Assembly: GCF_007097395.1 (NCBI RefSeq)
Contig: NZ_VKDC01000020.1
Location: 42,753-106,752 of the forward strand
Length of the DNA: 64,000 bases
Direction: 5' to 3'
From: Fulvivirga sp. M361
GTDB lineage: Bacteria; Bacteroidota; Bacteroidia; Cytophagales; Cyclobacteriaceae
The notes beneath the pieces are model-generated. The model did not search any database and was not told where the DNA came from. It saw only the letters and a list, made by a program, of their open reading frames with translations. Shown here piece by piece: positions 1 to 64,000 of this stretch. Each line of letters starts with the position of its first letter. Within the stretch, counting starts at the first letter, position 1. The translations under genes and the position numbers were made by a program.

Positions 1-1008
1 ACTGGCACCGCTTGAACATGCACTTCCTCCTGATGCCGATATGCCGTTAATGTCTAATGTAAATAATAACATGTCATTGTCACTGGATTCTGGTAAACAG
101 ACGTTGAGTACAGTGTAAAGGCTTTTCGCAGCATTGGTAGAGTCACCATTAAAGCCAATTTCCGGAATACTTTCCGTTAGCTTTGTGATCATCCGGTCCT
201 TAAGACCCTGGATATACTTCTGATGTTCCTCCATGTCTCGGTAAGCAATTTCAAATGCTTTTGCGGTACCGATGATCCCATAAACATTTTCCGTACCTCC
301 CCGCATGTCGCGCTCCTGTGCACCTCCATGTATGAAAGGAACAATAGAATTACCTTTTTTGACATACATGAACCCTGCACCTTTGGGGCCATGAAATTTA
401 TGTGCCGCAGCTGTGACACAGTGTACTTTCATGTCTCTCAGGTTGTGGCGATAGTGCCCCATAGTTTGCACGGTATCCGAGTGAAAAACAGCGTTATAAT
501 GTTGACATAAACCACCGATCAAATCAAGGTCATTAATATTACCTATCTCGTTATTAGCGTGCATTAGAGATACCAAAGACCTGGGATTCTTTTTTAACAA
601 TTCTTCCAGGTGGTAGGGAATGATGTGGCCTTTTTCATCCAGATCTACAAAGCTCAATTTTACTTTCCCGGAACGTTCAAGGTTTTCTAATGTATGAAGT
701 ACGGCGTGATGTTCGATTCTGGAAGAAATGACATGAGTCAAACCATGTGTTTCTACACTGCAAATAATGAGTGCATTATCCGCTTCTGTTCCCCCCGAGG
801 TGAAAAATATTTCACCGGGAGTAACATTAAGGAGTTCAGCAACAGATTTGCGGGCATATTCAATGGCTGATCTTACCTGCCTGCCATGGGAATGGGTAGA
901 AGAAGGGTTTCCGTAATGTTCCTTAAAAAAGGGAATCATGGCCTCGAAAACCTCAGGGTCGATAGCCGTGGTAGCTGCATTATCTAAATAGATATTCTTT
1001 TTATTCAT
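1..1008 (-). CDS. Cysteine desulfurase (NifS/IscS family), 3' end cut by window edge
   Basis: PLP-dependent enzyme that takes sulfur from L-cysteine for Fe-S clusters and tRNA thiolation. Reading leftward from the ATG at 1008, 336 codons are open to the window edge. The N-terminus reads MNKKNIYLDNAATT, the family's usual opening. A TSGGTEADN segment follows, then the PLP lysine in HKFHGPKG (about K204). The last residues visible are SGGSACSSGA, where the cysteine (about C331) is the persulfide-carrying catalytic residue. About 45-60 C-terminal residues should lie outside the window. The ATG overlaps the glmM stop codon (ATGA, 1005-1008), so the two are probably translationally coupled. The short SSGxS-type active-site loop suggests NifS/IscS rather than SufS, but I cannot choose the exact paralog. 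Confidence 0.95.
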   Translation of the reverse strand, partial: MNKKNIYLDNAATTAIDPEVFEAMIPFFKEHYGNPSSTHSHGRQVRSAIEYARKSVAELLNVTPGEIFFTSGGTEADNALIICSVETHGLTHVISSRIEHHAVLHTLENLERSGKVKLSFVDLDEKGHIIPYHLEELLKKNPRSLVSLMHANNEIGNINDLDLIGGLCQHYNAVFHSDTVQTMGHYRHNLRDMKVHCVTAAAHKFHGPKGAGFMYVKKGNSIVPFIHGGAQERDMRGGTENVYGIIGTAKAFEIAYRDMEEHQKYIQGLKDRMITKLTESIPEIGFNGDSTNAAKSLYTVLNVCLPESSDNDMLLFTLDINGISASGGSACSSGAS

Positions 1009-2396
1009 GCCTTTTCGCTGATGATCTCTTTAATGTCGGCAATGATCTTATTTGCCAGATGCTCTGCGGTAGCTTCTGATTCAGATTCTGAATAAATACG
1101 AATAATAGGTTCGGTATTAGATTTACGCAGATGTACCCACTCATTGTCAAAAGTAATTTTCACACCATCAATGGTATTAACATTTTCTTTTGAGTACTTA
1201 TGTTTGATTTCTGTCAGAATACCGTCCACGTCAATATCGGGTGTAAGCTCAATCTTTTTCTTGGAAATGTGATAGTTAGGGTACTTAGCCCTGAGCTGAG
1301 AAACGCTTAAACCAGATTGAGCAAGATGTGTTAAGAATAAGGCTATTCCTACTAAAGCATCACGACCGTAATGTAATTCGGGATAAATCACCCCACCATT
1401 CCCTTCACCACCTATAACGGCATTAGTAGCTTTCATTTCATTGACAACATTTACCTCGCCTACGGCAGCTGAGGTATAAGATCCCCCGCGCTTTTCAGCG
1501 ACTACTTTGAGAGCTATGGATGAGGAAAGGTTGGACACGGTGTTTCCGTTATGATGAGAAAGTATGTAGTCTGCTACTGCCACTAATGTATATTCTTCAC
1601 CGAAAGGAGCACCGTTTTCCTGTATCAATGCCAATCTGTCAACATCAGGGTCTACTACAATCCCCAGGTCATACTTACCTTTTTCAATTTCAGAACAAAT
1701 ACCGGTCAGGTTTTCTGGTAGAGGCTCGGGATTATGTGCAAAGTGTCCTGTGGGAGATGAGTTAAGCTTTTTTACCTCTTCGATGCCCAATGCTTCCAAT
1801 AATTTGGGAAGTACAACACCTCCCGATGAATTAACACCGTCTATCACTACCTTAAATTTGCTTTTATGAATGGCATCCACATCCACCAGAGGTAGCTTTT
1901 TTATGAGTTCGATGTGCTTATCAATATAAGTATCGTTTTCAGTATAGGTGCCGAGATGAAGTACTTCTGAAAAGTCAAAGCTTGCTTTTTCGGCAATTTC
2001 TAATACCTCTGCACCGTCATCCCCTGAAATAAATTCGCCACTTTCATTGAGTAATTTTAGTGCATTCCACTGTACAGGGTTATGACTTGCTGTTAATATG
2101 ATGCCACCAGCTGCTTTTTCCAGGGGTACAGCTATTTCTACGGTGGGGGTGGTTGAGAGCCCCAAATCCACAACATCTATGCCTAAACCTATAAGTGTAT
2201 TGGAGACCAGGTCACTTACCATTTTTCCGGATATCCTGGCATCTCTGCCAATGACAATCTTTTTTTTCTCTGACCTGCTTTTTGTCCAGGTGCCAAAGGC
2301 AGCAGCGAATTTGACGATATCAATCGGGGTAAGTCCTTCGCCAACATTACCACCAATGGTGCCGCGTATTCCTGATATAGATTTAATTAAGGTCAA
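1005..2396 (-). CDS. glmM: Phosphoglucosamine mutase / phosphohexose mutase
   Basis: Alpha-D-phosphohexomutase superfamily, 463 residues. It likely converts glucosamine-6-P to glucosamine-1-P for peptidoglycan and LPS precursors. Four landmarks of the family are visible in order: the phosphoserine loop TASHNP (residues 102-107), the metal loop DPDVDR (249-254), the sugar-binding GGEGNGG (329-335), and the C-terminal phosphate-binding RxSNTEP (from R424). The start ILIKSISGIRG-like segment at residues 3-11 is typical of the bacteroidete version, which general annotation sometimes calls phosphomannomutase. The substrate therefore remains an inference. The stop overlaps the start of the downstream cysteine desulfurase by four bases. 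Confidence 0.9.
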   Translation of the reverse strand: MTLIKSISGIRGTIGGNVGEGLTPIDIVKFAAAFGTWTKSRSEKKKIVIGRDARISGKMVSDLVSNTLIGLGIDVVDLGLSTTPTVEIAVPLEKAAGGIILTASHNPVQWNALKLLNESGEFISGDDGAEVLEIAEKASFDFSEVLHLGTYTENDTYIDKHIELIKKLPLVDVDAIHKSKFKVVIDGVNSSGGVVLPKLLEALGIEEVKKLNSSPTGHFAHNPEPLPENLTGICSEIEKGKYDLGIVVDPDVDRLALIQENGAPFGEEYTLVAVADYILSHHNGNTVSNLSSSIALKVVAEKRGGSYTSAAVGEVNVVNEMKATNAVIGGEGNGGVIYPELHYGRDALVGIALFLTHLAQSGLSVSQLRAKYPNYHISKKKIELTPDIDVDGILTEIKHKYSKENVNTIDGVKITFDNEWVHLRKSNTEPIIRIYSESESEATAEHLANKIIADIKEIISEKA

Positions 2397-2525
2397 TGCT
2401 TTAAAAAATTAAGTTATTGTAAAGTTAAGAAAAACAGCGTATCAGTGCCACCTCAGTCGGCCTGAAAAAGACGAGGCAGGCTCGTTTAATATAATTATAT
2501 AGCGCTGATAATGTGCTTTAGGGCA

Positions 2526-2756
2526 CTAAGAAAATTTAGACATGACTTTATTTACTTCTGATTCCGGATTACCACATTCTGAGTTTTCACCCACTTTCTT
2601 TCCGCAGTAACCACAGGTAGCGCCTTCTTTATTGAGGTAAGGGCTTTGCGATGCGCACGTACCCTTAAATTGGCCGTTTTTTACAAAGATGAGTCTAACC
2701 GACATTAACCCAAAAAACAATGCTATTAATCCAATCCCTAAAAGTAAAGTAGCCAT
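2526..2756 (-). CDS. Small Cys-rich membrane protein, NqrM-like
   Basis: 76 residues. Residues 3-24 form one strongly hydrophobic N-terminal membrane segment. A short motif FKGTCAS (about 30-36) follows, then a soluble tail with CxxC (CGYC) and two further cysteines. The layout of one N-terminal helix, a KGTC-type motif just after the membrane and a second cysteine pair resembles NqrM (DUF539), the iron-delivery factor of the Na+-translocating NADH:quinone reductase. No nqr genes lie nearby, so this is a resemblance only; it could also be an uncharacterised bacteroidete membrane protein. It is separated from glmM by 129 bases and is divergent from mazG. Confidence 0.8.
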   Translation of the reverse strand: MATLLLGIGLIALFFGLMSVRLIFVKNGQFKGTCASQSPYLNKEGATCGYCGKKVGENSECGNPESEVNKVMSKFS

Positions 2757-2844
2757 CTTCTAAATAATTTTTCACAAATTTAACTAATCAAGGATAAAAC
2801 ACCGACCAGGACGTCAAAGTTTCTCTTAAATAAGCTGACTGCAA

Positions 2845-3669
2845 ATGAATGAAGTAAAATCAATCCCGGATACGAATCGAAAAGCCAAACTGGAAGCTTT
2901 TGACCGCTTGCTTACCATTATGGACGAGCTCAGGGAAAACTGCCCCTGGGATAAAAAGCAGACTATGGAATCATTACGTCATTTGACAATAGAGGAGACT
3001 TATGAACTGAGCGATGCCATTATTGAGGCAGATTATGAGGAGATCAAGAAAGAGCTTGGAGATTTAATGCTACATAATGTTTTTTATGCTCGTATAGCTT
3101 CTGAGAAAGAGTATTTTGATACGTCGGATGTGTTAAATGCAGTATGTGATAAGCTGGTAGAACGTCATCCTCATATTTATGGTGATGTAGATGCCAAAGA
3201 TGAAGAGGCTGTGAAAAGGAATTGGGAGAGAATAAAACTAAAGGAAAATGGCAGAACTAATGCATCTGTGTTAGGGGGAGTTCCCAGATCTTTACCTGCT
3301 TTGGTTAAAGCGATGCGCATCCAGGAAAAGGCACGTGGAGTAGGGTTTGACTGGGAGAAAAAAGAGCAGGTTTGGGAGAAGGTAGAGGAAGAAATGAAGG
3401 AATTCAAGCAGGAATTCAACGTGGAAAAAGAAGCCCATTTTGATAAAGAAAAAGTGCAATCAGAATTTGGTGACCTCTTGTTTTCACTGATCAACTATGC
3501 CCGTTTTCTGGATATCAACCCTGAAGAGGCCCTTGAGCGCACAAATAAAAAATTCATTAAAAGATTTCAATATCTCGAATCCGAATCCGAAAAGGACGGA
3601 AAATCCATTGCTGACATGTCCCTGGCAGAGATGGATGTTTATTGGGAAAAGGCCAAGTCACTCCTTTAA
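2845..3669 (+). CDS. mazG: Nucleoside triphosphate pyrophosphohydrolase MazG
   Basis: Hydrolyses NTPs to NMP and PPi, a house-cleaning role in nucleotide metabolism. At 274 residues it has the usual length of two-domain MazG. The first domain shows CPWDKKQTMESL (about 33-44), then the metal-binding EExxE (50-54) and the ELGD box (70-73). A second MazG-like repeat near 170-220 carries EEEMKEFKQE and SEFGDLLFSL, giving a second acidic metal site. The ATG lies 88 bases after the start of the divergent small membrane gene. It is followed after about 50 bases by the antiporter on the same strand. Confidence 0.95.
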   Translation: MNEVKSIPDTNRKAKLEAFDRLLTIMDELRENCPWDKKQTMESLRHLTIEETYELSDAIIEADYEEIKKELGDLMLHNVFYARIASEKEYFDTSDVLNAVCDKLVERHPHIYGDVDAKDEEAVKRNWERIKLKENGRTNASVLGGVPRSLPALVKAMRIQEKARGVGFDWEKKEQVWEKVEEEMKEFKQEFNVEKEAHFDKEKVQSEFGDLLFSLINYARFLDINPEEALERTNKKFIKRFQYLESESEKDGKSIADMSLAEMDVYWEKAKSLL

Positions 3670-3719
3670 GCTAATTTTAATCCATTATTCTTTAGATACG
3701 TCACCAGAAACTTCAGCTT

Positions 3720-5654
3720 GTGGAAGACCCAAAAACTCTTTTATTATTACTATCGGGATTTGTTATTGTAGCCATTGGTGCTAATCAAATAGCCAGGCAA
3801 TTTCAGAAGATCAAACTTCCGATTATTACAGGCCTGTTGATCATTGGGATACTATCAGGCCCCTTTTTCATAGGGCTTATACCAAATATATCAAGAGAGA
3901 GCCTTTATTTTATAAATGACATTTCATTGGCATTTATTGCCTTTGCCGCTGCGGCAGAGCTATACCTGAAGGACCTGAGGGATAGGTTGAAAAGTATAAA
4001 GTGGATGACTTTTGGGCAGCTCGTTGTCACCTTTGTTATGAGCTCTATTATGGTCTTTGTACTGTCCGACTACATTCATTTTATGGACGGCATGGATACC
4101 AAGAGTAAAGTAGCCGTATCCATACTGGTAGCCACAATTTTTGTAGCCCGATCACCTGCTTCGGCCATTGCTGTAATCAACGAAATGAGGGCCAAAGGTC
4201 CATTTACACAAACGGCTATGGGGGTTACCGTGTTGAAGGATTTTCTTGTCATTGTATTATTTGCCATCAATATGTCATTGGCTAATGTGCTTGTGAAAGA
4301 TACAGCCCTTGATTTTTGGTTTCTGATAATTCTTATTCTTGAGCTCACGGCATCATTTTTACTTGGAATTCTGTTAGGGCGAATATTAACATTGATCTTA
4401 TCCTTTAAGATTCACAATTATGCCAAGACCTTCTACATACTTGGAATCGGCTACCTCGTTTATTTACTCTATTATTTCATTAAAGATTATTCAAATGAAT
4501 TGACGGGTAAAGAGTTTTTGATAGAACCACTTTTGATATGTATAATAGGTAGCTTTTTTGTTACAAATTATTCCAAATACCGATATGAATTCATCAGGAT
4601 CATTGAAGATGTAGGCCCGGGTATTTATGTGGCATTTTTCACACTTACCGGTGCTACCATGTCATTGGATCTGTTATTAAAAGTCTGGCCGATAGCGTTG
4701 GTTTTTTTTGGTATTCGATTGATCAGTATGATTATAGGTGCATTTGTAGGAGGCTCTCTGGCCGGGGACCCACCCTTGTTCAATCGAATAGGATGGATGC
4801 CTTACATTACACAGGCGGGCGTAGGGTTAGGGCTTGCCACTATCGTAGCCAATGCCTTCCCTGAATGGGGATTGGAGATGTCTACCTTGATAATAGCGGT
4901 GATAGTATTGAACCAGATTGTAGGGCCACCATTGTTTAAGTGGTCGATCAATATAGTAGGTGAAGGACGTGAGCGGCATGAGGTCCCGGACTTTGACGGT
5001 ATTCGTGACGCTATTATTATAGGCCTGGAAAGCCAGTCCGTAGCGCTTGCACGCCAATTGAATGAGCATGGATGGGTAGCAAAAATTGCCACGCGAAAGC
5101 AGTTAATAGATAAATCCGAGTATCCCAACTGTACTATTCAAACTATGCCTGACCTTTCATTACAATCGCTGGAGACTATGGATGCTTCAAAGGCAGAGGC
5201 CATTGTGCTTATGCTCACGGATGAAGAAAACCTTGAGTTATGTGAAACTATCTACCAACATATTGGAACTAAAGATGTTGTAGTTCGATTGAATCACCAC
5301 TACAATTTCGAAAAATTTCATAAGTTAGGAGCGTTAGTCGTAGACCCATCTACAGCCATTGTTAGTCTTATGGACCATTTTGTAAGATCTCCACAAGCTA
5401 CATCGCTTTTGCTGGGGATGCAGGAAGGCCAGGATACGATCGATTTGGAGGTGCTCAACCCGAATTTGCACGGTTTGCCATTACGTGAGATCAAATTTCC
5501 GGCTGACATAATCATTTTGTCCATAAGAAGGCGCGGTCAGATGATTATATCACACGGTTATACTCGTCTTCGTAAGGGTGATTGGGTCACCATGGTAGGT
5601 TCAAATGAAAGCTTGGAAAAAATGACATTACTATTCGATAAAAATACGTCTTGA
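3720..5654 (+). CDS. Cation:proton antiporter (CPA2) with C-terminal RCK/TrkA domains
   Basis: 644 residues. The N-terminal 400 residues are rich in hydrophobic segments and match the Na+/H+ exchanger fold, with typical stretches such as KLPIITGLLIIGILSGP near residue 35 and TGATMSLDLLL near 310. Residues about 425-545 resemble an RCK_N (TrkA-N) nucleotide-binding domain, but the GxGxxG loop is replaced by GLESQSVALA, so dinucleotide binding is doubtful. Residues about 560-640 match RCK_C (TrkA-C). The start is a GTG at 3720. The next gene (histidine kinase) begins 7 bases after the stop, so co-transcription is likely. Transported ion (K+ or Na+) is not decided by sequence. Confidence 0.88.
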   Translation: MEDPKTLLLLLSGFVIVAIGANQIARQFQKIKLPIITGLLIIGILSGPFFIGLIPNISRESLYFINDISLAFIAFAAAAELYLKDLRDRLKSIKWMTFGQLVVTFVMSSIMVFVLSDYIHFMDGMDTKSKVAVSILVATIFVARSPASAIAVINEMRAKGPFTQTAMGVTVLKDFLVIVLFAINMSLANVLVKDTALDFWFLIILILELTASFLLGILLGRILTLILSFKIHNYAKTFYILGIGYLVYLLYYFIKDYSNELTGKEFLIEPLLICIIGSFFVTNYSKYRYEFIRIIEDVGPGIYVAFFTLTGATMSLDLLLKVWPIALVFFGIRLISMIIGAFVGGSLAGDPPLFNRIGWMPYITQAGVGLGLATIVANAFPEWGLEMSTLIIAVIVLNQIVGPPLFKWSINIVGEGRERHEVPDFDGIRDAIIIGLESQSVALARQLNEHGWVAKIATRKQLIDKSEYPNCTIQTMPDLSLQSLETMDASKAEAIVLMLTDEENLELCETIYQHIGTKDVVVRLNHHYNFEKFHKLGALVVDPSTAIVSLMDHFVRSPQATSLLLGMQEGQDTIDLEVLNPNLHGLPLREIKFPADIIILSIRRRGQMIISHGYTRLRKGDWVTMVGSNESLEKMTLLFDKNTS

Positions 5655-5661
5655 TATTGTC

Positions 5662-7371
5662 ATGTCTATAGAGCGCTTTTTTTTGATTGAAAGTATAAGT
5701 CATACAATTACGGCTCCTGAACGTCAGCGAGTAACGATGGCAGGACTATTCACATTATTGGGGGTTATAGTGTGTATAGGATATATTCTGTGGGAGTTGC
5801 ATTCCGGTAATTTTATCTACATTCCATTTTACTTAATTATTCTCTTTTCAGCCCTTGTTTCACTCTTTTTGATGAGAACAGGACGAATAGTGTTAGGTAA
5901 ATTCGTTTTTGTGATACCTGTTGTTACTGTTTTGTTTGTGATGCTGACCGTAGAGAAGTATGCCACCGGATTGCATGTTTTTTTTATTGTATTCTGTGTT
6001 TATGCATTGGCGGTATTCGGATATAAAAAACGATATTACGCTTTCTCAATTTGCGGATATGTTATTCTGTTGCTTGTAGTACATCACATCTTTGATCCTC
6101 AGTTTATAGCTCCTATCTCCTTTTCGGAAGAATATATTAAATCGACCTTTATTGTTAATAACATCGTTGGGCTGATATGTTCAATGCTCATAGTATTTTA
6201 TTTAATGAAGATCAATTATGATTTCAATAACCGTCTAAAGTTGGCTACAAAAGAGCTTCATGAAAGCCGAAGTCGTTTTGACCTGGCGATCAAAGGGTCA
6301 GATGCAGGGATTTGGGATTGGAATAGTAACAATGGACAAATACAGGTTTCGGCTCTGCTGGCAGAGTTGTTAGAATATGACCCTGAGGACCTAAGTCACC
6401 TTACCATAGATATGTTATGGGACAATTTGCATCCAGATGATTTTCCTAAATTTAAGAGAAGGATGCGCAACCATCTCAAAAACAGGGAACCGTTCCGATT
6501 GGAATGTAGGTTAAGGTCCAGATGGGGAGAGTACATATGGGTACTGGGTACGGGACAGGCCGAGTGGGATGAAAGTGGAAAGGCTCATCGAATGGTGGGC
6601 ACCATATTGAATATTAATGAAAGAAAACACGCCGAAAAACGGATCCAGGAACAGAACGATTTACTTGAAAAAACAAATGCTGAATTAGATCGGTTTGTCT
6701 ACAGCACTTCCCATGATTTAAAGGCACCGCTTAGCTCTATATTAGGATTAATCCATATAGCAGAGCTTGCCCATGATGATCAGGAAATACGAGATTGTTT
6801 CGTCATGATGAAACAACGTGTTCATACGCTCAATTCGTTTATAGAAGATATCATTGATTACTCCCGAAATTCAAGACTGACTACAAAACCCAAGAAAATA
6901 GAACTAAATGAGCTGATAGACGATATAACAGCCAATCTCGAGTATTTTGACCAACGGAATTCAATAAGGATCGTAAAGCATTTCGCCAGGGATTTTCATA
7001 TGGTGATAGACGAAGGTAGGTTAAAGATCGTCCTGAACAATCTGATCAATAATGCGATTAAATACCACGACCTAAAAAAGTCAGATCCCTACATATGTAT
7101 CAAGGCAACTAAAAACGACCTGATGACGGAGATAAGGGTGGAAGATAATGGAATGGGCATAACTGCGGATTTAATAGGACGGGTATTCGATATGTTTTTT
7201 AGAGCTACCGAAAAATCCGAGGGATCTGGTTTAGGACTTTATATTGCCCGGGAAATGGTTAAAAAAATTGGGGGCGACCTTGAAGTTGTCTCTAGTTTGG
7301 GAGAAGGTGCTACCTTTATTTTAAAGCTTCCCACAGAAGAGGTCAGCAAATCCAAACATGACATAGCATAA
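5662..7371 (+). CDS. Membrane PAS-domain sensor histidine kinase
   Basis: 569 residues. About six hydrophobic segments lie in residues 25-185, with no large periplasmic loop, so it may sense through the membrane. A short coiled linker (about 190-205) follows, then a PAS_3-type domain (about 205-325) with the GIWDWN opening and a WxxxLHPDD stretch. The HisKA dimerisation domain carries the phospho-acceptor in STSHDLKAPL (H351). The HATPase_c domain has an N box (LNNLINNAIKYH), G1 DNGMG (about 495) and G2 GSGLGL (about 522). No receiver domain or response regulator is adjacent. It starts 7 bases after the antiporter gene, so it may act with ion transport, but this is inference from position. 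Confidence 0.92.
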   Translation: MSIERFFLIESISHTITAPERQRVTMAGLFTLLGVIVCIGYILWELHSGNFIYIPFYLIILFSALVSLFLMRTGRIVLGKFVFVIPVVTVLFVMLTVEKYATGLHVFFIVFCVYALAVFGYKKRYYAFSICGYVILLLVVHHIFDPQFIAPISFSEEYIKSTFIVNNIVGLICSMLIVFYLMKINYDFNNRLKLATKELHESRSRFDLAIKGSDAGIWDWNSNNGQIQVSALLAELLEYDPEDLSHLTIDMLWDNLHPDDFPKFKRRMRNHLKNREPFRLECRLRSRWGEYIWVLGTGQAEWDESGKAHRMVGTILNINERKHAEKRIQEQNDLLEKTNAELDRFVYSTSHDLKAPLSSILGLIHIAELAHDDQEIRDCFVMMKQRVHTLNSFIEDIIDYSRNSRLTTKPKKIELNELIDDITANLEYFDQRNSIRIVKHFARDFHMVIDEGRLKIVLNNLINNAIKYHDLKKSDPYICIKATKNDLMTEIRVEDNGMGITADLIGRVFDMFFRATEKSEGSGLGLYIAREMVKKIGGDLEVVSSLGEGATFILKLPTEEVSKSKHDIA

Positions 7372-7385
7372 CGTACAAATTCCAC

Positions 7386-7393
7386 TATCTTTG
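7386..7393 (+). promoter_or_regulatory. Promoter -7 element TATCTTTG for glyS
   Basis: TATCTTTG matches the bacteroidete -7 consensus TAnnTTTG exactly and ends 6 bases before the glyS ATG. No good TTG was found 19-20 bases upstream. If it is used, the transcript would be nearly leaderless. Confidence 0.45.
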
Positions 7394-7399
7394 CGCGCT

Positions 7400-8944
7400 A
7401 TGGCTAATCAAGACGATAATTTATTAAAGAAAATCGTAGCCCATGCCAAGGAGTATGGGTTTGTGTTTCCATCCAGTGAGATATACGATGGCTTGGGTGC
7501 CGCCTATGATTACGGTCAGTATGGCTCTGAGTTAAAGAATAATATCAAGAACTTTTGGTGGAAAGCCATGGTTCAAATGCATGAAAATATTGTGGGTATT
7601 GACGCTGCTATTTTTATGCACCCCACCACCTGGAAAGCTTCCGGGCATGTTGATGCATTTAACGACCCTTTAATTGATAATAAAGACTCGAAAAAAAGAT
7701 ATCGTGCTGATGTTTTGATTGAAGAATACATAGCCAAAATAGAGGGTAAAATCAAAAAAGAAGTACAAAAAGCTGCCAAACGCTTTGGTGATAGCTTTGA
7801 TGAAACACAATTTCTGGCTACAAACGGGAGGGTGATAGAATACAATGCGCAGATTAAATCCATCAATGATCGGATGAAATCAGCGATGGAAACAGAACAG
7901 TTGAATGAGTTGAAAACGCTCATCGAAGATCTGGGCATTGCTTGTCCGGTATCCGGGTCCAAAAACTGGACCGAAGTGCGTCAGTTCAATCTTATGTTTT
8001 CTACTGAATTGGGTTCACTGGCAGAAGGAGCTAATACTATATATTTACGCCCTGAAACCGCACAAGGTATTTTCGTCAACTTTCTGAATGTACAAAAGAC
8101 GGGAAGAATGAAAATCCCGTTTGGTATAGCTCAGATAGGTAAGGCGTTTAGGAATGAAATTATTGCCCGGCAATTTATCTTCCGTATGCGTGAGTTTGAA
8201 CAGATGGAGATGCAGTTTTTTGTCAAACCAGGGGAAGAAATGAAATGGTATGACCATTGGAAGGAAAAACGTATCCAATGGCACAAAATATTAGGTCTGG
8301 GAGAAGATAACTACCGTTTTCATGATCATCTTAACCTGGCACACTATGCCAATGCCGCTTGTGACATAGAGTTTAACTTCCCTATGGGGTTTAAAGAGCT
8401 GGAAGGTATACATAGTCGTACAGATTTTGACCTTAAAGCTCATGAAGAACACTCGGGAAAGAAGTTACAGTTTTTTGACCCACAGGAAAATCAGAATTAT
8501 GTGCCCTATGTGATTGAAACATCCATAGGTCTGGATCGAATGTTCCTGGCAATAATGTCTGCATCGTATAAGAATGAAACCCTGGAAGATGGGAGTGAAC
8601 GCGTGGTCCTTAAGATACCTCCTGCACTTGCACCGGTAAAAGTAGCCGTGCTTCCGTTGGTCAAGAAAGATGGCCTTTCAGAAAAAGCAAGGGAGATCTT
8701 AGAGACGCTTAAATTTCATTTTAACTGCCAATACGATGAGAAAGATGCAATAGGCAGAAGGTATAGAAGGCAAGACGCTATAGGTACACCATACTGTGTT
8801 ACTATAGATCATGATACCCTTCAAGACCATTCGGTAACACTTAGGGACAGAGATACGACTAAGCAGGAAAGAATACCGATAAGCGAGCTTACAAATAGAA
8901 TAGAAGGACTGGTATCCATCAATACGTTACTCCAGAAATTATAG
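7400..8944 (+). CDS. glyS: Glycyl-tRNA synthetase, alpha2 type
   Basis: Class II enzyme that charges tRNA-Gly, here the single-polypeptide dimeric form (about 514 residues) rather than the alpha2beta2 form. Near the N-terminus is GFVFPSSEIYDG. Middle motifs include RPETAQGIFVNF and the motif-2 region FRNEIIAR...MREFEQME. Motif 3 lies in YVIETSIGLDRMFLA, and the anticodon-binding domain starts around PALAPVKVAVLP. I prefer the ATG at 7400 over an in-frame TTG at 7391, because that TTG lies inside the -7 promoter element. The stop is directly followed by the next gene's ATG with no gap. Confidence 0.95.
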   Translation: MANQDDNLLKKIVAHAKEYGFVFPSSEIYDGLGAAYDYGQYGSELKNNIKNFWWKAMVQMHENIVGIDAAIFMHPTTWKASGHVDAFNDPLIDNKDSKKRYRADVLIEEYIAKIEGKIKKEVQKAAKRFGDSFDETQFLATNGRVIEYNAQIKSINDRMKSAMETEQLNELKTLIEDLGIACPVSGSKNWTEVRQFNLMFSTELGSLAEGANTIYLRPETAQGIFVNFLNVQKTGRMKIPFGIAQIGKAFRNEIIARQFIFRMREFEQMEMQFFVKPGEEMKWYDHWKEKRIQWHKILGLGEDNYRFHDHLNLAHYANAACDIEFNFPMGFKELEGIHSRTDFDLKAHEEHSGKKLQFFDPQENQNYVPYVIETSIGLDRMFLAIMSASYKNETLEDGSERVVLKIPPALAPVKVAVLPLVKKDGLSEKAREILETLKFHFNCQYDEKDAIGRRYRRQDAIGTPYCVTIDHDTLQDHSVTLRDRDTTKQERIPISELTNRIEGLVSINTLLQKL

Positions 8945-9757
8945 ATGTTCGGGTACGTCTTACTTGCCCTACTATTGATAGGACTGGTAATTGCAGTTGT
9001 AAAATTGTTTTATGACGTTTTCGTAATTGTATATGAACAAGTTTTGGCCTGGTTAATGAGCAATAAACCTATTGCCAACGAGCATCTTTCCATTTTAAAA
9101 AAGTATAGCGCTTATTACAACTTGCTTTCTGATTTTAATAAAAAGCAATTCGAAAAACGGGTGCAACACTTCATGTATTCCAAAAAATTCATTCCCCGGG
9201 GATTTGAAATAGTTACGGATGAAATGAGAGTGTTGATCTCATCATCAGCCATTCAACTGGTTTTTGGATTACCTGGTGTTTATCTGGCTAATTTTGATAA
9301 GATATTGGTTTATCTTGATTCGTACTATTCTCATATCGGTAAACGTTATCACCAGGGAGAAGTTAATCCCCGTGCCGGTGTCATCATACTTTCCTGGAAT
9401 AGTTTTGTGAAAGGGTATGCGGATCTGAAAGATTCCCTTAATCTGGGTATTCATGAGATGGCCCATGCCATTCACTTCGAAAATAGGATAAAAAATAAGG
9501 ATTATGACTTCTTAGACTTTGAAGCACTTGAAATATTGAACGAGATCACAAGACGCGAGATACCTAAAATAAGAGAGGGCAATGGTCATTTTTTGCGGAA
9601 TTATGCAGGGACTAATCAATACGAATTTTTTGCAGTGGCGCTGGAATATTTCTTTGAGAATCCACAGGAACTTTATGAGGCTATCCCGGATTTGTATATT
9701 ACTTTGAAAAATTTGCTTAATCAGGATCCTATAAAACTATATAAATTGGCATCGTGA
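8945..9757 (+). CDS. Zinc-dependent peptidase, MtfA-like (M90)
   Basis: 270 residues. It begins with one hydrophobic segment (about 3-22), so the protein is probably membrane-anchored, unlike soluble E. coli MtfA. The zinc site HEMAH is at 170-174. A conserved downstream region NQYEFFAVALEYFFENP (about 220-236) should give the third ligand, as in M90 metallopeptidases (MtfA, which binds the Mlc repressor in enterobacteria). The ATG abuts the glyS stop, and its own TGA overlaps the dgt GTG (GTGA). This makes a three-gene translationally coupled unit. A role in Mlc control is unlikely here because no such repressor is seen in the window. Confidence 0.88.
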   Translation: MFGYVLLALLLIGLVIAVVKLFYDVFVIVYEQVLAWLMSNKPIANEHLSILKKYSAYYNLLSDFNKKQFEKRVQHFMYSKKFIPRGFEIVTDEMRVLISSSAIQLVFGLPGVYLANFDKILVYLDSYYSHIGKRYHQGEVNPRAGVIILSWNSFVKGYADLKDSLNLGIHEMAHAIHFENRIKNKDYDFLDFEALEILNEITRREIPKIREGNGHFLRNYAGTNQYEFFAVALEYFFENPQELYEAIPDLYITLKNLLNQDPIKLYKLAS

Positions 9758-11088
9758 ACTGGGAACAACTACTATCCGACCAGCGCCTTGGGGAAAAGCG
9801 ACAAGGCATAGAAAAAGGGCGTAGTGCTTTTGAGCAAGACTATGACCGTATTATTTTCTCTCATCCTTTCCGTAGGCTTCAGGATAAAACGCAAGTACAT
9901 CCATTGCCGGAAGATGATTTTGTTCATACCAGGCTTACCCATAGCCTGGAAGTATCTAGTGTTGGACGATCACTGGGAAAAAAAGTAGGCCAGGTAGTGC
10001 TGGAACGTCATCCGGTGTTAGCATCCGGCTATTCGGTTCACGATTTTGGCGCTATTGTGGCTGCAGCTTCATTAACACATGATATCGGGAACCCGCCGTT
10101 TGGACATTCCGGTGAAGATGCTATCTCTGAATTTTTTATTTCAGGTCCCGGAAAAGAATATAAAAAGCATGTTAATGAACTTGAGTGGGCGGATCTAACA
10201 CATTTCGAAGGTAATGCCCAGGGATTTAGGATATTAAACAAAGAGCGATACCAGGGGTTGAAGCTGACCTTTGCTACATTAGCTGCATTTAGTAAATACC
10301 CAAGGCAGTCTATCATAAAAGAACAGATAAAATCCAGGTGTAGTCAGAAGAAATATGGTTTTTTTCAAAGCGAACGACAGATCTTTGAGACCATAGCAGA
10401 CCAACTTGGACTTAACAAACATGAGAATTACTCATGGTGCAGGCATCCGTTGGCATTTTTAGTGGAAGCTGCAGATGATATTTGCTATCATTTGATAGAC
10501 CTGGAGGACGGTTGTCGGATGGGCTTGGTTAGTTATGAAGATGCGGTAGAATTATTTGCTGGCATCCTTGGAGATAAATTCAGGCCGGAGAAGCTCAAAA
10601 AAATGGATAGTGTAAATGAACAAATAGGTACGCTACGTGCTATTGCCATTGGAGAGCTGGTGCAACAATGTACAACGCACTTTCTGGATAAAGAATATGA
10701 TTTACTTCAGGGTGGTTTTGACAGGGCTCTTACCGATAGCATACCCGCAGCTAATACGTTGCAGGAAGTCATTGCTCTTTCAGTAGAAAAGATATATCGT
10801 TCCAGGCAGGTCATTGAAACTGAGATTGCAGGCTTTGAAGTATTGCCGGGTCTTCTTGATACTTTGGTGGAGGCGGTTATAGCGCAAAATATAAACGAAA
10901 AAGGGCTTAAACGGCATAAAGCAGCACTCCGATTACTCCCTTCAGAAACGCTAAAGGACATCGAGACACAAAAAGGAAATACTTATGCGGTTATCATGAA
11001 TTGTGTGGACTTTGTATCAGGTTTGACAGACAGGCATGCTATCTCATTGTATCGAAAAATTAAAGGTATTTCTCTTCCTAATTCTTAG
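9754..11088 (+). CDS. dgt: Deoxyguanosinetriphosphate triphosphohydrolase-like protein
   Basis: HD-superfamily enzyme that splits dGTP (or other dNTPs) to nucleoside and triphosphate; 444 residues, the usual length. The N-terminus has FEQDYDRIIFSHPFRRLQDKTQVHP, typical of the family, here spanning about residues 26-50. The metal site is formed by HTRLTHSLEV and THDIGNPPFGHSGE, the HD pair. A further SRQVIETEIAGFEVL segment near the end matches the dGTPase C-terminal helices. The start GTG overlaps the preceding stop by four bases. Substrate specificity (dGTP alone versus several dNTPs) cannot be read from the sequence. Confidence 0.93.
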   Translation: MNWEQLLSDQRLGEKRQGIEKGRSAFEQDYDRIIFSHPFRRLQDKTQVHPLPEDDFVHTRLTHSLEVSSVGRSLGKKVGQVVLERHPVLASGYSVHDFGAIVAAASLTHDIGNPPFGHSGEDAISEFFISGPGKEYKKHVNELEWADLTHFEGNAQGFRILNKERYQGLKLTFATLAAFSKYPRQSIIKEQIKSRCSQKKYGFFQSERQIFETIADQLGLNKHENYSWCRHPLAFLVEAADDICYHLIDLEDGCRMGLVSYEDAVELFAGILGDKFRPEKLKKMDSVNEQIGTLRAIAIGELVQQCTTHFLDKEYDLLQGGFDRALTDSIPAANTLQEVIALSVEKIYRSRQVIETEIAGFEVLPGLLDTLVEAVIAQNINEKGLKRHKAALRLLPSETLKDIETQKGNTYAVIMNCVDFVSGLTDRHAISLYRKIKGISLPNS

Positions 11089-11167
11089 TAGATTTTAAAG
11101 CCTGGAACTATGATTACAACGTCAATGTGTTCATCTCATACCCATTATACATTCAGGGTAAAATCAT

Positions 11168-11175
11168 TACCTTTG
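11168..11175 (+). promoter_or_regulatory. Promoter -7 element TACCTTTG for the RND exporter
   Basis: TACCTTTG fits TAnnTTTG and lies 16 bases before the exporter ATG at 11192. A -33 TTG at the right distance is not evident. Confidence 0.4.
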
Positions 11176-11191
11176 TGGATTAATTTCACCC

Positions 11192-13624
11192 ATGTGGACT
11201 AAACTCTCCCATATAATTATAAAAAACCGTCTGTTACTCGTCTTACTACTGGCGGGGATCACTGCATTCATGGGCTATAAAGCTCAGGACGTGGAGATGA
11301 GCTTTAACTTCAGCAGTACCGTACCTACGGATGACCCTGATATGGTCGTTTTCCAGGCTTTCAAAGAACTTTTTGGAGAAGATGGTAATCTTATGGCCAT
11401 TGGGTTAAAGGATAGCAGTGTTTACACGAAAGAGAAATTTGACCAACTCAGGGAGCTTAGCCTACGCATTAGCGAAATAAAAGGGGTAAATAATGTCCTT
11501 TCTCTCCCACTGATCAAAAGGTTAAAAAAAGATACGGTAGAAGGTAAGTTTGTGTTTGAACCCGTTTTTACGTCCACCCCCTCGACAAAGCAAGAATTTG
11601 ATAGTCTATTACAGGTAGCGCTGGACCAGCGGTTTTACACAGGTCGCCTGGTCAATGAAAATAATGGAGCTACCGTTTTACTCATTTTTATCAATAAGAA
11701 AGTACTTAATTCGGTAGATCGACTTCGTCTTACGCAAGACATCCAGGATGTAGGGGCAGTCTTTGAGGAAGCCATGCAAATTAAGCTGCATTATGCGGGA
11801 TTACCTTTTGTAAGGTCAGTAGTTTCCGGTGGAGTAAAAAAAGAAATGCAGATATTCCTGATTCTTTCTGTAGTAGTGACTGGTCTGATACTTTTTCTGT
11901 TCTTCCGTACCTGGGATGCTGTGGTATTCCCACTTACCATTATTGGTGTAGTAGTGGTATGGGTGTTGGGCTCACTGGTATTATTTGGATACAAAATAAC
12001 GCTACTTACAGGGCTGATACCTCCGGTGATTGTAGTTATAGGTATTCCTAACAGTGTTTATCTGCTCAATAAATACCATCAGGAGTTTGAAAGCCATGGT
12101 AACAAAATGATGGCGATCAGCAGAGTGGTAAGGAAGATCGGGTTGGTAACTCTGATCACTAATTTCACCACAGCTATAGGCTTTCTCGTACTTGCTACCA
12201 CAGATATCGTAATCCTTAAAGAGTTTGGTATCATAGCAGGTATTAATATCATGGCCACTTTTGTAGTGAGTATTGTACTCATACCGGCTGTTTTTTCATG
12301 GCTGCCATCACCAGGTGGTCAACAATTGAAACACCTGCGCTTCAAAATACTTGATACAGCGCTTACCTGGATGGACTTACTCGTACACAGGCACCGTATT
12401 TTCATTTATACCTTTACGGGTCTGTTAATAGCGATATCCGTCATCGGTATGTACAAGATTGAAACAGTAGCCTACATGGTGGATGATATCCCGGCCGATA
12501 GTGATGTTAAAAAGGACCTGGATTTTTTTGAGGACCATTTTAGCGGGATCATGCCATTGGAGATCGTAGTAGATACTGACAAAAGGAGAGGTGCCATAGA
12601 TGTAAAAAACCTGAGAAAACTCGATCAATTTGAAAAGTTTTTGACAGAACAAAGAGATATCTCTGAACCGGTTTCCCTGGTGAGTTTTGTCAAAGCTGCC
12701 AGGCAGGCCTATTATGGGAATAATCCCGAAAGGTATCAGATACCTAATAAGCGAGAGAGTAATTTTATCCTCCGTTATATGAGAAATCAGACGGACAGTT
12801 CTGGGCTGTTCAATTCTTTTGTTGACTCCACCATGCAGAAGATGCGTCTTTCCATGCAAGTGGCCGATGTAGGTTCTCACAAAATGGATTCACTTATTAA
12901 CCAGGTGATTCAACCCAAAATTGATACATTATTTGGAGAAAGTAATCTTTCATTGAGTATTACCGGTACTACGCCACTATTTGTAAAGGGGAATAAATTC
13001 TTAATAGAAAACCTTCAATTTAGCCTTTTACTCGCTTTTATTATTATTTCTGTCATCATGTCAGTGCTGTTTGCAAATTTCAGAATGATCGTGATCTCAC
13101 TGGTTCCTAATATAATTCCACTCATTATTACTGCAGGTATCATGGGATTTGCCGGAATTCACCTCAAACCCAGTACTGCACTCATTTTCAGCATAGTATT
13201 TGGGATCTCTGTGGATGACTCAATCCATTTTCTGGCGAAATACCGCCAGGAACTCTTTGCCAACCGTTTTTTTGTGCCTTTGGCAGTAAGCAAGAGTTTG
13301 CGAGAGACCGGTGCAAGTATGATGTATACATCTATCATACTTTTTGCTGGCTTTGTGATCTTTGCCGGCTCAAGTTTTGGCGGTACGGTGGCGCTGGGAA
13401 TTTTGACTTCCATTACACTGTTAATAGCCATGATCACTAACCTGATCTTATTGCCATCACTATTAATGACATTTGATGATGGCAAGCGCCGGGAAGACAT
13501 GCACCCATTGATCGAACATTATGACGATGGTTTTTATATAGAGGATGAAGATGAGGAGATAGATCTTACGCAAATTCGCGTGGCACCTGATCCGGAAGAT
13601 GTAACCGGTGAAGTTAATTCATAA
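11192..13624 (+). CDS. RND superfamily exporter (MMPL type)
   Basis: 810 residues of predicted inner-membrane transporter. One N-terminal helix (about 13-30) is followed by a large periplasmic domain (about 35-215) and a block of five or more helices (about 220-380). A second copy of the pattern follows: a helix near 410, a periplasmic domain and helices from about 610 to 780. This is the duplicated RND layout without partner genes for a membrane-fusion protein or outer-membrane channel, so it fits the MMPL/hopanoid-exporter-like branch. GISVDDSIHFL (about residues 672-682) is the conserved acidic proton-relay region. The C-terminus is a strongly acidic tail. The substrate is unknown; lipids are the usual cargo of this branch. 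Confidence 0.88.
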   Translation: MWTKLSHIIIKNRLLLVLLLAGITAFMGYKAQDVEMSFNFSSTVPTDDPDMVVFQAFKELFGEDGNLMAIGLKDSSVYTKEKFDQLRELSLRISEIKGVNNVLSLPLIKRLKKDTVEGKFVFEPVFTSTPSTKQEFDSLLQVALDQRFYTGRLVNENNGATVLLIFINKKVLNSVDRLRLTQDIQDVGAVFEEAMQIKLHYAGLPFVRSVVSGGVKKEMQIFLILSVVVTGLILFLFFRTWDAVVFPLTIIGVVVVWVLGSLVLFGYKITLLTGLIPPVIVVIGIPNSVYLLNKYHQEFESHGNKMMAISRVVRKIGLVTLITNFTTAIGFLVLATTDIVILKEFGIIAGINIMATFVVSIVLIPAVFSWLPSPGGQQLKHLRFKILDTALTWMDLLVHRHRIFIYTFTGLLIAISVIGMYKIETVAYMVDDIPADSDVKKDLDFFEDHFSGIMPLEIVVDTDKRRGAIDVKNLRKLDQFEKFLTEQRDISEPVSLVSFVKAARQAYYGNNPERYQIPNKRESNFILRYMRNQTDSSGLFNSFVDSTMQKMRLSMQVADVGSHKMDSLINQVIQPKIDTLFGESNLSLSITGTTPLFVKGNKFLIENLQFSLLLAFIIISVIMSVLFANFRMIVISLVPNIIPLIITAGIMGFAGIHLKPSTALIFSIVFGISVDDSIHFLAKYRQELFANRFFVPLAVSKSLRETGASMMYTSIILFAGFVIFAGSSFGGTVALGILTSITLLIAMITNLILLPSLLMTFDDGKRREDMHPLIEHYDDGFYIEDEDEEIDLTQIRVAPDPEDVTGEVNS

Positions 13625-13667
13625 AAGATAGAAGAGTAGAAGCCAGATGAATGGCAATTTATATACA

Positions 13668-13676
13668 TAAGGAGGT
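13668..13676 (+). promoter_or_regulatory. Shine-Dalgarno-like site before ileS
   Basis: TAAGGAGGT is a near-perfect anti-16S match, which is unusual here since most genes in this window show no clear Shine-Dalgarno sequence. It sits about 13 bases from the ATG at 13689, longer than the usual spacing, so its use is uncertain. Confidence 0.4.
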
Positions 13677-13688
13677 ATACGAGTAGCG

Positions 13689-16600
13689 ATGAAATACAAA
13701 GAGTACAAAGGGCTCAATTACGCAGAGGTAGCTAAGAACGTGCTTAGTTTTTGGGAGGAACATAAGATTTTTGAAAAGTCAGTAGATACAAGGGAAGGAC
13801 AACCAACCTTCACTTTTTATGAAGGGCCTCCGTCGGCTAACGGTACCCCGGGTATTCATCATGTAATGGCCCGTGCAGTCAAAGATATTTTTTGCAGGTA
13901 TAAAACACTCAAAGGCTTCCAGGTAAAAAGGAAAGGCGGATGGGATACCCATGGCCTGCCTGTGGAGCTTCAGGTAGAAAAAGAACTCGGTATTACCAAA
14001 GAAGATATAGGGGAAAAGATCTCGGTAGAAGAGTATAATCAAAGATGTCGGGAAACGGTAATGAAATTTAAGGACCAGTGGGATGACCTTACCTTGAAGA
14101 TGGGATATTGGGTAGACCTGGATGATCCTTATGTGACCTTTGACCGTGATTATGTAGAGTCGTTATGGCAACTGTTAAAGCAGCTCTTTGATAAGGGTTT
14201 ATTATATAAAGGGTATACGATACAACCCTATTCGCCTGCGGCAGGTACCGGGTTAAGTTCTCATGAACTTAACCAGCCAGGCACTTATCATGATGTGAAA
14301 GACACTACTATCACGGCCCAGTTCAAGAGAAAAGATAGTACCAACGAGTTTTTCCTGGCCTGGACCACTACACCCTGGACGTTGGCAGGAAACAGTGCAT
14401 TAGCTGTTGGAGAGAAGATAGATTACGTCAGAGTAAAAACATTTAATGCATATACATTTGAGGAGATCCGGGTGATCCTTGCGAAAGACAGACTGGGTTC
14501 TTACTTCAATGAAAAATCTGCTAAAGCCAATTTTACAGAATACAAAGAAGGCGATAAGATCATCCCTTATCAGGTAATTGATGAAATAAAAGGGGCAGAT
14601 CTGGTAGGGGTCGAATATGAACAATTACTGCCCTATGTAAAACCGGATGGCCCGGCCTTTAAGGTGATTCCCGGTGATTTTGTCAGTACTGAGGATGGCA
14701 CAGGTATTGTGCATATTTCGCCCACTTTTGGTGCCGATGACCAGCGCGTTGCTCAACAGGCAGGTATTGTTCCTATCCTGGTAAAAGATGAGGAGGGCAA
14801 TGATATGCCTATTGTTGACAAGCAGGGCAGGTATGTGAAAGAGATCACAGACTTTGCCGGGATGTATGTGAAAAACGAATACTACGCGAGTGAGGATGCT
14901 CCTGAAAAGTCACTGGATGTACTAATAGCCATTAAGCTCAAAGAGGAAAACCGGGCCTTTAAAGTCGAAAAATATGAACACTCGTATCCACACTGCTGGA
15001 GAACGGACAAGCCTATACTTTATTATCCTTTGGATTCGTGGTTCATCAAAACTACAGCTCTGAAAGATAGACTAGTGGAGTTGAATAATACCATTAACTG
15101 GAAACCTGGCTCGACTGGCACCGGTCGTTTTGGCAACTGGCTGGAAAACCTGGTGGACTGGAACCTTTCCCGTTCACGTTTTTGGGGCACTCCATTGCCT
15201 ATATGGGTGTCAGAAGATGGGAGTGAGCTGAAATGTGTTGGTTCTTTGAAGGAACTTAATGATGAAGTGCAACTGTCTATTGAAGCTGGCTTTATGATGG
15301 AGCCACTACCCAAGGATTTTGACCTTCATCGACCATTTGTAGATGATGTCGTGTTGGTGAGTGCCACAGGTAAGAAAATGTACCGTGAGCCGGATCTGGT
15401 AGATGTTTGGTTTGATTCCGGGGCTATGCCTTATGCCCAGTGGCATTATCCTTTCGAGAATAAAGACATATTTGAATCAAACTTCCCGGCTGATTTTATA
15501 GCGGAAGGCGTGGATCAAACCAGAGGTTGGTTTTTTACACTCCATGCCCTGGGCGTTATGTTACATGATAGTGTGGCATTCAAAAATGTAATTGCCAACG
15601 GGCTGGTACTGGATAAGAACGGGAATAAGATGTCCAAGCGACTGGGCAATGCGGTGGACCCTTTTAAAACCCTGGCTAAGCACGGTCCGGATGCCACACG
15701 TTGGTATATGATATCCAATGCTAACCCCTGGGACAACCTCAAATTTAATGTTGACGGTATTGTAGAGGTACAGCGCCGGTTTTTTGGAACATTACATAAT
15801 ACCTATTCTTTCTTTGCCCTGTATGCTAACCTGGATGGGTTCGATTATTCCGGGGAAAACATAGCTATGGCCAAAAGAACAGAAAGTGACCGATGGATAC
15901 TTTCTAAATTAAATACTGTGGTAGAAAAAGTAGGAACGGCCTTTGAAGACTATGAACCTACCCGAGCAGCCCGATTGATACAAGACTTTACCATCGATGA
16001 TCTTAGCAACTGGTATGTACGTTTGAACAGAAAACGTTTCTGGAAGGGAGAATACAATGAAGATAAAGAAGCTGCCTACCAGACCTTGTATACCTGTTTG
16101 ATGACTATTGCCAAGTTAAGTTCACCGATAGCGCCTTTTTATACGGACCAGCTTTATCATGACCTGAATACTGTGACAAACCTAGAAGAACAGGTGTCTG
16201 TTCATTTAACAGATTTTCCTGAACCCGATCGTGCTATTATTGATCAGGAGTTAGAGGAGCGGATGGCTTCGGCACAAAATATTTCATCATTAGTGCATTC
16301 ACTTCGCAAAAAACATATGATCAAAGTACGTCAGCCATTATCAAAGATTTTGGTACCTGTACTTAATGATCATTTTAAAGCCCAGGTAGAAGCGGTGGAA
16401 GACCTGATCCTGTCTGAGGTAAATATCAAGCAAATAGAATTTGTGGATGATCAATCTGGTGTATTGGTAAAAAACATTAAGCCTAACTTTCGTAAGCTGG
16501 GACAGCAGTACGGGCCTAAGTTAAAGGAAATAACGTCCGTCATCAATACGTTTAGTGAAGACCAGATAGCCATTTTGGAGAAAGAAGAAAAACTTGCTAT

Positions 16601-16988
16601 ACAGATCGCTTCGGGAGAGATAGTACTAACCCTTGAAGACGTCGAGGTAACCTATCAGGACATTCCCGGTTGGTCGGTTGCTTCAGAAGGAAGGCTTACG
16701 GTGGCATTGGACGTAACTATTTCTGAAGAGCTGAAGAAAGAAGGGATAGCCCGTGATCTGGTAAACAGGGTGCAAAACATGCGTAAAGATATGGGGCTGG
16801 AGGTACAAGATCGTATCACGATCAACATCGAAAAAAATACAGAACTCGTTAACGCCGCATTAAAGGCAAATAAGGAATATATTTGTCAGGAAACCCAGGC
16901 CCTTTCCCTGGAAATACCGGACCAGCTCGCGGACGGTATTCTTCTGGAAATGGATGAGCATAAATTGAAAGTAAAGATAGAAGCCTAG
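13689..16988 (+). CDS. ileS: Isoleucyl-tRNA synthetase, type 2, with GIHH signature
   Basis: Class I synthetase charging tRNA-Ile, 1099 residues. This is the long eukaryal-like IleRS2 form rather than the roughly 940-residue type 1. In the signature segment NGTPGIHHVMAR the catalytic HxGH is replaced by GIHH (residues 55-58): first and third positions are exchanged relative to the HYGH of yeast IleRS. The second signature is canonical KMSKR (647-651). An editing (CP1) domain is present between the two, with AWTTTPWTLAGN. The C-terminal anticodon region contains DLSNWYVRLNRKRFW. Type 2 enzymes are associated with mupirocin tolerance, and a GxHH swap has been described in hyper-resistant IleRS2 enzymes. 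It is followed six bases later by lspA. Confidence 0.97.
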   Translation: MKYKEYKGLNYAEVAKNVLSFWEEHKIFEKSVDTREGQPTFTFYEGPPSANGTPGIHHVMARAVKDIFCRYKTLKGFQVKRKGGWDTHGLPVELQVEKELGITKEDIGEKISVEEYNQRCRETVMKFKDQWDDLTLKMGYWVDLDDPYVTFDRDYVESLWQLLKQLFDKGLLYKGYTIQPYSPAAGTGLSSHELNQPGTYHDVKDTTITAQFKRKDSTNEFFLAWTTTPWTLAGNSALAVGEKIDYVRVKTFNAYTFEEIRVILAKDRLGSYFNEKSAKANFTEYKEGDKIIPYQVIDEIKGADLVGVEYEQLLPYVKPDGPAFKVIPGDFVSTEDGTGIVHISPTFGADDQRVAQQAGIVPILVKDEEGNDMPIVDKQGRYVKEITDFAGMYVKNEYYASEDAPEKSLDVLIAIKLKEENRAFKVEKYEHSYPHCWRTDKPILYYPLDSWFIKTTALKDRLVELNNTINWKPGSTGTGRFGNWLENLVDWNLSRSRFWGTPLPIWVSEDGSELKCVGSLKELNDEVQLSIEAGFMMEPLPKDFDLHRPFVDDVVLVSATGKKMYREPDLVDVWFDSGAMPYAQWHYPFENKDIFESNFPADFIAEGVDQTRGWFFTLHALGVMLHDSVAFKNVIANGLVLDKNGNKMSKRLGNAVDPFKTLAKHGPDATRWYMISNANPWDNLKFNVDGIVEVQRRFFGTLHNTYSFFALYANLDGFDYSGENIAMAKRTESDRWILSKLNTVVEKVGTAFEDYEPTRAARLIQDFTIDDLSNWYVRLNRKRFWKGEYNEDKEAAYQTLYTCLMTIAKLSSPIAPFYTDQLYHDLNTVTNLEEQVSVHLTDFPEPDRAIIDQELEERMASAQNISSLVHSLRKKHMIKVRQPLSKILVPVLNDHFKAQVEAVEDLILSEVNIKQIEFVDDQSGVLVKNIKPNFRKLGQQYGPKLKEITSVINTFSEDQIAILEKEEKLAIQIASGEIVLTLEDVEVTYQDIPGWSVASEGRLTVALDVTISEELKKEGIARDLVNRVQNMRKDMGLEVQDRITINIEKNTELVNAALKANKEYICQETQALSLEIPDQLADGILLEMDEHKLKVKIEA

Positions 16989-16993
16989 TATTC

Positions 16994-17644
16994 GTGAAGT
17001 TATATAAATATTTTCTGTTGGCATTAGGAGTAATTGTAATCGACCAAACCTCCAAACTTCTGGTGTATTACAATATGGACATGGGCACAGCAGGTGAGAT
17101 AGAAGTTATTGGGGACTGGTTCAAACTTCATTACTTGCTTAATCCGGGTATGGCATTTGGCCTTAAGTGGAGTCATGAATTTGGCAAACTATTACTTACA
17201 CTATTCAGGCTTGGAGCTATGGTAGGTATTGGTTATTACATCATTTACCTATACCGACAAAATGCGAAAACGGGCCTTTTATGGTGTATGGGTCTCATAT
17301 TGGGGGGAGCAGTAGGTAACGTCATCGACAGTACTTTTTACGGAGTGTTTCTGGACAACGCGCCAGCGGATTCACCGACACCCTGGTTTCATGGACAAGT
17401 GATAGATATGCTTTTCTTTCCTTTGTTTGATGGCTATTATCCTGAATGGGTCCCGGTGATAGGGGGAGATTATTTTCTGTTTTTTAGCCCTGTCTTCAAT
17501 ATTGCGGATTCATCTATTTTTATAGGTGTGGTATTGATATTGATATTCCAAAAGAGGTATTTTAAGCATAAAGAGGATGTAAAAAGTTCAGCGCCTGATG
17601 TACCGGTTTCCAAGGAAAACTCTGATTCCCTTATTACATCATAA
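16994..17644 (+). CDS. lspA: Lipoprotein signal peptidase (signal peptidase II)
   Basis: Inner-membrane aspartyl protease that cleaves prolipoproteins. 216 residues with four hydrophobic segments. Conserved boxes are visible: IDQTSKLLV (16-24), LNPGMAFGL (49-57), GNVIDSTFYG with catalytic D112, and FNIADSSIFIG with catalytic D172. A longer loop between the two aspartates (about 118-166) and a hydrophilic tail are usual for the bacteroidete form. The start is GTG at 16994, five bases after the ileS stop, so the two are probably one transcript; ileS-lspA adjacency is common in bacteria. Confidence 0.95.
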   Translation: MKLYKYFLLALGVIVIDQTSKLLVYYNMDMGTAGEIEVIGDWFKLHYLLNPGMAFGLKWSHEFGKLLLTLFRLGAMVGIGYYIIYLYRQNAKTGLLWCMGLILGGAVGNVIDSTFYGVFLDNAPADSPTPWFHGQVIDMLFFPLFDGYYPEWVPVIGGDYFLFFSPVFNIADSSIFIGVVLILIFQKRYFKHKEDVKSSAPDVPVSKENSDSLITS

Positions 17645-17711
17645 CATTGTAAATTACTTCTGGTTTTCTTGTATTCCAGTATGCTAAGTTGCTATTTTCG
17701 AGCGCCTTAAC

Positions 17712-20558
17712 ATGAAAGTCAAATTTAAACCAACACCTGCCATGAGAACGATCCGTATATTATGTATCCTCTTTTTTTCCTTTTTCATTACCTCTATACA
17801 GGCGCAGAAAATTGCTGTAGAGCTTGATCTTAATATACCACTTCCTGTTGATAGTAATGTCCGCATAGGAAAACTTGATAACGGTCTTACGTACTACATC
17901 CGTAAAAATGCTAAGCCTGAAAACAAAGTGGAGTTACGATTAGTGTTGGATGCAGGGTCTATGCTCGAAGATGAAAGTCAACGTGGATTAGCACATTTTC
18001 TGGAGCACATGGCGTTTAATGGTACTAAGAATTTTGAAAAGAATGAGCTGGTGAATTACCTCCAGTCCGTCGGTGTGAAGTTTGGAGCAGATCTGAATGC
18101 TTACACCAGCTTTGACGAGACTGTATATATCCTGCCAATACCTTCAGATGATGAAGAGATCCTCAATAAAGGTTTAACAGTATTGGAAGATTGGGCTCAG
18201 AATATGCTGTTGGATGAGGAAGAGATTGACAAAGAACGTGGAGTAGTCATTGAAGAGTGGAGGTTAGGTCAGGGGGCCGACCAGCGGATGAGAGATCAAT
18301 GGTTCCCGGTAATGTTTAAAGATTCGCGTTATGCAGATCGTCTGCCTATTGGTACGAAAGAAACGCTGGAAACTTTCAAGTATAACACCTTGCGTCAGTT
18401 TTATAAAGACTGGTATCGTCCGAATTTGATGGCTGTAATCGCTGTGGGAGATATTGATCCGGATGTTATGGAGCAAAAGATAAAAGAACGCTTTGGCAGA
18501 CTTACTAACCCGAAAAAACCAAAAGAAAGGACTTTTTATAAAGTTCCTGATCATGATGAGACACTAACCAGTGTAGTTACGGATAAGGAAGCAGCTTTTA
18601 CCAGGATACAACTGGTGTATAAGAAAGACAATAAGCCTACTGAAACATTGGCAGATTTTAAGCGTGATATGACCTATTTATTATATACAGGTATGCTCAA
18701 CCAACGTCTGGATGAACTGAAGCGTGCAGCAGAACCACCGTTTATTTATGCTAATACCGGTTTTGGTAGTATGGTCAGGACCAAAGATAATTATACCTCA
18801 TTTGCTGTGGTGGGTGCTGATGGTATCAAAAAAGGGCTTATGACATTGGTCATAGAAAATGAGCGTGCCAAACGTTTTGGATTTACGAAAGGTGAATTGG
18901 AAAGATTCAAAAAGATTGTGATCAATAGCCTGGAAAAAGCGATGAAAGAAGCAGATAAAACAGAATCTGAAGACTATGCAGATGAGTATATCAGAAATTT
19001 TTTATCAGCTGAACCGATACCCGGAATTGATTTTGAATATAATTTCTATAAAGATGTGTTGCCCTCGATCTCACTTAATGAGGTAAACCAGTTAGGAAAG
19101 CAATGGATAGGTAAAACCAACCGTGTAGTGGTGATCACTGGCCCGGAAAAAGAAGGTATAACCATGCCTACCGAGGAACAAGTCAATAAAATGATAAGAG
19201 AAGCTACTTTGGCCCACATCGAACCTTATGAAGACAAGCTAATACCTACGTCATTAATGGAAGCGCAGCCTCAGCCTGGCAAGGTGACAGAGACTAAAAC
19301 ATTAAAAACAGTAGAGGCCACCGAATTAATACTGTCTAATGGGTTGAAAGTAGTACTTAAATCCACTGATTTTAAAAACGACGAAATATTCATGGAGGCC
19401 TTTAGCTACGGGGGTGAATCACTTTATGAGTTAACTGATGAGCAAACTGCTGCCAATGCAGCCAGCGTAATCGCTGAGGGCGGAGTGAAAGACTTATCAC
19501 CTACTGATATCCGTAAGGTACTCTCTGGTAAAACAGTAAATGCAGGCCCCTATATTAACAGGTTATCAGAGGGAGTGAGCGGAAGTACCTCGCCGGAGGA
19601 TATCGAAATTATGCTTCAATTGGTGCACCTTTATTTCACTTCTCCCCGGAAAGATCGGGAGTCTTTTGAATCCTTCAAGTCTAAAAATGCTATGTTGTTG
19701 CAGAACCTGATGGCCAACCCCCAGTTTTTCTATACCGATCAACTTAGTAAAATAATGACGGATGATCACCCGAGAGGGGAAAGGTTCCCTACGCCGGAAG
19801 ACCTGGAAAAGATAGATTTCAACAGAGCCCATGAGATCTATAAAGAACGTTTTCAAGATGCCGCAGATTTTACCTTCTTTTTTGTCGGCAGCTTTGATCA
19901 GGAAAAGCTTGTGCCGTTGTTGGAGGCTTATTTGGGTAGCTTACCTTCTATCGGATCAAAAGAAGAATGGAGAGATTTGGGCGTGAGGCCTCCGAAGGGA
20001 GTAGTAAATAAAGTTCTGAATAAAGGTACAGATCAAAAGAGTGATGTCACAGTTGTGTTTACAGGTGAGAAAACCTATGCAAAAAAAGAAAACTATCATT
20101 TACGATCTCTGGGAGAACACCTCACGAATCGGTTAATAGAAGTATTAAGAGAGGACAAGTCCGGTGTATATGGAGTCAATGCCCAAGGTAGTGCTTCTAA
20201 ATATCCCTATGAAAATTATTCATTTGTAGTCAGTTTCTCATGTGGCCCGGAAAACGTTGATGAGCTCGTTAAAGCTGTATTTGATGAAATCGATAAGATC
20301 AAAGAGGATGGAATATCAGCAGAAGACCTTACCAAGATCACAGAAACTCAAAAGAGGGACCGAAAAGACCGTTTAAAAGAAAATAAATTCTGGATAAGCG
20401 CTTTGAAGTCCTATTATTTTAATGGTACTGATCTGGATACCTTCTATGAATATGAGGAGCAAATGAAAAAGCTGGCAGCTAAAGATATACAAAATGCAGC
20501 CAGAGAATACCTGAAAGAAGATGCCTATATAAAGGTAATCCTGATGCCTGAGGAATGA
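17712..20558 (+). CDS. M16 family zinc metalloprotease (two-repeat, secreted)
   Basis: 948 residues. A signal-peptide-like hydrophobic stretch covers residues 13-32 ending in IQAQ, so the true start may be M11 (17742). The active N-terminal half carries the inverted zinc motif HFLEH (95-99), with the third ligand about E175 in KERGVVIEEW. The C-terminal half (from about residue 530) is a second M16-like repeat without a zinc site, as in PqqL-type zinc proteases. It is probably periplasmic and degrades peptides. A TATTTTCG sequence near 17692-17699 could be a weak -7 element. The gene ends 72 bases before a shared palindromic terminator. Confidence 0.92.
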   Translation: MKVKFKPTPAMRTIRILCILFFSFFITSIQAQKIAVELDLNIPLPVDSNVRIGKLDNGLTYYIRKNAKPENKVELRLVLDAGSMLEDESQRGLAHFLEHMAFNGTKNFEKNELVNYLQSVGVKFGADLNAYTSFDETVYILPIPSDDEEILNKGLTVLEDWAQNMLLDEEEIDKERGVVIEEWRLGQGADQRMRDQWFPVMFKDSRYADRLPIGTKETLETFKYNTLRQFYKDWYRPNLMAVIAVGDIDPDVMEQKIKERFGRLTNPKKPKERTFYKVPDHDETLTSVVTDKEAAFTRIQLVYKKDNKPTETLADFKRDMTYLLYTGMLNQRLDELKRAAEPPFIYANTGFGSMVRTKDNYTSFAVVGADGIKKGLMTLVIENERAKRFGFTKGELERFKKIVINSLEKAMKEADKTESEDYADEYIRNFLSAEPIPGIDFEYNFYKDVLPSISLNEVNQLGKQWIGKTNRVVVITGPEKEGITMPTEEQVNKMIREATLAHIEPYEDKLIPTSLMEAQPQPGKVTETKTLKTVEATELILSNGLKVVLKSTDFKNDEIFMEAFSYGGESLYELTDEQTAANAASVIAEGGVKDLSPTDIRKVLSGKTVNAGPYINRLSEGVSGSTSPEDIEIMLQLVHLYFTSPRKDRESFESFKSKNAMLLQNLMANPQFFYTDQLSKIMTDDHPRGERFPTPEDLEKIDFNRAHEIYKERFQDAADFTFFFVGSFDQEKLVPLLEAYLGSLPSIGSKEEWRDLGVRPPKGVVNKVLNKGTDQKSDVTVVFTGEKTYAKKENYHLRSLGEHLTNRLIEVLREDKSGVYGVNAQGSASKYPYENYSFVVSFSCGPENVDELVKAVFDEIDKIKEDGISAEDLTKITETQKRDRKDRLKENKFWISALKSYYFNGTDLDTFYEYEEQMKKLAAKDIQNAAREYLKEDAYIKVILMPEE

Positions 20559-20630
20559 TACGCCCTGTGGATTTTTCGGCAATTCATAGAACGTTAAAAA
20601 ATTGAACGTCATACTGTATTGAGATACTAA

Positions 20631-20661
20631 AGCATCCAAAAGCAATTGCTTTTGGATGCTT
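20631..20661. terminator. Perfect 30-bp palindrome, bidirectional terminator
   Basis: Positions 20631-20660 form a perfect 15+15 palindrome (half-site AGCATCCAAAAGCAA). It is flanked by A residues on the left and TTTT on the right, between the converging M16 protease and lipoprotein genes. In RNA it would fold into a strong hairpin on either strand. Confidence 0.75.
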
Positions 20662-20669
20662 TTTAGAAA

Positions 20670-21434
20670 CTATTCAATGGGGTTTAGTACAAATAAAACA
20701 TCTGAAGGTACTCCTTCAATATCAAGTTCTAAGATTAAACCAAGGGTGTTCGGATTGATACTTTCAACAGTAAATTCTTGTTTTGAGCCATCTTCGTTTG
20801 TAAGCGTTAAATTTTTTTCGGAGTTACTTAAGCTCCATTGAAACAAAAATTGGCCTAATGTCTCACCGGGACATAACTCACGTCCTACATCTTCTAACCC
20901 CAACTGTTCATCGCGTTGAAATAAAAGAATGTCATCCTTCTCACACTCGTCTAAGGCCGGGAAAATACTAAATCCATCTACCAGGGCGTCTTTGATAATC
21001 CAGCTTTTCTCAGTTTTGCCGGTCAAATGATTTCCAACAGAAGAAATAACTGAGATTTCAGATTTATTTAGTTTGTTTTCCTCCAGCTCAGTAAGACTAA
21101 CTTCTGTGTGCCAATTAGTGGTATCCCCTTTAAAGACATCTACATAATACACAACAGGAGATAAGTCTTCATTAAAAATTACTTCTCCTGTAGCGTCTGT
21201 TTCATCAGAAGCCACTGGATTTTGACCAGTTAACCAATCTTGTTGAGAACTGTACAGCACTACATTTATAGCATTTACCGGTATGCCATTTTGAGTCACC
21301 GTAAGCGTTAGGCTGGTGGGTATTATTTTTGGATCGTCGTCGTTACAGGAGTAAAGCAACAAGGAAAAGAATAGCATCTTCAACATTAATTTTTTCGTTG
21401 TCACGAAATATCCATGTGTTTTTAATAATCGCAT
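20670..21434 (-). CDS. Secreted lipoprotein, unknown function
   Basis: 254 residues. The lipobox LLYSC follows a hydrophobic stretch, so the start is more likely the internal Met at 21386 (MLKMLFFSLLLYSC), giving about 238 residues. After the cysteine there is an acidic NDDD spacer, as is usual for bacteroidete lipoproteins. Next comes a beta-rich stretch (SLTLTVTQNGIPVNAINVVLYSS) resembling a transthyretin-like or carboxypeptidase-regulatory fold. The C-terminal half ends in GQFLFQWSLSNSEKNLTLT, which looks like a lipocalin-type beta-barrel domain. Two cysteines (in DECEKDD and RELCPG) could form a disulfide. I do not recognise a specific function. It is a separate convergent unit next to the M4 protease. 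Confidence 0.8.
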   Translation of the reverse strand: MRLLKTHGYFVTTKKLMLKMLFFSLLLYSCNDDDPKIIPTSLTLTVTQNGIPVNAINVVLYSSQQDWLTGQNPVASDETDATGEVIFNEDLSPVVYYVDVFKGDTTNWHTEVSLTELEENKLNKSEISVISSVGNHLTGKTEKSWIIKDALVDGFSIFPALDECEKDDILLFQRDEQLGLEDVGRELCPGETLGQFLFQWSLSNSEKNLTLTNEDGSKQEFTVESINPNTLGLILELDIEGVPSDVLFVLNPIE

Positions 21435-21482
21435 AGCTTATTAGATTTTAATGATAAAATTTAGTCTGTCAATTGTGGGTAC

Positions 21483-23246
21483 CTATCGCTTATATATTTT
21501 GATAGGATCAGTGATTTGATTGTTTCTTCTTAGGATGTAGATTCCGGCAGGCAGGCCTGTAAGATCTAATGAAATGACACCTTGACCACCTGACTGAATT
21601 CTGCCTTTGGTATTTACCTTACTTCCTAAGGTCGAGTAAATAGTTATGTCCGGATCGTTACCTTGTGCGGGTACATCTTCTATGTCTATTTGTACCCGTT
21701 CTCCATCTTGAACCGGATTTGGAAAAGCTCGTGAGGCTGTTCTTGATAAGCTCGTTTCATCAACGTTGGTGATAACCTGTTTTCTTATACCTACGGCATC
21801 CCACGCCTTTATGACCTGTCTAAGTTCTTGAGAATCTTTCCCAAACAGATCTGTGGTAGCTTGTATCGAGCCTGACCTGGCATCCATGAATTTAGCCGTA
21901 GAGTTGAGATAATAATTAAGTGTTCGGTAAGCTATCTGCTCTGCTTTGCCCAGGCCCAGGGCTGATATATTGTAGTCATCCCCATTGTCGTTTATTCCCT
22001 CACCTCCCATAGTAAGCAGGTAAAACCAGTAGTTTATAGGGCCATTGTTTTGATGTGCAAATATGTCACGTTCCTGGCCTGAATACCAGTTTTCACCTTT
22101 GTAGGTATCGGGCTGACCTTTTGCTTTAGGGTCTGACAGGTCCCTGAAACCCCCCAGTTGCTCTGCCAAAACCCAGAGATCTTTTAAGCCATTGACGCTA
22201 CGATAAAATTTCACAGAGGTGCCGAAAATATCGGCAAAAGCCTCGTCAAGTGAGGCCGTTTCTCCAATATAGAGTAGTTGAGCGGAATAAAAAACCACAG
22301 CATGTGCCATCTCATGCGCTACTACGTCCAGCGTAGCATTTGGACCCAATGGCCCTCCGTCACCATAGCCCATGAAGTTAAAAGGAGGTGCCAGGTAAAA
22401 TGCCTCATCCCAATCGTCGCCTAAATGAACAATACTGTTTATATCACCACCCTCATTATCTATACTATTGCGTTTATGTACATCCAGAAAATAATCAAAT
22501 GTAACTTCAGATGCCCAGTGAATATCTGTTGCTATTTCATCAAGTCGTTCATTCCGTAAATCCCATAAGTTATCTTCGTCTTGAAAATTAGTGACTGTAT
22601 CAAGCAGTGGGGCCTGGCCAAAATTTTCTGTGAACTGTTCAATAGTTTGATTTTCAGCGTTAAGCGTTCTGATAAGTACTCCCTGACGTTCTTCTTGTAA
22701 AATAAACCCTCCTGCTTGTTTATACGCAGTGATATCTACTTCACCATGATATCTGGTAATAGCTTTACCGGGAGAGTTTACTCCTCGATATTGAGGAACA
22801 GTGAGGGTAGTGTGTCCGTCTACTGCGTCAACGAAATTTAGCAAACCCGATTCTGAGGTACACTCAGTCAGATAAAAATCGTTATCTTCTTTGATCAGAT
22901 AATGATTTTTATCTGGCTGTGATATTTTTCCCAGACGGGCAGCATGCCCCTCATTCATTTTGATTGTTTGGACAGAATGGTCCTGGATGGACTTAAGTCT
23001 GTTGTTATCAAAGTGAGCAATTACTTCTCCTCCCAGCACTTTGACACCATGGTGATATTGCTGCAAGCGAACATGTATCATTCCCAGCTTGTCCTGTTTG
23101 AGGTTGACAACCGACAGAGAGTCCGCAGAAGACAGGTGTACTTGTTTGTAGACCTGGTATAGATATGATGCCGGTATATCGATTGTCTGACCATAGGACC
23201 GGACAACAAAAACTAAGATCAATAATGGGTATACGAAACGATTCAT
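21483..23246 (-). CDS. M4 (thermolysin-like) metallopeptidase with T9SS sorting domain
   Basis: 587 residues with a signal peptide (about 1-19, ending SYGQ). An FTP-like propeptide (about 60-110, with GVKVLGGEVIAHF) comes next. The catalytic domain carries the zinc site HEMAH (311-315) and, about 20 residues on, SLDEAFADIFG, whose glutamate should be the third ligand. The last 85 residues form a type A type-IX-secretion sorting domain, with FPNPV near 503, IYSTLGS, and a final LPAGIYILRR and KIYKR tail. The enzyme is therefore predicted to be exported through the T9SS and act outside the cell. It is monocistronic by spacing (over 200 bases to the next gene upstream). Confidence 0.92.
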   Translation of the reverse strand: MNRFVYPLLILVFVVRSYGQTIDIPASYLYQVYKQVHLSSADSLSVVNLKQDKLGMIHVRLQQYHHGVKVLGGEVIAHFDNNRLKSIQDHSVQTIKMNEGHAARLGKISQPDKNHYLIKEDNDFYLTECTSESGLLNFVDAVDGHTTLTVPQYRGVNSPGKAITRYHGEVDITAYKQAGGFILQEERQGVLIRTLNAENQTIEQFTENFGQAPLLDTVTNFQDEDNLWDLRNERLDEIATDIHWASEVTFDYFLDVHKRNSIDNEGGDINSIVHLGDDWDEAFYLAPPFNFMGYGDGGPLGPNATLDVVAHEMAHAVVFYSAQLLYIGETASLDEAFADIFGTSVKFYRSVNGLKDLWVLAEQLGGFRDLSDPKAKGQPDTYKGENWYSGQERDIFAHQNNGPINYWFYLLTMGGEGINDNGDDYNISALGLGKAEQIAYRTLNYYLNSTAKFMDARSGSIQATTDLFGKDSQELRQVIKAWDAVGIRKQVITNVDETSLSRTASRAFPNPVQDGERVQIDIEDVPAQGNDPDITIYSTLGSKVNTKGRIQSGGQGVISLDLTGLPAGIYILRRNNQITDPIKIYKR

Positions 23247-23489
23247 CCTTCTTTAATTTGAGTCGACTTAAAGTGGCATGTCCGTATACTTTAGTTGTAT
23301 GCAGTTGAAAATAAACTGATATTTTTCCTGGAAATAACGGTTCGACAGGTAGAGACATCTAAGTAAAAAGTCAATTATAGTTTATTATATCAGGTGTAAG
23401 GATTGGCAATAAGAACTTTGCCGGTTTGCCTGGAGGTTGACAACCCTCTTAACAAGGTGTATTTAAATGCTACAAGAGGAATGATAACC

Positions 23490-24125
23490 CTAAAACGAAA
23501 TGCCCCATTTACCCGTAAAGATAAAATCGATACCTGTTTCACGGTTCTCAAAGGCTTTGAAGATATTTTCAAGCCCAAAATTAATATCAAAAAAGAAGTG
23601 CTTTCCCAGTCTTCTTTGAATACCATATAATAGATTGATAGTAGCGTGATCATCATTTTTGCTGAAACGGTGACCATAAGTGGATACAGCGCTGAAATAA
23701 TTTCCGGAAAAATTATTAGCGCTCTTACCTCTTAACATCCGTTTGTTCATGAAGTAGTAATAGCGAATACCACCCAGTATTTGTACTTCTTGAAAATCAT
23801 CCCGGTCAGACCGCAGATAAGATTCTACTATCCATGACCAATTGGGGTTTACTTTTTGTTCAAAGGCCAGGTTGATCACTTTGTTTCGAGCAGCATCTTT
23901 ATCTTCCCAATTTGATACCAGGAACAGGTAAGGCCCTACCAGGTCTATTTTGAATAGACTTAACTTTTCCTCTTGTGCTCGAATGATTTTGTTGTAAGCA
24001 CGTAGCAATTGAGAATACTGAACCGTATCCATTGTTTCCGTACTGGTTTCCACCTTGATTTTTTCTTGCCCATAACTGGCACAAGTACAACCTATAAGAT
24101 AAAATACTAAAACTACTTTTTTCAT
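23490..24125 (-). CDS. Predicted outer-membrane-like protein of an ECF sigma operon
   Basis: 211 residues with a signal peptide (about 1-19, ending SYGQ). A short charged region with a KIIRAQEEKLSLFKID helix follows, then alternating beta-strand-like segments ending in an aromatic C-terminus (WGISF), as expected for a small beta-barrel. I do not recognise the family. The start overlaps the stop of the upstream DUF4097-like gene by four bases. It is the last gene of a sigma / anti-sigma / DUF4097 / this-protein run, so it is probably an envelope target or regulator of that system. Confidence 0.8.
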   Translation of the reverse strand: MKKVVLVFYLIGCTCASYGQEKIKVETSTETMDTVQYSQLLRAYNKIIRAQEEKLSLFKIDLVGPYLFLVSNWEDKDAARNKVINLAFEQKVNPNWSWIVESYLRSDRDDFQEVQILGGIRYYYFMNKRMLRGKSANNFSGNYFSAVSTYGHRFSKNDDHATINLLYGIQRRLGKHFFFDINFGLENIFKAFENRETGIDFIFTGKWGISF

Positions 24126-25021
24126 TTGACAGATAGGCTGATGACACCAAAGCTGGTCTCGGCGTTAATCCTGGATTTTCCATTGCCCAAATAACGCCAG
24201 GAGCTTACGTTATTTTTTTGATCCATTTTCCCTGTTAAATGGTGCGGTACCTTTATTTTTCCAAAATTTGATTTTAACTTAATTTGAAACTCGTCCCAAT
24301 TTGCCAATACTTCCAGGTTAATATCAGACTTATCTGCTTCAATATTCAGCGCTGCCTGACGCTGTACATTACTTATGGTAATATCCCCTAGTCGGGAGTT
24401 TATAGATAATATACCTGAGAGGTGGTCTATAGTGGTTTTAGTTTTATTAAAATCAAGTGTGTGATTTCCCGAAAAGTTCTTGGACGTGAAATCTCCGAAA
24501 TAGCTCTCTATTTTTCCTGTTCCTCCTACATGATTCAGGGTGATGTTACCAAATTTGTTAGTAACAATATGTTTACCATATATGCCTGAAATGTCAATGT
24601 TACCGTATTCATTGTTGATCGTGAGCTGTATGCTGGCCGGAACCCAAATTTCATACTCCACAAGTAGTATAGCTTGCAGTTCTTTTACGTTATTGGGGAA
24701 TTCCAGCTGATTTGCTAAGTTGATGATGTTCTTACGTTTGTTCATGGTATATTTCTGGTATTCCAACTCTTTTCTTGCTACTTCTGATAACACAGCCTTA
24801 GCTATGAGTTTTAATGTTACTTTGACTGCATTTTTTTCCCAGGTATTTACAGCTATTGACGACTTCTCTCCACGAATGAGTAAGGCATCACCTGCTTGAT
24901 AGTCAAAACTTCTTTCAATGGTTTTGGTGATCACTTTCACCTGGATCTGGGCTGACCCAACAGTAAAAGCCGACAGAAAGAGGATAAATGTCAAACAATA
25001 TGATAAAATTTTTACGCTCAT
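24122..25021 (-). CDS. DUF4097-like beta-helix envelope protein
   Basis: 299 residues with a signal peptide (about 8-25, ending GSAQ). From about residue 130 on there are repeated short strands of the type NIDISGIYGKH, NITLNHVGG, DITISNVQ and DINLEVLAN, a right-handed beta-helix-like pattern typical of the DUF4097 putative adhesin family. DUF4097 proteins are often encoded next to ECF sigma/anti-sigma pairs and may be envelope sensors or surface proteins; their biochemical role is unknown. Its ATG overlaps the stop of the anti-sigma gene by four bases and its stop overlaps the next gene's start, so it is tightly coupled in the operon. Confidence 0.82.
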   Translation of the reverse strand: MSVKILSYCLTFILFLSAFTVGSAQIQVKVITKTIERSFDYQAGDALLIRGEKSSIAVNTWEKNAVKVTLKLIAKAVLSEVARKELEYQKYTMNKRKNIINLANQLEFPNNVKELQAILLVEYEIWVPASIQLTINNEYGNIDISGIYGKHIVTNKFGNITLNHVGGTGKIESYFGDFTSKNFSGNHTLDFNKTKTTIDHLSGILSINSRLGDITISNVQRQAALNIEADKSDINLEVLANWDEFQIKLKSNFGKIKVPHHLTGKMDQKNNVSSWRYLGNGKSRINAETSFGVISLSVK

Positions 25022-25728
25022 CCGATGATCATCTGTATCAATTGCTTTCCTACCTCGTTTTTTTCTTTTTCAACTCTCACCAGGTAATCCACAAGATGTA
25101 ACTGGGATTTATGGTTGTTCATGGTTGTGATCAACTCTTGTTTTGATGTATCCAGTTCAAGATAGTATTCGAATAGCCCTTTAAACTCTGGTGATTGACA
25201 CTGCAAAGCTATTTTTGAGCAATGTGCTTTTATGACTTCTAAAAGTTCATCATCCTGGTTTAATTCTCCGATGGCCACTTTTAAAATTTCGTTTGGTGCT
25301 GTAATTTCTTCCGTGGTGTTGGAGATCATTATATGCTCATTCGGTTCCTGCAAAAAGTAAAGTCCAAAAATAATAAGCAGGCTCGCAGCAATACCCGTTG
25401 TCCATGCTATTGACAGTTGCCGATTGGTTTTCTCCTTATCTAAAGCCAGGTTTTCAAACCTTACTGGCGCCTCGTAACAGGGTAATGTTTCGATGGCCCT
25501 TCTCATAGGGGCCTCTTTTGAGGCAACTTCAAGTTTTTGTTCCAGATCATCCCATACATGACCAGGAGCACTTTTTAGCTCGATGTATTGTAATAGGGCA
25601 TTGTCCAGGTTTGATAATCCAACTTCCATATCAAGCTCTTCCGATATTTTTCCCCAGATCTGATCAGGTGCCCTGTGTACGGGTAACTGTCTAATAGCTT
25701 TTGTCATATGGTCTTTACTGTCAGGCAT
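25018..25728 (-). CDS. Membrane anti-sigma factor with three N-terminal repeats
   Basis: 236 residues. The cytoplasmic N-terminus holds three tandem copies of a roughly 33-residue unit with the pattern AIxxLPxxxAPxxIW: residues 8-33, 41-66 and 75-95. The AP dipeptides fall at 20, 54 and 87. A single transmembrane helix (about 109-125) follows, then a periplasmic domain of about 110 residues, rich in glutamate and leucine. The position between an ECF sigma gene (one-base overlap, TGATG) and an envelope gene identifies it as the likely anti-sigma factor. No zinc-binding HxxxCxxC motif is present. It is not a standard ASD I recognise, so the sigma-binding surface is presumably in the repeats. 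Confidence 0.82.
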   Translation of the reverse strand: MPDSKDHMTKAIRQLPVHRAPDQIWGKISEELDMEVGLSNLDNALLQYIELKSAPGHVWDDLEQKLEVASKEAPMRRAIETLPCYEAPVRFENLALDKEKTNRQLSIAWTTGIAASLLIIFGLYFLQEPNEHIMISNTTEEITAPNEILKVAIGELNQDDELLEVIKAHCSKIALQCQSPEFKGLFEYYLELDTSKQELITTMNNHKSQLHLVDYLVRVEKEKNEVGKQLIQMIIG

Positions 25729-26264
25729 CAGTCCATCATTGAGGCAAGTGTTTTTTGCAGGCTTTTCTTGGCATAATATAACTGCGATTTAGAAGTGCCT
25801 TCAGAAATCCCTACCAACTCAGCTACTTCTCTGTGGGTATATCCTTCAACTTCTATCAATAAAAACACGTTTTTATAGCCGTTGGGTAGTTGTGCTATCG
25901 CTTTTTCCAAGTATTCGCCTGTAAGGTCAGAGTCCCATATAATCGGTTCCAGTGCTTGTCTTTCTTCATTGATTTCCTCGAAAATCAAGTGTTTTTTCTG
26001 CTTTTCTAATCCAGCTCGTATGACTATGGTTTTAATCCAGGCCCCTAAGGAAGATTCTTTTTTGAAACCTTTTAAACTCCTGAAAATCCTGATAAATGCC
26101 TCTTGAAGCGCATCTGCGGCATCGTATTCATTATTCAGCATCCGTAATAGGATGGTATACATAGCATCTTTGTAACGGTCATAAAGTAACTTTTGAGCCA
26201 CCCGGTCATGGGTCAGACACCTATCTGCCAGTTCGGCCTCATACGGATCAATGGAATAACTCAA
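25728..26264 (-). CDS. ECF RNA polymerase sigma factor
   Basis: 178 residues, the normal length of group 4 sigma factors. Region 2 has YDAADALQEAFIRIFRSLKGFKKESSLGAWIKTI (about 43-76, given in pieces: DALQEAFIRIF, then SLGAWIKTIVIR). Region 4 has LPNGYKNVFLLIEVEGYTHREVAELV and the helix-turn-helix GISEGTSKSQL. It is the first gene of a four-gene operon (sigma, repeat anti-sigma, DUF4097, barrel-like), with overlaps at each junction, so it probably controls its own operon. No obvious bacteroidete housekeeping promoter was found in the 200 bases upstream. Confidence 0.93.
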   Translation of the reverse strand: MSYSIDPYEAELADRCLTHDRVAQKLLYDRYKDAMYTILLRMLNNEYDAADALQEAFIRIFRSLKGFKKESSLGAWIKTIVIRAGLEKQKKHLIFEEINEERQALEPIIWDSDLTGEYLEKAIAQLPNGYKNVFLLIEVEGYTHREVAELVGISEGTSKSQLYYAKKSLQKTLASMMD

Positions 26265-26478
26265 TAGTTAAGGTTCTGAAATTCAAGTTAAAGTGGGTTA
26301 GTAGATATAAAAGGTTGTATGGATCAGAAAGTTTTTTTTAATATTCACCACAGGTGGTCACCGGCTGCATTTATGACTAAAGGGCTGGTTTCAAGTTTTT
26401 GAAAACCATTGAGAAATGACTCTAAAGCATATTGATATGGAAATAGCTGTCAACCAGTAAACAGGGTCGCTTTTATCG

Positions 26479-27933
26479 TTAATACTTCTGCCAGAAATTG
26501 GGATTGAAGAGCATTAGAACGGTAAATAATTCCAGTCGTCCTAATAGCATGAGAGTGGCAAGTAGCCATTTGCCAAACGGAGTGATGGATGAGAAGTTAT
26601 TGACAGGCCCCACTTGCCCCAGGCCCGGACCTATGTTTCCAAGACTAGTTGCTACTGCGCCTAAAGCGGTGTCAAAGTCTACCCCGGTAAATGAAATGAG
26701 AAAAACGCCAACTACGTACACCAATAAATAGATCATTACGAATGCCAGTACATTATAGGTGATGTCCCTGCTCACGGCAGAGTTGTTCAATCTTACGGGT
26801 ATTACCGCTGACGGGTGAAGCTGCCTTTTCATTTCCAGGAAGCTGTTCTTAAATAGTAAAGTATGGCGCACTACTTTGATTCCTCCTGCCGTAGACCCTG
26901 CCGAAGCGCCTAAAAACATGAGCATGAAAAAAACAATGGTCAAAAATGGTGTCCATGAAGTATAGTCTGCTGTTACGAAGCCTGTGGTGGTGATCAGAGA
27001 GACGACTTGAAAAAGTGAGTCTCTGAAAGACTTTTCGAAGCCTGTCCAACTGGAAGAGAAAACAAAAAATGAAATACATATCGATAGTACAGCGACTAGT
27101 ATGAAATACATACGAAATTCTTCGTTAGCCCAGGCTTTCTTTAGTCTTCCCTTCAGGCAGTAATATGTGATAGTGAAGTTTGTTCCGGCTAAAAACATGA
27201 ATGCAATGATCACGTATTGGATATATGCAGAATCATAGTGCGCCACGCTTTTGTTTTTTGTTGAAAACCCTCCGGTAGCCATAGTGGTGAGTGAGTGATT
27301 CAAGGCATCAAAAAAGGTCATCCCCCCAAGTAGCAGCAGAACGGTTTCAGTGACTGTTAGCCCAAGATAAATGAACCACAAACGTTTCGCGACATCTTTT
27401 ATTCGCGGTTTCATCTTGTCAGGGCTGATACCGGGAGCCTCAGCAATAAATAGTTGCATACCACCAATTCCCAGGATGGGTAGAATAGCAACAGCCAATA
27501 CAATAATCCCCATACCACCGATCCATTGGGTGAGGCTACGCCAGAATAAAATGCCTTTTGGTACACCTTCTATATTGTTAAGAACAGAAGCTCCTGTGGT
27601 CGTAAAACCAGAAATGGTCTCAAAAAAAGCATCTGTAAAGTTCGGTATGGCCCCGGATAAAATAAACGGTAATGTACCAAAGAGTGACATGAAAAACCAG
27701 CCTAACGTCACGATCAGGTATCCATCTTTTTTCTTCAGTTCTTTACTCTTATGGTTTTTGGTGAGCAGCCAGGTAGTTGAGCCACATACAATGGTGATCA
27801 ACCCGGAAATTAAAATATAAAACCAATCCTCTCCATAGTAAACAGAAAACGGCATGCATAGCAACATGAAGGAGCCATTTAGGAAAAGCAACAAGCCAAG
27901 TATGTTTGTGATTAATGGAAAGTTAAACCTCAT
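26479..27933 (-). CDS. trkH: Potassium uptake protein TrkH
   Basis: K+-translocating membrane subunit of the Trk system, 484 residues with about ten to twelve hydrophobic segments. Pore-loop signatures of the TrkH/KtrB family are visible: TTTGASVLN (about 113-121), then TMATGGFS, TTTGFVTADY and ATSLGNIGPG, four glycine-bearing filter-like loops. The last segment contains GRLELFTVLMLF, also typical. Its ATG overlaps the trkA stop by one base (TAATG), so the two subunits are translated from one message. K+ import through it would be coupled to the TrkA nucleotide-binding protein. Confidence 0.95.
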   Translation of the reverse strand: MRFNFPLITNILGLLLFLNGSFMLLCMPFSVYYGEDWFYILISGLITIVCGSTTWLLTKNHKSKELKKKDGYLIVTLGWFFMSLFGTLPFILSGAIPNFTDAFFETISGFTTTGASVLNNIEGVPKGILFWRSLTQWIGGMGIIVLAVAILPILGIGGMQLFIAEAPGISPDKMKPRIKDVAKRLWFIYLGLTVTETVLLLLGGMTFFDALNHSLTTMATGGFSTKNKSVAHYDSAYIQYVIIAFMFLAGTNFTITYYCLKGRLKKAWANEEFRMYFILVAVLSICISFFVFSSSWTGFEKSFRDSLFQVVSLITTTGFVTADYTSWTPFLTIVFFMLMFLGASAGSTAGGIKVVRHTLLFKNSFLEMKRQLHPSAVIPVRLNNSAVSRDITYNVLAFVMIYLLVYVVGVFLISFTGVDFDTALGAVATSLGNIGPGLGQVGPVNNFSSITPFGKWLLATLMLLGRLELFTVLMLFNPNFWQKY

Positions 27934-29273
27934 TACATAAAGTAGCTCTCAACAGCATGAATACAATGAGGGCGGCAAAGTACCACAGCCCGGTCTTTAG
28001 GTCTGAATTGGAAATCCCCCATGGCAGTATAACCTACGCCATTACGAATAACACCGCCTATAACCGCTCCCTTAGGAAACTCCAGGTCACGTACCATGTT
28101 TTCGGTGATTTTAGAACCTGCTTTTACAATAAACTCGAGAATCTCTGCATCTACACCATGAATAGTGGTTAGGTTCACTACATCTCCCTGTCGTATGTAA
28201 CGGAAAATAAAGTTAGCCGCGATCAATTTTTTGTTGATCATGGTATCTACACCAATGTTCTGGGATAAATGGATGTAGTCGATATTTTCTACCAGGGAAA
28301 TGGTCTTTTTTACATTCCGGTTTTTAGCTACCAGGCAGGATATAATGTTAGTTTCAGAATTTCCGGTAACAGCAATAAAAGCATCCATTTCACTAATTCC
28401 TTCTTCTTCTAAAAGCTCTACGTCCCGTGCATCACCGTTAATTATCATAACGTTCTTAAGCTGGTCGGCTAATTCAAAGCACTTGTCCTTTTCAAGTTCT
28501 ACCAGCTTTACTTTAAACTTACGACTCAATCTCTTAGCTGCATGATAACCCACCTTGCTGCCTCCAAGGATCATTATGTTTTTTATCTCTTGCTTTTCTT
28601 TACCTGAAAGCGCTAACACACGGTCCGTTCCATCTGGTTGCGTAATAAAATACACATGGTCTTCAGGCTCAAACTGGGTATCTCCCCGGGGAATAATAGT
28701 TTCATTATTTCGTAGAATAGCAACGGTTACAAAATTGAAGTCCGGATTAAGGTGTGCTGTTTCGATGAGCGATTTGCCTGCTATTGGACTATTGTCATCT
28801 ACCTGTATACCAATAAGAGAGAGTTTGCCTTCATCGAAATCAAAAGTATCAGTGAGTGCGATCCCCTTAAGCAGGCGTTTGATCTCTTTGGCGGCTAAAG
28901 ATTCGGGAGATATGATTTCATCTATTCCCAGTTCTTTCAGGTCGAGCTTTTCCTTATTCAGAAGGTATTCTACATTCTGAATACGTGCTACAGTTTTCTT
29001 GGCTCCCAGGTGCTTGCCAATAATTGCGGTGGTGAGGTTAGTCTCCTCTGAAGAGGTGACCGCTATGAGTAGGTCTGCATTTGAAATGTCTGCTTCATCT
29101 AATATTCTGTAGGAAGTGGAGTTGCCTTTGATGGTGCCAACGTCAAGTGTGTTAGCTGCTTGTTTTAGCGTGCTTCCATCGCGATCAATCAAAATGATAT
29201 CCTGCTCCTCGTAAGCTAGAAGTTTAGCCAGGTGGTAACCCACGTCTCCGGCACCGGCAATGATGATTCTCAT
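27933..29273 (-). CDS. trkA: Trk system potassium transport regulator TrkA
   Basis: Cytoplasmic NAD(H)-binding gating subunit, 446 residues with two tandem RCK units. The first nucleotide-binding loop is GAGDVG (about 6-11), followed about 25 residues on by LIDRDG. The second starts near residue 232 with ILGGSKVGYHAA, a less canonical loop. RCK_C domains follow each half (DNSPIAGKSL near 158; the last 70 residues near 370-440). The length fits the duplicated TrkA. It is preceded by a 77-base gap from gldH, so a common message with the upstream genes is possible. Confidence 0.95.
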   Translation of the reverse strand: MRIIIAGAGDVGYHLAKLLAYEEQDIILIDRDGSTLKQAANTLDVGTIKGNSTSYRILDEADISNADLLIAVTSSEETNLTTAIIGKHLGAKKTVARIQNVEYLLNKEKLDLKELGIDEIISPESLAAKEIKRLLKGIALTDTFDFDEGKLSLIGIQVDDNSPIAGKSLIETAHLNPDFNFVTVAILRNNETIIPRGDTQFEPEDHVYFITQPDGTDRVLALSGKEKQEIKNIMILGGSKVGYHAAKRLSRKFKVKLVELEKDKCFELADQLKNVMIINGDARDVELLEEEGISEMDAFIAVTGNSETNIISCLVAKNRNVKKTISLVENIDYIHLSQNIGVDTMINKKLIAANFIFRYIRQGDVVNLTTIHGVDAEILEFIVKAGSKITENMVRDLEFPKGAVIGGVIRNGVGYTAMGDFQFRPKDRAVVLCRPHCIHAVESYFM

Positions 29274-29350
29274 AATCTCGAACTAGGAAATAAATATACT
29301 AGTGAAATTGCTATTTGCAAACAGACCAAATGGAAATACTAAAACTCTTT

Positions 29351-29833
29351 TTACTCACTTATTTCCTGTGCTTCTTCCAGCCTCATCCCGACTGATATAA
29401 TTTCTTTCAAAGTGTCAGGTCTCATATAGTGCTGTAAACTAAATTGATATACACCCACCTGATCAAATTTATGGTTCTTCAGTATAGTGAATTGATGATC
29501 AAAAATATCCCCTAACCCTGAACCATACGGTTTTCCCGTTTTTGGGTCGAAAAGATCCTGGTTTATTAATTCTTTGCTCACCAGGTTGCCCAATGTGTCG
29601 TTTAAATTATAACGCACGTAAATGTTTTGAAATGGATAAGATCGGGTATTCCTTATGTTGTAATAAAGGTTATACCTTTTCTGTGAGCTTGCTAACTTAA
29701 ATTCAAAGTGGATAGCACTATCAGCAAGCCATAATTTTTTCGGCAGTTCAATATTTTTCTCATAGATCCTGTCCGTGTCACAGGAGGTGAGTTGCAAAGC
29801 CAGCATCATTAAGCAAAGGGTGATCGTCCTCAT
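29351..29833 (-). CDS. gldH: Gliding motility lipoprotein GldH
   Basis: 160 residues with a lipobox LTSC (modified C18). GldH is one of the lipoproteins required for gliding in Flavobacterium and is linked to T9SS function. The body matches the family layout: WxxDS near residue 36, FEFKLASSQ, a YNLYYNIRN strand and YPFQNIYVRY, with the C-terminal QHYMRPDTL region. The ATG is immediately adjacent to the ricT stop (no spacing), a gene order found in other Bacteroidota. This supports the call, and it links the window to a gliding/T9SS organism. Confidence 0.9.
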   Translation of the reverse strand: MRTITLCLMMLALQLTSCDTDRIYEKNIELPKKLWLADSAIHFEFKLASSQKRYNLYYNIRNTRSYPFQNIYVRYNLNDTLGNLVSKELINQDLFDPKTGKPYGSGLGDIFDHQFTILKNHKFDQVGVYQFSLQHYMRPDTLKEIISVGMRLEEAQEISE

Positions 29834-30982
29834 TTAATTACTATTGCCCTGATTTTTGTTATTCCTAAAATTTCGTCTTTTTTTCCTGCGTTTTTTCTTC
29901 TGCCCTGTTTTTTGTTTGTACTTTTTGTCCATCCTCTCCAGGTCACTATTCAATGAGGAGAACTCATTTTTGTCCGGCACATCATTTTCAAGCAAAGAAA
30001 CAGGTTTTTGACCTTTCTCATTAAGAGAGATGATTTCATTTACTCTGGTTACAGGAATAGGGTGCCATGCGTTTTCATCGTCATAGCCAAACCACATGAT
30101 CTTTCGGAAGATATCGGTTTTTTGAAGCTTTGCACGTCCTTTTTCAGTGACTAAGGGCTTTTCCAGGTCAGGAATATCTTTCAAAGCATCCATATAGGTT
30201 TCTAACTCATAATTCAGGCAGCACTTTAGTCGGCCACACTGACCTGAAAGCTTACTTGGATTAAGTGAAAGGTTTTGATAACGGGCAGCGCTGGTAGATA
30301 CACTTTTAAAGTCAGACAGCCAGGTAGAACAACACAGTTCTCTACCGCATGAACCAATCCCTCCTAAACGGCCAGCTTCCTGCCGAAGGCTTATTTGACG
30401 CATTTCTACCCTGATTTTGAATTCAGAGGCCAGCACTTTTATCAACTCCCGGAAGTCTACCCTGTCATCAGCTGAATAATAGAAGGTAGCTTTTGAGTTA
30501 TCCGCCTGATACTCAATATCGGAAAGTTTCATTCCAAGTTTAAGGTTCTGGATGATCTCACGGGTACGGTATAGTGTAGGTAATTCCCTTTTCTTTACCT
30601 CTTCGTATTTTTCCAGGTCTTTGTGATGAGCTATGCGATATATCTTGCGGATCTCCTCATCGTCCTTGAGCTTCTTTTTTTGCATTTGAAGCCGAACCAA
30701 TTCTCCCTGCAAAGACACATGTCCTAAATGATGACCATTGGGCACATCTACGACTACCGCATCACCAGTAGTAAGGTCAAGACCCTCGGCATTTTTGAAA
30801 AACTCTTTTCTGCCGCCCTTAAACCTTACTTCTACAATATTAAATTTATCTATAACAGGCAGATCCATATTGGAAAGCCAGTCAAAAACATTCATTTTGT
30901 TGCATCCTCCGGTCAGGCATCCCCCGTTATTATTACACCCTGCTACTTCACCCCCTCCGGAGTTGCACGTACTACAACCCAT
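29834..30982 (-). CDS. ricT: PSP1/RicT family Fe-S regulatory protein
   Basis: 382 residues. A cysteine- and glycine-rich head (C3, C6, C16, C22, C27) precedes the PSP1 domain. In the conserved part are SCGRELCCSTWLSDF and GQCGRLKCCLNYE, the cysteine clusters of the RicT (YaaT) family, which binds Fe-S clusters in Bacillus RicAFT. The C-terminus is a strongly basic tail rich in lysine and arginine after about residue 345, which may bind nucleic acid. No RicA or RicF is visible nearby, and the N-terminal cysteine cluster is an addition compared with Bacillus RicT. Role in Bacteroidota is not settled. It shares the stop/start junction with gldH. Confidence 0.88.
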   Translation of the reverse strand: MGCSTCNSGGGEVAGCNNNGGCLTGGCNKMNVFDWLSNMDLPVIDKFNIVEVRFKGGRKEFFKNAEGLDLTTGDAVVVDVPNGHHLGHVSLQGELVRLQMQKKKLKDDEEIRKIYRIAHHKDLEKYEEVKKRELPTLYRTREIIQNLKLGMKLSDIEYQADNSKATFYYSADDRVDFRELIKVLASEFKIRVEMRQISLRQEAGRLGGIGSCGRELCCSTWLSDFKSVSTSAARYQNLSLNPSKLSGQCGRLKCCLNYELETYMDALKDIPDLEKPLVTEKGRAKLQKTDIFRKIMWFGYDDENAWHPIPVTRVNEIISLNEKGQKPVSLLENDVPDKNEFSSLNSDLERMDKKYKQKTGQKKKRRKKRRNFRNNKNQGNSN

Positions 30983-31008
30983 GCCTTAATGTTTCAATTC
31001 CGTATCGC

Positions 31009-31125
31009 TAAAGATAGCAATTCGTGTATTTAATGTTTCATATAAGCAACATTAAAGATAACAATTCGTGCATTTAATGTTCCACCACTGAAATAGTAAA
31101 GATGGTAATTCATATATTAATCCAG
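31009..31125. repeat. 44-bp tandem repeat, about 2.6 copies, upstream of ricT
   Basis: Three copies of a 44-bp unit start at 31009, 31053 and 31097 with TAAAGAT(A/G)(G/A)(C/T)AATTC; the first two are complete, and the last runs into the end of purD. On the minus strand each of the first two contains TATCTTTA, one base off the TAnnTTTG -7 element. The array may therefore be a duplicated promoter or regulator-binding region for ricT. Confidence 0.75.
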
Positions 31126-32406
31126 CTGCAACCTTAAAATATCTTTGCCAATGTCTTTTCTATAATACATGTCGTCCCATCGGATGTTTTTTACACCGTG
31201 GTACGATACTTCCAATGCCTTTTCCAGGCTGTCTCCCATACCGGTAATGGCCAGCACTCTACCACCATTTGTCAGAACCTCATAGTCCTCTTGTCTGGTT
31301 CCGGCATGCACAACAAGTGCATTTGTAACATCAGCTAATCCCTGTATGGATTTATTCTTTTCATAACTGCCAGGATATCCTCCTGAAACTAATACCACGG
31401 TAGTTGCGAAATTTGGACTAACTTCCAGCTGATAGTCTTTAAGTTTTCCATCTGCAGCCTTTACCAATAACTCTACGAGGTCATTCTTAATACGCGGGAG
31501 CACTACTTGTGTCTCAGGGTCACCCATCCGTACGTTATATTCGATGACAAAAGGAGCGCCATCAACGTTCATTAACCCGATGAAGATAAAACCTTTATAA
31601 TCTATTTTATCATTTTGGAGGCCTGTGATAGTGGGTTTTACCACTTCACTTTCAACCCGTTCCATAAATACCTTAGTGGCAAATTTAACCGGTGATACAG
31701 CCCCCATACCACCCGTATTTGGTCCTGTGTCGTTATCTCCTATACGTTTATAATCCTTGGCTTCCGGTAAGATAACATAGTTCTCACCATCTGTAAGCAC
31801 AAATACAGAAAGCTCTATACCGTCGAGAAATTCTTCAATGAGTACTTTATTACTGGCTTCCCCGAATTGCTTATCCAGTAACATAGCTTTCAGCGTACGT
31901 TGCGCTTCTTCCAGTGTTTTAGCGATCACGACACCCTTACCTGCGGCCAGTCCATCTGCTTTCAATACGATTGGAAGATTACATTCTTGTAAATAGACTA
32001 ATCCATCTTCTATGCTATCTGCCGTAAATGTTCTGGACTTTGCAGTTGGCACACCATGTTTTTCCATAAATACTTTGGAAAAATCTTTACTACCTTCTAA
32101 CTGAGCTCCTATTTTATCCGGTCCTACCAAAGCTATTTTAATAAGCGTCTCATCCGCCTCAAAATAGTCGCGGATGCCTTTTACCAATGGGTCTTCCGGG
32201 CCAACCACTACTAACTCTACATCATTGTCAATTACGAATTGTCCGATGCCTTCGAAATCATCAACTGCCAAGTCTACATTTTCACCAATTAGTTCTGTGC
32301 CTGCATTACCGGGTGCAATGTAAAGCTGATCGCAATGAAAGCTTTGTGCTATTTTCCACGCGAAGGTGTATTCTCTTCCTCCGCTACCTATTATAAGTAT
32401 ATTCAT
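31117..32406 (-). CDS. purD: Phosphoribosylamine-glycine ligase
   Basis: Second step of purine synthesis (phosphoribosylamine + glycine + ATP to GAR), 429 residues. The opening IIGSGGREYTFAWK matches the family's GGREHALAW with the usual GxGGRE loop. The ATP-grasp domain has GLAAGKGVVIA (about 165-175) and the signature GDPETQVVLPR (about 297-307), typical of PurD. Downstream is the 44-bp tandem repeat and ricT on the same strand. Two other purine genes (purN, purH) lie at the far end of the window and are not clustered with it. Confidence 0.97.
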   Translation of the reverse strand: MNILIIGSGGREYTFAWKIAQSFHCDQLYIAPGNAGTELIGENVDLAVDDFEGIGQFVIDNDVELVVVGPEDPLVKGIRDYFEADETLIKIALVGPDKIGAQLEGSKDFSKVFMEKHGVPTAKSRTFTADSIEDGLVYLQECNLPIVLKADGLAAGKGVVIAKTLEEAQRTLKAMLLDKQFGEASNKVLIEEFLDGIELSVFVLTDGENYVILPEAKDYKRIGDNDTGPNTGGMGAVSPVKFATKVFMERVESEVVKPTITGLQNDKIDYKGFIFIGLMNVDGAPFVIEYNVRMGDPETQVVLPRIKNDLVELLVKAADGKLKDYQLEVSPNFATTVVLVSGGYPGSYEKNKSIQGLADVTNALVVHAGTRQEDYEVLTNGGRVLAITGMGDSLEKALEVSYHGVKNIRWDDMYYRKDIGKDILRLQLD

Positions 32407-32425
32407 TCCTGATTTTTTGAAGCCT

Positions 32426-32433
32426 CAAAGCTA
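32426..32433 (-). promoter_or_regulatory. Promoter -7 element TAGCTTTG for purD
   Basis: On the minus strand this reads TAGCTTTG, an exact TAnnTTTG, and lies 19 bases before the purD ATG. A TTG at the expected -33 spacing is not clear. Confidence 0.45.
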
Positions 32434-32597
32434 ATGAATGATCGCCTGCTATGCCATTACGCGTTTAACAAGTTGTCCAAGGGGAACAATATGATTATCC
32501 ATCATGAAAGTGATCTTTGGAAATTGATATTGTTTTTGGCAGATGATCTTATGATAGGCTTTGCTACTGCTATGACTGTTGTAAGCTGTTGATAAAA

Positions 32598-34796
32598 CTA
32601 ATTGGCGTATTCTGACATAAACTTAATACGCATTAGCCGAATATCTTCTTCAGAATAATCGGCATTGGCCTCATCTTCCAAGGCTTGGCTTATGCTATCT
32701 GTTTCAGCGTTTAAGAAATAGTCATACAGATCATCCTGCTTCTCTCCGTCCAGAACTTCATCAATGTAGTAATCCAGGTTCAATTTCGTGCCTGAATAGA
32801 TGATATGTTCTATTTCATTCAATAGGCTTTCGAAGCTTATACTTTTTGTTTCCGCTATTTCATCCAGGTCAACTTTTCTATCAATCTGCTGAATGATGAA
32901 AATTTTCATTTTAGACTTATTGACAGATGATTTAACTACTACTTCGGAGGCCGGTACAATATCATGTTCATCTACATAATTTGTGATCAATTGAATAAAA
33001 TCCCGTCCGAATTTCTGTACTTTCCCCTGACCTACACCATTGATCTGTGCCAATTCTTCTGTAGTTGTGGGGTAGGTAGTGGCCATTTCTTCCAGGGATG
33101 GGTCCTGAAAAATAACATAAGGGGGGATATCTTTTTGGTGTGCTATTTTCTTTCGAAGACTTTTAAGCATACCGTATAGCTTTTCATCATAAGCTTTTGT
33201 ACTGGCCGGTATTCTTTCACTGTCCTCTTCTTCTTCACTGGTGGAATCATATTCATGGTCTTTGGCAAGCATAACCGGATATGGGTCTTTTAGAAAATTT
33301 CGTCCTTTTTCCGATACTTTTAAAACTCCAATATTATCAATGTCTTTTGACAGAAATTCATGGATCAGCGCTTGTCTTATCGCAGACTTCCAGAGGTCTT
33401 CACTCTGGTCCATCCCGGTACCATATACTGCTAATTCGTAGTGACGGTATGAATTGACATATTCGTTTTTAATGCCACGTATTACATGTACCAAATGATT
33501 AAGTCCAAAGCGTTCCTTTGTTTGTAGAGCTGATTCAATGACCGTTTTTAGAAGTTCCTGTCCTTCAAATTGTTCTTTTGGATGGAGACAGTTATCGCAT
33601 CCCTGACAGTTATCCACGGTATATTCTTCTCCGAAATAATGCAGGAGTTGTTTTCTGCGGCATACAGGAGATTCCGCATAATAGGACATTTCCTGTAGTA
33701 ATACCCTGCTATTCTCACGTTCCTGGACAGGCTTGTCTTTGTTAAACTTTTCTAGTTTGTTGATGTCATTATGACTGTAGAACATCAAACAATTACCTTC
33801 TAATCCATCTCTTCCTGCTCTGCCCGTTTCCTGATAATAGCCCTCCAGAGATTTGGGGACATCATAGTGAACTACAAAACGAACATCAGGTTTGTCAATT
33901 CCCATTCCGAAAGCGATTGTGGCTACGATGATGTCCATATCTTCATTTAGGAAATCGTCCTGGTTCTTTTCGCGAATAGCCGGGTCCAGTCCGGCGTGAT
34001 ACGGCGCTGCATTGAAACCGTTTACTTTTAACAGCTCCGCGATCTCTTCTACTTTTTTTCGGCTCAAACAGTAAATGACCCCACTTTTGCCTTTGTGCTC
34101 GCGCATAAATTGGATCAACTGTTTCTTGGCATGTTTCTTCTGACGTACTTCGTAAAATAAGTTAGTTCTGTTAAAAGATGATTTGAATACATGAGCTTCC
34201 TCCATATTCAAGTTCTTCTGAATGTCCGTTTGAACTTTAGGCGTAGCAGTAGCAGTTAACGCTATTATTGGCAGATTGCCTAACTGACCAATGATTTCTT
34301 TGATTCTCCGGTATTCGGGTCTGAAATCATGCCCCCATTCAGAGATACAATGAGCCTCATCCACGGCCACAAAGGAGATATTTACCTGCTTTAAAAAATC
34401 TACATTTTCTTCCTTTGTGAGTGATTCAGGGGCCACGTAGAGTAGCTTAATTTCTCCAGCCAGGCTTTCCCGTTTCACTTTATTCATTTCTGTCTTCGTC
34501 AGTGTAGAATTCAGAAACTGAGCATTGATTCCCAGGGCATTCATCTGGTCTACCTGATTTTTCATGAGTGCTATGAGAGGAGAAATAACGATCGCCAGTC
34601 CATCGTTAATCAATGACGGTAATTGATAGCAAAGAGATTTGCCCGCTCCGGTGGGCATGATCACAAAAGTATTTTTGTCATCCAGAATGTTACGAATGAT
34701 TACCTCCTGGTTACCTCTGAACTGATTATAGCCAAAGACTTGTTTTAGCTTGTTTTTGAGGAGGTCGTTTTCAGTTACCAATAGATTATCGATCAT
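32598..34796 (-). CDS. recQ: ATP-dependent DNA helicase RecQ
   Basis: 3'-5' helicase of recombination repair, 732 residues (E. coli has about 610). Walker A is GAGKS (50-54). The DEAH box is VDEAHCISEWGHDFR near 147, and motif VI is QETGRAGRDG. A zinc-binding module with a CRRKQ and CQGCDNC cluster follows. A winged-helix RQC domain comes next, and an HRDC domain is recognisable around residues 535-610. The C-terminal 110 residues are an acidic, helix-rich extension with HTH-like features (RecQ C-terminal helix-turn-helix type). The gene is divergent from kdsD. The 191-base gap to purD holds only a doubtful 52-codon ORF. Confidence 0.96.
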   Translation of the reverse strand: MIDNLLVTENDLLKNKLKQVFGYNQFRGNQEVIIRNILDDKNTFVIMPTGAGKSLCYQLPSLINDGLAIVISPLIALMKNQVDQMNALGINAQFLNSTLTKTEMNKVKRESLAGEIKLLYVAPESLTKEENVDFLKQVNISFVAVDEAHCISEWGHDFRPEYRRIKEIIGQLGNLPIIALTATATPKVQTDIQKNLNMEEAHVFKSSFNRTNLFYEVRQKKHAKKQLIQFMREHKGKSGVIYCLSRKKVEEIAELLKVNGFNAAPYHAGLDPAIREKNQDDFLNEDMDIIVATIAFGMGIDKPDVRFVVHYDVPKSLEGYYQETGRAGRDGLEGNCLMFYSHNDINKLEKFNKDKPVQERENSRVLLQEMSYYAESPVCRRKQLLHYFGEEYTVDNCQGCDNCLHPKEQFEGQELLKTVIESALQTKERFGLNHLVHVIRGIKNEYVNSYRHYELAVYGTGMDQSEDLWKSAIRQALIHEFLSKDIDNIGVLKVSEKGRNFLKDPYPVMLAKDHEYDSTSEEEEDSERIPASTKAYDEKLYGMLKSLRKKIAHQKDIPPYVIFQDPSLEEMATTYPTTTEELAQINGVGQGKVQKFGRDFIQLITNYVDEHDIVPASEVVVKSSVNKSKMKIFIIQQIDRKVDLDEIAETKSISFESLLNEIEHIIYSGTKLNLDYYIDEVLDGEKQDDLYDYFLNAETDSISQALEDEANADYSEEDIRLMRIKFMSEYAN

Positions 34797-34865
34797 ATCA
34801 GATATTCATTAATCCAAAAAATTAAAAAAGATGCAGTGTTACATTCGTAACGAAACGGTCGTTTA

Positions 34866-34895
34866 TTGGCGTTCATCACCTTTTAATTATATTTG
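34866..34895 (+). promoter_or_regulatory. Full bacteroidete promoter for kdsD
   Basis: TTG at 34866-34868, then 19 bases, then TATATTTG at 34888-34895. This matches the -33/-7 consensus in both boxes and spacing. The kdsD TTG start lies about 33 bases beyond. Confidence 0.65.
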
Positions 34896-34928
34896 GCCCG
34901 ACTCGATTAGAACATTACTTTAGGGACA

Positions 34929-35894
34929 TTGAAGGTAATAAAAAATATTCAAAATATTGCGAAAAAGGTACTCGCAAATGAGGCAGATGCCATTCATAAA
35001 GTGGCTGGTTTTATAGATGAAGGTTTTGAGCGTTGTATTAAGGAAATTTTTAACGCTAAAGGCCGGGTGGTCGTCACGGGTATTGGGAAAAGTGCGATAG
35101 TAGCGAATAAGATAGTAGCCACTTTAAATAGTACAGGTACGCCGTCTTTATTCATGCATGCAGCAGATGCAATCCATGGAGATCTTGGCATGATCCAGTC
35201 TGATGATATTGTGATCTGCATTTCTAAAAGTGGAAATACGCCTGAAATAAAAGTGCTGGTACCACTTTTAAAACGGACTGGTTCCAGGCTTATTGCTCTT
35301 GTAAGTAATGTGGATTCTTACCTTGCAAAACAGTCTGACTATGTGATCAATGCTACCATTGAAGAAGAAGCCTGCTCAAATAACCTTGCTCCAACAACCA
35401 GCACTACAGTACATCAGGCGTTGGGAGATGCAATCGCGGTTTGTTTACTTGAATTGAGGGATTTTACCAGTGAAGATTTTGCCCGCTTTCATCCGGGAGG
35501 TTCATTAGGTAAGCAGCTCTACCTCAAAGTGAGTGATATTTATATTAACAACGAAAACCCCCGGGTCAAAGAATCAGATTCTATCCGCGACGTGATCGTA
35601 GAAATATCATCCAAAAGGCTGGGATGTACTGCTGTGATAGATGGAGAAAATAAATTGTTGGGAATTATTACTGACGGGGATCTCAGGCGAGGAATGGAAA
35701 AAGGTATACTGGATGGAAAGGCAAAAGACATTATGTCTCCGGGACCAAAAACAGTTTTGGAAGATGATTTTGCTGTACGGGCGCTAAACATTATGCAACA
35801 AAATAACATTAGTCAGGTGATTGTAGTTAATACATCTGACCACGTAAAAGGCTTCGTTCATTTGCACGACCTGCTTAGAGAAGGATTGGTATAG
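34929..35894 (+). CDS. kdsD: Arabinose-5-phosphate isomerase (KpsF/GutQ family)
   Basis: Interconverts D-ribulose-5-P and D-arabinose-5-P, the first step toward Kdo of LPS. 321 residues: a SIS sugar-isomerase domain (about 30-175) with GIGKSAIVANKIVATLNSTG and ISKSGNTPE, followed by two CBS domains (about 205-320) with GIITDGDLRR between them. HPGGSLGKQLYLKVSD (about 178-193) is the family marker. The start is TTG at 34929 (no ATG upstream in frame before the promoter). It is followed on the same strand by manC, and the pair suggests surface-polysaccharide or LPS precursor supply. Confidence 0.93.
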   Translation: MKVIKNIQNIAKKVLANEADAIHKVAGFIDEGFERCIKEIFNAKGRVVVTGIGKSAIVANKIVATLNSTGTPSLFMHAADAIHGDLGMIQSDDIVICISKSGNTPEIKVLVPLLKRTGSRLIALVSNVDSYLAKQSDYVINATIEEEACSNNLAPTTSTTVHQALGDAIAVCLLELRDFTSEDFARFHPGGSLGKQLYLKVSDIYINNENPRVKESDSIRDVIVEISSKRLGCTAVIDGENKLLGIITDGDLRRGMEKGILDGKAKDIMSPGPKTVLEDDFAVRALNIMQQNNISQVIVVNTSDHVKGFVHLHDLLREGLV

Positions 35895-35963
35895 GTATCC
35901 AATTAAAAAATAAACCTAACAAGCAAAACGCTACAGATTTTAGCACTTCAATCAAAGAATAAA

Positions 35964-37040
35964 ATGACACAACCGGAGAATCACTATGTAGTTATCATGG
36001 CTGGGGGCATAGGCAGCAGATTCTGGCCATACAGCAGGCAGGACAGACCCAAACAATTTCTGGATATTTTAAATACGGGCCGCTCACTACTGCAAATGAC
36101 CTATGATCGGTTTACGGCTAATACCTCATCGGCCAATGTTTACGTAGTGACCAATGATAGGTATGGTCCGGCGGTAAAAGAACAATTACCGGCCCTTACG
36201 GATGACCAAATACTGTGTGAACCTTCACGTAAAAATACAGCTCCCTGCATTGCCTATGCGGCCTACAAGATAGCTAAAATTAACTCCGAAGCAGTTATCA
36301 CGGTAACTCCTTCAGATCACGTTATATTTAATGAGCCGGTTTTTAATGAAGTACTGAATACAGCGGTAATGGCTGCTGATGACCATAAATTATTGACAAT
36401 TGGCTTAAAACCCAACCGTCCGGAAACCGGATATGGTTATATCCAATACCTGCCGGGAGAAACAGAAGTAAAGAAAGTAAAAACATTTACAGAAAAGCCT
36501 GAACGTGAACTAGCTCAGAAGTTTTTGGATAGCGGTGATTTTGTTTGGAATTCTGGCATGTTCATCTGGAGTGCCAAAGCTATCATCGGTGCTTTCGAGA
36601 AAATACTACCGGAAATGGCAGAACTTTTTCAGGAAGCAGTTCCGGCATTCAATACACCCGATGAAAAAGGGGCAATCGAAAAAGCCTATTATCAATGTAA
36701 CAATGTTTCCATTGACTACGGAATAATGGAAAAAGCAAAAGAAGTTTATGTGGTATTAGGTGATTTTGGCTGGTCCGATCTGGGCTCATGGGAGTCACTT
36801 CACGAGCTTAGCAATAAAAATGAAGATGGTAATGCAATACAGGGCAATGCACTTCTTTTTGAAACTACAAATTCTATGATCAAGGGCTCTAAGGAGAAAC
36901 TGATCGTAGCACAAGGGCTGGATGACTATCTGGTGGCTGAATGCGATAATGTAATACTGATTTGTAAAAAAAGTGAGGAGCATAAATTTAGAGAATACGT
37001 GGCGGGCGTGAAGGATAAAAAAGGCCCTGAATATCTATAG
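35964..37040 (+). CDS. manC: Mannose-1-phosphate guanylyltransferase
   Basis: Makes GDP-mannose from mannose-1-P and GTP; 358 residues, the single-domain form without the type II isomerase domain. The nucleotide-binding signature GGIGSRFWPYSR (about 13-24) is followed by RPKQFLDI. Later come TPSDHVI, FTEKPERELA and the WNSGMFIW segment (about 194-201), all typical of the family. The ATG is 69 bases after the kdsD stop. It converges on rlmB with only 13 bases between the stops, and no terminator is evident there. GDP-mannose is probably for exopolysaccharide or LPS. Confidence 0.94.
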   Translation: MTQPENHYVVIMAGGIGSRFWPYSRQDRPKQFLDILNTGRSLLQMTYDRFTANTSSANVYVVTNDRYGPAVKEQLPALTDDQILCEPSRKNTAPCIAYAAYKIAKINSEAVITVTPSDHVIFNEPVFNEVLNTAVMAADDHKLLTIGLKPNRPETGYGYIQYLPGETEVKKVKTFTEKPERELAQKFLDSGDFVWNSGMFIWSAKAIIGAFEKILPEMAELFQEAVPAFNTPDEKGAIEKAYYQCNNVSIDYGIMEKAKEVYVVLGDFGWSDLGSWESLHELSNKNEDGNAIQGNALLFETTNSMIKGSKEKLIVAQGLDDYLVAECDNVILICKKSEEHKFREYVAGVKDKKGPEYL

Positions 37041-37053
37041 CAATGGCAGGTGT

Positions 37054-37803
37054 CTAACGCATAGTTCTTTGGCGAATGGCCTCATAAACAATGATGGCAG
37101 CAGACACGGAAACGTTGAGAGAGTCAATATTACCTGTGAGTGGTATCCTTCCTTTTTCATCACATAGGCGAAGGTATTCGCCGGATATGCCGTCCTCTTC
37201 CGAACCCAGGATCAGGCATACGGGTTGACGATAATCGACGGAGTAAATATTGGTATCCGTTTTTTCCGTGCAGCCGATGACTTTGATGCCACTATCTTTC
37301 AGATATCGAATAGTATTTTTCAGATTGTCCTCCCGGCATACCGGAATGTAATTTAAAGCTCCGGCAGATGTTTTCATGGCATCGCTATTAATTGCAGCTC
37401 CACCACGAGCAGGTACTATAATGGCATCTACTCCGGCACATTCCGCAGTTCGGGCAATGGCCCCGAAATTCCTTACATCCGTAATACGATCCAGCAATAG
37501 CAACAGGGGTTCTTTACCACGTTGAAAAGCTTCACTGATCACATTGTCCAACGATCCATATTGGATAGAAGAAATAAAGGCAATGGCTCCCTGGTGGTTT
37601 TTACGAGTGATCCGATTCAGTTTTTCGATAGGTACTTGCTGAAAAGGAATACGATATTTCCGGGCGGTATCCACTAACTCTTTGATCAATGGATTGGAGA
37701 GGTTCTTTTGTATGAAAAGCTTATCTATTTCTTTATCAGACTGGATCGTCTCTATAATGGCACGTATGCCAAACACAAATTCTTTGTTCGAGTGCTTGTT
37801 CAT
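37054..37803 (-). CDS. rlmB: 23S rRNA (guanosine-2'-O-)-methyltransferase RlmB
   Basis: SpoU/TrmH (SPOUT) family, 249 residues. A substrate-binding N-terminal domain has EFVFGIRAIIETI (about 8-20). The knotted SAM-binding domain carries the three SPOUT motifs DRITDVRNFGAIARTAEC (about 109-126), LILGSEEDGI (about 192-201) and NIDSLNVSVSAAIIVYEAIRQ (about 219-239). It probably methylates G2251 in 23S rRNA, as in E. coli, although other SpoU targets are possible. The ATG overlaps the stop of the GWxTD gene by one base (TAATG), so both are co-translated. Confidence 0.93.
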   Translation of the reverse strand: MNKHSNKEFVFGIRAIIETIQSDKEIDKLFIQKNLSNPLIKELVDTARKYRIPFQQVPIEKLNRITRKNHQGAIAFISSIQYGSLDNVISEAFQRGKEPLLLLLDRITDVRNFGAIARTAECAGVDAIIVPARGGAAINSDAMKTSAGALNYIPVCREDNLKNTIRYLKDSGIKVIGCTEKTDTNIYSVDYRQPVCLILGSEEDGISGEYLRLCDEKGRIPLTGNIDSLNVSVSAAIIVYEAIRQRTMR

Positions 37804-38996
37804 TAAAATCTTACTTTTCTCAGTGTATTTACCCCTCTAAACCATGCGTTAGCATATTTCTTTTCGCGAATAAGCACATAATGTTGAGCAGAAAAAACAC
37901 TATTGACCCGTAAAAATTCAAATTCGAGCATAGGCCCTTCCTGGCTATCATCATACCTCCATATTTCTTTATCACCTATTCGGGTTATCTGATCAGGAAG
38001 GCCGAACACGATATAAATAAGTCCTTTGTCAGTTTTCCAGCCCTCTTTATAGGTGGTAAAAAACTGGTTGGCTTCTTCTACCCGGTCATAATATACTTTG
38101 ATGATCTTTTTTGCCCGCGTCTGGGATTTGGTCATATCCATCCAGAATTTGTCGAAATCTTTTTTTTCAACGTTACCACTGGCGAGTTTGATCCATTCCT
38201 CTTTTGTTGTAATGTAAATCAGAGGCGCTATCAATTGGTCCAGTTTAGCTGCTTTAGGAAAATATTTGTCTACCGATAATATAGTCAACCCACTTACGTC
38301 ACTGGTATCTTTTTGCAAGAGATTTAGCCCGGGTTTGCGAAGTGCAAATCTATTTGAGGGAACAATTGAAAACATAGAATCAATTTTTAACTCTTTTCCA
38401 GGGGCTGGATTACGTGTCACCATAGGAGGTAAGGCAGGCTTAAAATCATGAGCATAATATAAGGCTGTACCTGGGCGTTGTGAAATACAAAATTCGTCAG
38501 GTTGCAGCCAGCTTTTTACAATGGGTACTTTTGACTGATCGGCTAATCGGATAGGTGAGATCTCACTTGATATAATATCATAGTAATACCGGATCTGACT
38601 TAAGCTGCTTACTATTTCCAACACTAATATTTTTGAAGGTTCTACAGCGGCGAACGAAAAACTCCAAAAGTGGCTGTTCCCTCTGCTACCAATGAATGAA
38701 CTGTTAACAGGCACCTGATTCACCAACTTTTCCTTATAGCTGCTCGCCTGATACACAGAAAAATGATAATTGGTTACAGAGGCCTTGGCATCATTGAGGA
38801 CTAACTGGCAGATCAGCTCCAGACTATCCGTATTTGCCTTATTAGAAATACGATAATTGACGAACAGCTCACCTTTAGGGTCATATTGGTAGACAAAATT
38901 GACTGAGCTCAGGTCACTTTGAGCACTAACCTTACTCAGGCTCACATTCAAAAAAAACAGTGAGAGGAGTGTTATAATGTGGAAATGCTTTTTCAC
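37803..38996 (-). CDS. GWxTD domain protein, secreted
   Basis: 397 residues with a signal peptide (about 8-25, ending KVSAQ). The C-terminal domain contains the eponymous GWKTDKGLIYIVFG (about 330-343), followed by PDQI and a WRYDD segment. The family is common in Bacteroidota and its function is unknown. A beta-sandwich-like N-terminal part precedes the domain. It is upstream of rlmB in one operon, divergent from a methyltransferase. I cannot offer a function beyond envelope location. Confidence 0.87.
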   Translation of the reverse strand: MKKHFHIITLLSLFFLNVSLSKVSAQSDLSSVNFVYQYDPKGELFVNYRISNKANTDSLELICQLVLNDAKASVTNYHFSVYQASSYKEKLVNQVPVNSSFIGSRGNSHFWSFSFAAVEPSKILVLEIVSSLSQIRYYYDIISSEISPIRLADQSKVPIVKSWLQPDEFCISQRPGTALYYAHDFKPALPPMVTRNPAPGKELKIDSMFSIVPSNRFALRKPGLNLLQKDTSDVSGLTILSVDKYFPKAAKLDQLIAPLIYITTKEEWIKLASGNVEKKDFDKFWMDMTKSQTRAKKIIKVYYDRVEEANQFFTTYKEGWKTDKGLIYIVFGLPDQITRIGDKEIWRYDDSQEGPMLEFEFLRVNSVFSAQHYVLIREKKYANAWFRGVNTLRKVRF

Positions 38997-39066
38997 TGTA
39001 AAGAGATTAAGGTTTTCGGTTTTTAAATTAAAAAGAACCTGACAGGATATTTAATTTACATTAATC

Positions 39067-39074
39067 TATTTTTG
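39067..39074 (+). promoter_or_regulatory. Promoter -7 element TATTTTTG for the methyltransferase
   Basis: TATTTTTG fits TAnnTTTG and is 15 bases before the ATG at 39089. The -33 TTG is not seen at the right distance. Confidence 0.4.
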
Positions 39075-39088
39075 CCAAAAATTGTGCC

Positions 39089-39868
39089 ATGAGTGTTTAC
39101 ACTACTGAAATAGCTTCTGACAAAATAGCTTCTGATAATCCAATCCATCAACGCTTACTAAAAGCATACTATCTGGCAGATGAATATCTGCACGGAGACC
39201 TGCTGGAAATAGGGTGCGGAGAGGGAAGAGGCCTGGAGTTATTCAAAGACAAGGTAAGTTCATTTACGGCAGTAGATAAGATTCACACGGTAATCGACAC
39301 TCTCAAAAGCAAATATCCTGCCTACCATTTCATTCAGGATAATATCCCTCCCTTTGCGAAATTGGAGAGTGACAAGTACGATGTCATTGTAAGCTTTCAG
39401 GTAATCGAGCACATCAAAGCAGACAGATATTATCTGGAAGAAATGAAAAGGGTATTGAAGCCCGGCGGTGTCGCTTTAATTACTACGCCCAATATTAAGA
39501 TGACACTTACCAGGAATCCGTGGCACATCCGTGAATATACAGCCGACCAGTTACAGCAACTTGCCGGGTCAATCTTCGATGAAACTGAAGTCAAGGGTAT
39601 TGCTGGTAATGAAAACGTAATGACGTATTATGAGATGAATAAAAGATCAGTACAAAAGATCACACGTTTTGACATTCTTAACTTACAATATCGATTACCC
39701 GCACCCTTGTTACGAATACCTTATGACTTGCTAAACAGGTTAAATCGTAACAAATTAAAGTCAAGTAATGACGCGTTAGTAAACGAGATCGTACACGAGG
39801 ATTTTTTCTTAACGGATAAAGTGGATGAGGCGCTGGATCTTTTTTGTATTATGAAAAAAAGCAGTTGA
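39089..39868 (+). CDS. Class I SAM-dependent methyltransferase
   Basis: 259 residues. Motif I is LLEIGCGEGRGLEL (about 41-54), then the DKI acidic residue (about 69-71), YDVIVSFQVIEHI (about 101-113) and LKPGGVALITTPN (about 127-139), a Methyltransf_11 layout. The C-terminal 100 residues are basic and unlike any substrate domain I recognise. The stop is immediately followed by the stop of the opposing gene (TGATCA, 39866-39871), so the two reading frames end back to back. Substrate unknown; SAM methyltransferases of this type often act on lipids or sugars. Confidence 0.9.
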   Translation: MSVYTTEIASDKIASDNPIHQRLLKAYYLADEYLHGDLLEIGCGEGRGLELFKDKVSSFTAVDKIHTVIDTLKSKYPAYHFIQDNIPPFAKLESDKYDVIVSFQVIEHIKADRYYLEEMKRVLKPGGVALITTPNIKMTLTRNPWHIREYTADQLQQLAGSIFDETEVKGIAGNENVMTYYEMNKRSVQKITRFDILNLQYRLPAPLLRIPYDLLNRLNRNKLKSSNDALVNEIVHEDFFLTDKVDEALDLFCIMKKSS

Positions 39869-40405
39869 TCAATCGTTAACTATGCCGGCTTTCAATGTTT
39901 TACTTTCCTTATCAATAATCGTTTGCCTCATGAAAGAAAGAATATAATCGGAAATATCTTTTTCAATATTCAGATCTTTTACAATAGCCACATTTTTGAT
40001 CAATATATCCCAGTCTTTCTCAGTGCTTTTTTTGTATCCAATATACTGAGGGATATTTGTTTCTATATAAAATCTCAGGAAACGAATTTCCAGGTTATTC
40101 GTATCCATTCTGACCGCTTCTGCCATTAATTTTTGCAGGTTATTTAAAGCATTTATCTTGGTGACCGGGTTCCAGGAATATTTAGCTATTAAAGCTTTTG
40201 CAGCTCCCTGATATGCCAGCATAAGAGGTGTACGTAACTTGGTGTCAACAATTTTGTCGTAAAAAGCCATGCTCTTCTCGAGGTCAAACTCTGAGTAAAA
40301 CAATTCTTTTCTCAGTTTATCAATTATATCTGAATGTTGCGCTTTAAGAACTGATGGGCCAATAAAAATTAAAGCAATTAAGGTGATGATTTTTCTCGTA
40401 TACAT
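39869..40405 (-). CDS. Secreted hypothetical protein
   Basis: 178 residues with a signal peptide (about 1-22, ending VLKAQ). The rest is helical, with amphipathic stretches such as TPLMLAYQGAAKALIAKY and KINALNNLQKLMAEAV. I do not recognise a family; it looks like a small all-alpha periplasmic protein. Its ATG directly follows the TAA of an open frame with no start codon (40406-40672), as would be expected in an operon, so that upstream sequence may be its partner. Confidence 0.75.
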   Translation of the reverse strand: MYTRKIITLIALIFIGPSVLKAQHSDIIDKLRKELFYSEFDLEKSMAFYDKIVDTKLRTPLMLAYQGAAKALIAKYSWNPVTKINALNNLQKLMAEAVRMDTNNLEIRFLRFYIETNIPQYIGYKKSTEKDWDILIKNVAIVKDLNIEKDISDYILSFMRQTIIDKESKTLKAGIVND

Positions 40406-40672
40406 TTACTTAATGGGAATAGGATTATGAACGCTTTCTGCACCAAAAAGTTGATTGGAATACATGGATTTTACCTGTAGCCGGTTAATTATTAGTTCAG
40501 TATGGTGAATTTGTTTAAAAGTCAGGTTCAGTTCATGAGAAATGAACCTGTGTTTATTATCAATTCTGAAGACCAGAGTGCCTGAAATCTTTGTTTTCTG
40601 ACTTTTAGGCTCAGTTCTAACAATGAAGTTTGAGACGATGTAATTGCCAACAGTCAGCTGTATGACAAAGTA
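40406..40672 (-). pseudogene. Start-less ORF, possible decayed gene
   Basis: On the minus strand 88 codons are open from a TGA at 40673-40675 down to TAA at 40406-40408, directly abutting the next ATG (TAAATG). There is no ATG, GTG or TTG until near the C-terminus. The predicted peptide (starting YFVIQLTVGNYIVSNF, ending SVHNPIPIK) is protein-like, with beta-strand stretches such as GTLVFRIDNKHRF. Upstream, protein-like stretches continue in other frames: KAIDKWNCPIINSQMNRTH ends at a TAG at about 40680, and a second frame reads KARYNKVLSSNLDDTLSY. I read this as the remains of a gene broken by indels, or as sequencing error. Family not recognised. Confidence 0.4.
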
Positions 40673-40675
40673 TCA

Positions 40676-40859
40676 TCTAAATTTGAAGAAAGGACTTTAT
40701 TATATCTGGCTTTTGTATCGGCCAATCATATTGAAGGGTATGAGTCCGGTTCATTTGACTGTTAATTATTGGACAGTTCCACTTATCAATTGCCTTTTTT
40801 GCTGACTGGATTAATTTACTAGATTTGTCCTTTCGTGCTAAAATCAACTAACCTAACTT
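40676..40859. other. Rest of the gap before the AGCS gene
   Basis: With 40406-40672 this makes a 454-base gap without an intact gene. It holds upstream frames of the possible decayed gene (minus) and, at its right end, the AGCS promoter (plus). I see no RNA gene or repeat. Confidence 0.5.
40799..40827 (+). promoter_or_regulatory. Promoter for the AGCS symporter
   Basis: TTG at 40799-40801, 18 bases, TAGATTTG at 40820-40827. The -7 box is exact, and the spacing is one base short of ideal. The ATG is 33 bases further on. Confidence 0.55.
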
Positions 40860-42566
40860 ATGGAGCAAGTAAATGATGTTTTATCCCTGATCGATGGAAT
40901 GATTGGCGGGGCTTGGTGGTTTCCGTATGTACTATTGGGAACCGGACTATTTTTTACTTTCTATCTTGGTTTCCCTCAAATACGCTATTTCGGACATGCG
41001 TTAAAAGTAGTTAAAGGTAAGTTTGATAAAAAAGATGATGAAGGCGATGCTTCTCACTTTCAGGCATTGGCCACAGCGCTTTCGGGTACGGTGGGTACAG
41101 GAAATATCGGTGGTGTTGCTCTTGCTCTGCATGTCGGAGGGCCTGCAGCACTGTTTTGGATGTTAATGACGGCGTTTTTTGGTATGACTACCAAATTTGT
41201 GGAGGTGACGCTGTCCCATAAATACCGTGAAAAGGACGAGTCTGGGTTAATAGCCGGTGGCCCCATGTACTATATGAAGAACGCTCAGTTCAACATATTC
41301 GGCAAAAAAATGCATTTAGGATGGTTAGGTGCCATTTTCGCTTTTGCCACCATTATGTCTTCTTTCGGCACTGGTAATATGCCACAGGTCAATAATATTG
41401 CAGCGTCTGTACAATCCACTTTTGGCGTTAAACCTATGGTTACAGGTGCTGTACTGGCTGTTATTCTGGCTCTGGTTATCTTGGGAGGTATCAAGAGAAT
41501 TGTCAAAGTCACTGAGAAATTAGTACCGGGCATGGCCATACTTTATTTTTTAGGAGCATTGGCTGTGATCTTCACCCATTATGAGAATATTATTCCATCT
41601 TTTATATCCATATTCTCAAGTGTATTTACCGGGAGTGCTGCTATCGGAGGTTTCATGGGGGCCAACTTTGCATTTGCATTTAACCGGGGGGTAGCACGTG
41701 GTCTTTTTTCCAATGAAGCAGGTCAGGGTTCAGCACCAATAGCGCATGCCGCTGCTAAAGCGCATGAACCGGTGTCAGAAGGAATGGTGGCTATATTAGA
41801 ACCATTTATTGACACAATAATTATATGTACACTGACTGGATTAGTATTACTATCATCAGGAGCCTGGAATCAAAAATTTGATAACGAGTTCCAATATTCT
41901 GACCTGACTATTTTAGGAGAGGTCTATAGCGATACAGATGCCACCGATCAGAAAAAGCTTTATCAGCATCTTGTGGGAGCTGAGACTGATCCGGTAAGTC
42001 TTTTTACCGGAGAACTTGATGTTCAGGATGGCTCAATAAAGACCGTAGTGACTGTACTTCACGCCCGTTCAATAGCCGAAAATGTAAAGATTCTGCTGGA
42101 TGGGGAACCGTTTTCAGGCCAGCTTACTATTAAAGATGGACAGGTTGATTCAAAAGATCGTAATGTCACATTTACCGGTAAATCATTGGTACATAGCTCC
42201 ACATTGACCACTGAAGCTTTTAGAATGAGCTTTTTGGGAGACAATGGTAAATATATTGTGACCATTGGACTATTACTTTTTGCTTTTTCAACCGCCATTT
42301 CATGGTCCTATTACGGAGACCGTGCTACCACTTATTTGTTTGGTACCAAATACATTGTTGTTTACCGAATGTTTTATGTGGCAGGGTTTTTCCTGGCTTC
42401 ATTTGCTGATACCACAGTCATTTGGATACTGGCTAACATTACTATTGCGATTATGACATTACCTAATTTGCTCGGTATTATTCTCTTGCATAAAGAAGTG
42501 CGTTCTACAGTACAGAAGTATTGGGTGGATTTTAAAAATGACTGGCCTGACGAAAAAACACCTTAG
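40860..42566 (+). CDS. Sodium:alanine symporter (AGCS family) with an insert
   Basis: 568 residues of Na+-coupled amino-acid importer. The family motifs are visible early: [20 protein letters not shown] (about 69-88) and [30 protein letters not shown] (about 279-299) is the classic AGCS signature. After GAWNQKF (about 335-341) there is an insert of roughly 120 residues before the final helices resume at about 463 with [19 protein letters not shown]. Standard AGCS proteins (about 450-500 residues) have a short link there. The insert has the composition of a soluble, beta-rich domain and should face the outside or the cytoplasm. The substrate is probably alanine or glycine. Confidence 0.92.
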
Positions 42567-42570
42567 GCGA

Positions 42571-43962
42571 TCATTTAAACCTTACTTTGACTTGTGTTTT
42601 GGAAAGTACCGGCCTGTCGTTTTCGGTGGCAGGTGTCCAGTTGGGTCCCTCTTTTATGAGTCGTATGGCTTCCAGGTCATATTCGGTTTTAAGTCCTTTT
42701 TTGATGGTGAAATTGGATAAGTCCCCGTTAGGACGTACGTCAAATTCTACGATCACTCTGCCTTTCAGTGAGTCAGCGGGAATGCGTATATTATTTTCCA
42801 GGTATCTTTTATAGTCAGACCTACCGTGAACAGGTTTTGCTCCGATACGTACAGGAGGAGGGGTAGTGCTGCCATTGTTGCTTCCAACCACGACTACTTC
42901 GGATAGACTTGCATTATCTACATATAAAGATGCATCCAATGTTTCATTGTCATTTACTTCTTTTTCTATGGAGGAATAGCCGATATAGTTAAAAGATAAG
43001 ACCGCTTCTTCCAGGGCAGGGATGGTAATGGTATAATTCCCTTCAATATCAGTGACAGTTCCTTTGTTAGTACCTTTTAAGATCACATTGACCCCTGGTA
43101 TACCTGCTCCATCACTTTCCGATACTACTTGTCCACGTATCACTCTGCCGGAAGATGTCTTGTTTTTTTCTTTCTTGTACAACGCTTGCTTTCTAGCTGA
43201 AGATGTCCTGGCAGGCGCTGCTTGTTTCAACTCATTTGAGGTCTCACTAGAAAGGTTTGAAGGTTCCGCTGTTGTTTCCATTATTTCATCGGCTTCAGCT
43301 TGTGTGTCTGCAATTTCTGAATCATCGGCTTTTGAAATCTCCAACCCGGCTACTTCTTCTGATATTCTGTTTAATGCCAGCTTATCAACTTTTTTGACAT
43401 CCGCCACCATTATCTCTTCCTCCTCTACCGCTTCGATTTTTGGACCATCAGGTAAGGAGGCCGTCTGTTCAGGGGGTGATAACGGATTTTGGGTCTCTTC
43501 TTCAGTGGCTATTGTCTCATTTAGGGCGATTAAGGAGTCATCTCTCAGGCTTTTACTCACCATCTCAGGCAACTCCTTACTCTCTTCCTCAGCCGGAATT
43601 TTGTTTTCAACCCTATCCGTATCTTTTTGTACGAGCTGTTCATTGTCAGATTGAAAATCCCAGGTAAATACAATTACTGCGCTTATGGCAAGGATAGCGA
43701 TGGAAGCGGCAATTTTGAACCAGGCTGGAAAAATTTTCTTTTCAGAATGAATACGTTCTTCCAATCTACTGTTGAGGTCAGCCAGATCATTTTTTAAGTT
43801 TATCCCTGATCCTTCAAAACCTTCCATGGCTTCTGATTCAAAATCTGAATCAAGCATGAGTTTTTCCATACGGTGCATCTCTTTATCAGATAGCTCACCG
43901 TTCAGGTATTTACTCATTTGCTCCGCAGAAAGCGGGTCCATATGGTTTTCGTTATCACTCAT
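42571..43962 (-). CDS. Anti-sigma / regulatory-like / TonB C-terminal fusion protein
   Basis: 463 residues in four parts. (1) A cytoplasmic N-terminus (about 1-75) with SAEQMSKYLNGELSDKEM looks like an anti-sigma head. (2) One transmembrane helix lies about 82-101. (3) A long acidic, repetitive periplasmic linker (about 105-270) is followed by a CarboxypepD_reg-like domain (about 275-365), with GVNVILKGTNKGTVTDIEGNY (in pieces: GVNVILKGT, GTVTDIEGNY) and the SEVVVVG box usual at the N-terminus of SusC-type receptors. (4) The last 90 residues form a TonB_C domain (RVIVEFDVRPNGDLSNF). It starts with a four-base overlap at the ECF sigma stop (ATGA, 43959-43962). It is likely the cognate anti-sigma with an energy-coupling tail. 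Confidence 0.87.
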   Translation of the reverse strand: MSDNENHMDPLSAEQMSKYLNGELSDKEMHRMEKLMLDSDFESEAMEGFEGSGINLKNDLADLNSRLEERIHSEKKIFPAWFKIAASIAILAISAVIVFTWDFQSDNEQLVQKDTDRVENKIPAEEESKELPEMVSKSLRDDSLIALNETIATEEETQNPLSPPEQTASLPDGPKIEAVEEEEIMVADVKKVDKLALNRISEEVAGLEISKADDSEIADTQAEADEIMETTAEPSNLSSETSNELKQAAPARTSSARKQALYKKEKNKTSSGRVIRGQVVSESDGAGIPGVNVILKGTNKGTVTDIEGNYTITIPALEEAVLSFNYIGYSSIEKEVNDNETLDASLYVDNASLSEVVVVGSNNGSTTPPPVRIGAKPVHGRSDYKRYLENNIRIPADSLKGRVIVEFDVRPNGDLSNFTIKKGLKTEYDLEAIRLIKEGPNWTPATENDRPVLSKTQVKVRFK

Positions 43963-44534
43963 TTACTCTTTTCCATGCAGATCTTCAGGTTGCGTTTGCC
44001 ATTTTGCACATGGCTTTTTACTTTTTTTAATTCAAAGGAAGTGTTTTCCACAATCTCTTTATACGACTTTTTTTGAAGATAAAACAATTCAACACAGGTC
44101 TTCTGTTCATTTTGAAGCTGTTCTATACATAACTCCAGCTTGCTCAGGTCATCTTCTAACACAGATGTCTCATCTTCATGATGCAGCATCATACCATTTT
44201 CCATATCCACACGATCAATATCCTTCGTTTGTGTATGAATTTTGTTTTGTTTACTACGCAGTTGCATCAGGCAAAAGTTCTTGCTCACCACATAAAGCCA
44301 GCTTTTGAAGTTACTTACCTCATGTGTTTTAAGGCTTTCTGCCACCTTTTCAAACAATTGCATTACTGCGTCCTGACTATCTTCCTTATGCTTAAGGTAT
44401 TTGAGACAAAGCCCATAGACAAGGTGCATATACTTTTTATACAGCATCCCGGCTATGACCATATCACCTGTACTTTTGTACCGGTCGATTAGCGCCAGCT
44501 CTTCGTTAATTTCTTCCTGTGACCGGGGCTTCAT
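43959..44534 (-). CDS. ECF RNA polymerase sigma factor
   Basis: 191 residues. Region 2 shows HLVYGLCLKYLKHKEDSQDAVMQLFEKV (parts only: YLKHKEDSQDAVMQLFEKV), then FKSWLYVVSKNFCLMQLR. Region 4 shows CVELFYLQKKSYKEIVENT and the recognition helix TSFELKKVKSHVQNGKRNL. It is the promoter-proximal gene of a two-gene unit with the fused anti-sigma/TonB protein, and divergent from the vWA gene across only 89 bases. This spacing suggests one shared control region. Confidence 0.92.
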   Translation of the reverse strand: MKPRSQEEINEELALIDRYKSTGDMVIAGMLYKKYMHLVYGLCLKYLKHKEDSQDAVMQLFEKVAESLKTHEVSNFKSWLYVVSKNFCLMQLRSKQNKIHTQTKDIDRVDMENGMMLHHEDETSVLEDDLSKLELCIEQLQNEQKTCVELFYLQKKSYKEIVENTSFELKKVKSHVQNGKRNLKICMEKSK

Positions 44535-44581
44535 GTTTCGAAACTAAAAAAAAAATTGCAACGATTTATGGAATCTGTATT

Positions 44582-44602
44582 TCACTGACATCCTGTTAGT
44601 GA
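44582..44602. promoter_or_regulatory. Inverted repeat between divergent ECF sigma and vWA genes
   Basis: TCACTGAC and GTTAGTGA pair at 7 of 8 positions across a 5-base spacer. The repeat lies in the 89-base divergent gap, 22 bases before the vWA ATG. It could be an operator or a 5'-leader hairpin. Confidence 0.35.
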
Positions 44603-44623
44603 GTTTCATCAAAAAATAGCATT

Positions 44624-46495
44624 ATGAAAAGGATAATAACCATGATTTTATTGGTAGCGTCACTTACTTCCATGGTCGGAAGGCAAGGACGTCAGATTAC
44701 CGGAAAAGTGACTTCTGCCTCAGATGGCGGTCCTATATTAGGGGTTAACGTAATACTGGAAGGAACCAGTATAGGCACTGTCACTGATATAAATGGAGAA
44801 TACAGCCTTAAAATCCCTGCTTCAGGAGGTGTTGTGGTATTTCAGTTTATTGGTTTTAAAAGTCATAAAGTAGTGGTGAGAAAGGAGTCAGTGATTGATG
44901 TAGTGTTACATGAAAGTGTTGCTGAGTTGAGTGAAATAGTAGTGGTGGGAGGAACAAGAAGTGGGCGTCGTAAGGAAAGGAAGAAATCACGGGTGATGTA
45001 TGATTCAGAAAACTCCTTTAATGTTACATCTCCATCCGTATCTCCTGTTTACAGAAGAGTGCTTACACCATCGCAGCCGAACACAGAAGATTATGCTGCT
45101 ATAGAAGAGAACACTTTCCGTAATCCTCTCAACAATCCGTTATCGACCTTCTCTATAGATGTAGATGCAGCCTCATATAGTAATGTACGTAGGTTTTTGA
45201 CACAGGGTCAGCAACCTCCTAAAGATGCGGTGCGGATAGAGGAGATGGTGAATTATTTTACATATGATTATAAGCAACCAAAAGGAAATGATCCCTTTTC
45301 TATTACTACGGAAATATCGAGCGCTCCCTGGAATAAAGATCATAGACTCATCCATATAGGTTTACAAGGGAAGAATATTCCGACGAAAGATCTACCTCCG
45401 TCTAACTTGGTTTTTCTTGTCGATGTGTCTGGTTCTATGAATTCACCCAACAAGCTGCCATTGCTAAAATCAGCATTTCGGTTATTGGTAGATAAGCTGC
45501 GCCCTGAAGATCATGTAGCCATAGTAGTATATGCCGGAGCTGCAGGTGAGGTATTACCCGCTACGACAGGATCAGAAAAAGATAAAATACTGAATGCCAT
45601 GGATCAGCTTTCTGCAGGCGGTTCTACTGCAGGTGGGGCTGGCATAACGTTAGCTTATAACATCGCCAGGCAGAACTTCAAAAAGAATGGTAATAACAGA
45701 GTGATTTTGGCAACAGATGGAGATTTCAATGTGGGGGCGTCCAGTAACCAATCTATGGAAGATTTGATAAAAGACAAACGAGATGAAGGAGTGTTCCTTA
45801 CGGTACTTGGATTTGGTATGGGGAATTATAAAGACTCCAAAATGGAGATCCTGGCGGATAAGGGCAATGGTAATTATGCTTATGTGGACAACATTCTGGA
45901 AGCGCAAAAAGTATTTGTGAATGAGTTTGGTGGTACTCTTTTTACCATTGCAAAAGACGTAAAGATCCAGGTGGAGTTTAACCCCACTAAAATAAAAGCA
46001 TATCGATTGGTAGGGTATGAGAACAGATTGTTGAAAGATGAAGATTTTAACAATGACAAGAAAGATGCTGGTGAGTTAGGATCAGGACATACTGTTACAG
46101 CATTGTATGAAGTCATTCCGGTTGGCATAAAAAGCCAGTTTTTGGTAGACGATCTGAAATATCAAAAGACACAGGTAGCTGAAGAAGCTCATAGCTCAGA
46201 TGAATTGATGACAGTAAAGCTAAGGTATAAGAAGCCCAACGAAGATCAAAGTAGCTTGATTGTTAAAGAGTTAAAAGATGAAGGCAATAGATTGGATAAA
46301 ACTTCTGACAACTTCCGTTGGTCTGCGGCAGTGGCTGCCTTTGGTATGGAATTGAGAGACTCTGATTATAAGGGGAGTATAACACACAAAGATATACTGG
46401 AACTTGCTAAAAATGCCAGAGGAGAAGATAAAGAAGGATATCGTGCCGAATTCATTCGCCTGATCCATTCAAATGAATTACTTGTAAAGAGGTAA
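44624..46495 (+). CDS. Secreted von Willebrand factor A protein (YfbK-like) with regulatory-like N-terminus
   Basis: 623 residues with a signal peptide (about 1-19). A CarboxypepD_reg-like domain (about 22-108) ends in LSEIVVVGG. A vWF_A N-terminal domain follows, with STFSIDVDAASYSNVRRFL (about 174-192) and RIEEMVNYF. The vWA domain has the metal-ion site DVSGSMN (D267, S269, S271), DGDFNVGASS and a DUF3520-like C-terminal domain (from about 465). This is the YfbK layout found in many envelope proteins of Bacteroidota. The N-terminal regulatory domain is the same type as in the adjacent anti-sigma/TonB fusion. Function unknown; the MIDAS suggests metal-dependent protein binding. Confidence 0.9.
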   Translation: MKRIITMILLVASLTSMVGRQGRQITGKVTSASDGGPILGVNVILEGTSIGTVTDINGEYSLKIPASGGVVVFQFIGFKSHKVVVRKESVIDVVLHESVAELSEIVVVGGTRSGRRKERKKSRVMYDSENSFNVTSPSVSPVYRRVLTPSQPNTEDYAAIEENTFRNPLNNPLSTFSIDVDAASYSNVRRFLTQGQQPPKDAVRIEEMVNYFTYDYKQPKGNDPFSITTEISSAPWNKDHRLIHIGLQGKNIPTKDLPPSNLVFLVDVSGSMNSPNKLPLLKSAFRLLVDKLRPEDHVAIVVYAGAAGEVLPATTGSEKDKILNAMDQLSAGGSTAGGAGITLAYNIARQNFKKNGNNRVILATDGDFNVGASSNQSMEDLIKDKRDEGVFLTVLGFGMGNYKDSKMEILADKGNGNYAYVDNILEAQKVFVNEFGGTLFTIAKDVKIQVEFNPTKIKAYRLVGYENRLLKDEDFNNDKKDAGELGSGHTVTALYEVIPVGIKSQFLVDDLKYQKTQVAEEAHSSDELMTVKLRYKKPNEDQSSLIVKELKDEGNRLDKTSDNFRWSAAVAAFGMELRDSDYKGSITHKDILELAKNARGEDKEGYRAEFIRLIHSNELLVKR

Positions 46496-46515
46496 ACGCA
46501 GTGCCCATATTAATG

Positions 46516-46563
46516 GCTCATTTTGTCCATCATACCTCAAATGTGTGACAGGGTAAAATGAGC
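46516..46563 (+). terminator. Inverted repeat after the vWA gene
   Basis: GCTCATTTT (46516-46524) pairs perfectly with AAAATGAGC (46555-46563) across 30 bases. A loose T-rich stretch follows. It may terminate the vWA transcript, though the long loop makes it weaker than a typical hairpin. Confidence 0.35.
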
Positions 46564-47172
46564 TATTCTTTTGCATACACCAATTGTTCGTCGTTTATTT
46601 ATGATAAATATCAAAGTGAGATTTTATTCAGCCATTTAACGGCTTTATACACCCTGTTCAAAGTACCTCCTACAGCAAGCACTCCAAACCATATGTTACA
46701 TCGATTATACGAAAAGGCTTTTTCGACAAAAATTGTTAATGTCTTATTACTACTAGTTTTATTGGTATTTGCGTTTTCACTCTATCATCGGGAAATACAA
46801 CAGGATGAACCCTGGTTTGGAGAGCAAGCCTACTGGCTGGTAGAAGAAGGCAATGTGAAACTTAAAAGTATGCCAGGAGTATTTGATTGGACTGATAATA
46901 TGCTGATCTATCATAAATTGTTTGTGTGGGTTTGTGCCGCGCTCATACTTACTTTTGGTTGGAGTGTTTATATATTTAAGACGTTCATACTAGGTTTATT
47001 CTTATGCTTAGCTTATTATTTATTTAAATTTACGAGCCGGAGTTATCCGGGACGTAGGGAGCTTCCATGGCTGGTTTTACTGCTTTTGTTTATTACTCCC
47101 GAACTCATACACCGCGGCTTTATGTTCCGTCCGGGTTATGGTAATGACATTGGGTTTTCTGTCATTTTATAA
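46558..47172 (+). pseudogene. Glycosyltransferase family 39-like, N-terminal part (frameshifted)
   Basis: 204 codons. The likely start is the Met at 46693 (MLHRLYEKAF) because the first 45 codons lie over the inverted repeat and are not protein-like. After one helix (about 10-25 of the shorter form), HREIQQDEPWFGEQAYWL carries the aspartate-glutamate (QQDEP) of GT39/ArnT-like enzymes, which transfer sugars from polyprenyl phosphates. More helices follow. The frame ends in FRPGYGNDIGFSVIL then stop, whereas the other frame continues naturally. One base in the GGG at 47133-47135 would restore it (FRP then VMVMTLGFLSF). Confidence 0.8.
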
Positions 47173-48193
47173 TCTGAGAAAATTTGTTTTGGATAAAGCC
47201 TGGATTAGCGTGGTTTTAGCGGGTTTGTTCTCAGGTTTGGCATTTCTTACCCATCTTAACGCTGTTGTTTTTGCTGTTTCAGCATTTTTATTTCTTGTTT
47301 TTTATCGGGAGTGGCGTGGAATGTTCGTTTTTTCGATGATCACAGTACCTATATGCCTTATATATAGCGATGGGCTTTGGAGCAATGAGGCCATCGAGAC
47401 TTATATGTTCCAACTACGAAACTGGCCGACACATCAAAGTACTTTTGGAGAGAAAATTGACGGAGGTGGCATACTTGGAACCATAGGCAACAATTTGCTA
47501 CGACTGGCAGGTGAGCATAAACGCTATTTTTGGGACCACGATGTTTGGGGAATCAGTGGTCTGTTTCTCTTCTCATTAATAGCTCGCTTTAAATACCTTA
47601 AAAAACAATGCCCGTACTTATTGACCTATACACTTATTTTGATGTTGGTACTTGGCGTACTTTCAAGTAGTCATTCTCCGCGTTATCTCACTTATTTAAT
47701 GCCTTTTATGATCGTAATTATATCGATGGTCATTGTCAGCTTGAAGTTGGAAACACGGAAGGGGTTTAAAGTTTTTTTTTTAGTAGGGGTTACTGCTCAA
47801 TTGGTATTTGCGTCTATTTCATTTGTAACCGTGTTCAAGCGTAACAGAGATCATGTTTTAATGCATTCGGAGGCGCTTTCTGCCATTGAAAAAGGTACTA
47901 AGGTGCTTGGTCCGTGGGGGATGATCTACAATAACATTGATGATTATCATATCTTCTCATACAAAACATATGAATACATTGAGGATATGGAAAATAGAAA
48001 GCTGACTCAGCAAGAATTACTGCAATTAGCCGCTGAAAGGTTTGATATAGACTATATTGTTATAGATCACCAGCGTAAGATAGATAAAGAATTCAAATGG
48101 TTTAGAGATTGGGAAATAGAAGAGAATGATTATTTTGAGGCCTACAAGGCAATAGAAGATTATTTAGTGTTGAAGCGAAAACAATCTATTTGA
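47138..48193 (+). pseudogene. Glycosyltransferase family 39-like, C-terminal part (frameshifted)
   Basis: 351 codons in the frame +1 to the preceding ORF, overlapping it by 35 bases. The open frame begins with MVMTLGFLSFYNLRKF and has several hydrophobic segments, then a soluble C-terminal part (GTKVLGPWGMIYN, RFDIDYIVIDHQRK) like the periplasmic domain of GT39 proteins. Joined with the first part after removing one G, it would give a protein of about 500 residues. Because all the rest is intact, this is either a recent inactivation, a phase-variation-like slip, or a sequencing error. Confidence 0.8.
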
Positions 48194-48225
48194 TTGAAAA
48201 GTGAGAAAGTACGCTTTTATAAAGG

Positions 48226-48954
48226 TCAATTTTTTGATTTATTACCACTGATTATGGCTTTCAGTGTTTTTTTTATGCTTGTTATACGTTGGTTATAAAG
48301 GTCATACTTTATTGCAATGCGGTAGTAAAAGGAGTTGATGTAGTCTCCAAAATATTTTTCTATATCGGGTGCACTTTTCCTGAGATAAGCAAACTCATAG
48401 CGTTTTTTAAATTTCGATCCTGACCTTTTTGGACTTGCATCAATGATATATAGTTGGTCGCCTTTAACGAGGAAATTCCTGATCTGGGGGTCACCATGGA
48501 GCAGGTTGCTTTGATGTAGATCTGAAAGTAACTTTACCACGTCCGGATAAGTTTCTTCATGCCCAAGACATGAAGAGCCAGGGAGGTATTCATACAGTAA
48601 CCATGAATCCATTACCATGCCTTTTTTTCTATACTCACAGGCCAATATGGGCTTTATTGATTGAAATCCTTCTTTTTCCAACAGCACCATTCCCTGAATG
48701 TTCTTAAAGGCCTCGCCACTTCTAAATAAAGTGAGGAAACGTATCCAATGCCGTGAGTTCTTTTCATGAGGAATTTTGTAAATGAGGTCCATTTTACCTA
48801 CAGCGATACGATATACCGTACTTCTTGAAGTATCTTTTAATATCTCTGTTACCGTAAAATCTTTGCCTTCAATACGTTTTACAAGGTCACGTGCTACTTG
48901 CTCTGTCACGGCCGGACCTGCCAATATTTTCTTATGATTATCGTTAAATACCAA
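48226..48954 (-). CDS. LPS core heptose kinase-like protein (WaaY family)
   Basis: 242 residues with a protein-kinase-like fold. The catalytic loop HGDPQIRNFL (HGD at 153-155) and the metal-binding IID (D172) are as in WaaY/RfaY and Kdo-kinase-type enzymes, which phosphorylate LPS inner-core sugars. A DLIYKIPHE segment (about 56-64) holds the ATP-binding lysine. It converges with the broken glycosyltransferase-like gene; the two may be part of an envelope-glycan set, but there are no other LPS genes in this block. The exact acceptor sugar is unknown. Confidence 0.85.
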   Translation of the reverse strand: MVFNDNHKKILAGPAVTEQVARDLVKRIEGKDFTVTEILKDTSRSTVYRIAVGKMDLIYKIPHEKNSRHWIRFLTLFRSGEAFKNIQGMVLLEKEGFQSIKPILACEYRKKGMVMDSWLLYEYLPGSSCLGHEETYPDVVKLLSDLHQSNLLHGDPQIRNFLVKGDQLYIIDASPKRSGSKFKKRYEFAYLRKSAPDIEKYFGDYINSFYYRIAIKYDLYNQRITSIKKTLKAIISGNKSKN

Positions 48955-49107
48955 GGGAAAAAATTAAAGCCGCAATTTAAACCTTTTTGGTCCTGGAAGG
49001 GTCTTTAGTCAGGAAAGATGTCAATTTACTGACAACAGGCATCCTTTTAACTGTTTTATGTCGTATATATTGATATCCAGTTGGCTTTAACTTCGTATAC
49101 ACAGGAA

Positions 49108-49122
49108 GTCAGATAGTCTGAC
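49108..49122. promoter_or_regulatory. Short perfect inverted repeat before the ECF sigma gene
   Basis: GTCAGA and TCTGAC flank a 3-base spacer (49108-49122), 39 bases before the sigma ATG. It may be a binding site or a small hairpin; function unknown. Confidence 0.35.
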
Positions 49123-49160
49123 GAACTAAAAACTAAAAATATTACTATTTTTTGAACCAA

Positions 49161-49742
49161 ATGTCTAACCTTCCTCGGAAAAAGTACCCAAAAAAAGAGA
49201 AAGAACTGATTTTTGAGTCAGAGTTTCTTCCTCATGTCGACTCTATGTATAATTTTGCATATCGTTTGACTTTTGACGAGGATGATTCAAAAGACCTGGT
49301 GCAGGATACCTTTCTAAAGGCTTACCGGTTCATAGAATCATTTGAGCAAGGAACTAATGCCAAGGCTTGGTTGTTTCGGATATTGAAGAATAGCTTCATT
49401 AACGACTTCAGAAAAAAGAGCAAACAACCTTCGAAGGTAGATTACCAGGAGGTAGAAGCTGTTTATAACTCTGATGAAGTAGATGAGGTTATTACTACTG
49501 ACCTGAGGGTGGAAACAGTGCAGGATATGATCGGAGACGAGATATCCAATGCACTAAATGCTTTGGAAGTAGATTTTCGAACGGTGATTATACTTTGTGA
49601 CCTTGAAGGTTTTAAGTACGATGAAATGGCTAAAATACTGGATATACCTATTGGTACGGTAAGGTCCAGATTGCATAGAGCCAGAAATCTATTGAAAGAC
49701 AGGCTTCAAGGTTACGCGTTGACAAGAGGTTACAGAAAATAG
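49161..49742 (+). CDS. ECF RNA polymerase sigma factor (RpoE/SigR-like)
   Basis: About 193 residues from the ATG at 49161 (an in-frame TTG lies at 49152). Region 2 contains DEDDSKDLVQDTFLKAYRF and NAKAWLFRILKNSFINDFRK (each under 21). Region 4 contains LEVDFRTVIILCDLEGFKYDEM and the helix IPIGTVRSRLHRARN. The adjacent anti-sigma has a SigR/RsrA-type zinc motif, which puts this among redox or stress sigma factors. It heads a run of six plus-strand genes with small gaps (anti-sigma, gmk, barrel protein, nadD, DUF5686). Confidence 0.93.
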   Translation: MSNLPRKKYPKKEKELIFESEFLPHVDSMYNFAYRLTFDEDDSKDLVQDTFLKAYRFIESFEQGTNAKAWLFRILKNSFINDFRKKSKQPSKVDYQEVEAVYNSDEVDEVITTDLRVETVQDMIGDEISNALNALEVDFRTVIILCDLEGFKYDEMAKILDIPIGTVRSRLHRARNLLKDRLQGYALTRGYRK

Positions 49743-49749
49743 GTAATAT

Positions 49750-50037
49750 ATGGGATTAAACTCTACTCACCCATTCGATGACAATAATCCGTGCAATGGG
49801 AAACTTAGCGGAGATTGTCTCGAACTCCTTAATTTGGTACTTGATCAGGAGGCGAGCCCTGGACAATACAAACATTTCAATGAACATCTAAAGAATTGTA
49901 TGCCATGCTATGAGAAATATAATATTGATGTGGCTATTAAAAAGATGATCAGAGAGAAATGTGCGGATAGAAGAGTACCTAATGGATTAGTGGAAACTAT
50001 TCGCGCTAAGGTGCTGAACAACACGAGCACCGAATAA
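49750..50037 (+). CDS. Anti-sigma factor with zinc-binding ZAS-type motif
   Basis: 95 residues, no membrane segment. C23 is followed by H46-xxx-C50-xx-C53, the ZAS pattern of RsrA-like anti-sigma factors, which bind zinc and respond to thiol oxidation. H42 is a further candidate ligand. It starts 7 bases after the sigma stop, in the same orientation. The small soluble form is consistent with an intracellular oxidative or zinc signal. Confidence 0.87.
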
Positions 50038-50038
50038 T

Positions 50039-50614
50039 ATGCACAGCGGTAAAGCTTTTATATTTTCTGCCCCGTCAGGGTCAGGGAAAACTACTATTGT
50101 CAGGCACCTGCTTAATACACGTAGTGATTTGGGATTTTCTATATCTGCCAGTACCAGGGATAAACGAGGACGTACGGAAGAGAATGGCAAAGACTATTAC
50201 TTTCTTACCCCGGAAGAATTTAGATCTAAAATTGATCATAATGAATTTATAGAATGGGAGGAGGTATATGCCGGTAATTTTTATGGTACCCTTAAGTCTG
50301 AGATCGAGCGTATTTGGGCAGAAGGTAAGCATGTTATTTTTGATGTGGATGTAAAAGGCGGGTTAAATCTGAAAAACTATTTTGGAGATAAGGCCCTGGC
50401 TATTTTTGTAAAAGTTCCATCACTTGAAGAATTGAAATGCAGGCTGACAGACAGAAATACAGAATCTGAAAGTAGTTTATCACAACGAGTTTTTAAGGCA
50501 AAATTTGAAATGGGCTTTGAAGATAAGTTTGATGTTACGCTGTTAAATGAAGAACTGGACCAATCACTACTGAAGGCTGAACGTCTGATTGATAATTTTG
50601 CAATACAGGAGTAA
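50039..50614 (+). CDS. gmk: Guanylate kinase
   Basis: Phosphorylates GMP to GDP; 191 residues. The P-loop [12 protein letters not shown] (about 8-19) is the family standard, followed by the GMP-binding region [20 protein letters not shown] (about 36-55). The [11 protein letters not shown] segment near 101 is also typical. The ATG lies one base after the anti-sigma stop. Confidence 0.96.
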
Positions 50615-50649
50615 CTTTCTTTACAGCAGTAAAATAAGTATATTTAGTT

Positions 50650-51339
50650 ATGAGATATCTGCTTGCCACCTTAGCTGTAATGTCAATGAATGGAGTGGTT
50701 GCCCAAACACCTAAGGTTATAGGTTTAAATTTTAATTCTTTTGGCGCGGTAAAACACTTTAGAGATAATATAACCCGTAACCCGCTGGGCGTATCCATCA
50801 ATTTTTTCTGGGCTCCCGAAGACAAAAAATTTCAATATGGGCTGGAGTATGGAATAGCTATGTATTCCGCAAAAGAATACGATTATGAACTTCTTGCAGA
50901 AGGCCGTCCCGGAACGTTCATACCCGTCTATGAAGAAGATTGCTTCATGAAGTATCACCTTGTAGGCCGTTATTTACCATTTGGTTATAAAACCATCACC
51001 ACATATATAGAAGCTCGTGTTGGACTTACTACTTTTTTTAGTTCCAGAACAGCACAGACTGAGACTCATCTGTATGATGATTCATTCGATTTTCATGGTA
51101 CAGCTTTTAATACCGCATTAGGTGTGGGTGCTCTATTGGATATCGGACAGATCATAAAAAATGAGGCCTGGTCTACTCCTTTCTACCTTGACATAGGCGC
51201 TACATTTAACAGTGGCTCCCGGTCTGATTACAGGAATATGGACGAAGGTGAAGTAGCTTCAAGTTTGGAACATGGTAATTATCGTTCCGTGACACATACC
51301 ACTAACTATAAAGTTGGCCTGGCGTTGGGTTTCAACTAA
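50650..51339 (+). CDS. Outer-membrane beta-barrel protein, unknown
   Basis: 229 residues with a signal peptide (about 1-19, ending VVAQ). Alternating strands such as LGVSINFFW, FQYGLEYGIAMY and TITTYIEARVGLTTFF end in KVGLALGFN, a barrel-closing pattern with a final aromatic one residue before the end. It resembles the small OmpA-like or porin-family barrels of Bacteroidota. No domain is recognised. It lies between gmk and nadD. Confidence 0.8.
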   Translation: MRYLLATLAVMSMNGVVAQTPKVIGLNFNSFGAVKHFRDNITRNPLGVSINFFWAPEDKKFQYGLEYGIAMYSAKEYDYELLAEGRPGTFIPVYEEDCFMKYHLVGRYLPFGYKTITTYIEARVGLTTFFSSRTAQTETHLYDDSFDFHGTAFNTALGVGALLDIGQIIKNEAWSTPFYLDIGATFNSGSRSDYRNMDEGEVASSLEHGNYRSVTHTTNYKVGLALGFN

Positions 51340-51371
51340 TTCATTATTCCCTATTTTGAAGCTGCATTAAT

Positions 51372-51944
51372 ATGAATATTGGCTTGTTTTTTGGCTCGTT
51401 TAATCCTATTCACTCAGGCCATCTCATCATAGCTAACATTATGGCGGAAACCACAGACCTGGATCAGGTGTGGTTTGTCGTTTCCCCTCAAAACCCTTTT
51501 AAGAAGAGTGCTTCTTTGTTACATGAATTTGATCGCCTCGACATGGTAAATGCTGCGATCTATGATAACTATAGCCTGAAGGCATCGGATGTTGAATTTA
51601 ATATGCCCAAACCCAGCTATACGGTAGATACACTTACCTATTTATTTGAAAAGTACCCGGACAAAAAGTTTAGTCTAATTATTGGAGAAGACAATCTTAA
51701 AAGTTTTCCTAAGTGGAAAAACTCGCACTTCATACTTGAAAACTATCAGCTATACGTATACCCACGGCCCGATGTGCAACCTTCCGATCTTTTTTCGCAT
51801 CCTAACGTGAAAATGGTAGATGCACCGATGATCGACATATCAGCTACATTCATTAGAAAATGCATTAAAAAGGGCCTTTCTATTAAATATCTCGTACACG
51901 ACAGCGTTGCTGAAATGATCCAGTCAAAGAAATACTATTTCTAA
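51372..51944 (+). CDS. nadD: Nicotinate-nucleotide adenylyltransferase
   Basis: Makes deamido-NAD from nicotinate mononucleotide and ATP; 190 residues. The opening GLFFGSFNPIHSGHLIIAN contains the HxGH nucleotidyltransferase motif (HSGH). Later come KKFSLIIGEDNLKSFPKWK and ISATFIRKCI, which match the ISSTxIR motif. The ATG follows the barrel gene after 32 bases. Length is normal. Confidence 0.95.
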   Translation: MNIGLFFGSFNPIHSGHLIIANIMAETTDLDQVWFVVSPQNPFKKSASLLHEFDRLDMVNAAIYDNYSLKASDVEFNMPKPSYTVDTLTYLFEKYPDKKFSLIIGEDNLKSFPKWKNSHFILENYQLYVYPRPDVQPSDLFSHPNVKMVDAPMIDISATFIRKCIKKGLSIKYLVHDSVAEMIQSKKYYF

Positions 51945-51977
51945 AATCAATTTATATCAATAAAGCATAAATTTTGA

Positions 51978-54590
51978 ATGTCTATGATTAGGTGGACAAC
52001 CTTTTTTTTCTGTTTTGTTTCTTGTTCTGTGATTTATGCCTCTGGAGTTCGAGGTACTATCAAAAGTGATGATGATCAGCTACTTGCATTTGCCACTGTT
52101 TATGTACAAGAACTGGGAACTGGTACTGCTTCCAATGCAGAAGGGTATTACGAGATCGCACTGGACCCGGGTAAGTATACACTGGTATTTCAGTATATCG
52201 GTTTTGGTTCCTTAACAAAGACTTTAGAAGTCTCAAATCAGTGGATTGATTTAGATGTTCTGCTTAGTACGCAAGTGGTCGTACTGAAGGATGTAGAAGT
52301 CAGGGCGGGTAAGGAAGACCCTGCTTATACAATCATGCGGAAAGCCATTGCTAAAAGTAAGTTCCACACGCAGCAAGTGGACCGTTATACCGCCAAAGTA
52401 TATATAAAAGGTACGGGGCAGCTAATAGATGCCCCGTTTTTCATACGAAAAAAACTTGAAAAAGAAGGTATTGATAAAGACCGTGTTTTTATCTCAGAGT
52501 CTGTAAGCGAAGTAGAATATATTCGACCTAATACCTACAATGAAAAGGTAATCTCTATTCGTAGCAGTGGAGAAGATCAGAATGGGGAACCTAATGGATA
52601 TGTTTATGGGTCTTTTTATGAACCCGAAATAGGAAATGCCATATCTCCATTATCCCCTAAAGCATTTTCATATTACAGGTTCATATATGATGGTACATAT
52701 ACGGACAGAGGCTATGCCGTGAGTCGCATCAGGGTAGTGCCGCGTTCTCGTGGCGACCAGGTTTTTGAAGGAGTTCTTGAAATAGTAGAAGACTACTGGA
52801 GTATATATAGCCTGGATTTAAAAACTACTACACTTGGTGTTGATATTGACATAAAACAGATTTATGAACCTGTAGTGGAAAAAGTATGGCTGCCTGTAAC
52901 TCACGACTTTAATGTGGATGGCAAGATACTGGGTTTTAAATTTGAGGCTAAATACCTTGCTACTGTAAGTGACTACCAGGTAGAAACAAACCCTGAACTG
53001 GATGTTGAGTTTGAGATAATTGACGAAAAGCTGGAAATAGAACAGGCTGAACAGCTTCAAGGCCAGTTTAAAGATAGTGAAACCACGGAGTTGCAGGAGA
53101 TGCTTTCCTCAGGAAAAGAAGTTACCCGAAAGCAACTGCGAAAACTCGTGAGAGAATATGAAAAAGCGGAGCTTAAGCAGTCAAAGGAGCCACAAGTTAT
53201 AGAGAACCGTTCGTTTGAGGTGGATTCAACCGCACATAATAGTGATTCGATTTACTGGGCGGATATACGTCCGGTGCCATTAACTAAGTTGGAAGTATTA
53301 GGCTATGCTAAGACGGACAGTATTTCAGCCGCCGAGCGTAAGCTGGAGGAGGGCGATACGCTGAAAACAGGTAGAAATAAGGGCGCACGTATTTTTGACC
53401 CGATTTTTGGTAATACTTACAAGTTGGCCGATAAAACTCACCTGAAGTTGCATGGTTTGTCGGGTTGGTTTAATACAGTGGATGGGTTTGATATAAAGAC
53501 AAGGTTGTCATTTACAAAGACGATGAATGATAAAAACCGGAGCTGGCTTCGGATTGGAACCACAGGACGATATATTTTTGAGCGAGATCAGTTTGATGGA
53601 TTTGCTGATGTTCGCTATGATTTTGGAAAACGGTCTGGTAGGTCAAGTTTAAAACTAGAAGCAGGAAGGTATATCAGTCAGTTTAATGCCGATGAACCCA
53701 TTCATGTTGCAGTCAACACAATAATGACACTCTTTTTGGAGCGCAATTATATGAAGGTCTATGAAAAGGATTACTTTTCGCTAATCTACAAACAAGACCT
53801 TGGGAGTCGGCTAAGATTAACAATATCACCAGAATTAGCCCATAGAAGTGAGTTGTTCAATGGTACGCGTTACAGATTTATAGATAGATCAGGGGAAGGG
53901 TTTACCGCTAATGCTCCGGTCAGTGAAGAACTTCCGGACACGTCATTCCCATCTCATGATGCTTTTACGGTAAGTAGTTCGCTGGAGTATCGACCATGGC
54001 TGAAGTTTGGGATTAGAAATGGAAAAAAATATGAGATACAAAATTCTTCTCCATTATTTCGATTGTATTACAAGAAGGGGATATCTTCTGTTTTTAATAG
54101 CGCTGTCGATTTTGATCTGTTGGAACTGGTGTACAGACATACTTTTAAAATAGGTATTCGTGGCCTGGTTGATGTCTCATTGAAAACGGGAAAGTTTTTG
54201 AACGATGACAACTTGTTCTTTATGGATTACAAACATTTTTTGGGTAATCAGACTCCTTTCTCCACTACTGATCCTGTGGGAAGCTTCAGGCTATTGGATT
54301 ATTACAGGTTCAGTACCAGTAATGAATACCTTTCAGGAAGTGCACACTATCAATTTAGAAAATTTCTTATCACACGTATGCCATTGGTAAGGCTTTCCGG
54401 GGTCAGGGAAAGTTTTTTTCTGAACTATCTTGCTACAGATCGTTCAAATAACTACACTGAAATAGGTTATGGCATTAACTATATCTTGCGTGTATTTCGG
54501 GTGGAGGCAGTCACCTCATTTGAAAATGGTAAATACAAGGACTTTGGTGTAAGAATAGGTATAGCGACTAACCTGGATGAAATATTCTGA
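51978..54590 (+). CDS. DUF5686 protein with carboxypeptidase-regulatory-like N-terminus
   Basis: 870 residues with a signal peptide (about 1-22). A CarboxypepD_reg-like domain (about 24-105) carries ASNAEGYYEIALDPGKYTL. The DUF5686 region follows, including a basic segment (about 115-160, KFHTQQVDRYTAKVY) and a long, mostly beta-rich C-terminus with many aromatic strands up to GVRIGIATNLDEIF. It is probably an outer-membrane protein; function unknown. It is the last gene of the gmk-nadD run, with a 33-base gap from nadD. Confidence 0.85.
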   Translation: MSMIRWTTFFFCFVSCSVIYASGVRGTIKSDDDQLLAFATVYVQELGTGTASNAEGYYEIALDPGKYTLVFQYIGFGSLTKTLEVSNQWIDLDVLLSTQVVVLKDVEVRAGKEDPAYTIMRKAIAKSKFHTQQVDRYTAKVYIKGTGQLIDAPFFIRKKLEKEGIDKDRVFISESVSEVEYIRPNTYNEKVISIRSSGEDQNGEPNGYVYGSFYEPEIGNAISPLSPKAFSYYRFIYDGTYTDRGYAVSRIRVVPRSRGDQVFEGVLEIVEDYWSIYSLDLKTTTLGVDIDIKQIYEPVVEKVWLPVTHDFNVDGKILGFKFEAKYLATVSDYQVETNPELDVEFEIIDEKLEIEQAEQLQGQFKDSETTELQEMLSSGKEVTRKQLRKLVREYEKAELKQSKEPQVIENRSFEVDSTAHNSDSIYWADIRPVPLTKLEVLGYAKTDSISAAERKLEEGDTLKTGRNKGARIFDPIFGNTYKLADKTHLKLHGLSGWFNTVDGFDIKTRLSFTKTMNDKNRSWLRIGTTGRYIFERDQFDGFADVRYDFGKRSGRSSLKLEAGRYISQFNADEPIHVAVNTIMTLFLERNYMKVYEKDYFSLIYKQDLGSRLRLTISPELAHRSELFNGTRYRFIDRSGEGFTANAPVSEELPDTSFPSHDAFTVSSSLEYRPWLKFGIRNGKKYEIQNSSPLFRLYYKKGISSVFNSAVDFDLLELVYRHTFKIGIRGLVDVSLKTGKFLNDDNLFFMDYKHFLGNQTPFSTTDPVGSFRLLDYYRFSTSNEYLSGSAHYQFRKFLITRMPLVRLSGVRESFFLNYLATDRSNNYTEIGYGINYILRVFRVEAVTSFENGKYKDFGVRIGIATNLDEIF

Positions 54591-54949
54591 GTATACCATT
54601 CTAAAGTGAATATGCCGGCCTCAAAATTGGTCTATTATCTTGTTTTGACCAAGAACCATGGATGCAAGATTTCGAGTAAGACCTTAATTTATGAACTACT
54701 TGTTTAGGTACAATTACTTACCGATTTTTTGATGTTATTATTCCGTTTATCGTATCCCTAAACCCATTGTAAGACATTTTTTACAACTCTGTGCTAAATG
54801 TAATAGGCATTATAGCGTGCTACGGAAGGTAAGTTGAATTACTTAATGTTTCATCCGCCCTTAATGGGAGAAGATTTTACGATAATCACCTGATTGTAAG
54901 GGCATAACGAATCCATCATCTTTGTGTCACAATCATTAAAACAAAGATT
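54591..54949. other. Intergenic gap of 359 bases
   Basis: I see no convincing gene. It holds a short TTGTAA-N8-TTACAA inverted repeat (54767-54786) and the promoter of the next gene. Confidence 0.6.
54894..54924 (+). promoter_or_regulatory. Probable promoter for the porin-like gene
   Basis: TTG at 54894-54896, 20 bases, CATCTTTG at 54917-54924. One mismatch in the -7 box (C for T), otherwise good spacing. Confidence 0.5.
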
Positions 54950-56056
54950 ATGGAAAAGAAAATGTTATTTGCAGTATTGAGCTACTTTCTGGCCATTGCT
55001 GCTTCGTATGCCCAGGAGCAAGATGAGTTTGATGTGACGATTGAAGAGGAAAAACAGATTCTTTTTGATCGTGGTGGTGTAGGGACTTATGGTACGGCCC
55101 TTTCAAAAATAGCCAGTTTTGTTAGTCTGAATGGTTTTGCTAACAATGAGTTTATAGCGACTGAAGATGAGAGCTCTTTTGATCAAAGTGAAATAAATCT
55201 ATTTGTTTCGGCAGAGCTTTCAAAGCGGATTACCACTGAATTTAATGTAGGTTTTAGTTTTACTGAAGTAGAAATAGAATACGCATTTCTGGATTATGAA
55301 TTTGATCCAAGAGCAGTTTTAAGAGTAGGTAAGTTTTTATTACCTACAAGTGATTTCAATGAATACAATGGTTTTGCGTACTTGAACCGAGGAATAGGTT
55401 CACCACTTACAGCATTAGTTTCACCTGATAAGTGGTCCAGTGTAGGGCTACAATTAAGAGGAAAATTTGGTGACAATGATAGTGACTTAAGGCCTTATTA
55501 TGGGGTTTACATAGTGAATGGGCTTGCGACTCCCGGAGAAGGTGAGGAAGAAGAAGAGGAAGAAGAAGGTGAATTGAGAGAGCTTGTAGAAGGCGGCGAA
55601 GTCACTGATAACAACCAAAATAAAGGTATCGGTGGTCAAATAGGCATTGAGTACAAGAAAGACCTGTTTGCTTCTTTATCTTATCACACCAGTAAGTACG
55701 ACAGTGCAGACCAGCTTAATGCCAATGTATTTGGTATTTCCACAGGTTACGACAATGGTAAGCTGCACCTCTCCGCTGAATTCCACAGTACATTGCTTGA
55801 AGAAAGAGATGGTGAAGAGATTGAAGAGGAAGATATGAATGGCTTTTTCGTAACGGCTGCCTACAAGGTAAATAAGTTTGAGCCGGTTTTACGATACGAC
55901 AGTTTTTCCCTGGAAAATACTTCTATCGATAGAGTGACTGTAGGCTTTAACTATTATTTCCTCGAGACAGGTTTGTTAAAGGTGAACTATATGAATCAAA
56001 GTGGGGATACCGATGACGAGAATGTCTTTGGAGCCGGAGTTGTATTCACATTTTAA
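54950..56056 (+). CDS. Porin-like outer-membrane protein with poly-acidic loop
   Basis: 368 residues with a signal peptide (about 1-21). From residue 40 there are repeated strands of the type AELSKRITTEFNVGFSFT, AVLRVGKFLL and WSSVGLQLRGKF, ending FGAGVVFTF with a final aromatic, so a beta-barrel porin-like protein is likely. One loop (about 196-213) is a run of glutamates interrupted by single residues, encoded by a GAA/GAG-rich tract at 55540-55572. This may bind cations. The next gene begins 11 bases later. Confidence 0.82.
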   Translation: MEKKMLFAVLSYFLAIAASYAQEQDEFDVTIEEEKQILFDRGGVGTYGTALSKIASFVSLNGFANNEFIATEDESSFDQSEINLFVSAELSKRITTEFNVGFSFTEVEIEYAFLDYEFDPRAVLRVGKFLLPTSDFNEYNGFAYLNRGIGSPLTALVSPDKWSSVGLQLRGKFGDNDSDLRPYYGVYIVNGLATPGEGEEEEEEEEGELRELVEGGEVTDNNQNKGIGGQIGIEYKKDLFASLSYHTSKYDSADQLNANVFGISTGYDNGKLHLSAEFHSTLLEERDGEEIEEEDMNGFFVTAAYKVNKFEPVLRYDSFSLENTSIDRVTVGFNYYFLETGLLKVNYMNQSGDTDDENVFGAGVVFTF

Positions 56057-56067
56057 GAGCAAGGTAT

Positions 56068-56577
56068 ATGTTATTCAGGAGAATATATTGTACCATCCTG
56101 TTGGGTAGTCTTATGATGCTCATATCAGTGAGTAATGCGACGGCTCAGGATGTATCAAAATACCAGGCTTTGTTCATGACCAAGTTTATGGAGTATGTAC
56201 AGTGGCCTGAGGGGAATGACAGTTTTGTCATAGGTGTAGTAGGGAATTCGAGGGTTTTAACCGAGTTGCAAGCTCTTATAAAGTCAAAAGGAAGGGATGC
56301 TACTGTGAAGAAAATAGCAAATGCAAGTTCCGTCAAAGGCTGTCACATTGTGTTCATACCAGCTGATCAGGCCAAGCTTTTTCAAACAATCAAGGAGGCT
56401 AGTAGTGGCACCAGTACCATGATTATAAGTGAAACGCAAGAGCTTGCGGCCAAGGGCTCAATCATCACCTTTTATGTAGAAGGAGGAAAGCTAAAATTTA
56501 TTATAAATAGAAAAGAAGCAGAATCCAGGAAATTATTGATGAGCAGTAGCTTGCTTAACCTGGCTAAGGTAATTTGA
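56068..56577 (+). CDS. YfiR family periplasmic protein (DUF4154)
   Basis: 169 residues with a signal peptide (about 1-27, ending ATAQ). The diagnostic KYQALFMTKFMEYVQWP segment (about 31-47) is followed by a FVIGVVGNS strand and a C-terminal KLKFIINRKEAESRKLLMSS segment (about 144-163). YfiR in Pseudomonas represses the YfiN diguanylate cyclase; in Bacteroidota the same family is often near outer-membrane or kinase genes. It is probably co-transcribed with the porin-like gene. Its partner here is unknown. Confidence 0.88.
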   Translation: MLFRRIYCTILLGSLMMLISVSNATAQDVSKYQALFMTKFMEYVQWPEGNDSFVIGVVGNSRVLTELQALIKSKGRDATVKKIANASSVKGCHIVFIPADQAKLFQTIKEASSGTSTMIISETQELAAKGSIITFYVEGGKLKFIINRKEAESRKLLMSSSLLNLAKVI

Positions 56578-56608
56578 TGGGTTAAAATTGAAAAAATTGT
56601 AGTCAAAA

Positions 56609-56646
56609 GATAAAGGCTGTTTTTAAAAAACAGCCTTTATCTTTTT
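56609..56646 (+). terminator. Rho-independent terminator after the YfiR gene
   Basis: GATAAAGGCTGTTTTT pairs with AAAAACAGCCTTTATC across a single A, followed by TTTTT. It sits between the plus-strand YfiR gene and the minus-strand frr gene and may work in both directions. Confidence 0.8.
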
Positions 56647-56673
56647 ATCGCTTAACCTCGTGTGCCGATAGAC

Positions 56674-57234
56674 TCACACTGTCATAATTTCTTCTTCCTT
56701 CTTGCTTAGTATCTCGTCGATCTTTTTTGTGTGTTCATCAGTAAGACTTTGCACTTGATCTTCAGCCCTTTTTACTTCGTCTTCTGAAGCGCCTTCTTTC
56801 TGAAGCTGTTTGAGACCGTCATTAGTTTCTTTACGGGCATTTCGAATGCTGATTTTGCCGAGCTCACCTTCATGCTTCACTTGTTTTACCAAGGCTTGTC
56901 TGCGTTCTTCGGTGAGTATGGGTACATTAACGATCACCTGCTCACCATCATTCTGTGGATTCAGTCCAAGGTCGCTATTGATAATGGCCTTTTCTATTTC
57001 ATTTATAAGGCTTTTTTCCCATGGTTTTATCATGATTGACCTGGCATCCGGCGTAGTGATGGAAGCGGTTTGATTTAGAGGAGTAGGACTACCATAATAA
57101 TCTACCATAATGCTATCCAGCATATTGGGAGAAGCTTTCCCAGCTCTGATCTTAAGCAATTCACTACTTAAATGGCCAATGGCTTTACCCATCAAATCCT
57201 TGGCCTCATCCAGGTACATTTTAATTTCTTCCAT
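56674..57234 (-). CDS. frr: Ribosome recycling factor
   Basis: Releases ribosomes after termination with EF-G; 186 residues. Standard family segments are HLSSELLKIRAGKASPNMLD (about 21-40) and LNPQNDGEQVIVNVPILTEERR. The C-terminal helix has EDQVQSLTDEHTKKIDEILSKKEEEIM. It follows pyrH on the same strand after about 39 bases; the pyrH-frr pair is conserved widely. Confidence 0.96.
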   Translation of the reverse strand: MEEIKMYLDEAKDLMGKAIGHLSSELLKIRAGKASPNMLDSIMVDYYGSPTPLNQTASITTPDARSIMIKPWEKSLINEIEKAIINSDLGLNPQNDGEQVIVNVPILTEERRQALVKQVKHEGELGKISIRNARKETNDGLKQLQKEGASEDEVKRAEDQVQSLTDEHTKKIDEILSKKEEEIMTV

Positions 57235-57273
57235 CTCTAAATAATTGTGAAAACTAAAATTAGGCTAAATACT

Positions 57274-57978
57274 TTACTTTATTAATGTGCCGGCCGTTTC
57301 ACCATGTATGATATTTGCCAGGTTTCCGGGTTTGTTCATGTCGAAAACAATGATCGGCAAATTATTTTCCTGGCATAAAGTGAAAGCCGTCATGTCCATG
57401 ATGTTCAGATTTTTTTCATAAGCTTCCTGAAATGATAGTTCATCATAGCGGGTGGCTGTAGGTTCCTTTTCGGGGTCGGCAGTATACACACCATCGACGC
57501 GGGTTCCTTTTAACACGACATCTGCCTGTACTTCAATAGCTCTTAAACTAGCCGTAGAATCTGTAGTGAAATAGGGGTTTCCTATACCTGCACCAAAAAT
57601 TACGATCCTTCCCTTTTCAAGGTGCCGTATGGCTCTGCGCCGTATAAAGGGCTCGCAAACCTGCTCCATTTTTATCCCTGACATTAGCCTGGTATAAAGA
57701 CCAGCACCTTCCAGCGCACTTTGAAGGGCCATTCCATTGATAACCGTAGCTAACATACCCATATAGTCGCCTTGTACACGCTCTATACCGGCACCCTCAG
57801 CCTGAATGCCCCGGAAGATATTACCACCGCCTATGACGATGGCGATTTCCACTCCTGCTTCTTTTACAGTGCGTATTTCATCCGTATATTGTTTGAGTCG
57901 TTTAGGGTCTATGCCATACTGACCGGACCCCATAAGTGATTCACCACTTAGTTTGAGAAGAATGCGACTATACTTCAT
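57274..57978 (-). CDS. pyrH: Uridylate kinase
   Basis: Phosphorylates UMP to UDP; 234 residues in the amino-acid-kinase fold. Opening [11 protein letters not shown] (about 7-17), then [10 protein letters not shown] (about 48-57), [15 protein letters not shown] (about 71-85) and [15 protein letters not shown] are typical of bacterial hexameric PyrH. It lies directly upstream of frr. Confidence 0.96.
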
Positions 57979-58009
57979 TGAATGGGAGAATGTTTAATAT
58001 GAAATTCCA

Positions 58010-58017
58010 CAAATATA
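58010..58017 (-). promoter_or_regulatory. Promoter -7 element TATATTTG for pyrH
   Basis: On the minus strand TATATTTG is exact and lies about 31 bases before the pyrH ATG. No -33 TTG at the expected spacing. Confidence 0.45.
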
Positions 58018-58051
58018 GAAGGGTTGTTGAAATAATCAGGATCACACTCTG

Positions 58052-58546
58052 TCAAAATTGAATGATTACTTCATTTTTCTCTACACTATCTGCCACTTTA
58101 GCTTTGATTTGCTTCACTTCACCATCCCCGGGGGCTTTTATAACATTTTCCATCTTCATAGCTTCTAATATCAGCAGAGGGTCACCTTTCTTAACCAGAT
58201 CTCCTTCTTTAACATTAATAGCCAATATAAGCCCTGGCATGGGTGCCTTAATTTCGTTTAGCTCCGATCCGGCTACTTTATCCATACCCAACTTTTCCAG
58301 TAATACATCAAGCTTGTCTTTGACAGAAATCTCATACTTTTTTCCGTTAACGCTCAGTACTACCATCTTACTTTCATAATCTATCTTGATCACTTCCATA
58401 GTGTAGGACCTGTCATCCTTGATCACATGGAATTGTGAATCATCTATTTGTGAAATATCCCAGTCAAATAGAGTCCCGTCCAGTGTGACAGCTCCGTCTT
58501 TGAAGTTTACCTCAACTTGTTTGTTCCTAGTCGTTACTTTATACAT
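58052..58546 (-). CDS. Biotin carrier protein of a biotin-dependent carboxylase or decarboxylase
   Basis: 164 residues. The C-terminal biotinyl domain (about 98-164) carries the biotin-attachment motif EAMKM (K131). The N-terminal half is a short strand-rich head rather than a carboxylase catalytic domain. This resembles the small carrier subunits of acyl-CoA (propionyl/methylmalonyl or acetyl) carboxylases in Bacteroidota. The partner subunits are not in this window, so the enzyme is not identified. Confidence 0.88.
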   Translation of the reverse strand: MYKVTTRNKQVEVNFKDGAVTLDGTLFDWDISQIDDSQFHVIKDDRSYTMEVIKIDYESKMVVLSVNGKKYEISVKDKLDVLLEKLGMDKVAGSELNEIKAPMPGLILAINVKEGDLVKKGDPLLILEAMKMENVIKAPGDGEVKQIKAKVADSVEKNEVIIQF

Positions 58547-58563
58547 ATCTGAAAGGTTATACT

Positions 58564-58593
58564 CAAATATAACCGCTTTCCACTAAGTGCCAA
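58564..58593 (-). promoter_or_regulatory. Full promoter for the biotin carrier gene
   Basis: On the minus strand TTG (58591-58593), 19 bases, TATATTTG (58564-58571). Both boxes and the spacing match the bacteroidete consensus. The ATG at 58546 lies 17 bases beyond. Confidence 0.65.
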
Positions 58594-58670
58594 ATTGTGA
58601 TCTTCTAAATGGAAGTACCTGTTTTGAGACAGTGTGCCGCTGTTTTACCAGAGTTTGTAGTTAATTTGCA

Positions 58671-58786
58671 TCTAAGGGGGTGCCTTACCATCTGAGATGG
58701 TGTAAGATAAGGCTGAGAGTATACCCATAGTTCTAATCTGAGTAACTGTAACCTGATCCAGGTAATGCTGGCGTAGGAATGGTATG
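58671..58786 (+). ncRNA. TPP (thiamine pyrophosphate) riboswitch
   Basis: The THI-element core is plain: GGGGGTGCC at 58676-58684, GCTGAGAGTATACCC at 58712-58726, ACCTGATCCAGGTAATG at 58751-58767 and GGCGTAGGAA at 58770-58779. Order and sequence match the conserved TPP-sensing aptamer. A GC-rich hairpin (CGGGG/CCCCG, 58797-58811) follows before the ATG at 58840, probably the expression platform. It should lower expression of the downstream receptor when TPP is abundant. Confidence 0.93.
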
Positions 58787-58839
58787 TTAATTTATTCGGG
58801 GGCTTTCCCCGGTAGGGCCTGACATGAACGATTACGAAA

Positions 58840-61290
58840 ATGAAAATTTTGAAATTAGCAACGGTAATGTTGTTTATTGGTACGGCTGCTTTCGGGCAAT
58901 ATCAAATTACAGGAAAGGTAATAGATAGTGCTACAAGTGAACCTCTGCCAGGAGCCAATGTGACCCTGGATGGCGCTACAAGTGCGAGTTCATCTGATCT
59001 TGATGGACTATTTCAGATCGTTGTAGCTACTTCTGGTAATTATACATTAAAATTCAGTTTTGTTGGTTACACATCACTAGATAAAGTAGTACAGGTTTTA
59101 GGTGACATGAATTTAGGTGAGGTTCCATTATCCTCAGAACCATATTTGGCGGATGAAGTAATTGTCAGTGCTACGCGTGCAGATGAAAACAGTCCAATTA
59201 CATTTACCACATTGAATAAGGAGCAGATTAGTAAGCAGGATTTTGGGCAGGACCTGCCTTTTCTGTTGAATTTTATGCCATCATTGGTCACTACCTCCGA
59301 TGCAGGAGCGGGTGTAGGATATACCGGATTACGTATTAGAGGATCCGATGCTACCAGAATCAATGTAACTATTAATGGCATTCCCATTAATGACAGCGAG
59401 TCACAAGGTGTATTTTGGGTTAATACGCCGGATTTGGCTTCGTCTACCGAAAGTATTCAGGTTCAGCGTGGTGTAGGTACAAGTACAAATGGCGCAGGTG
59501 CTTTTGGAGCTACCGTTAATCTACAGACTAATGCCCGCAAAGAAAAAGCCTATTCAGATATCATCAATGCAGTTGGGTCATATAATACGAGGCGCCATAC
59601 CGTGAGCTTTGGGAGTGGATTAATAGATGATCAATGGACTTTTGATGGAAGGCTTTCAAAAATAGCCTCTGACGGTTATATAGACCGTGCAACTTCTGAT
59701 TTGCAGAGTTATTATCTGTCCGGAGGATACTACGGAAAAAATACACTGATCAAAGCGATTATTTTTGGAGGTGAAGAACGTACCTATCAGGCTTGGTATG
59801 GTACACCTGAGGCCGTACTGGAAAATGACAGTGAAGGCATAGAGGCCGTAATAGCTAATAACAGTCTTTCAAACGAGCAAGCAGATAACATGCGAACAGC
59901 GGGACGTACGTTTAACTGGTATCTTTATGATAATGAAGTAGATAACTATCAACAAGATCATTATCAACTTCACATTTCTCAACAAATTACAGGGAATATG
60001 GTGGGTAATGTGGCATTGCACTACACTTATGGTCGGGGGTTTTTTGAGCAGTTCCGAGAAGATGACAGCTTCTCTGACTATCGGTTACCTAACCTTACTA
60101 TCGGCAATGAGCTGATAGAAGAGTCTGATTTTATAAGGAGAAGATGGTTGGATAATCATTTTTACGGATTAACTTATTCCTTGAATTATAGTCCGCATAA
60201 TTGGAATGTTACCCTTGGAGGGGCATACAATGAATACGATGGTGCTCATTTTGGAGAAATTATCTGGGCTGAATTTGGTCAAAACACATTCATTGGAAAC
60301 CGGTATTATGATAACCTGGGGACTAAGACAGATTTCAATAGCTTTTTGAAAATCAGCCATCAATTTTCTAAGCCTCTTAATGTTTTTATGGACCTTCAAT
60401 ATCGCAATATTGATTACAAAATAGATGGAATCGATAACGATTTAAGAGCGCTTTCTGTTTCTCAGGATTACGATTTTTTTAACCCTAAAGTAGGTTTCAC
60501 ATATCGTTTTAACAAGGGTACGATCTACAGTTCTTATAGCATAGGCAACAGAGAACCTGTTAGGTCAGACTTTGTAGACTCTCAGGTCCCTCCTAAAAGA
60601 GAGAAAATGAAGAACCGGGAAATTGGCTACAGATTTTTGACAAAAAAAATACAGTTCTCAACTAATTTTTATCTGATGGATTATGAAGACCAATTGGTTC
60701 TTACAGGGGATGTAAATGATGTTGGGTCTTCATTGAGAATGAATGTCAGTGAGAGCTATAGAGTGGGAATTGAGCTGGAGGGAGCTATTAAATGGTCTGA
60801 TAAAATACAATGGAATGCTAATTTGACCTTAAGTAGGAATAAAATTAGAGATTTCACCGAGATACTCATAGATTACGGAGAGGCTTTCGATGAGTTTAGT
60901 GTTATTGAGAACGTTTATCAAGATACGGACATAGCCTTTTCTCCAAATATTATTGCGGGTTCACAATTGACCTACAGCCTTTTTGAGAATTTTGAAATGG
61001 GGGTACTTACAAAATATGTGGGAGACCAGTTTTTGGATAATACTTCTAATGACGAGCGTAAACTGGAGGCTTACTTTGTAAATGATCTCAGACTGAATTA
61101 TTCAATTAAAAATAAATTAGCCAAGGAATTAGGGGTTAATTTATTGATTAATAATATCTTAAGTGAGCAATACTCGTCGAATGGATACACATTTGGTTAT
61201 TTTGGAGGAACTGAATTCGAGGTACGGGAAAATTACTTTTATCCGCAGGCACCACGGAATTTCCTTTTATCACTTGTGTTAAAATTCTAG
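58840..61290 (+). CDS. TonB-dependent outer-membrane receptor, probable thiamine transporter
   Basis: 816 residues with a signal peptide (about 1-19, ending AFGQ). A CarboxypepD_reg-like domain (about 22-100) with EPLPGANVTLDG is followed by a TonB box-like ADEVIVSATRAD and a plug domain (about 115-240) containing SLVTTSDAGAGVGYTGLRI (within 20), GLRIRGSDATRINVTINGIP and a VQVQRG-like IQVQRGVGTSTNG. The remainder is a beta-barrel ending LLSLVLKF with a terminal phenylalanine. The TPP riboswitch immediately upstream points to uptake of thiamine or its phosphates; such riboswitch-controlled receptors are known in Bacteroidota. Confidence 0.93.
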   Translation: MKILKLATVMLFIGTAAFGQYQITGKVIDSATSEPLPGANVTLDGATSASSSDLDGLFQIVVATSGNYTLKFSFVGYTSLDKVVQVLGDMNLGEVPLSSEPYLADEVIVSATRADENSPITFTTLNKEQISKQDFGQDLPFLLNFMPSLVTTSDAGAGVGYTGLRIRGSDATRINVTINGIPINDSESQGVFWVNTPDLASSTESIQVQRGVGTSTNGAGAFGATVNLQTNARKEKAYSDIINAVGSYNTRRHTVSFGSGLIDDQWTFDGRLSKIASDGYIDRATSDLQSYYLSGGYYGKNTLIKAIIFGGEERTYQAWYGTPEAVLENDSEGIEAVIANNSLSNEQADNMRTAGRTFNWYLYDNEVDNYQQDHYQLHISQQITGNMVGNVALHYTYGRGFFEQFREDDSFSDYRLPNLTIGNELIEESDFIRRRWLDNHFYGLTYSLNYSPHNWNVTLGGAYNEYDGAHFGEIIWAEFGQNTFIGNRYYDNLGTKTDFNSFLKISHQFSKPLNVFMDLQYRNIDYKIDGIDNDLRALSVSQDYDFFNPKVGFTYRFNKGTIYSSYSIGNREPVRSDFVDSQVPPKREKMKNREIGYRFLTKKIQFSTNFYLMDYEDQLVLTGDVNDVGSSLRMNVSESYRVGIELEGAIKWSDKIQWNANLTLSRNKIRDFTEILIDYGEAFDEFSVIENVYQDTDIAFSPNIIAGSQLTYSLFENFEMGVLTKYVGDQFLDNTSNDERKLEAYFVNDLRLNYSIKNKLAKELGVNLLINNILSEQYSSNGYTFGYFGGTEFEVRENYFYPQAPRNFLLSLVLKF

Positions 61291-61364
61291 TTCTGCATAT
61301 TATCGGATGCTGTATCAGGTGATGTAACGTTCAACAAAGTGCTTCAAAGGTTCAGATAGAGGTT

Positions 61365-61395
61365 TTGTAATACTTGCCATGAGAATATACCTTTG
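61365..61395 (+). promoter_or_regulatory. Full promoter for the UbiA-family gene
   Basis: TTG at 61365-61367 (within TTTTG), 20 bases, TACCTTTG at 61388-61395. Both boxes are exact. The start codon is 9 bases (GTG) or 18 bases (ATG) further on. Confidence 0.65.
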
Positions 61396-61403
61396 TACCA
61401 AAC

Positions 61404-62291
61404 GTGATCCTGATGGTAAGTTCGTTTCGTCCCAATATTAGCTCTTTTTCATTATCAGGGTTTATACAGATTACCCGGTTTTGGAACTTGCTGATAATTG
61501 TTTTTACCCAGTATTTTACTGCATTGTTTTTGGTAGACTCGGGAGAAGGGCCTTATTATTATCTGACCCATAGCAAGTTGTTTTTACTTTGCCTTTCTTC
61601 GGTGTTTATAGCTGCTGCAGGTTATATAATTAACGACTATTATGATGTCAAGATTGACTTGATCAATAAACCTCAACGTGTTATCGTAGGTAAAATGATG
61701 AAAAGAAGGGTGGCTATGGTGTCGCATGTTGTTATCAGCGGTTTAGGAATAATATTGGGAGGTCTTTTATCCCCTGAGATTGGTTTTATCAACCTTTTTG
61801 CTGTAGGGTTTTTATGGTTGTATTCAAACCAACTCAAACGCATGCCTCTTGTGGGCAATTTTGTAGTGGCTGCACTCACCGGATTGGCCGTTTATATCGT
61901 TGATGTGTTGTTTGGCACTCACAATATCATGATACTGGCTTTCGCTGTTTTTGCCTTTTCTTTTAGTCTTATACGAGAAGTTATTAAGGACATAGAAGAT
62001 GTAAAAGGAGATGCTACGTTTGGTTGCAAAACATTACCGGTTTTGTACGGTGTACGTAAAACAAAAAATATGTTATACATCTTTTCCATTTTGTTCTTAA
62101 TGGGGATGTGTTTTCTTGCATACACTTTTGTCGGTACAGAACTCACCCTATTTTGTTCAGGCCTGGTGTTCCCATTAGGATTTATCGCATTTAAGTTAAA
62201 AAGAGCAGACACTGTACGACATTATTACCAATTAAGTAAGTATTGTAAGCTGATCATGCTAATAGGGATATTCAGTATGGTTTTTTTTTAA
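61404..62291 (+). CDS. UbiA family prenyltransferase (geranylgeranylglycerol-phosphate type)
   Basis: 295 residues with about eight hydrophobic segments. The first aspartate motif is NDYYDVKID (77-85) and the second is in REVIKDIEDVKGDATFG (about 191-207). These define UbiA prenyltransferases, and this branch in Bacteroidota is annotated as geranylgeranylglycerol-phosphate geranylgeranyltransferase. The actual acceptor could also be a quinone precursor. The start is GTG at 61404, or more probably the ATG at 61413. It stands alone between the thiamine receptor and purN. Confidence 0.88.
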   Translation: MILMVSSFRPNISSFSLSGFIQITRFWNLLIIVFTQYFTALFLVDSGEGPYYYLTHSKLFLLCLSSVFIAAAGYIINDYYDVKIDLINKPQRVIVGKMMKRRVAMVSHVVISGLGIILGGLLSPEIGFINLFAVGFLWLYSNQLKRMPLVGNFVVAALTGLAVYIVDVLFGTHNIMILAFAVFAFSFSLIREVIKDIEDVKGDATFGCKTLPVLYGVRKTKNMLYIFSILFLMGMCFLAYTFVGTELTLFCSGLVFPLGFIAFKLKRADTVRHYYQLSKYCKLIMLIGIFSMVFF

Positions 62292-62338
62292 AACTGCGTA
62301 ATTTCTTCTCATAGAAGTGCCTGATAACAGTTTCTTTT

Positions 62339-62346
62339 TAATTTTG
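62339..62346 (+). promoter_or_regulatory. Promoter -7 element TAATTTTG for purN
   Basis: TAATTTTG fits TAnnTTTG, about 70 bases before the purN TTG start. No clear -33 TTG. Confidence 0.4.
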
Positions 62347-62371
62347 GCCCTTGTAGAAATTTCAACACATT

Positions 62372-62402
62372 ATCTATAGCTAATCCATCATTAGCTATAG
62401 AT
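62372..62402 (+). promoter_or_regulatory. 12-bp perfect inverted repeat in the purN leader
   Basis: ATCTATAGCTAA (62372-62383) and TTAGCTATAGAT (62391-62402) pair perfectly around a 7-base loop. There is no T-tract after it, so it is more likely a leader hairpin or operator than a terminator. It ends 14 bases before the purN start. Confidence 0.5.
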
Positions 62403-62416
62403 TAAAATCGTCTTAC

Positions 62417-63010
62417 TTGAATAGCACTACCTTCAAAATAGCCATTTTCGCATCAGGCAACGGAACCAATGCCGAAAAAATAGCGAAATACTTCAAAAAC
62501 AGACAAGACATAAAAATTGTCCTGATACTTTCTAATAAACCCGATGCATATGTGCATACACGGGCTGAAAATCTGGATATACCGTCGATAACCTTTAACA
62601 AAGTTGATTTCTTACAGTCTGACCATGTGCTTGATATGCTCCGAAAAGCCGAGGTTGATTTGGTTGTATTAGCTGGGTTTCTTTGGTTAATTCCTGACAA
62701 CCTCATTAAAGCCTTTCCTAACCGCATTGTTAACATTCATCCTGCACTGCTGCCAAAGTACGGAGGAAAAGGTATGTATGGTGAAAATGTGCATCGGGCG
62801 GTGAAAGCTGCCGATGAAAAAGAAACAGGCATTACTATTCACTATGTGAATCAAAATTATGATGAAGGGCGGATAATTTTTCAAGGTAAGTGTGAGTTGA
62901 TTGCTGAAGATACTGTTGAAACCATTGCGTCTAAAGTTCATCAGTTAGAGTACAAGCACTATCCCGAAGTGATTGAGGAACTAATCATGAAATATCATAA
63001 AAATTCATAG
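62417..63010 (+). CDS. purN: Phosphoribosylglycinamide formyltransferase
   Basis: Third step of purine synthesis (GAR to formyl-GAR with 10-formyl-THF); 197 residues. FASGNGTNAEKI (about 11-22) is the phosphate-binding opening, and VVLAGFLWLIP is near 85-95. The catalytic region NIHPALLPKYGGKGMYG contains the conserved N and H, followed by HxxV and GITIHYVNQNYDEG. The start is TTG at 62417 with no upstream ATG. It is followed on the same strand by purH, with the purH -7 box over its stop codon. Confidence 0.95.
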   Translation: MNSTTFKIAIFASGNGTNAEKIAKYFKNRQDIKIVLILSNKPDAYVHTRAENLDIPSITFNKVDFLQSDHVLDMLRKAEVDLVVLAGFLWLIPDNLIKAFPNRIVNIHPALLPKYGGKGMYGENVHRAVKAADEKETGITIHYVNQNYDEGRIIFQGKCELIAEDTVETIASKVHQLEYKHYPEVIEELIMKYHKNS

Positions 63011-63015
63011 CTTTG
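63008..63015 (+). promoter_or_regulatory. Promoter -7 element TAGCTTTG for purH
   Basis: TAGCTTTG is exact and overlaps the purN stop codon. No -33 TTG at the right spacing. A GGGA/TCCC mini-hairpin (63082-63094) lies in the leader. Confidence 0.4.
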
Positions 63016-63105
63016 CGCCTTAATTTTAAATAATCGTCTCTTCACGACACAAACTCAGTATTACGACAAATATATGCTGCCGGGAGGTAGTCCCATTTCT
63101 TAACT

Positions 63106-64000
63106 ATGTCATCAAAAAAAATTCAATCAGCCCTCATCTCTGTTTTTTATAAAGATGGATTAGAGCCAATTGTCAAACTTCTTTCAAAACAAGGGGTGCA
63201 GATTTTTTCAACGGGTGGTACTCAAAAATTCATAGAAGATTTGGGCATATCTGTTACTCCGGTAGAAGAACTTACCGGTTATCCTTCCGTATTTGGTGGT
63301 AGAGTAAAAACACTGCATCCTAAAATTTTTGGAGGGATACTTCATAGGCGCGAGTTAGAAAACGACCAAAAGCAGGCGGAAGAATTTAAGATACCTGCCA
63401 TAGATCTTGTAATTGTAGACCTGTATCCTTTTGAGGAAACAGTCGCTTCCGGAGCGGTGGAAGAAGATATCATTGAAAAAATTGATATTGGTGGTATATC
63501 CCTTATTCGAGCGGCAGCCAAGAATTTTAAGGATGTTTGGATAGTGTCGTCCCGTGAACAATACAGTGCGGTGGAAACTATTTTAGATGAAAAAGGTGCG
63601 GTAACAGAGCTTTCGGACAGACGACATTTTGCTGCTCAGGCTTTTGATATAAGCTCTCATTACGATACTGCCATTTTTAACTATTTTAATCCAACAGAAG
63701 AAGTGGGCAGTTTTAAGCATAGCCTTCGTGAAAAAAAATCTCTTCGCTATGGAGAAAACCCACATCAGCAAGGTGCTTATTATGGAAACCTGGCTGACAT
63801 GTTGGAGCAACTGAACGGGAAAGAACTTTCTTATAACAACCTGGTAGATGTAGATGCAGCCGTCAGTCTTATGGATGAATTCGATGAAACAGCATTTGCT
63901 ATATTAAAACATACTAATGCCTGTGGAGTAGCTACAGCGTCAAATGTAAAAGAAGCCTACCAGAAAGCTTTGGCAGCTGATACAGTCTCAGCCTTTGGAG
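63106..64000 (+). CDS. purH: Bifunctional AICAR transformylase / IMP cyclohydrolase, 3' end cut by window
   Basis: Catalyses the last two steps of IMP synthesis. From the ATG at 63106, 298 codons are open to the edge; the full protein is about 510 residues. The N-terminal IMP cyclohydrolase domain has STGGTQKFIEDLG (about 35-47), GGRVKTLHPKIFGGIL (about 65-80) and DIGGISLIRAAAKNF (about 127-141). The transformylase domain begins near LRYGENPHQQGA (about 211-222), and the last visible segment is AILKHTNACGVA. Together with purN and purD this gives three purine genes in the window. Confidence 0.97.
   Translation, partial: MSSKKIQSALISVFYKDGLEPIVKLLSKQGVQIFSTGGTQKFIEDLGISVTPVEELTGYPSVFGGRVKTLHPKIFGGILHRRELENDQKQAEEFKIPAIDLVIVDLYPFEETVASGAVEEDIIEKIDIGGISLIRAAAKNFKDVWIVSSREQYSAVETILDEKGAVTELSDRRHFAAQAFDISSHYDTAIFNYFNPTEEVGSFKHSLREKKSLRYGENPHQQGAYYGNLADMLEQLNGKELSYNNLVDVDAAVSLMDEFDETAFAILKHTNACGVATASNVKEAYQKALAADTVSAFG

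What the first reader, a model, noticed from the sequence alone, without database searches (positions are those of the whole stretch)
13851..13862. IleRS with GIHH in place of the HxGH catalytic signature
Seen: the segment NGTPGIHHVMAR has Gly-Ile-His-His (residues 55-58) where class I synthetases have HxGH; yeast IleRS has GTPHYGH. The first and third positions are exchanged, while KMSKR (647-651) is normal. Known: eukaryal-like IleRS2 tolerates mupirocin, and a GxHH swap in IleRS2 has been reported to give very high resistance. Inference: this organism is naturally highly mupirocin-resistant.
Basis: partly seen in the sequence, partly recalled or inferred. Interest (0 to 1): 0.75.

Follow-up and report, generated by a model that had tools for sequence, protein, structure and literature searches.

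The report
Isoleucyl-tRNA synthetase with swapped HIGH motif
This looks like a normal essential isoleucine-tRNA enzyme whose key catalytic motif is written GIHH instead of HIGH, a variant already shown in other bacteria to make the enzyme almost immune to the antibiotic mupirocin and found here in every relative read from the same phylum.

Summary
In detail: ileS (13689-16988, +) encodes a 1099-aa IleRS with Gly-Ile-His-His at residues 55-58 (13851-13862), no HxGH anywhere and a normal KMSKR at 647-651. It aligns without gap to HVGH of solved type 2 enzymes and to GVHH of an engineered one. The swap is known: Brkic et al. 2023 (PMC10485003) named it G/AXHH, found it in 86 of 163 IleRS2 and linked it to mupirocin Ki up to the mM range. 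So resistance of the enzyme is a good prediction; nothing was measured for this enzyme or organism. It is no peculiarity of this organism: it is the genome's only ileS, beside lspA, and all 103 distinct motif stretches read from its phylum are GxHH; 194 of 238 phylum genomes were confirmed by pattern or reading, 44 were not read. Modest additions: one single clade of all swapped enzymes is not rejected (AU p 0.535), against the published 'at least twice'; a bulky residue 57 goes with Ala/Ser at 61 (a lead, not significant on the tree); a third state, HxAH, occurs in Neomarinimicrobiota. Real, essentially explained, low interest.

The parts
13689..16988 (+). ileS, type 2 isoleucyl-tRNA synthetase, 1099 aa; the only ileS found in the genome
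   Evidence: ORF; TIGR00392 979.3 bits over cut-off 621.4; one match over the cut-off in the own genome, the next (ValRS) at 226.6 bits
13851..13862 (+). GIHH (residues 55-58), class I signature with positions 1 and 3 exchanged
   Evidence: alignment to HVGH and GVHH chains
13869..13871 (+). Ala61, four residues after His57; Ala or Ser in 162 of 166 GxHH stretches read
   Evidence: its role is inference
15444..15458 (+). HYPFE (586-590), motif named as distinguishing eukaryotic and eukaryote-like IleRS
   Evidence: motif from PMC4861432 section 21
15627..15641 (+). KMSKR (647-651), second class I signature, normal
16398..16982 (+). C-terminal DUF5915 domain (residues 904-1098)
   Evidence: Pfam PF19302, 190 bits
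16994..17644 (+). lspA, lipoprotein signal peptidase, 5 bases after ileS (context)
   Evidence: Pfam PF01252; lspA downstream on the same strand in 40 of 55 relatives' loci with short flanks
11192..13624 (+). MMPL/RND-type transporter upstream (context; no evidence that it belongs to the feature)
   Evidence: Pfam PF03176; upstream on the same strand in 14 of 14 same-genus loci and 21 of 55 loci in all

Best explanation
The gene is the organism's single housekeeping isoleucyl-tRNA synthetase, of type 2, carrying the known G/AXHH form of the class I signature. His57 most likely does the transition-state work of the usual first His and, being bulky where Gly normally sits, would clash with mupirocin, so the enzyme should have a very high Ki for it. 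The motif is an old, vertically kept trait of the phylum (Bacteroidota in the wide sense), not a recent or acquired resistance. Shown here: the motif, the enzyme type, the sole copy, conservation in all phylum members read. Inferred from the 2023 study of other enzymes: catalysis by the third His, and hyper-resistance.
For: Motif and alignment. Type 2: the best PDB chains, 864.9 to 773.7 bits, are those of 8c8u/v/w, 8c9d and 1ile; chains of 917-921 aa taken to be type 1 (8c9e, 8c9f, 1ffy, 8wnf, 8wni; labels recalled) score 323.4 to 240.7; HYPFE present and no NKIL-like stretch after the motif, unlike the IleRS1 L222. Sole ileS. Phylum: 103 of 103 distinct stretches; 168 of 238 genomes by a GxHH pattern with no control hit, plus 26 pattern-negative genomes read directly, all GxHH (4, 22), 44 unread. 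Tree: 46 rows (Bacteroidota, Ignavibacteriota and one Acidobacteriota) form one branch, SH-aLRT 100, all GxHH (quick method). Mechanism and Ki from PMC10485003: natural ALHH enzyme Ki 6.6 mM, change to HVGH lowers it 823-fold.
Against: I found no biochemical datum on this enzyme or on any Bacteroidota IleRS (searches, open library only). Engineered GVHH enzymes reached Ki of only 35 and 460 uM against 6.6 mM for the natural ALHH enzyme, so the motif alone does not fix the level. 44 of 238 phylum genomes were not read.
Confidence: 0.94

Rival explanations
1. A horizontally acquired resistance copy, like MupA/MupB, alongside or replacing a sensitive enzyme.
For: MupA and MupB models match at 803.9 and 796.2 bits, as would be expected of any type 2 enzyme.
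Against: Far under their curated cut-offs of 1900; sole ileS; ileS-lspA order shared with 40 of 55 relatives' loci; the gene groups with the phylum's own enzymes.
Confidence: 0.02
2. A catalytically dead or moonlighting paralogue; the motif is degenerate, not swapped.
For: The first His is the key catalytic residue in other class I enzymes (PMC10485003).
Against: No other IleRS over the cut-off in the genome; the motif shows no decay in 103 of 103 stretches of the phylum; natural and engineered G/AXHH enzymes are active.
Confidence: 0.01
3. The swap is real and functional but was not selected by mupirocin; resistance is a by-product of an old change (drift through a tolerated state, or another ligand). 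This rivals the cause, not the identity.
For: Found throughout the phylum as read and in other deep groups; one single clade of all swapped enzymes is not rejected (AU p 0.535), which would date it deep.
Against: No direct evidence on selection either way; the 2023 authors favour antibiotic selection.
Confidence: 0.4

Closest known systems
G/AXHH type 2 IleRS (Deinococcus radiodurans ALHH, Streptomyces griseus; Brkic et al. 2023, PMC10485003)
   Same: type 2 IleRS, small residue first, His third and fourth
   Different: another phylum; Gly-Ile in place of Ala-Leu of D. radiodurans; no kinetics
Engineered GVHH Priestia megaterium IleRS2 (8c8w: read as this from its GVHH sequence and the paper; the output names no organism)
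   Same: best PDB match; the same swap at the same columns
   Different: engineered from a natural HVGH enzyme; Gly at the column of Ala61
Thermus thermophilus IleRS2 (1ile; organism recalled)
   Same: type 2, 773.7 bits, Ala at the column of residue 61
   Different: canonical HVGH, which the 2023 paper infers to be a reversion in the Deinococcus-Thermus clade
MupA / MupB
   Same: type 2 IleRS tied to mupirocin resistance
   Different: acquired second copies (recalled); this gene scores under half of their cut-offs

Membership tests
Isoleucyl-tRNA synthetase (TIGR00392) | score over the curated cut-off | tested here: met
   979.3 against 621.4 bits
Type 2 (eukaryote-like) IleRS | HYPFE motif; no IleRS1 NKIL signature | tested here: met
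   HYPFE at 586; HHVMARAVKD at the motif against GHALNKVLKD in the IleRS1 L222; features from PMC4861432 section 21
Type 2 (eukaryote-like) IleRS | closer to type 2 than to type 1 enzymes | tested here: met
   864.9-773.7 bits to type 2 chains, 323.4-240.7 to chains taken to be type 1
G/AXHH hyper-resistant IleRS2 | Gly/Ala at motif position 1 and His at 3 | tested here: met
   GIHH
G/AXHH hyper-resistant IleRS2 | housekeeping activity retained | not testable with these tools
   inferred from being the only ileS
G/AXHH hyper-resistant IleRS2 | very high mupirocin Ki (mM in natural members tested) | not testable with these tools
   needs enzyme kinetics
MupA / MupB | score over the curated exception cut-off | tested here: not met
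   803.9 and 796.2 against 1900 bits

The most novel reading that the evidence does not exclude
The swap arose once, deep in type 2 IleRS, and was inherited by Bacteroidota and several other phyla, so that resistance is a by-product older than any mupirocin selection seen today; the step needed a small residue (Ala/Ser) one helical turn on, at position 61, and Neomarinimicrobiota HxAH enzymes show a further state in which position 3 is enlarged without moving the first His.
Probability: 0.25. Interest if true: 0.45.

Novelty: new member of a known kind. Interest (0 to 1): 0.22.

Why it matters
It extends a recently described exception to one of the most conserved motifs in biology to, as far as read, a whole phylum of Gram-negative bacteria, and implies that their IleRS is a poor target for mupirocin-type drugs whatever the drug's entry. 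It also makes the published inference of repeated origin worth retesting with wider sampling.

Tried and rejected
Looked for a second, sensitive ileS: none over the cut-off. Looked for phylum members without the type 2 enzyme: G016 and G202 gave no IleRS match, but neither has any IleRS over the cut-off, and G202 has a GxHH stretch at bases 35-60 of a contig, so there at least it is an assembly gap; for G016 a gap is the likely but untested reading.

A strict first pattern (NG[TA]P[GA]xHH) gave only 22 of 392 genomes: its choice at the third residue was too narrow, as reading showed, and one of the 22 (L048) was a chance match outside ileS. The second pattern missed 70 of 238 genomes, many of them of one family with PGVHH[VL]FSR; 26 of the 70 were read and all are GxHH, 44 were not. 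For the 168 hits the pattern alone was relied on; not each was checked to lie in ileS. A pattern for HxGH was not run on the phylum.

Plasmid records with an IleRS match: 201. Six were opened, three of them Bacteroidota; the two of these with wide flanks (Riemerella, Parabacteroides) are ileS-dksA-lspA housekeeping stretches, not mobile resistance. A second GxHH stretch in G141 is a truncated frame on a 5.6-kb contig; the second in G244 was not looked at.

Residue 61: over 96 rows, position 57 other than Gly goes with A/S in 69 of 71, and Gly57 with A/S in 5 of 25; but the tree offers only 2 independent pairs on supported branches (6 on all), and the sign test cannot reach significance. Canonical enzymes with Ala61 exist (1ile; 6 of 22 distinct HxGH stretches of the Neomarinimicrobiota draw), so it is at most permissive. 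The trees' outgroups are very long branches and the searches were the quick ones.

Full report
Observation. The ORF 13689-16988 (+) encodes 1099 aa. Codons at 13851-13862 give G55 I56 H57 H58. The protein holds no H-x-G-H and a single G-x-H-H; KMSKR is at 647-651 and HYPFE at 586-590. In HMMER alignments to solved structures the stretch lies, without gap, opposite HVGH of 8c8u and 1ile and opposite GVHH of 8c8w. The 8c8 chains are taken to be the Priestia megaterium IleRS2 structures of the 2023 paper and 1ile the Thermus enzyme; the output names no organism.

What it is. TIGR00392 at 979.3 bits (cut-off 621.4), Pfam tRNA-synt_1, Anticodon_1 and a C-terminal DUF5915. It is type 2: 864.9 to 773.7 bits to the five nearest chains, against 323.4 to 240.7 for chains taken to be type 1. 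It has HYPFE and lacks an NKIL-like stretch, features given in PMC4861432 section 21; an IleRS1 fetched for comparison reads HMGHALNKVLKD (L222). It is the only ileS over the cut-off in a genome rated 97.55% complete; the next match is ValRS, whose own motif is a normal HMGH. It is followed after 5 bases by lspA, which lies downstream of ileS in 40 of 55 relatives' loci with short flanks. This is a housekeeping locus.

What is known. PMC10485003 (outline, abstract, passages, sections 6 and 11 seen) describes exactly this: in its tree 86 IleRS2 have G/AXHH and 77 HXGH, and no IleRS1 has it. The natural ALHH enzyme of D. radiodurans has a mupirocin Ki of 6.6 mM; changing it to HVGH lowers Ki 823-fold; canonical type 2 enzymes given GVHH rise to 35 and 460 uM. 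In the structures the third His takes the place of the first, and a modelled clash of it with mupirocin explains resistance. Words beginning 'bacteroid' do not occur in the main texts of that paper or of PMC4861432; a library search for Bacteroidetes with IleRS2 found no paper ('Bacteroidota' was not searched). Figures and supplements could not be read, so I do not claim that the distribution is unpublished.

How widespread. The window's genome is placed among Bacteroidota by the tree (named neighbours Lentimicrobium, Sediminibacterium, Terrimonas, Alistipes). In 238 genomes of its phylum, 237 have a relative at E <= 1e-60. A GxHH pattern hits 168 of 238, with no hit of the control pattern. 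Of the 70 missed, 26 were read directly (4, 22) and all have GxHH; 44 were not read. Over the session 103 distinct motif stretches of the phylum were read, all GxHH. Outside it, a scan of named genomes with a query that does not contain the motif returned 80 loci, 77 of which hold the motif region: 29 GxHH and 48 HxGH. GxHH: Bacteroidota, Ignavibacteriota, Cloacimonadota, Caldisericota, Anaerolineaceae and Thermoflexus, a Solirubrobacteraceae, an Acidobacteria MAG, a Poribacteria MAG, and Bacillota such as Romboutsia, Urinicoccus and Mogibacterium. HxGH: Lachnospiraceae, Oscillospiraceae, Paenibacillus, Gottfriedia and others, two archaeal MAGs, a Neomarinimicrobiota MAG. In 60 Actinomycetota genomes 59 matched at E <= 1e-70 (45 strongly; 14 weakly, at the level and length of IleRS1, not read); of the 30 loci given, 29 are GxHH and one GVHN. 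In 50 Neomarinimicrobiota 46 matched; of the 30 loci given, 23 are HxGH and 7 HFAH.

History. With the motif columns left out, 46 rows of Bacteroidota, Ignavibacteriota and one Acidobacteriota form one branch (SH-aLRT 100), all GxHH (92 rows). Four changes between first-position Gly and His are the least that the quick trees need. The published study infers at least two gains. Holding all 64 swapped rows together gave a tree 3.3 log units better than the free quick search, AU p 0.535. So one origin is not rejected by these data; it is not shown either, and Deinococcus and eukaryotes are not in the set.

A neighbour residue. Residue 61, four after His57 and so about one helical turn on (the motif sits at the tip of helix alpha1 per PMC10485003; the contact is inference), is Ala or Ser in 162 of 166 GxHH stretches (3 Gly, 1 Pro) and Ala in 7 of 7 HxAH, but Thr 42, Pro 18, Gly 6, Ala 6, Asn 1 in 73 HxGH stretches, the Asn being the IleRS1; the one GxHN has Pro. 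The two canonical enzymes that accepted the swap in the 2023 study have Gly and Ala there. This suggests that a small residue is needed beside a bulky third position, but relatedness leaves only 2 independent comparisons on supported branches, so it is a lead.

Organism-level resistance. One Bacteroidota strain, Maribacter halichondriae Hal144, is reported resistant to a 200-unit mupirocin disc (PMC10942906, passages seen); its ileS was not read here. A culture study predicted more Bacteroidaceae diversity with mupirocin in media (PMC13085705, passages seen). Both fit but are confounded by outer membrane and efflux. Two genome papers on Bacteroidota list mupirocin among predicted resistances: PMC10835994 under isoleucyl-tRNA synthetase, PMC5714932 without naming the gene in the passage (passages seen); neither passage mentions the motif. 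Passages of PMC6994654 were seen and not used.

Verdict. The finding is true and correctly recognised, and is already explained at the level of the motif. As far as read it is a phylum trait, not a strain trait.

Noticed in passing
L269, L271, L273, L277, L278, L280, L288 (Neomarinimicrobiota draw): Type 2 IleRS with HFAH: the third motif residue is Ala, a state not named in the parts of the two IleRS papers seen here; each of the seven genomes had one match. They stand in two groups on the quick tree, though supported branches do not force more than one change. One library search for HXAH or HFAH with aminoacyl-tRNA synthetase found no paper holding either word.
   Followed up: partly
L266 (Actinomycetota draw, G467:C83): Type 2 IleRS with GVHN: the fourth motif His is Asn besides the swap; open frame of 1088 aa.
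   Followed up: no
L297 (G027:C10) and L298 (G019:C82): IleRS of two same-order relatives have open frames of 1269 and 1227 aa, with a long extra stretch between RSRYWGTPLPIW and the DLHRP stretch, around window residues 524-565.
   Followed up: partly
window 11192-13624: An MMPL/RND-type transporter gene lies directly upstream of ileS in 14 of 14 same-genus loci and 21 of 55 loci in all; no known link to ileS.
   Followed up: partly
plasmid records NZ_CP072187.1 (L103) and NZ_OY725767.1 (L104): Records labelled plasmids hold ileS-dksA-lspA housekeeping stretches of Bacteroidota; possibly chromosome pieces labelled as plasmids.
   Followed up: no
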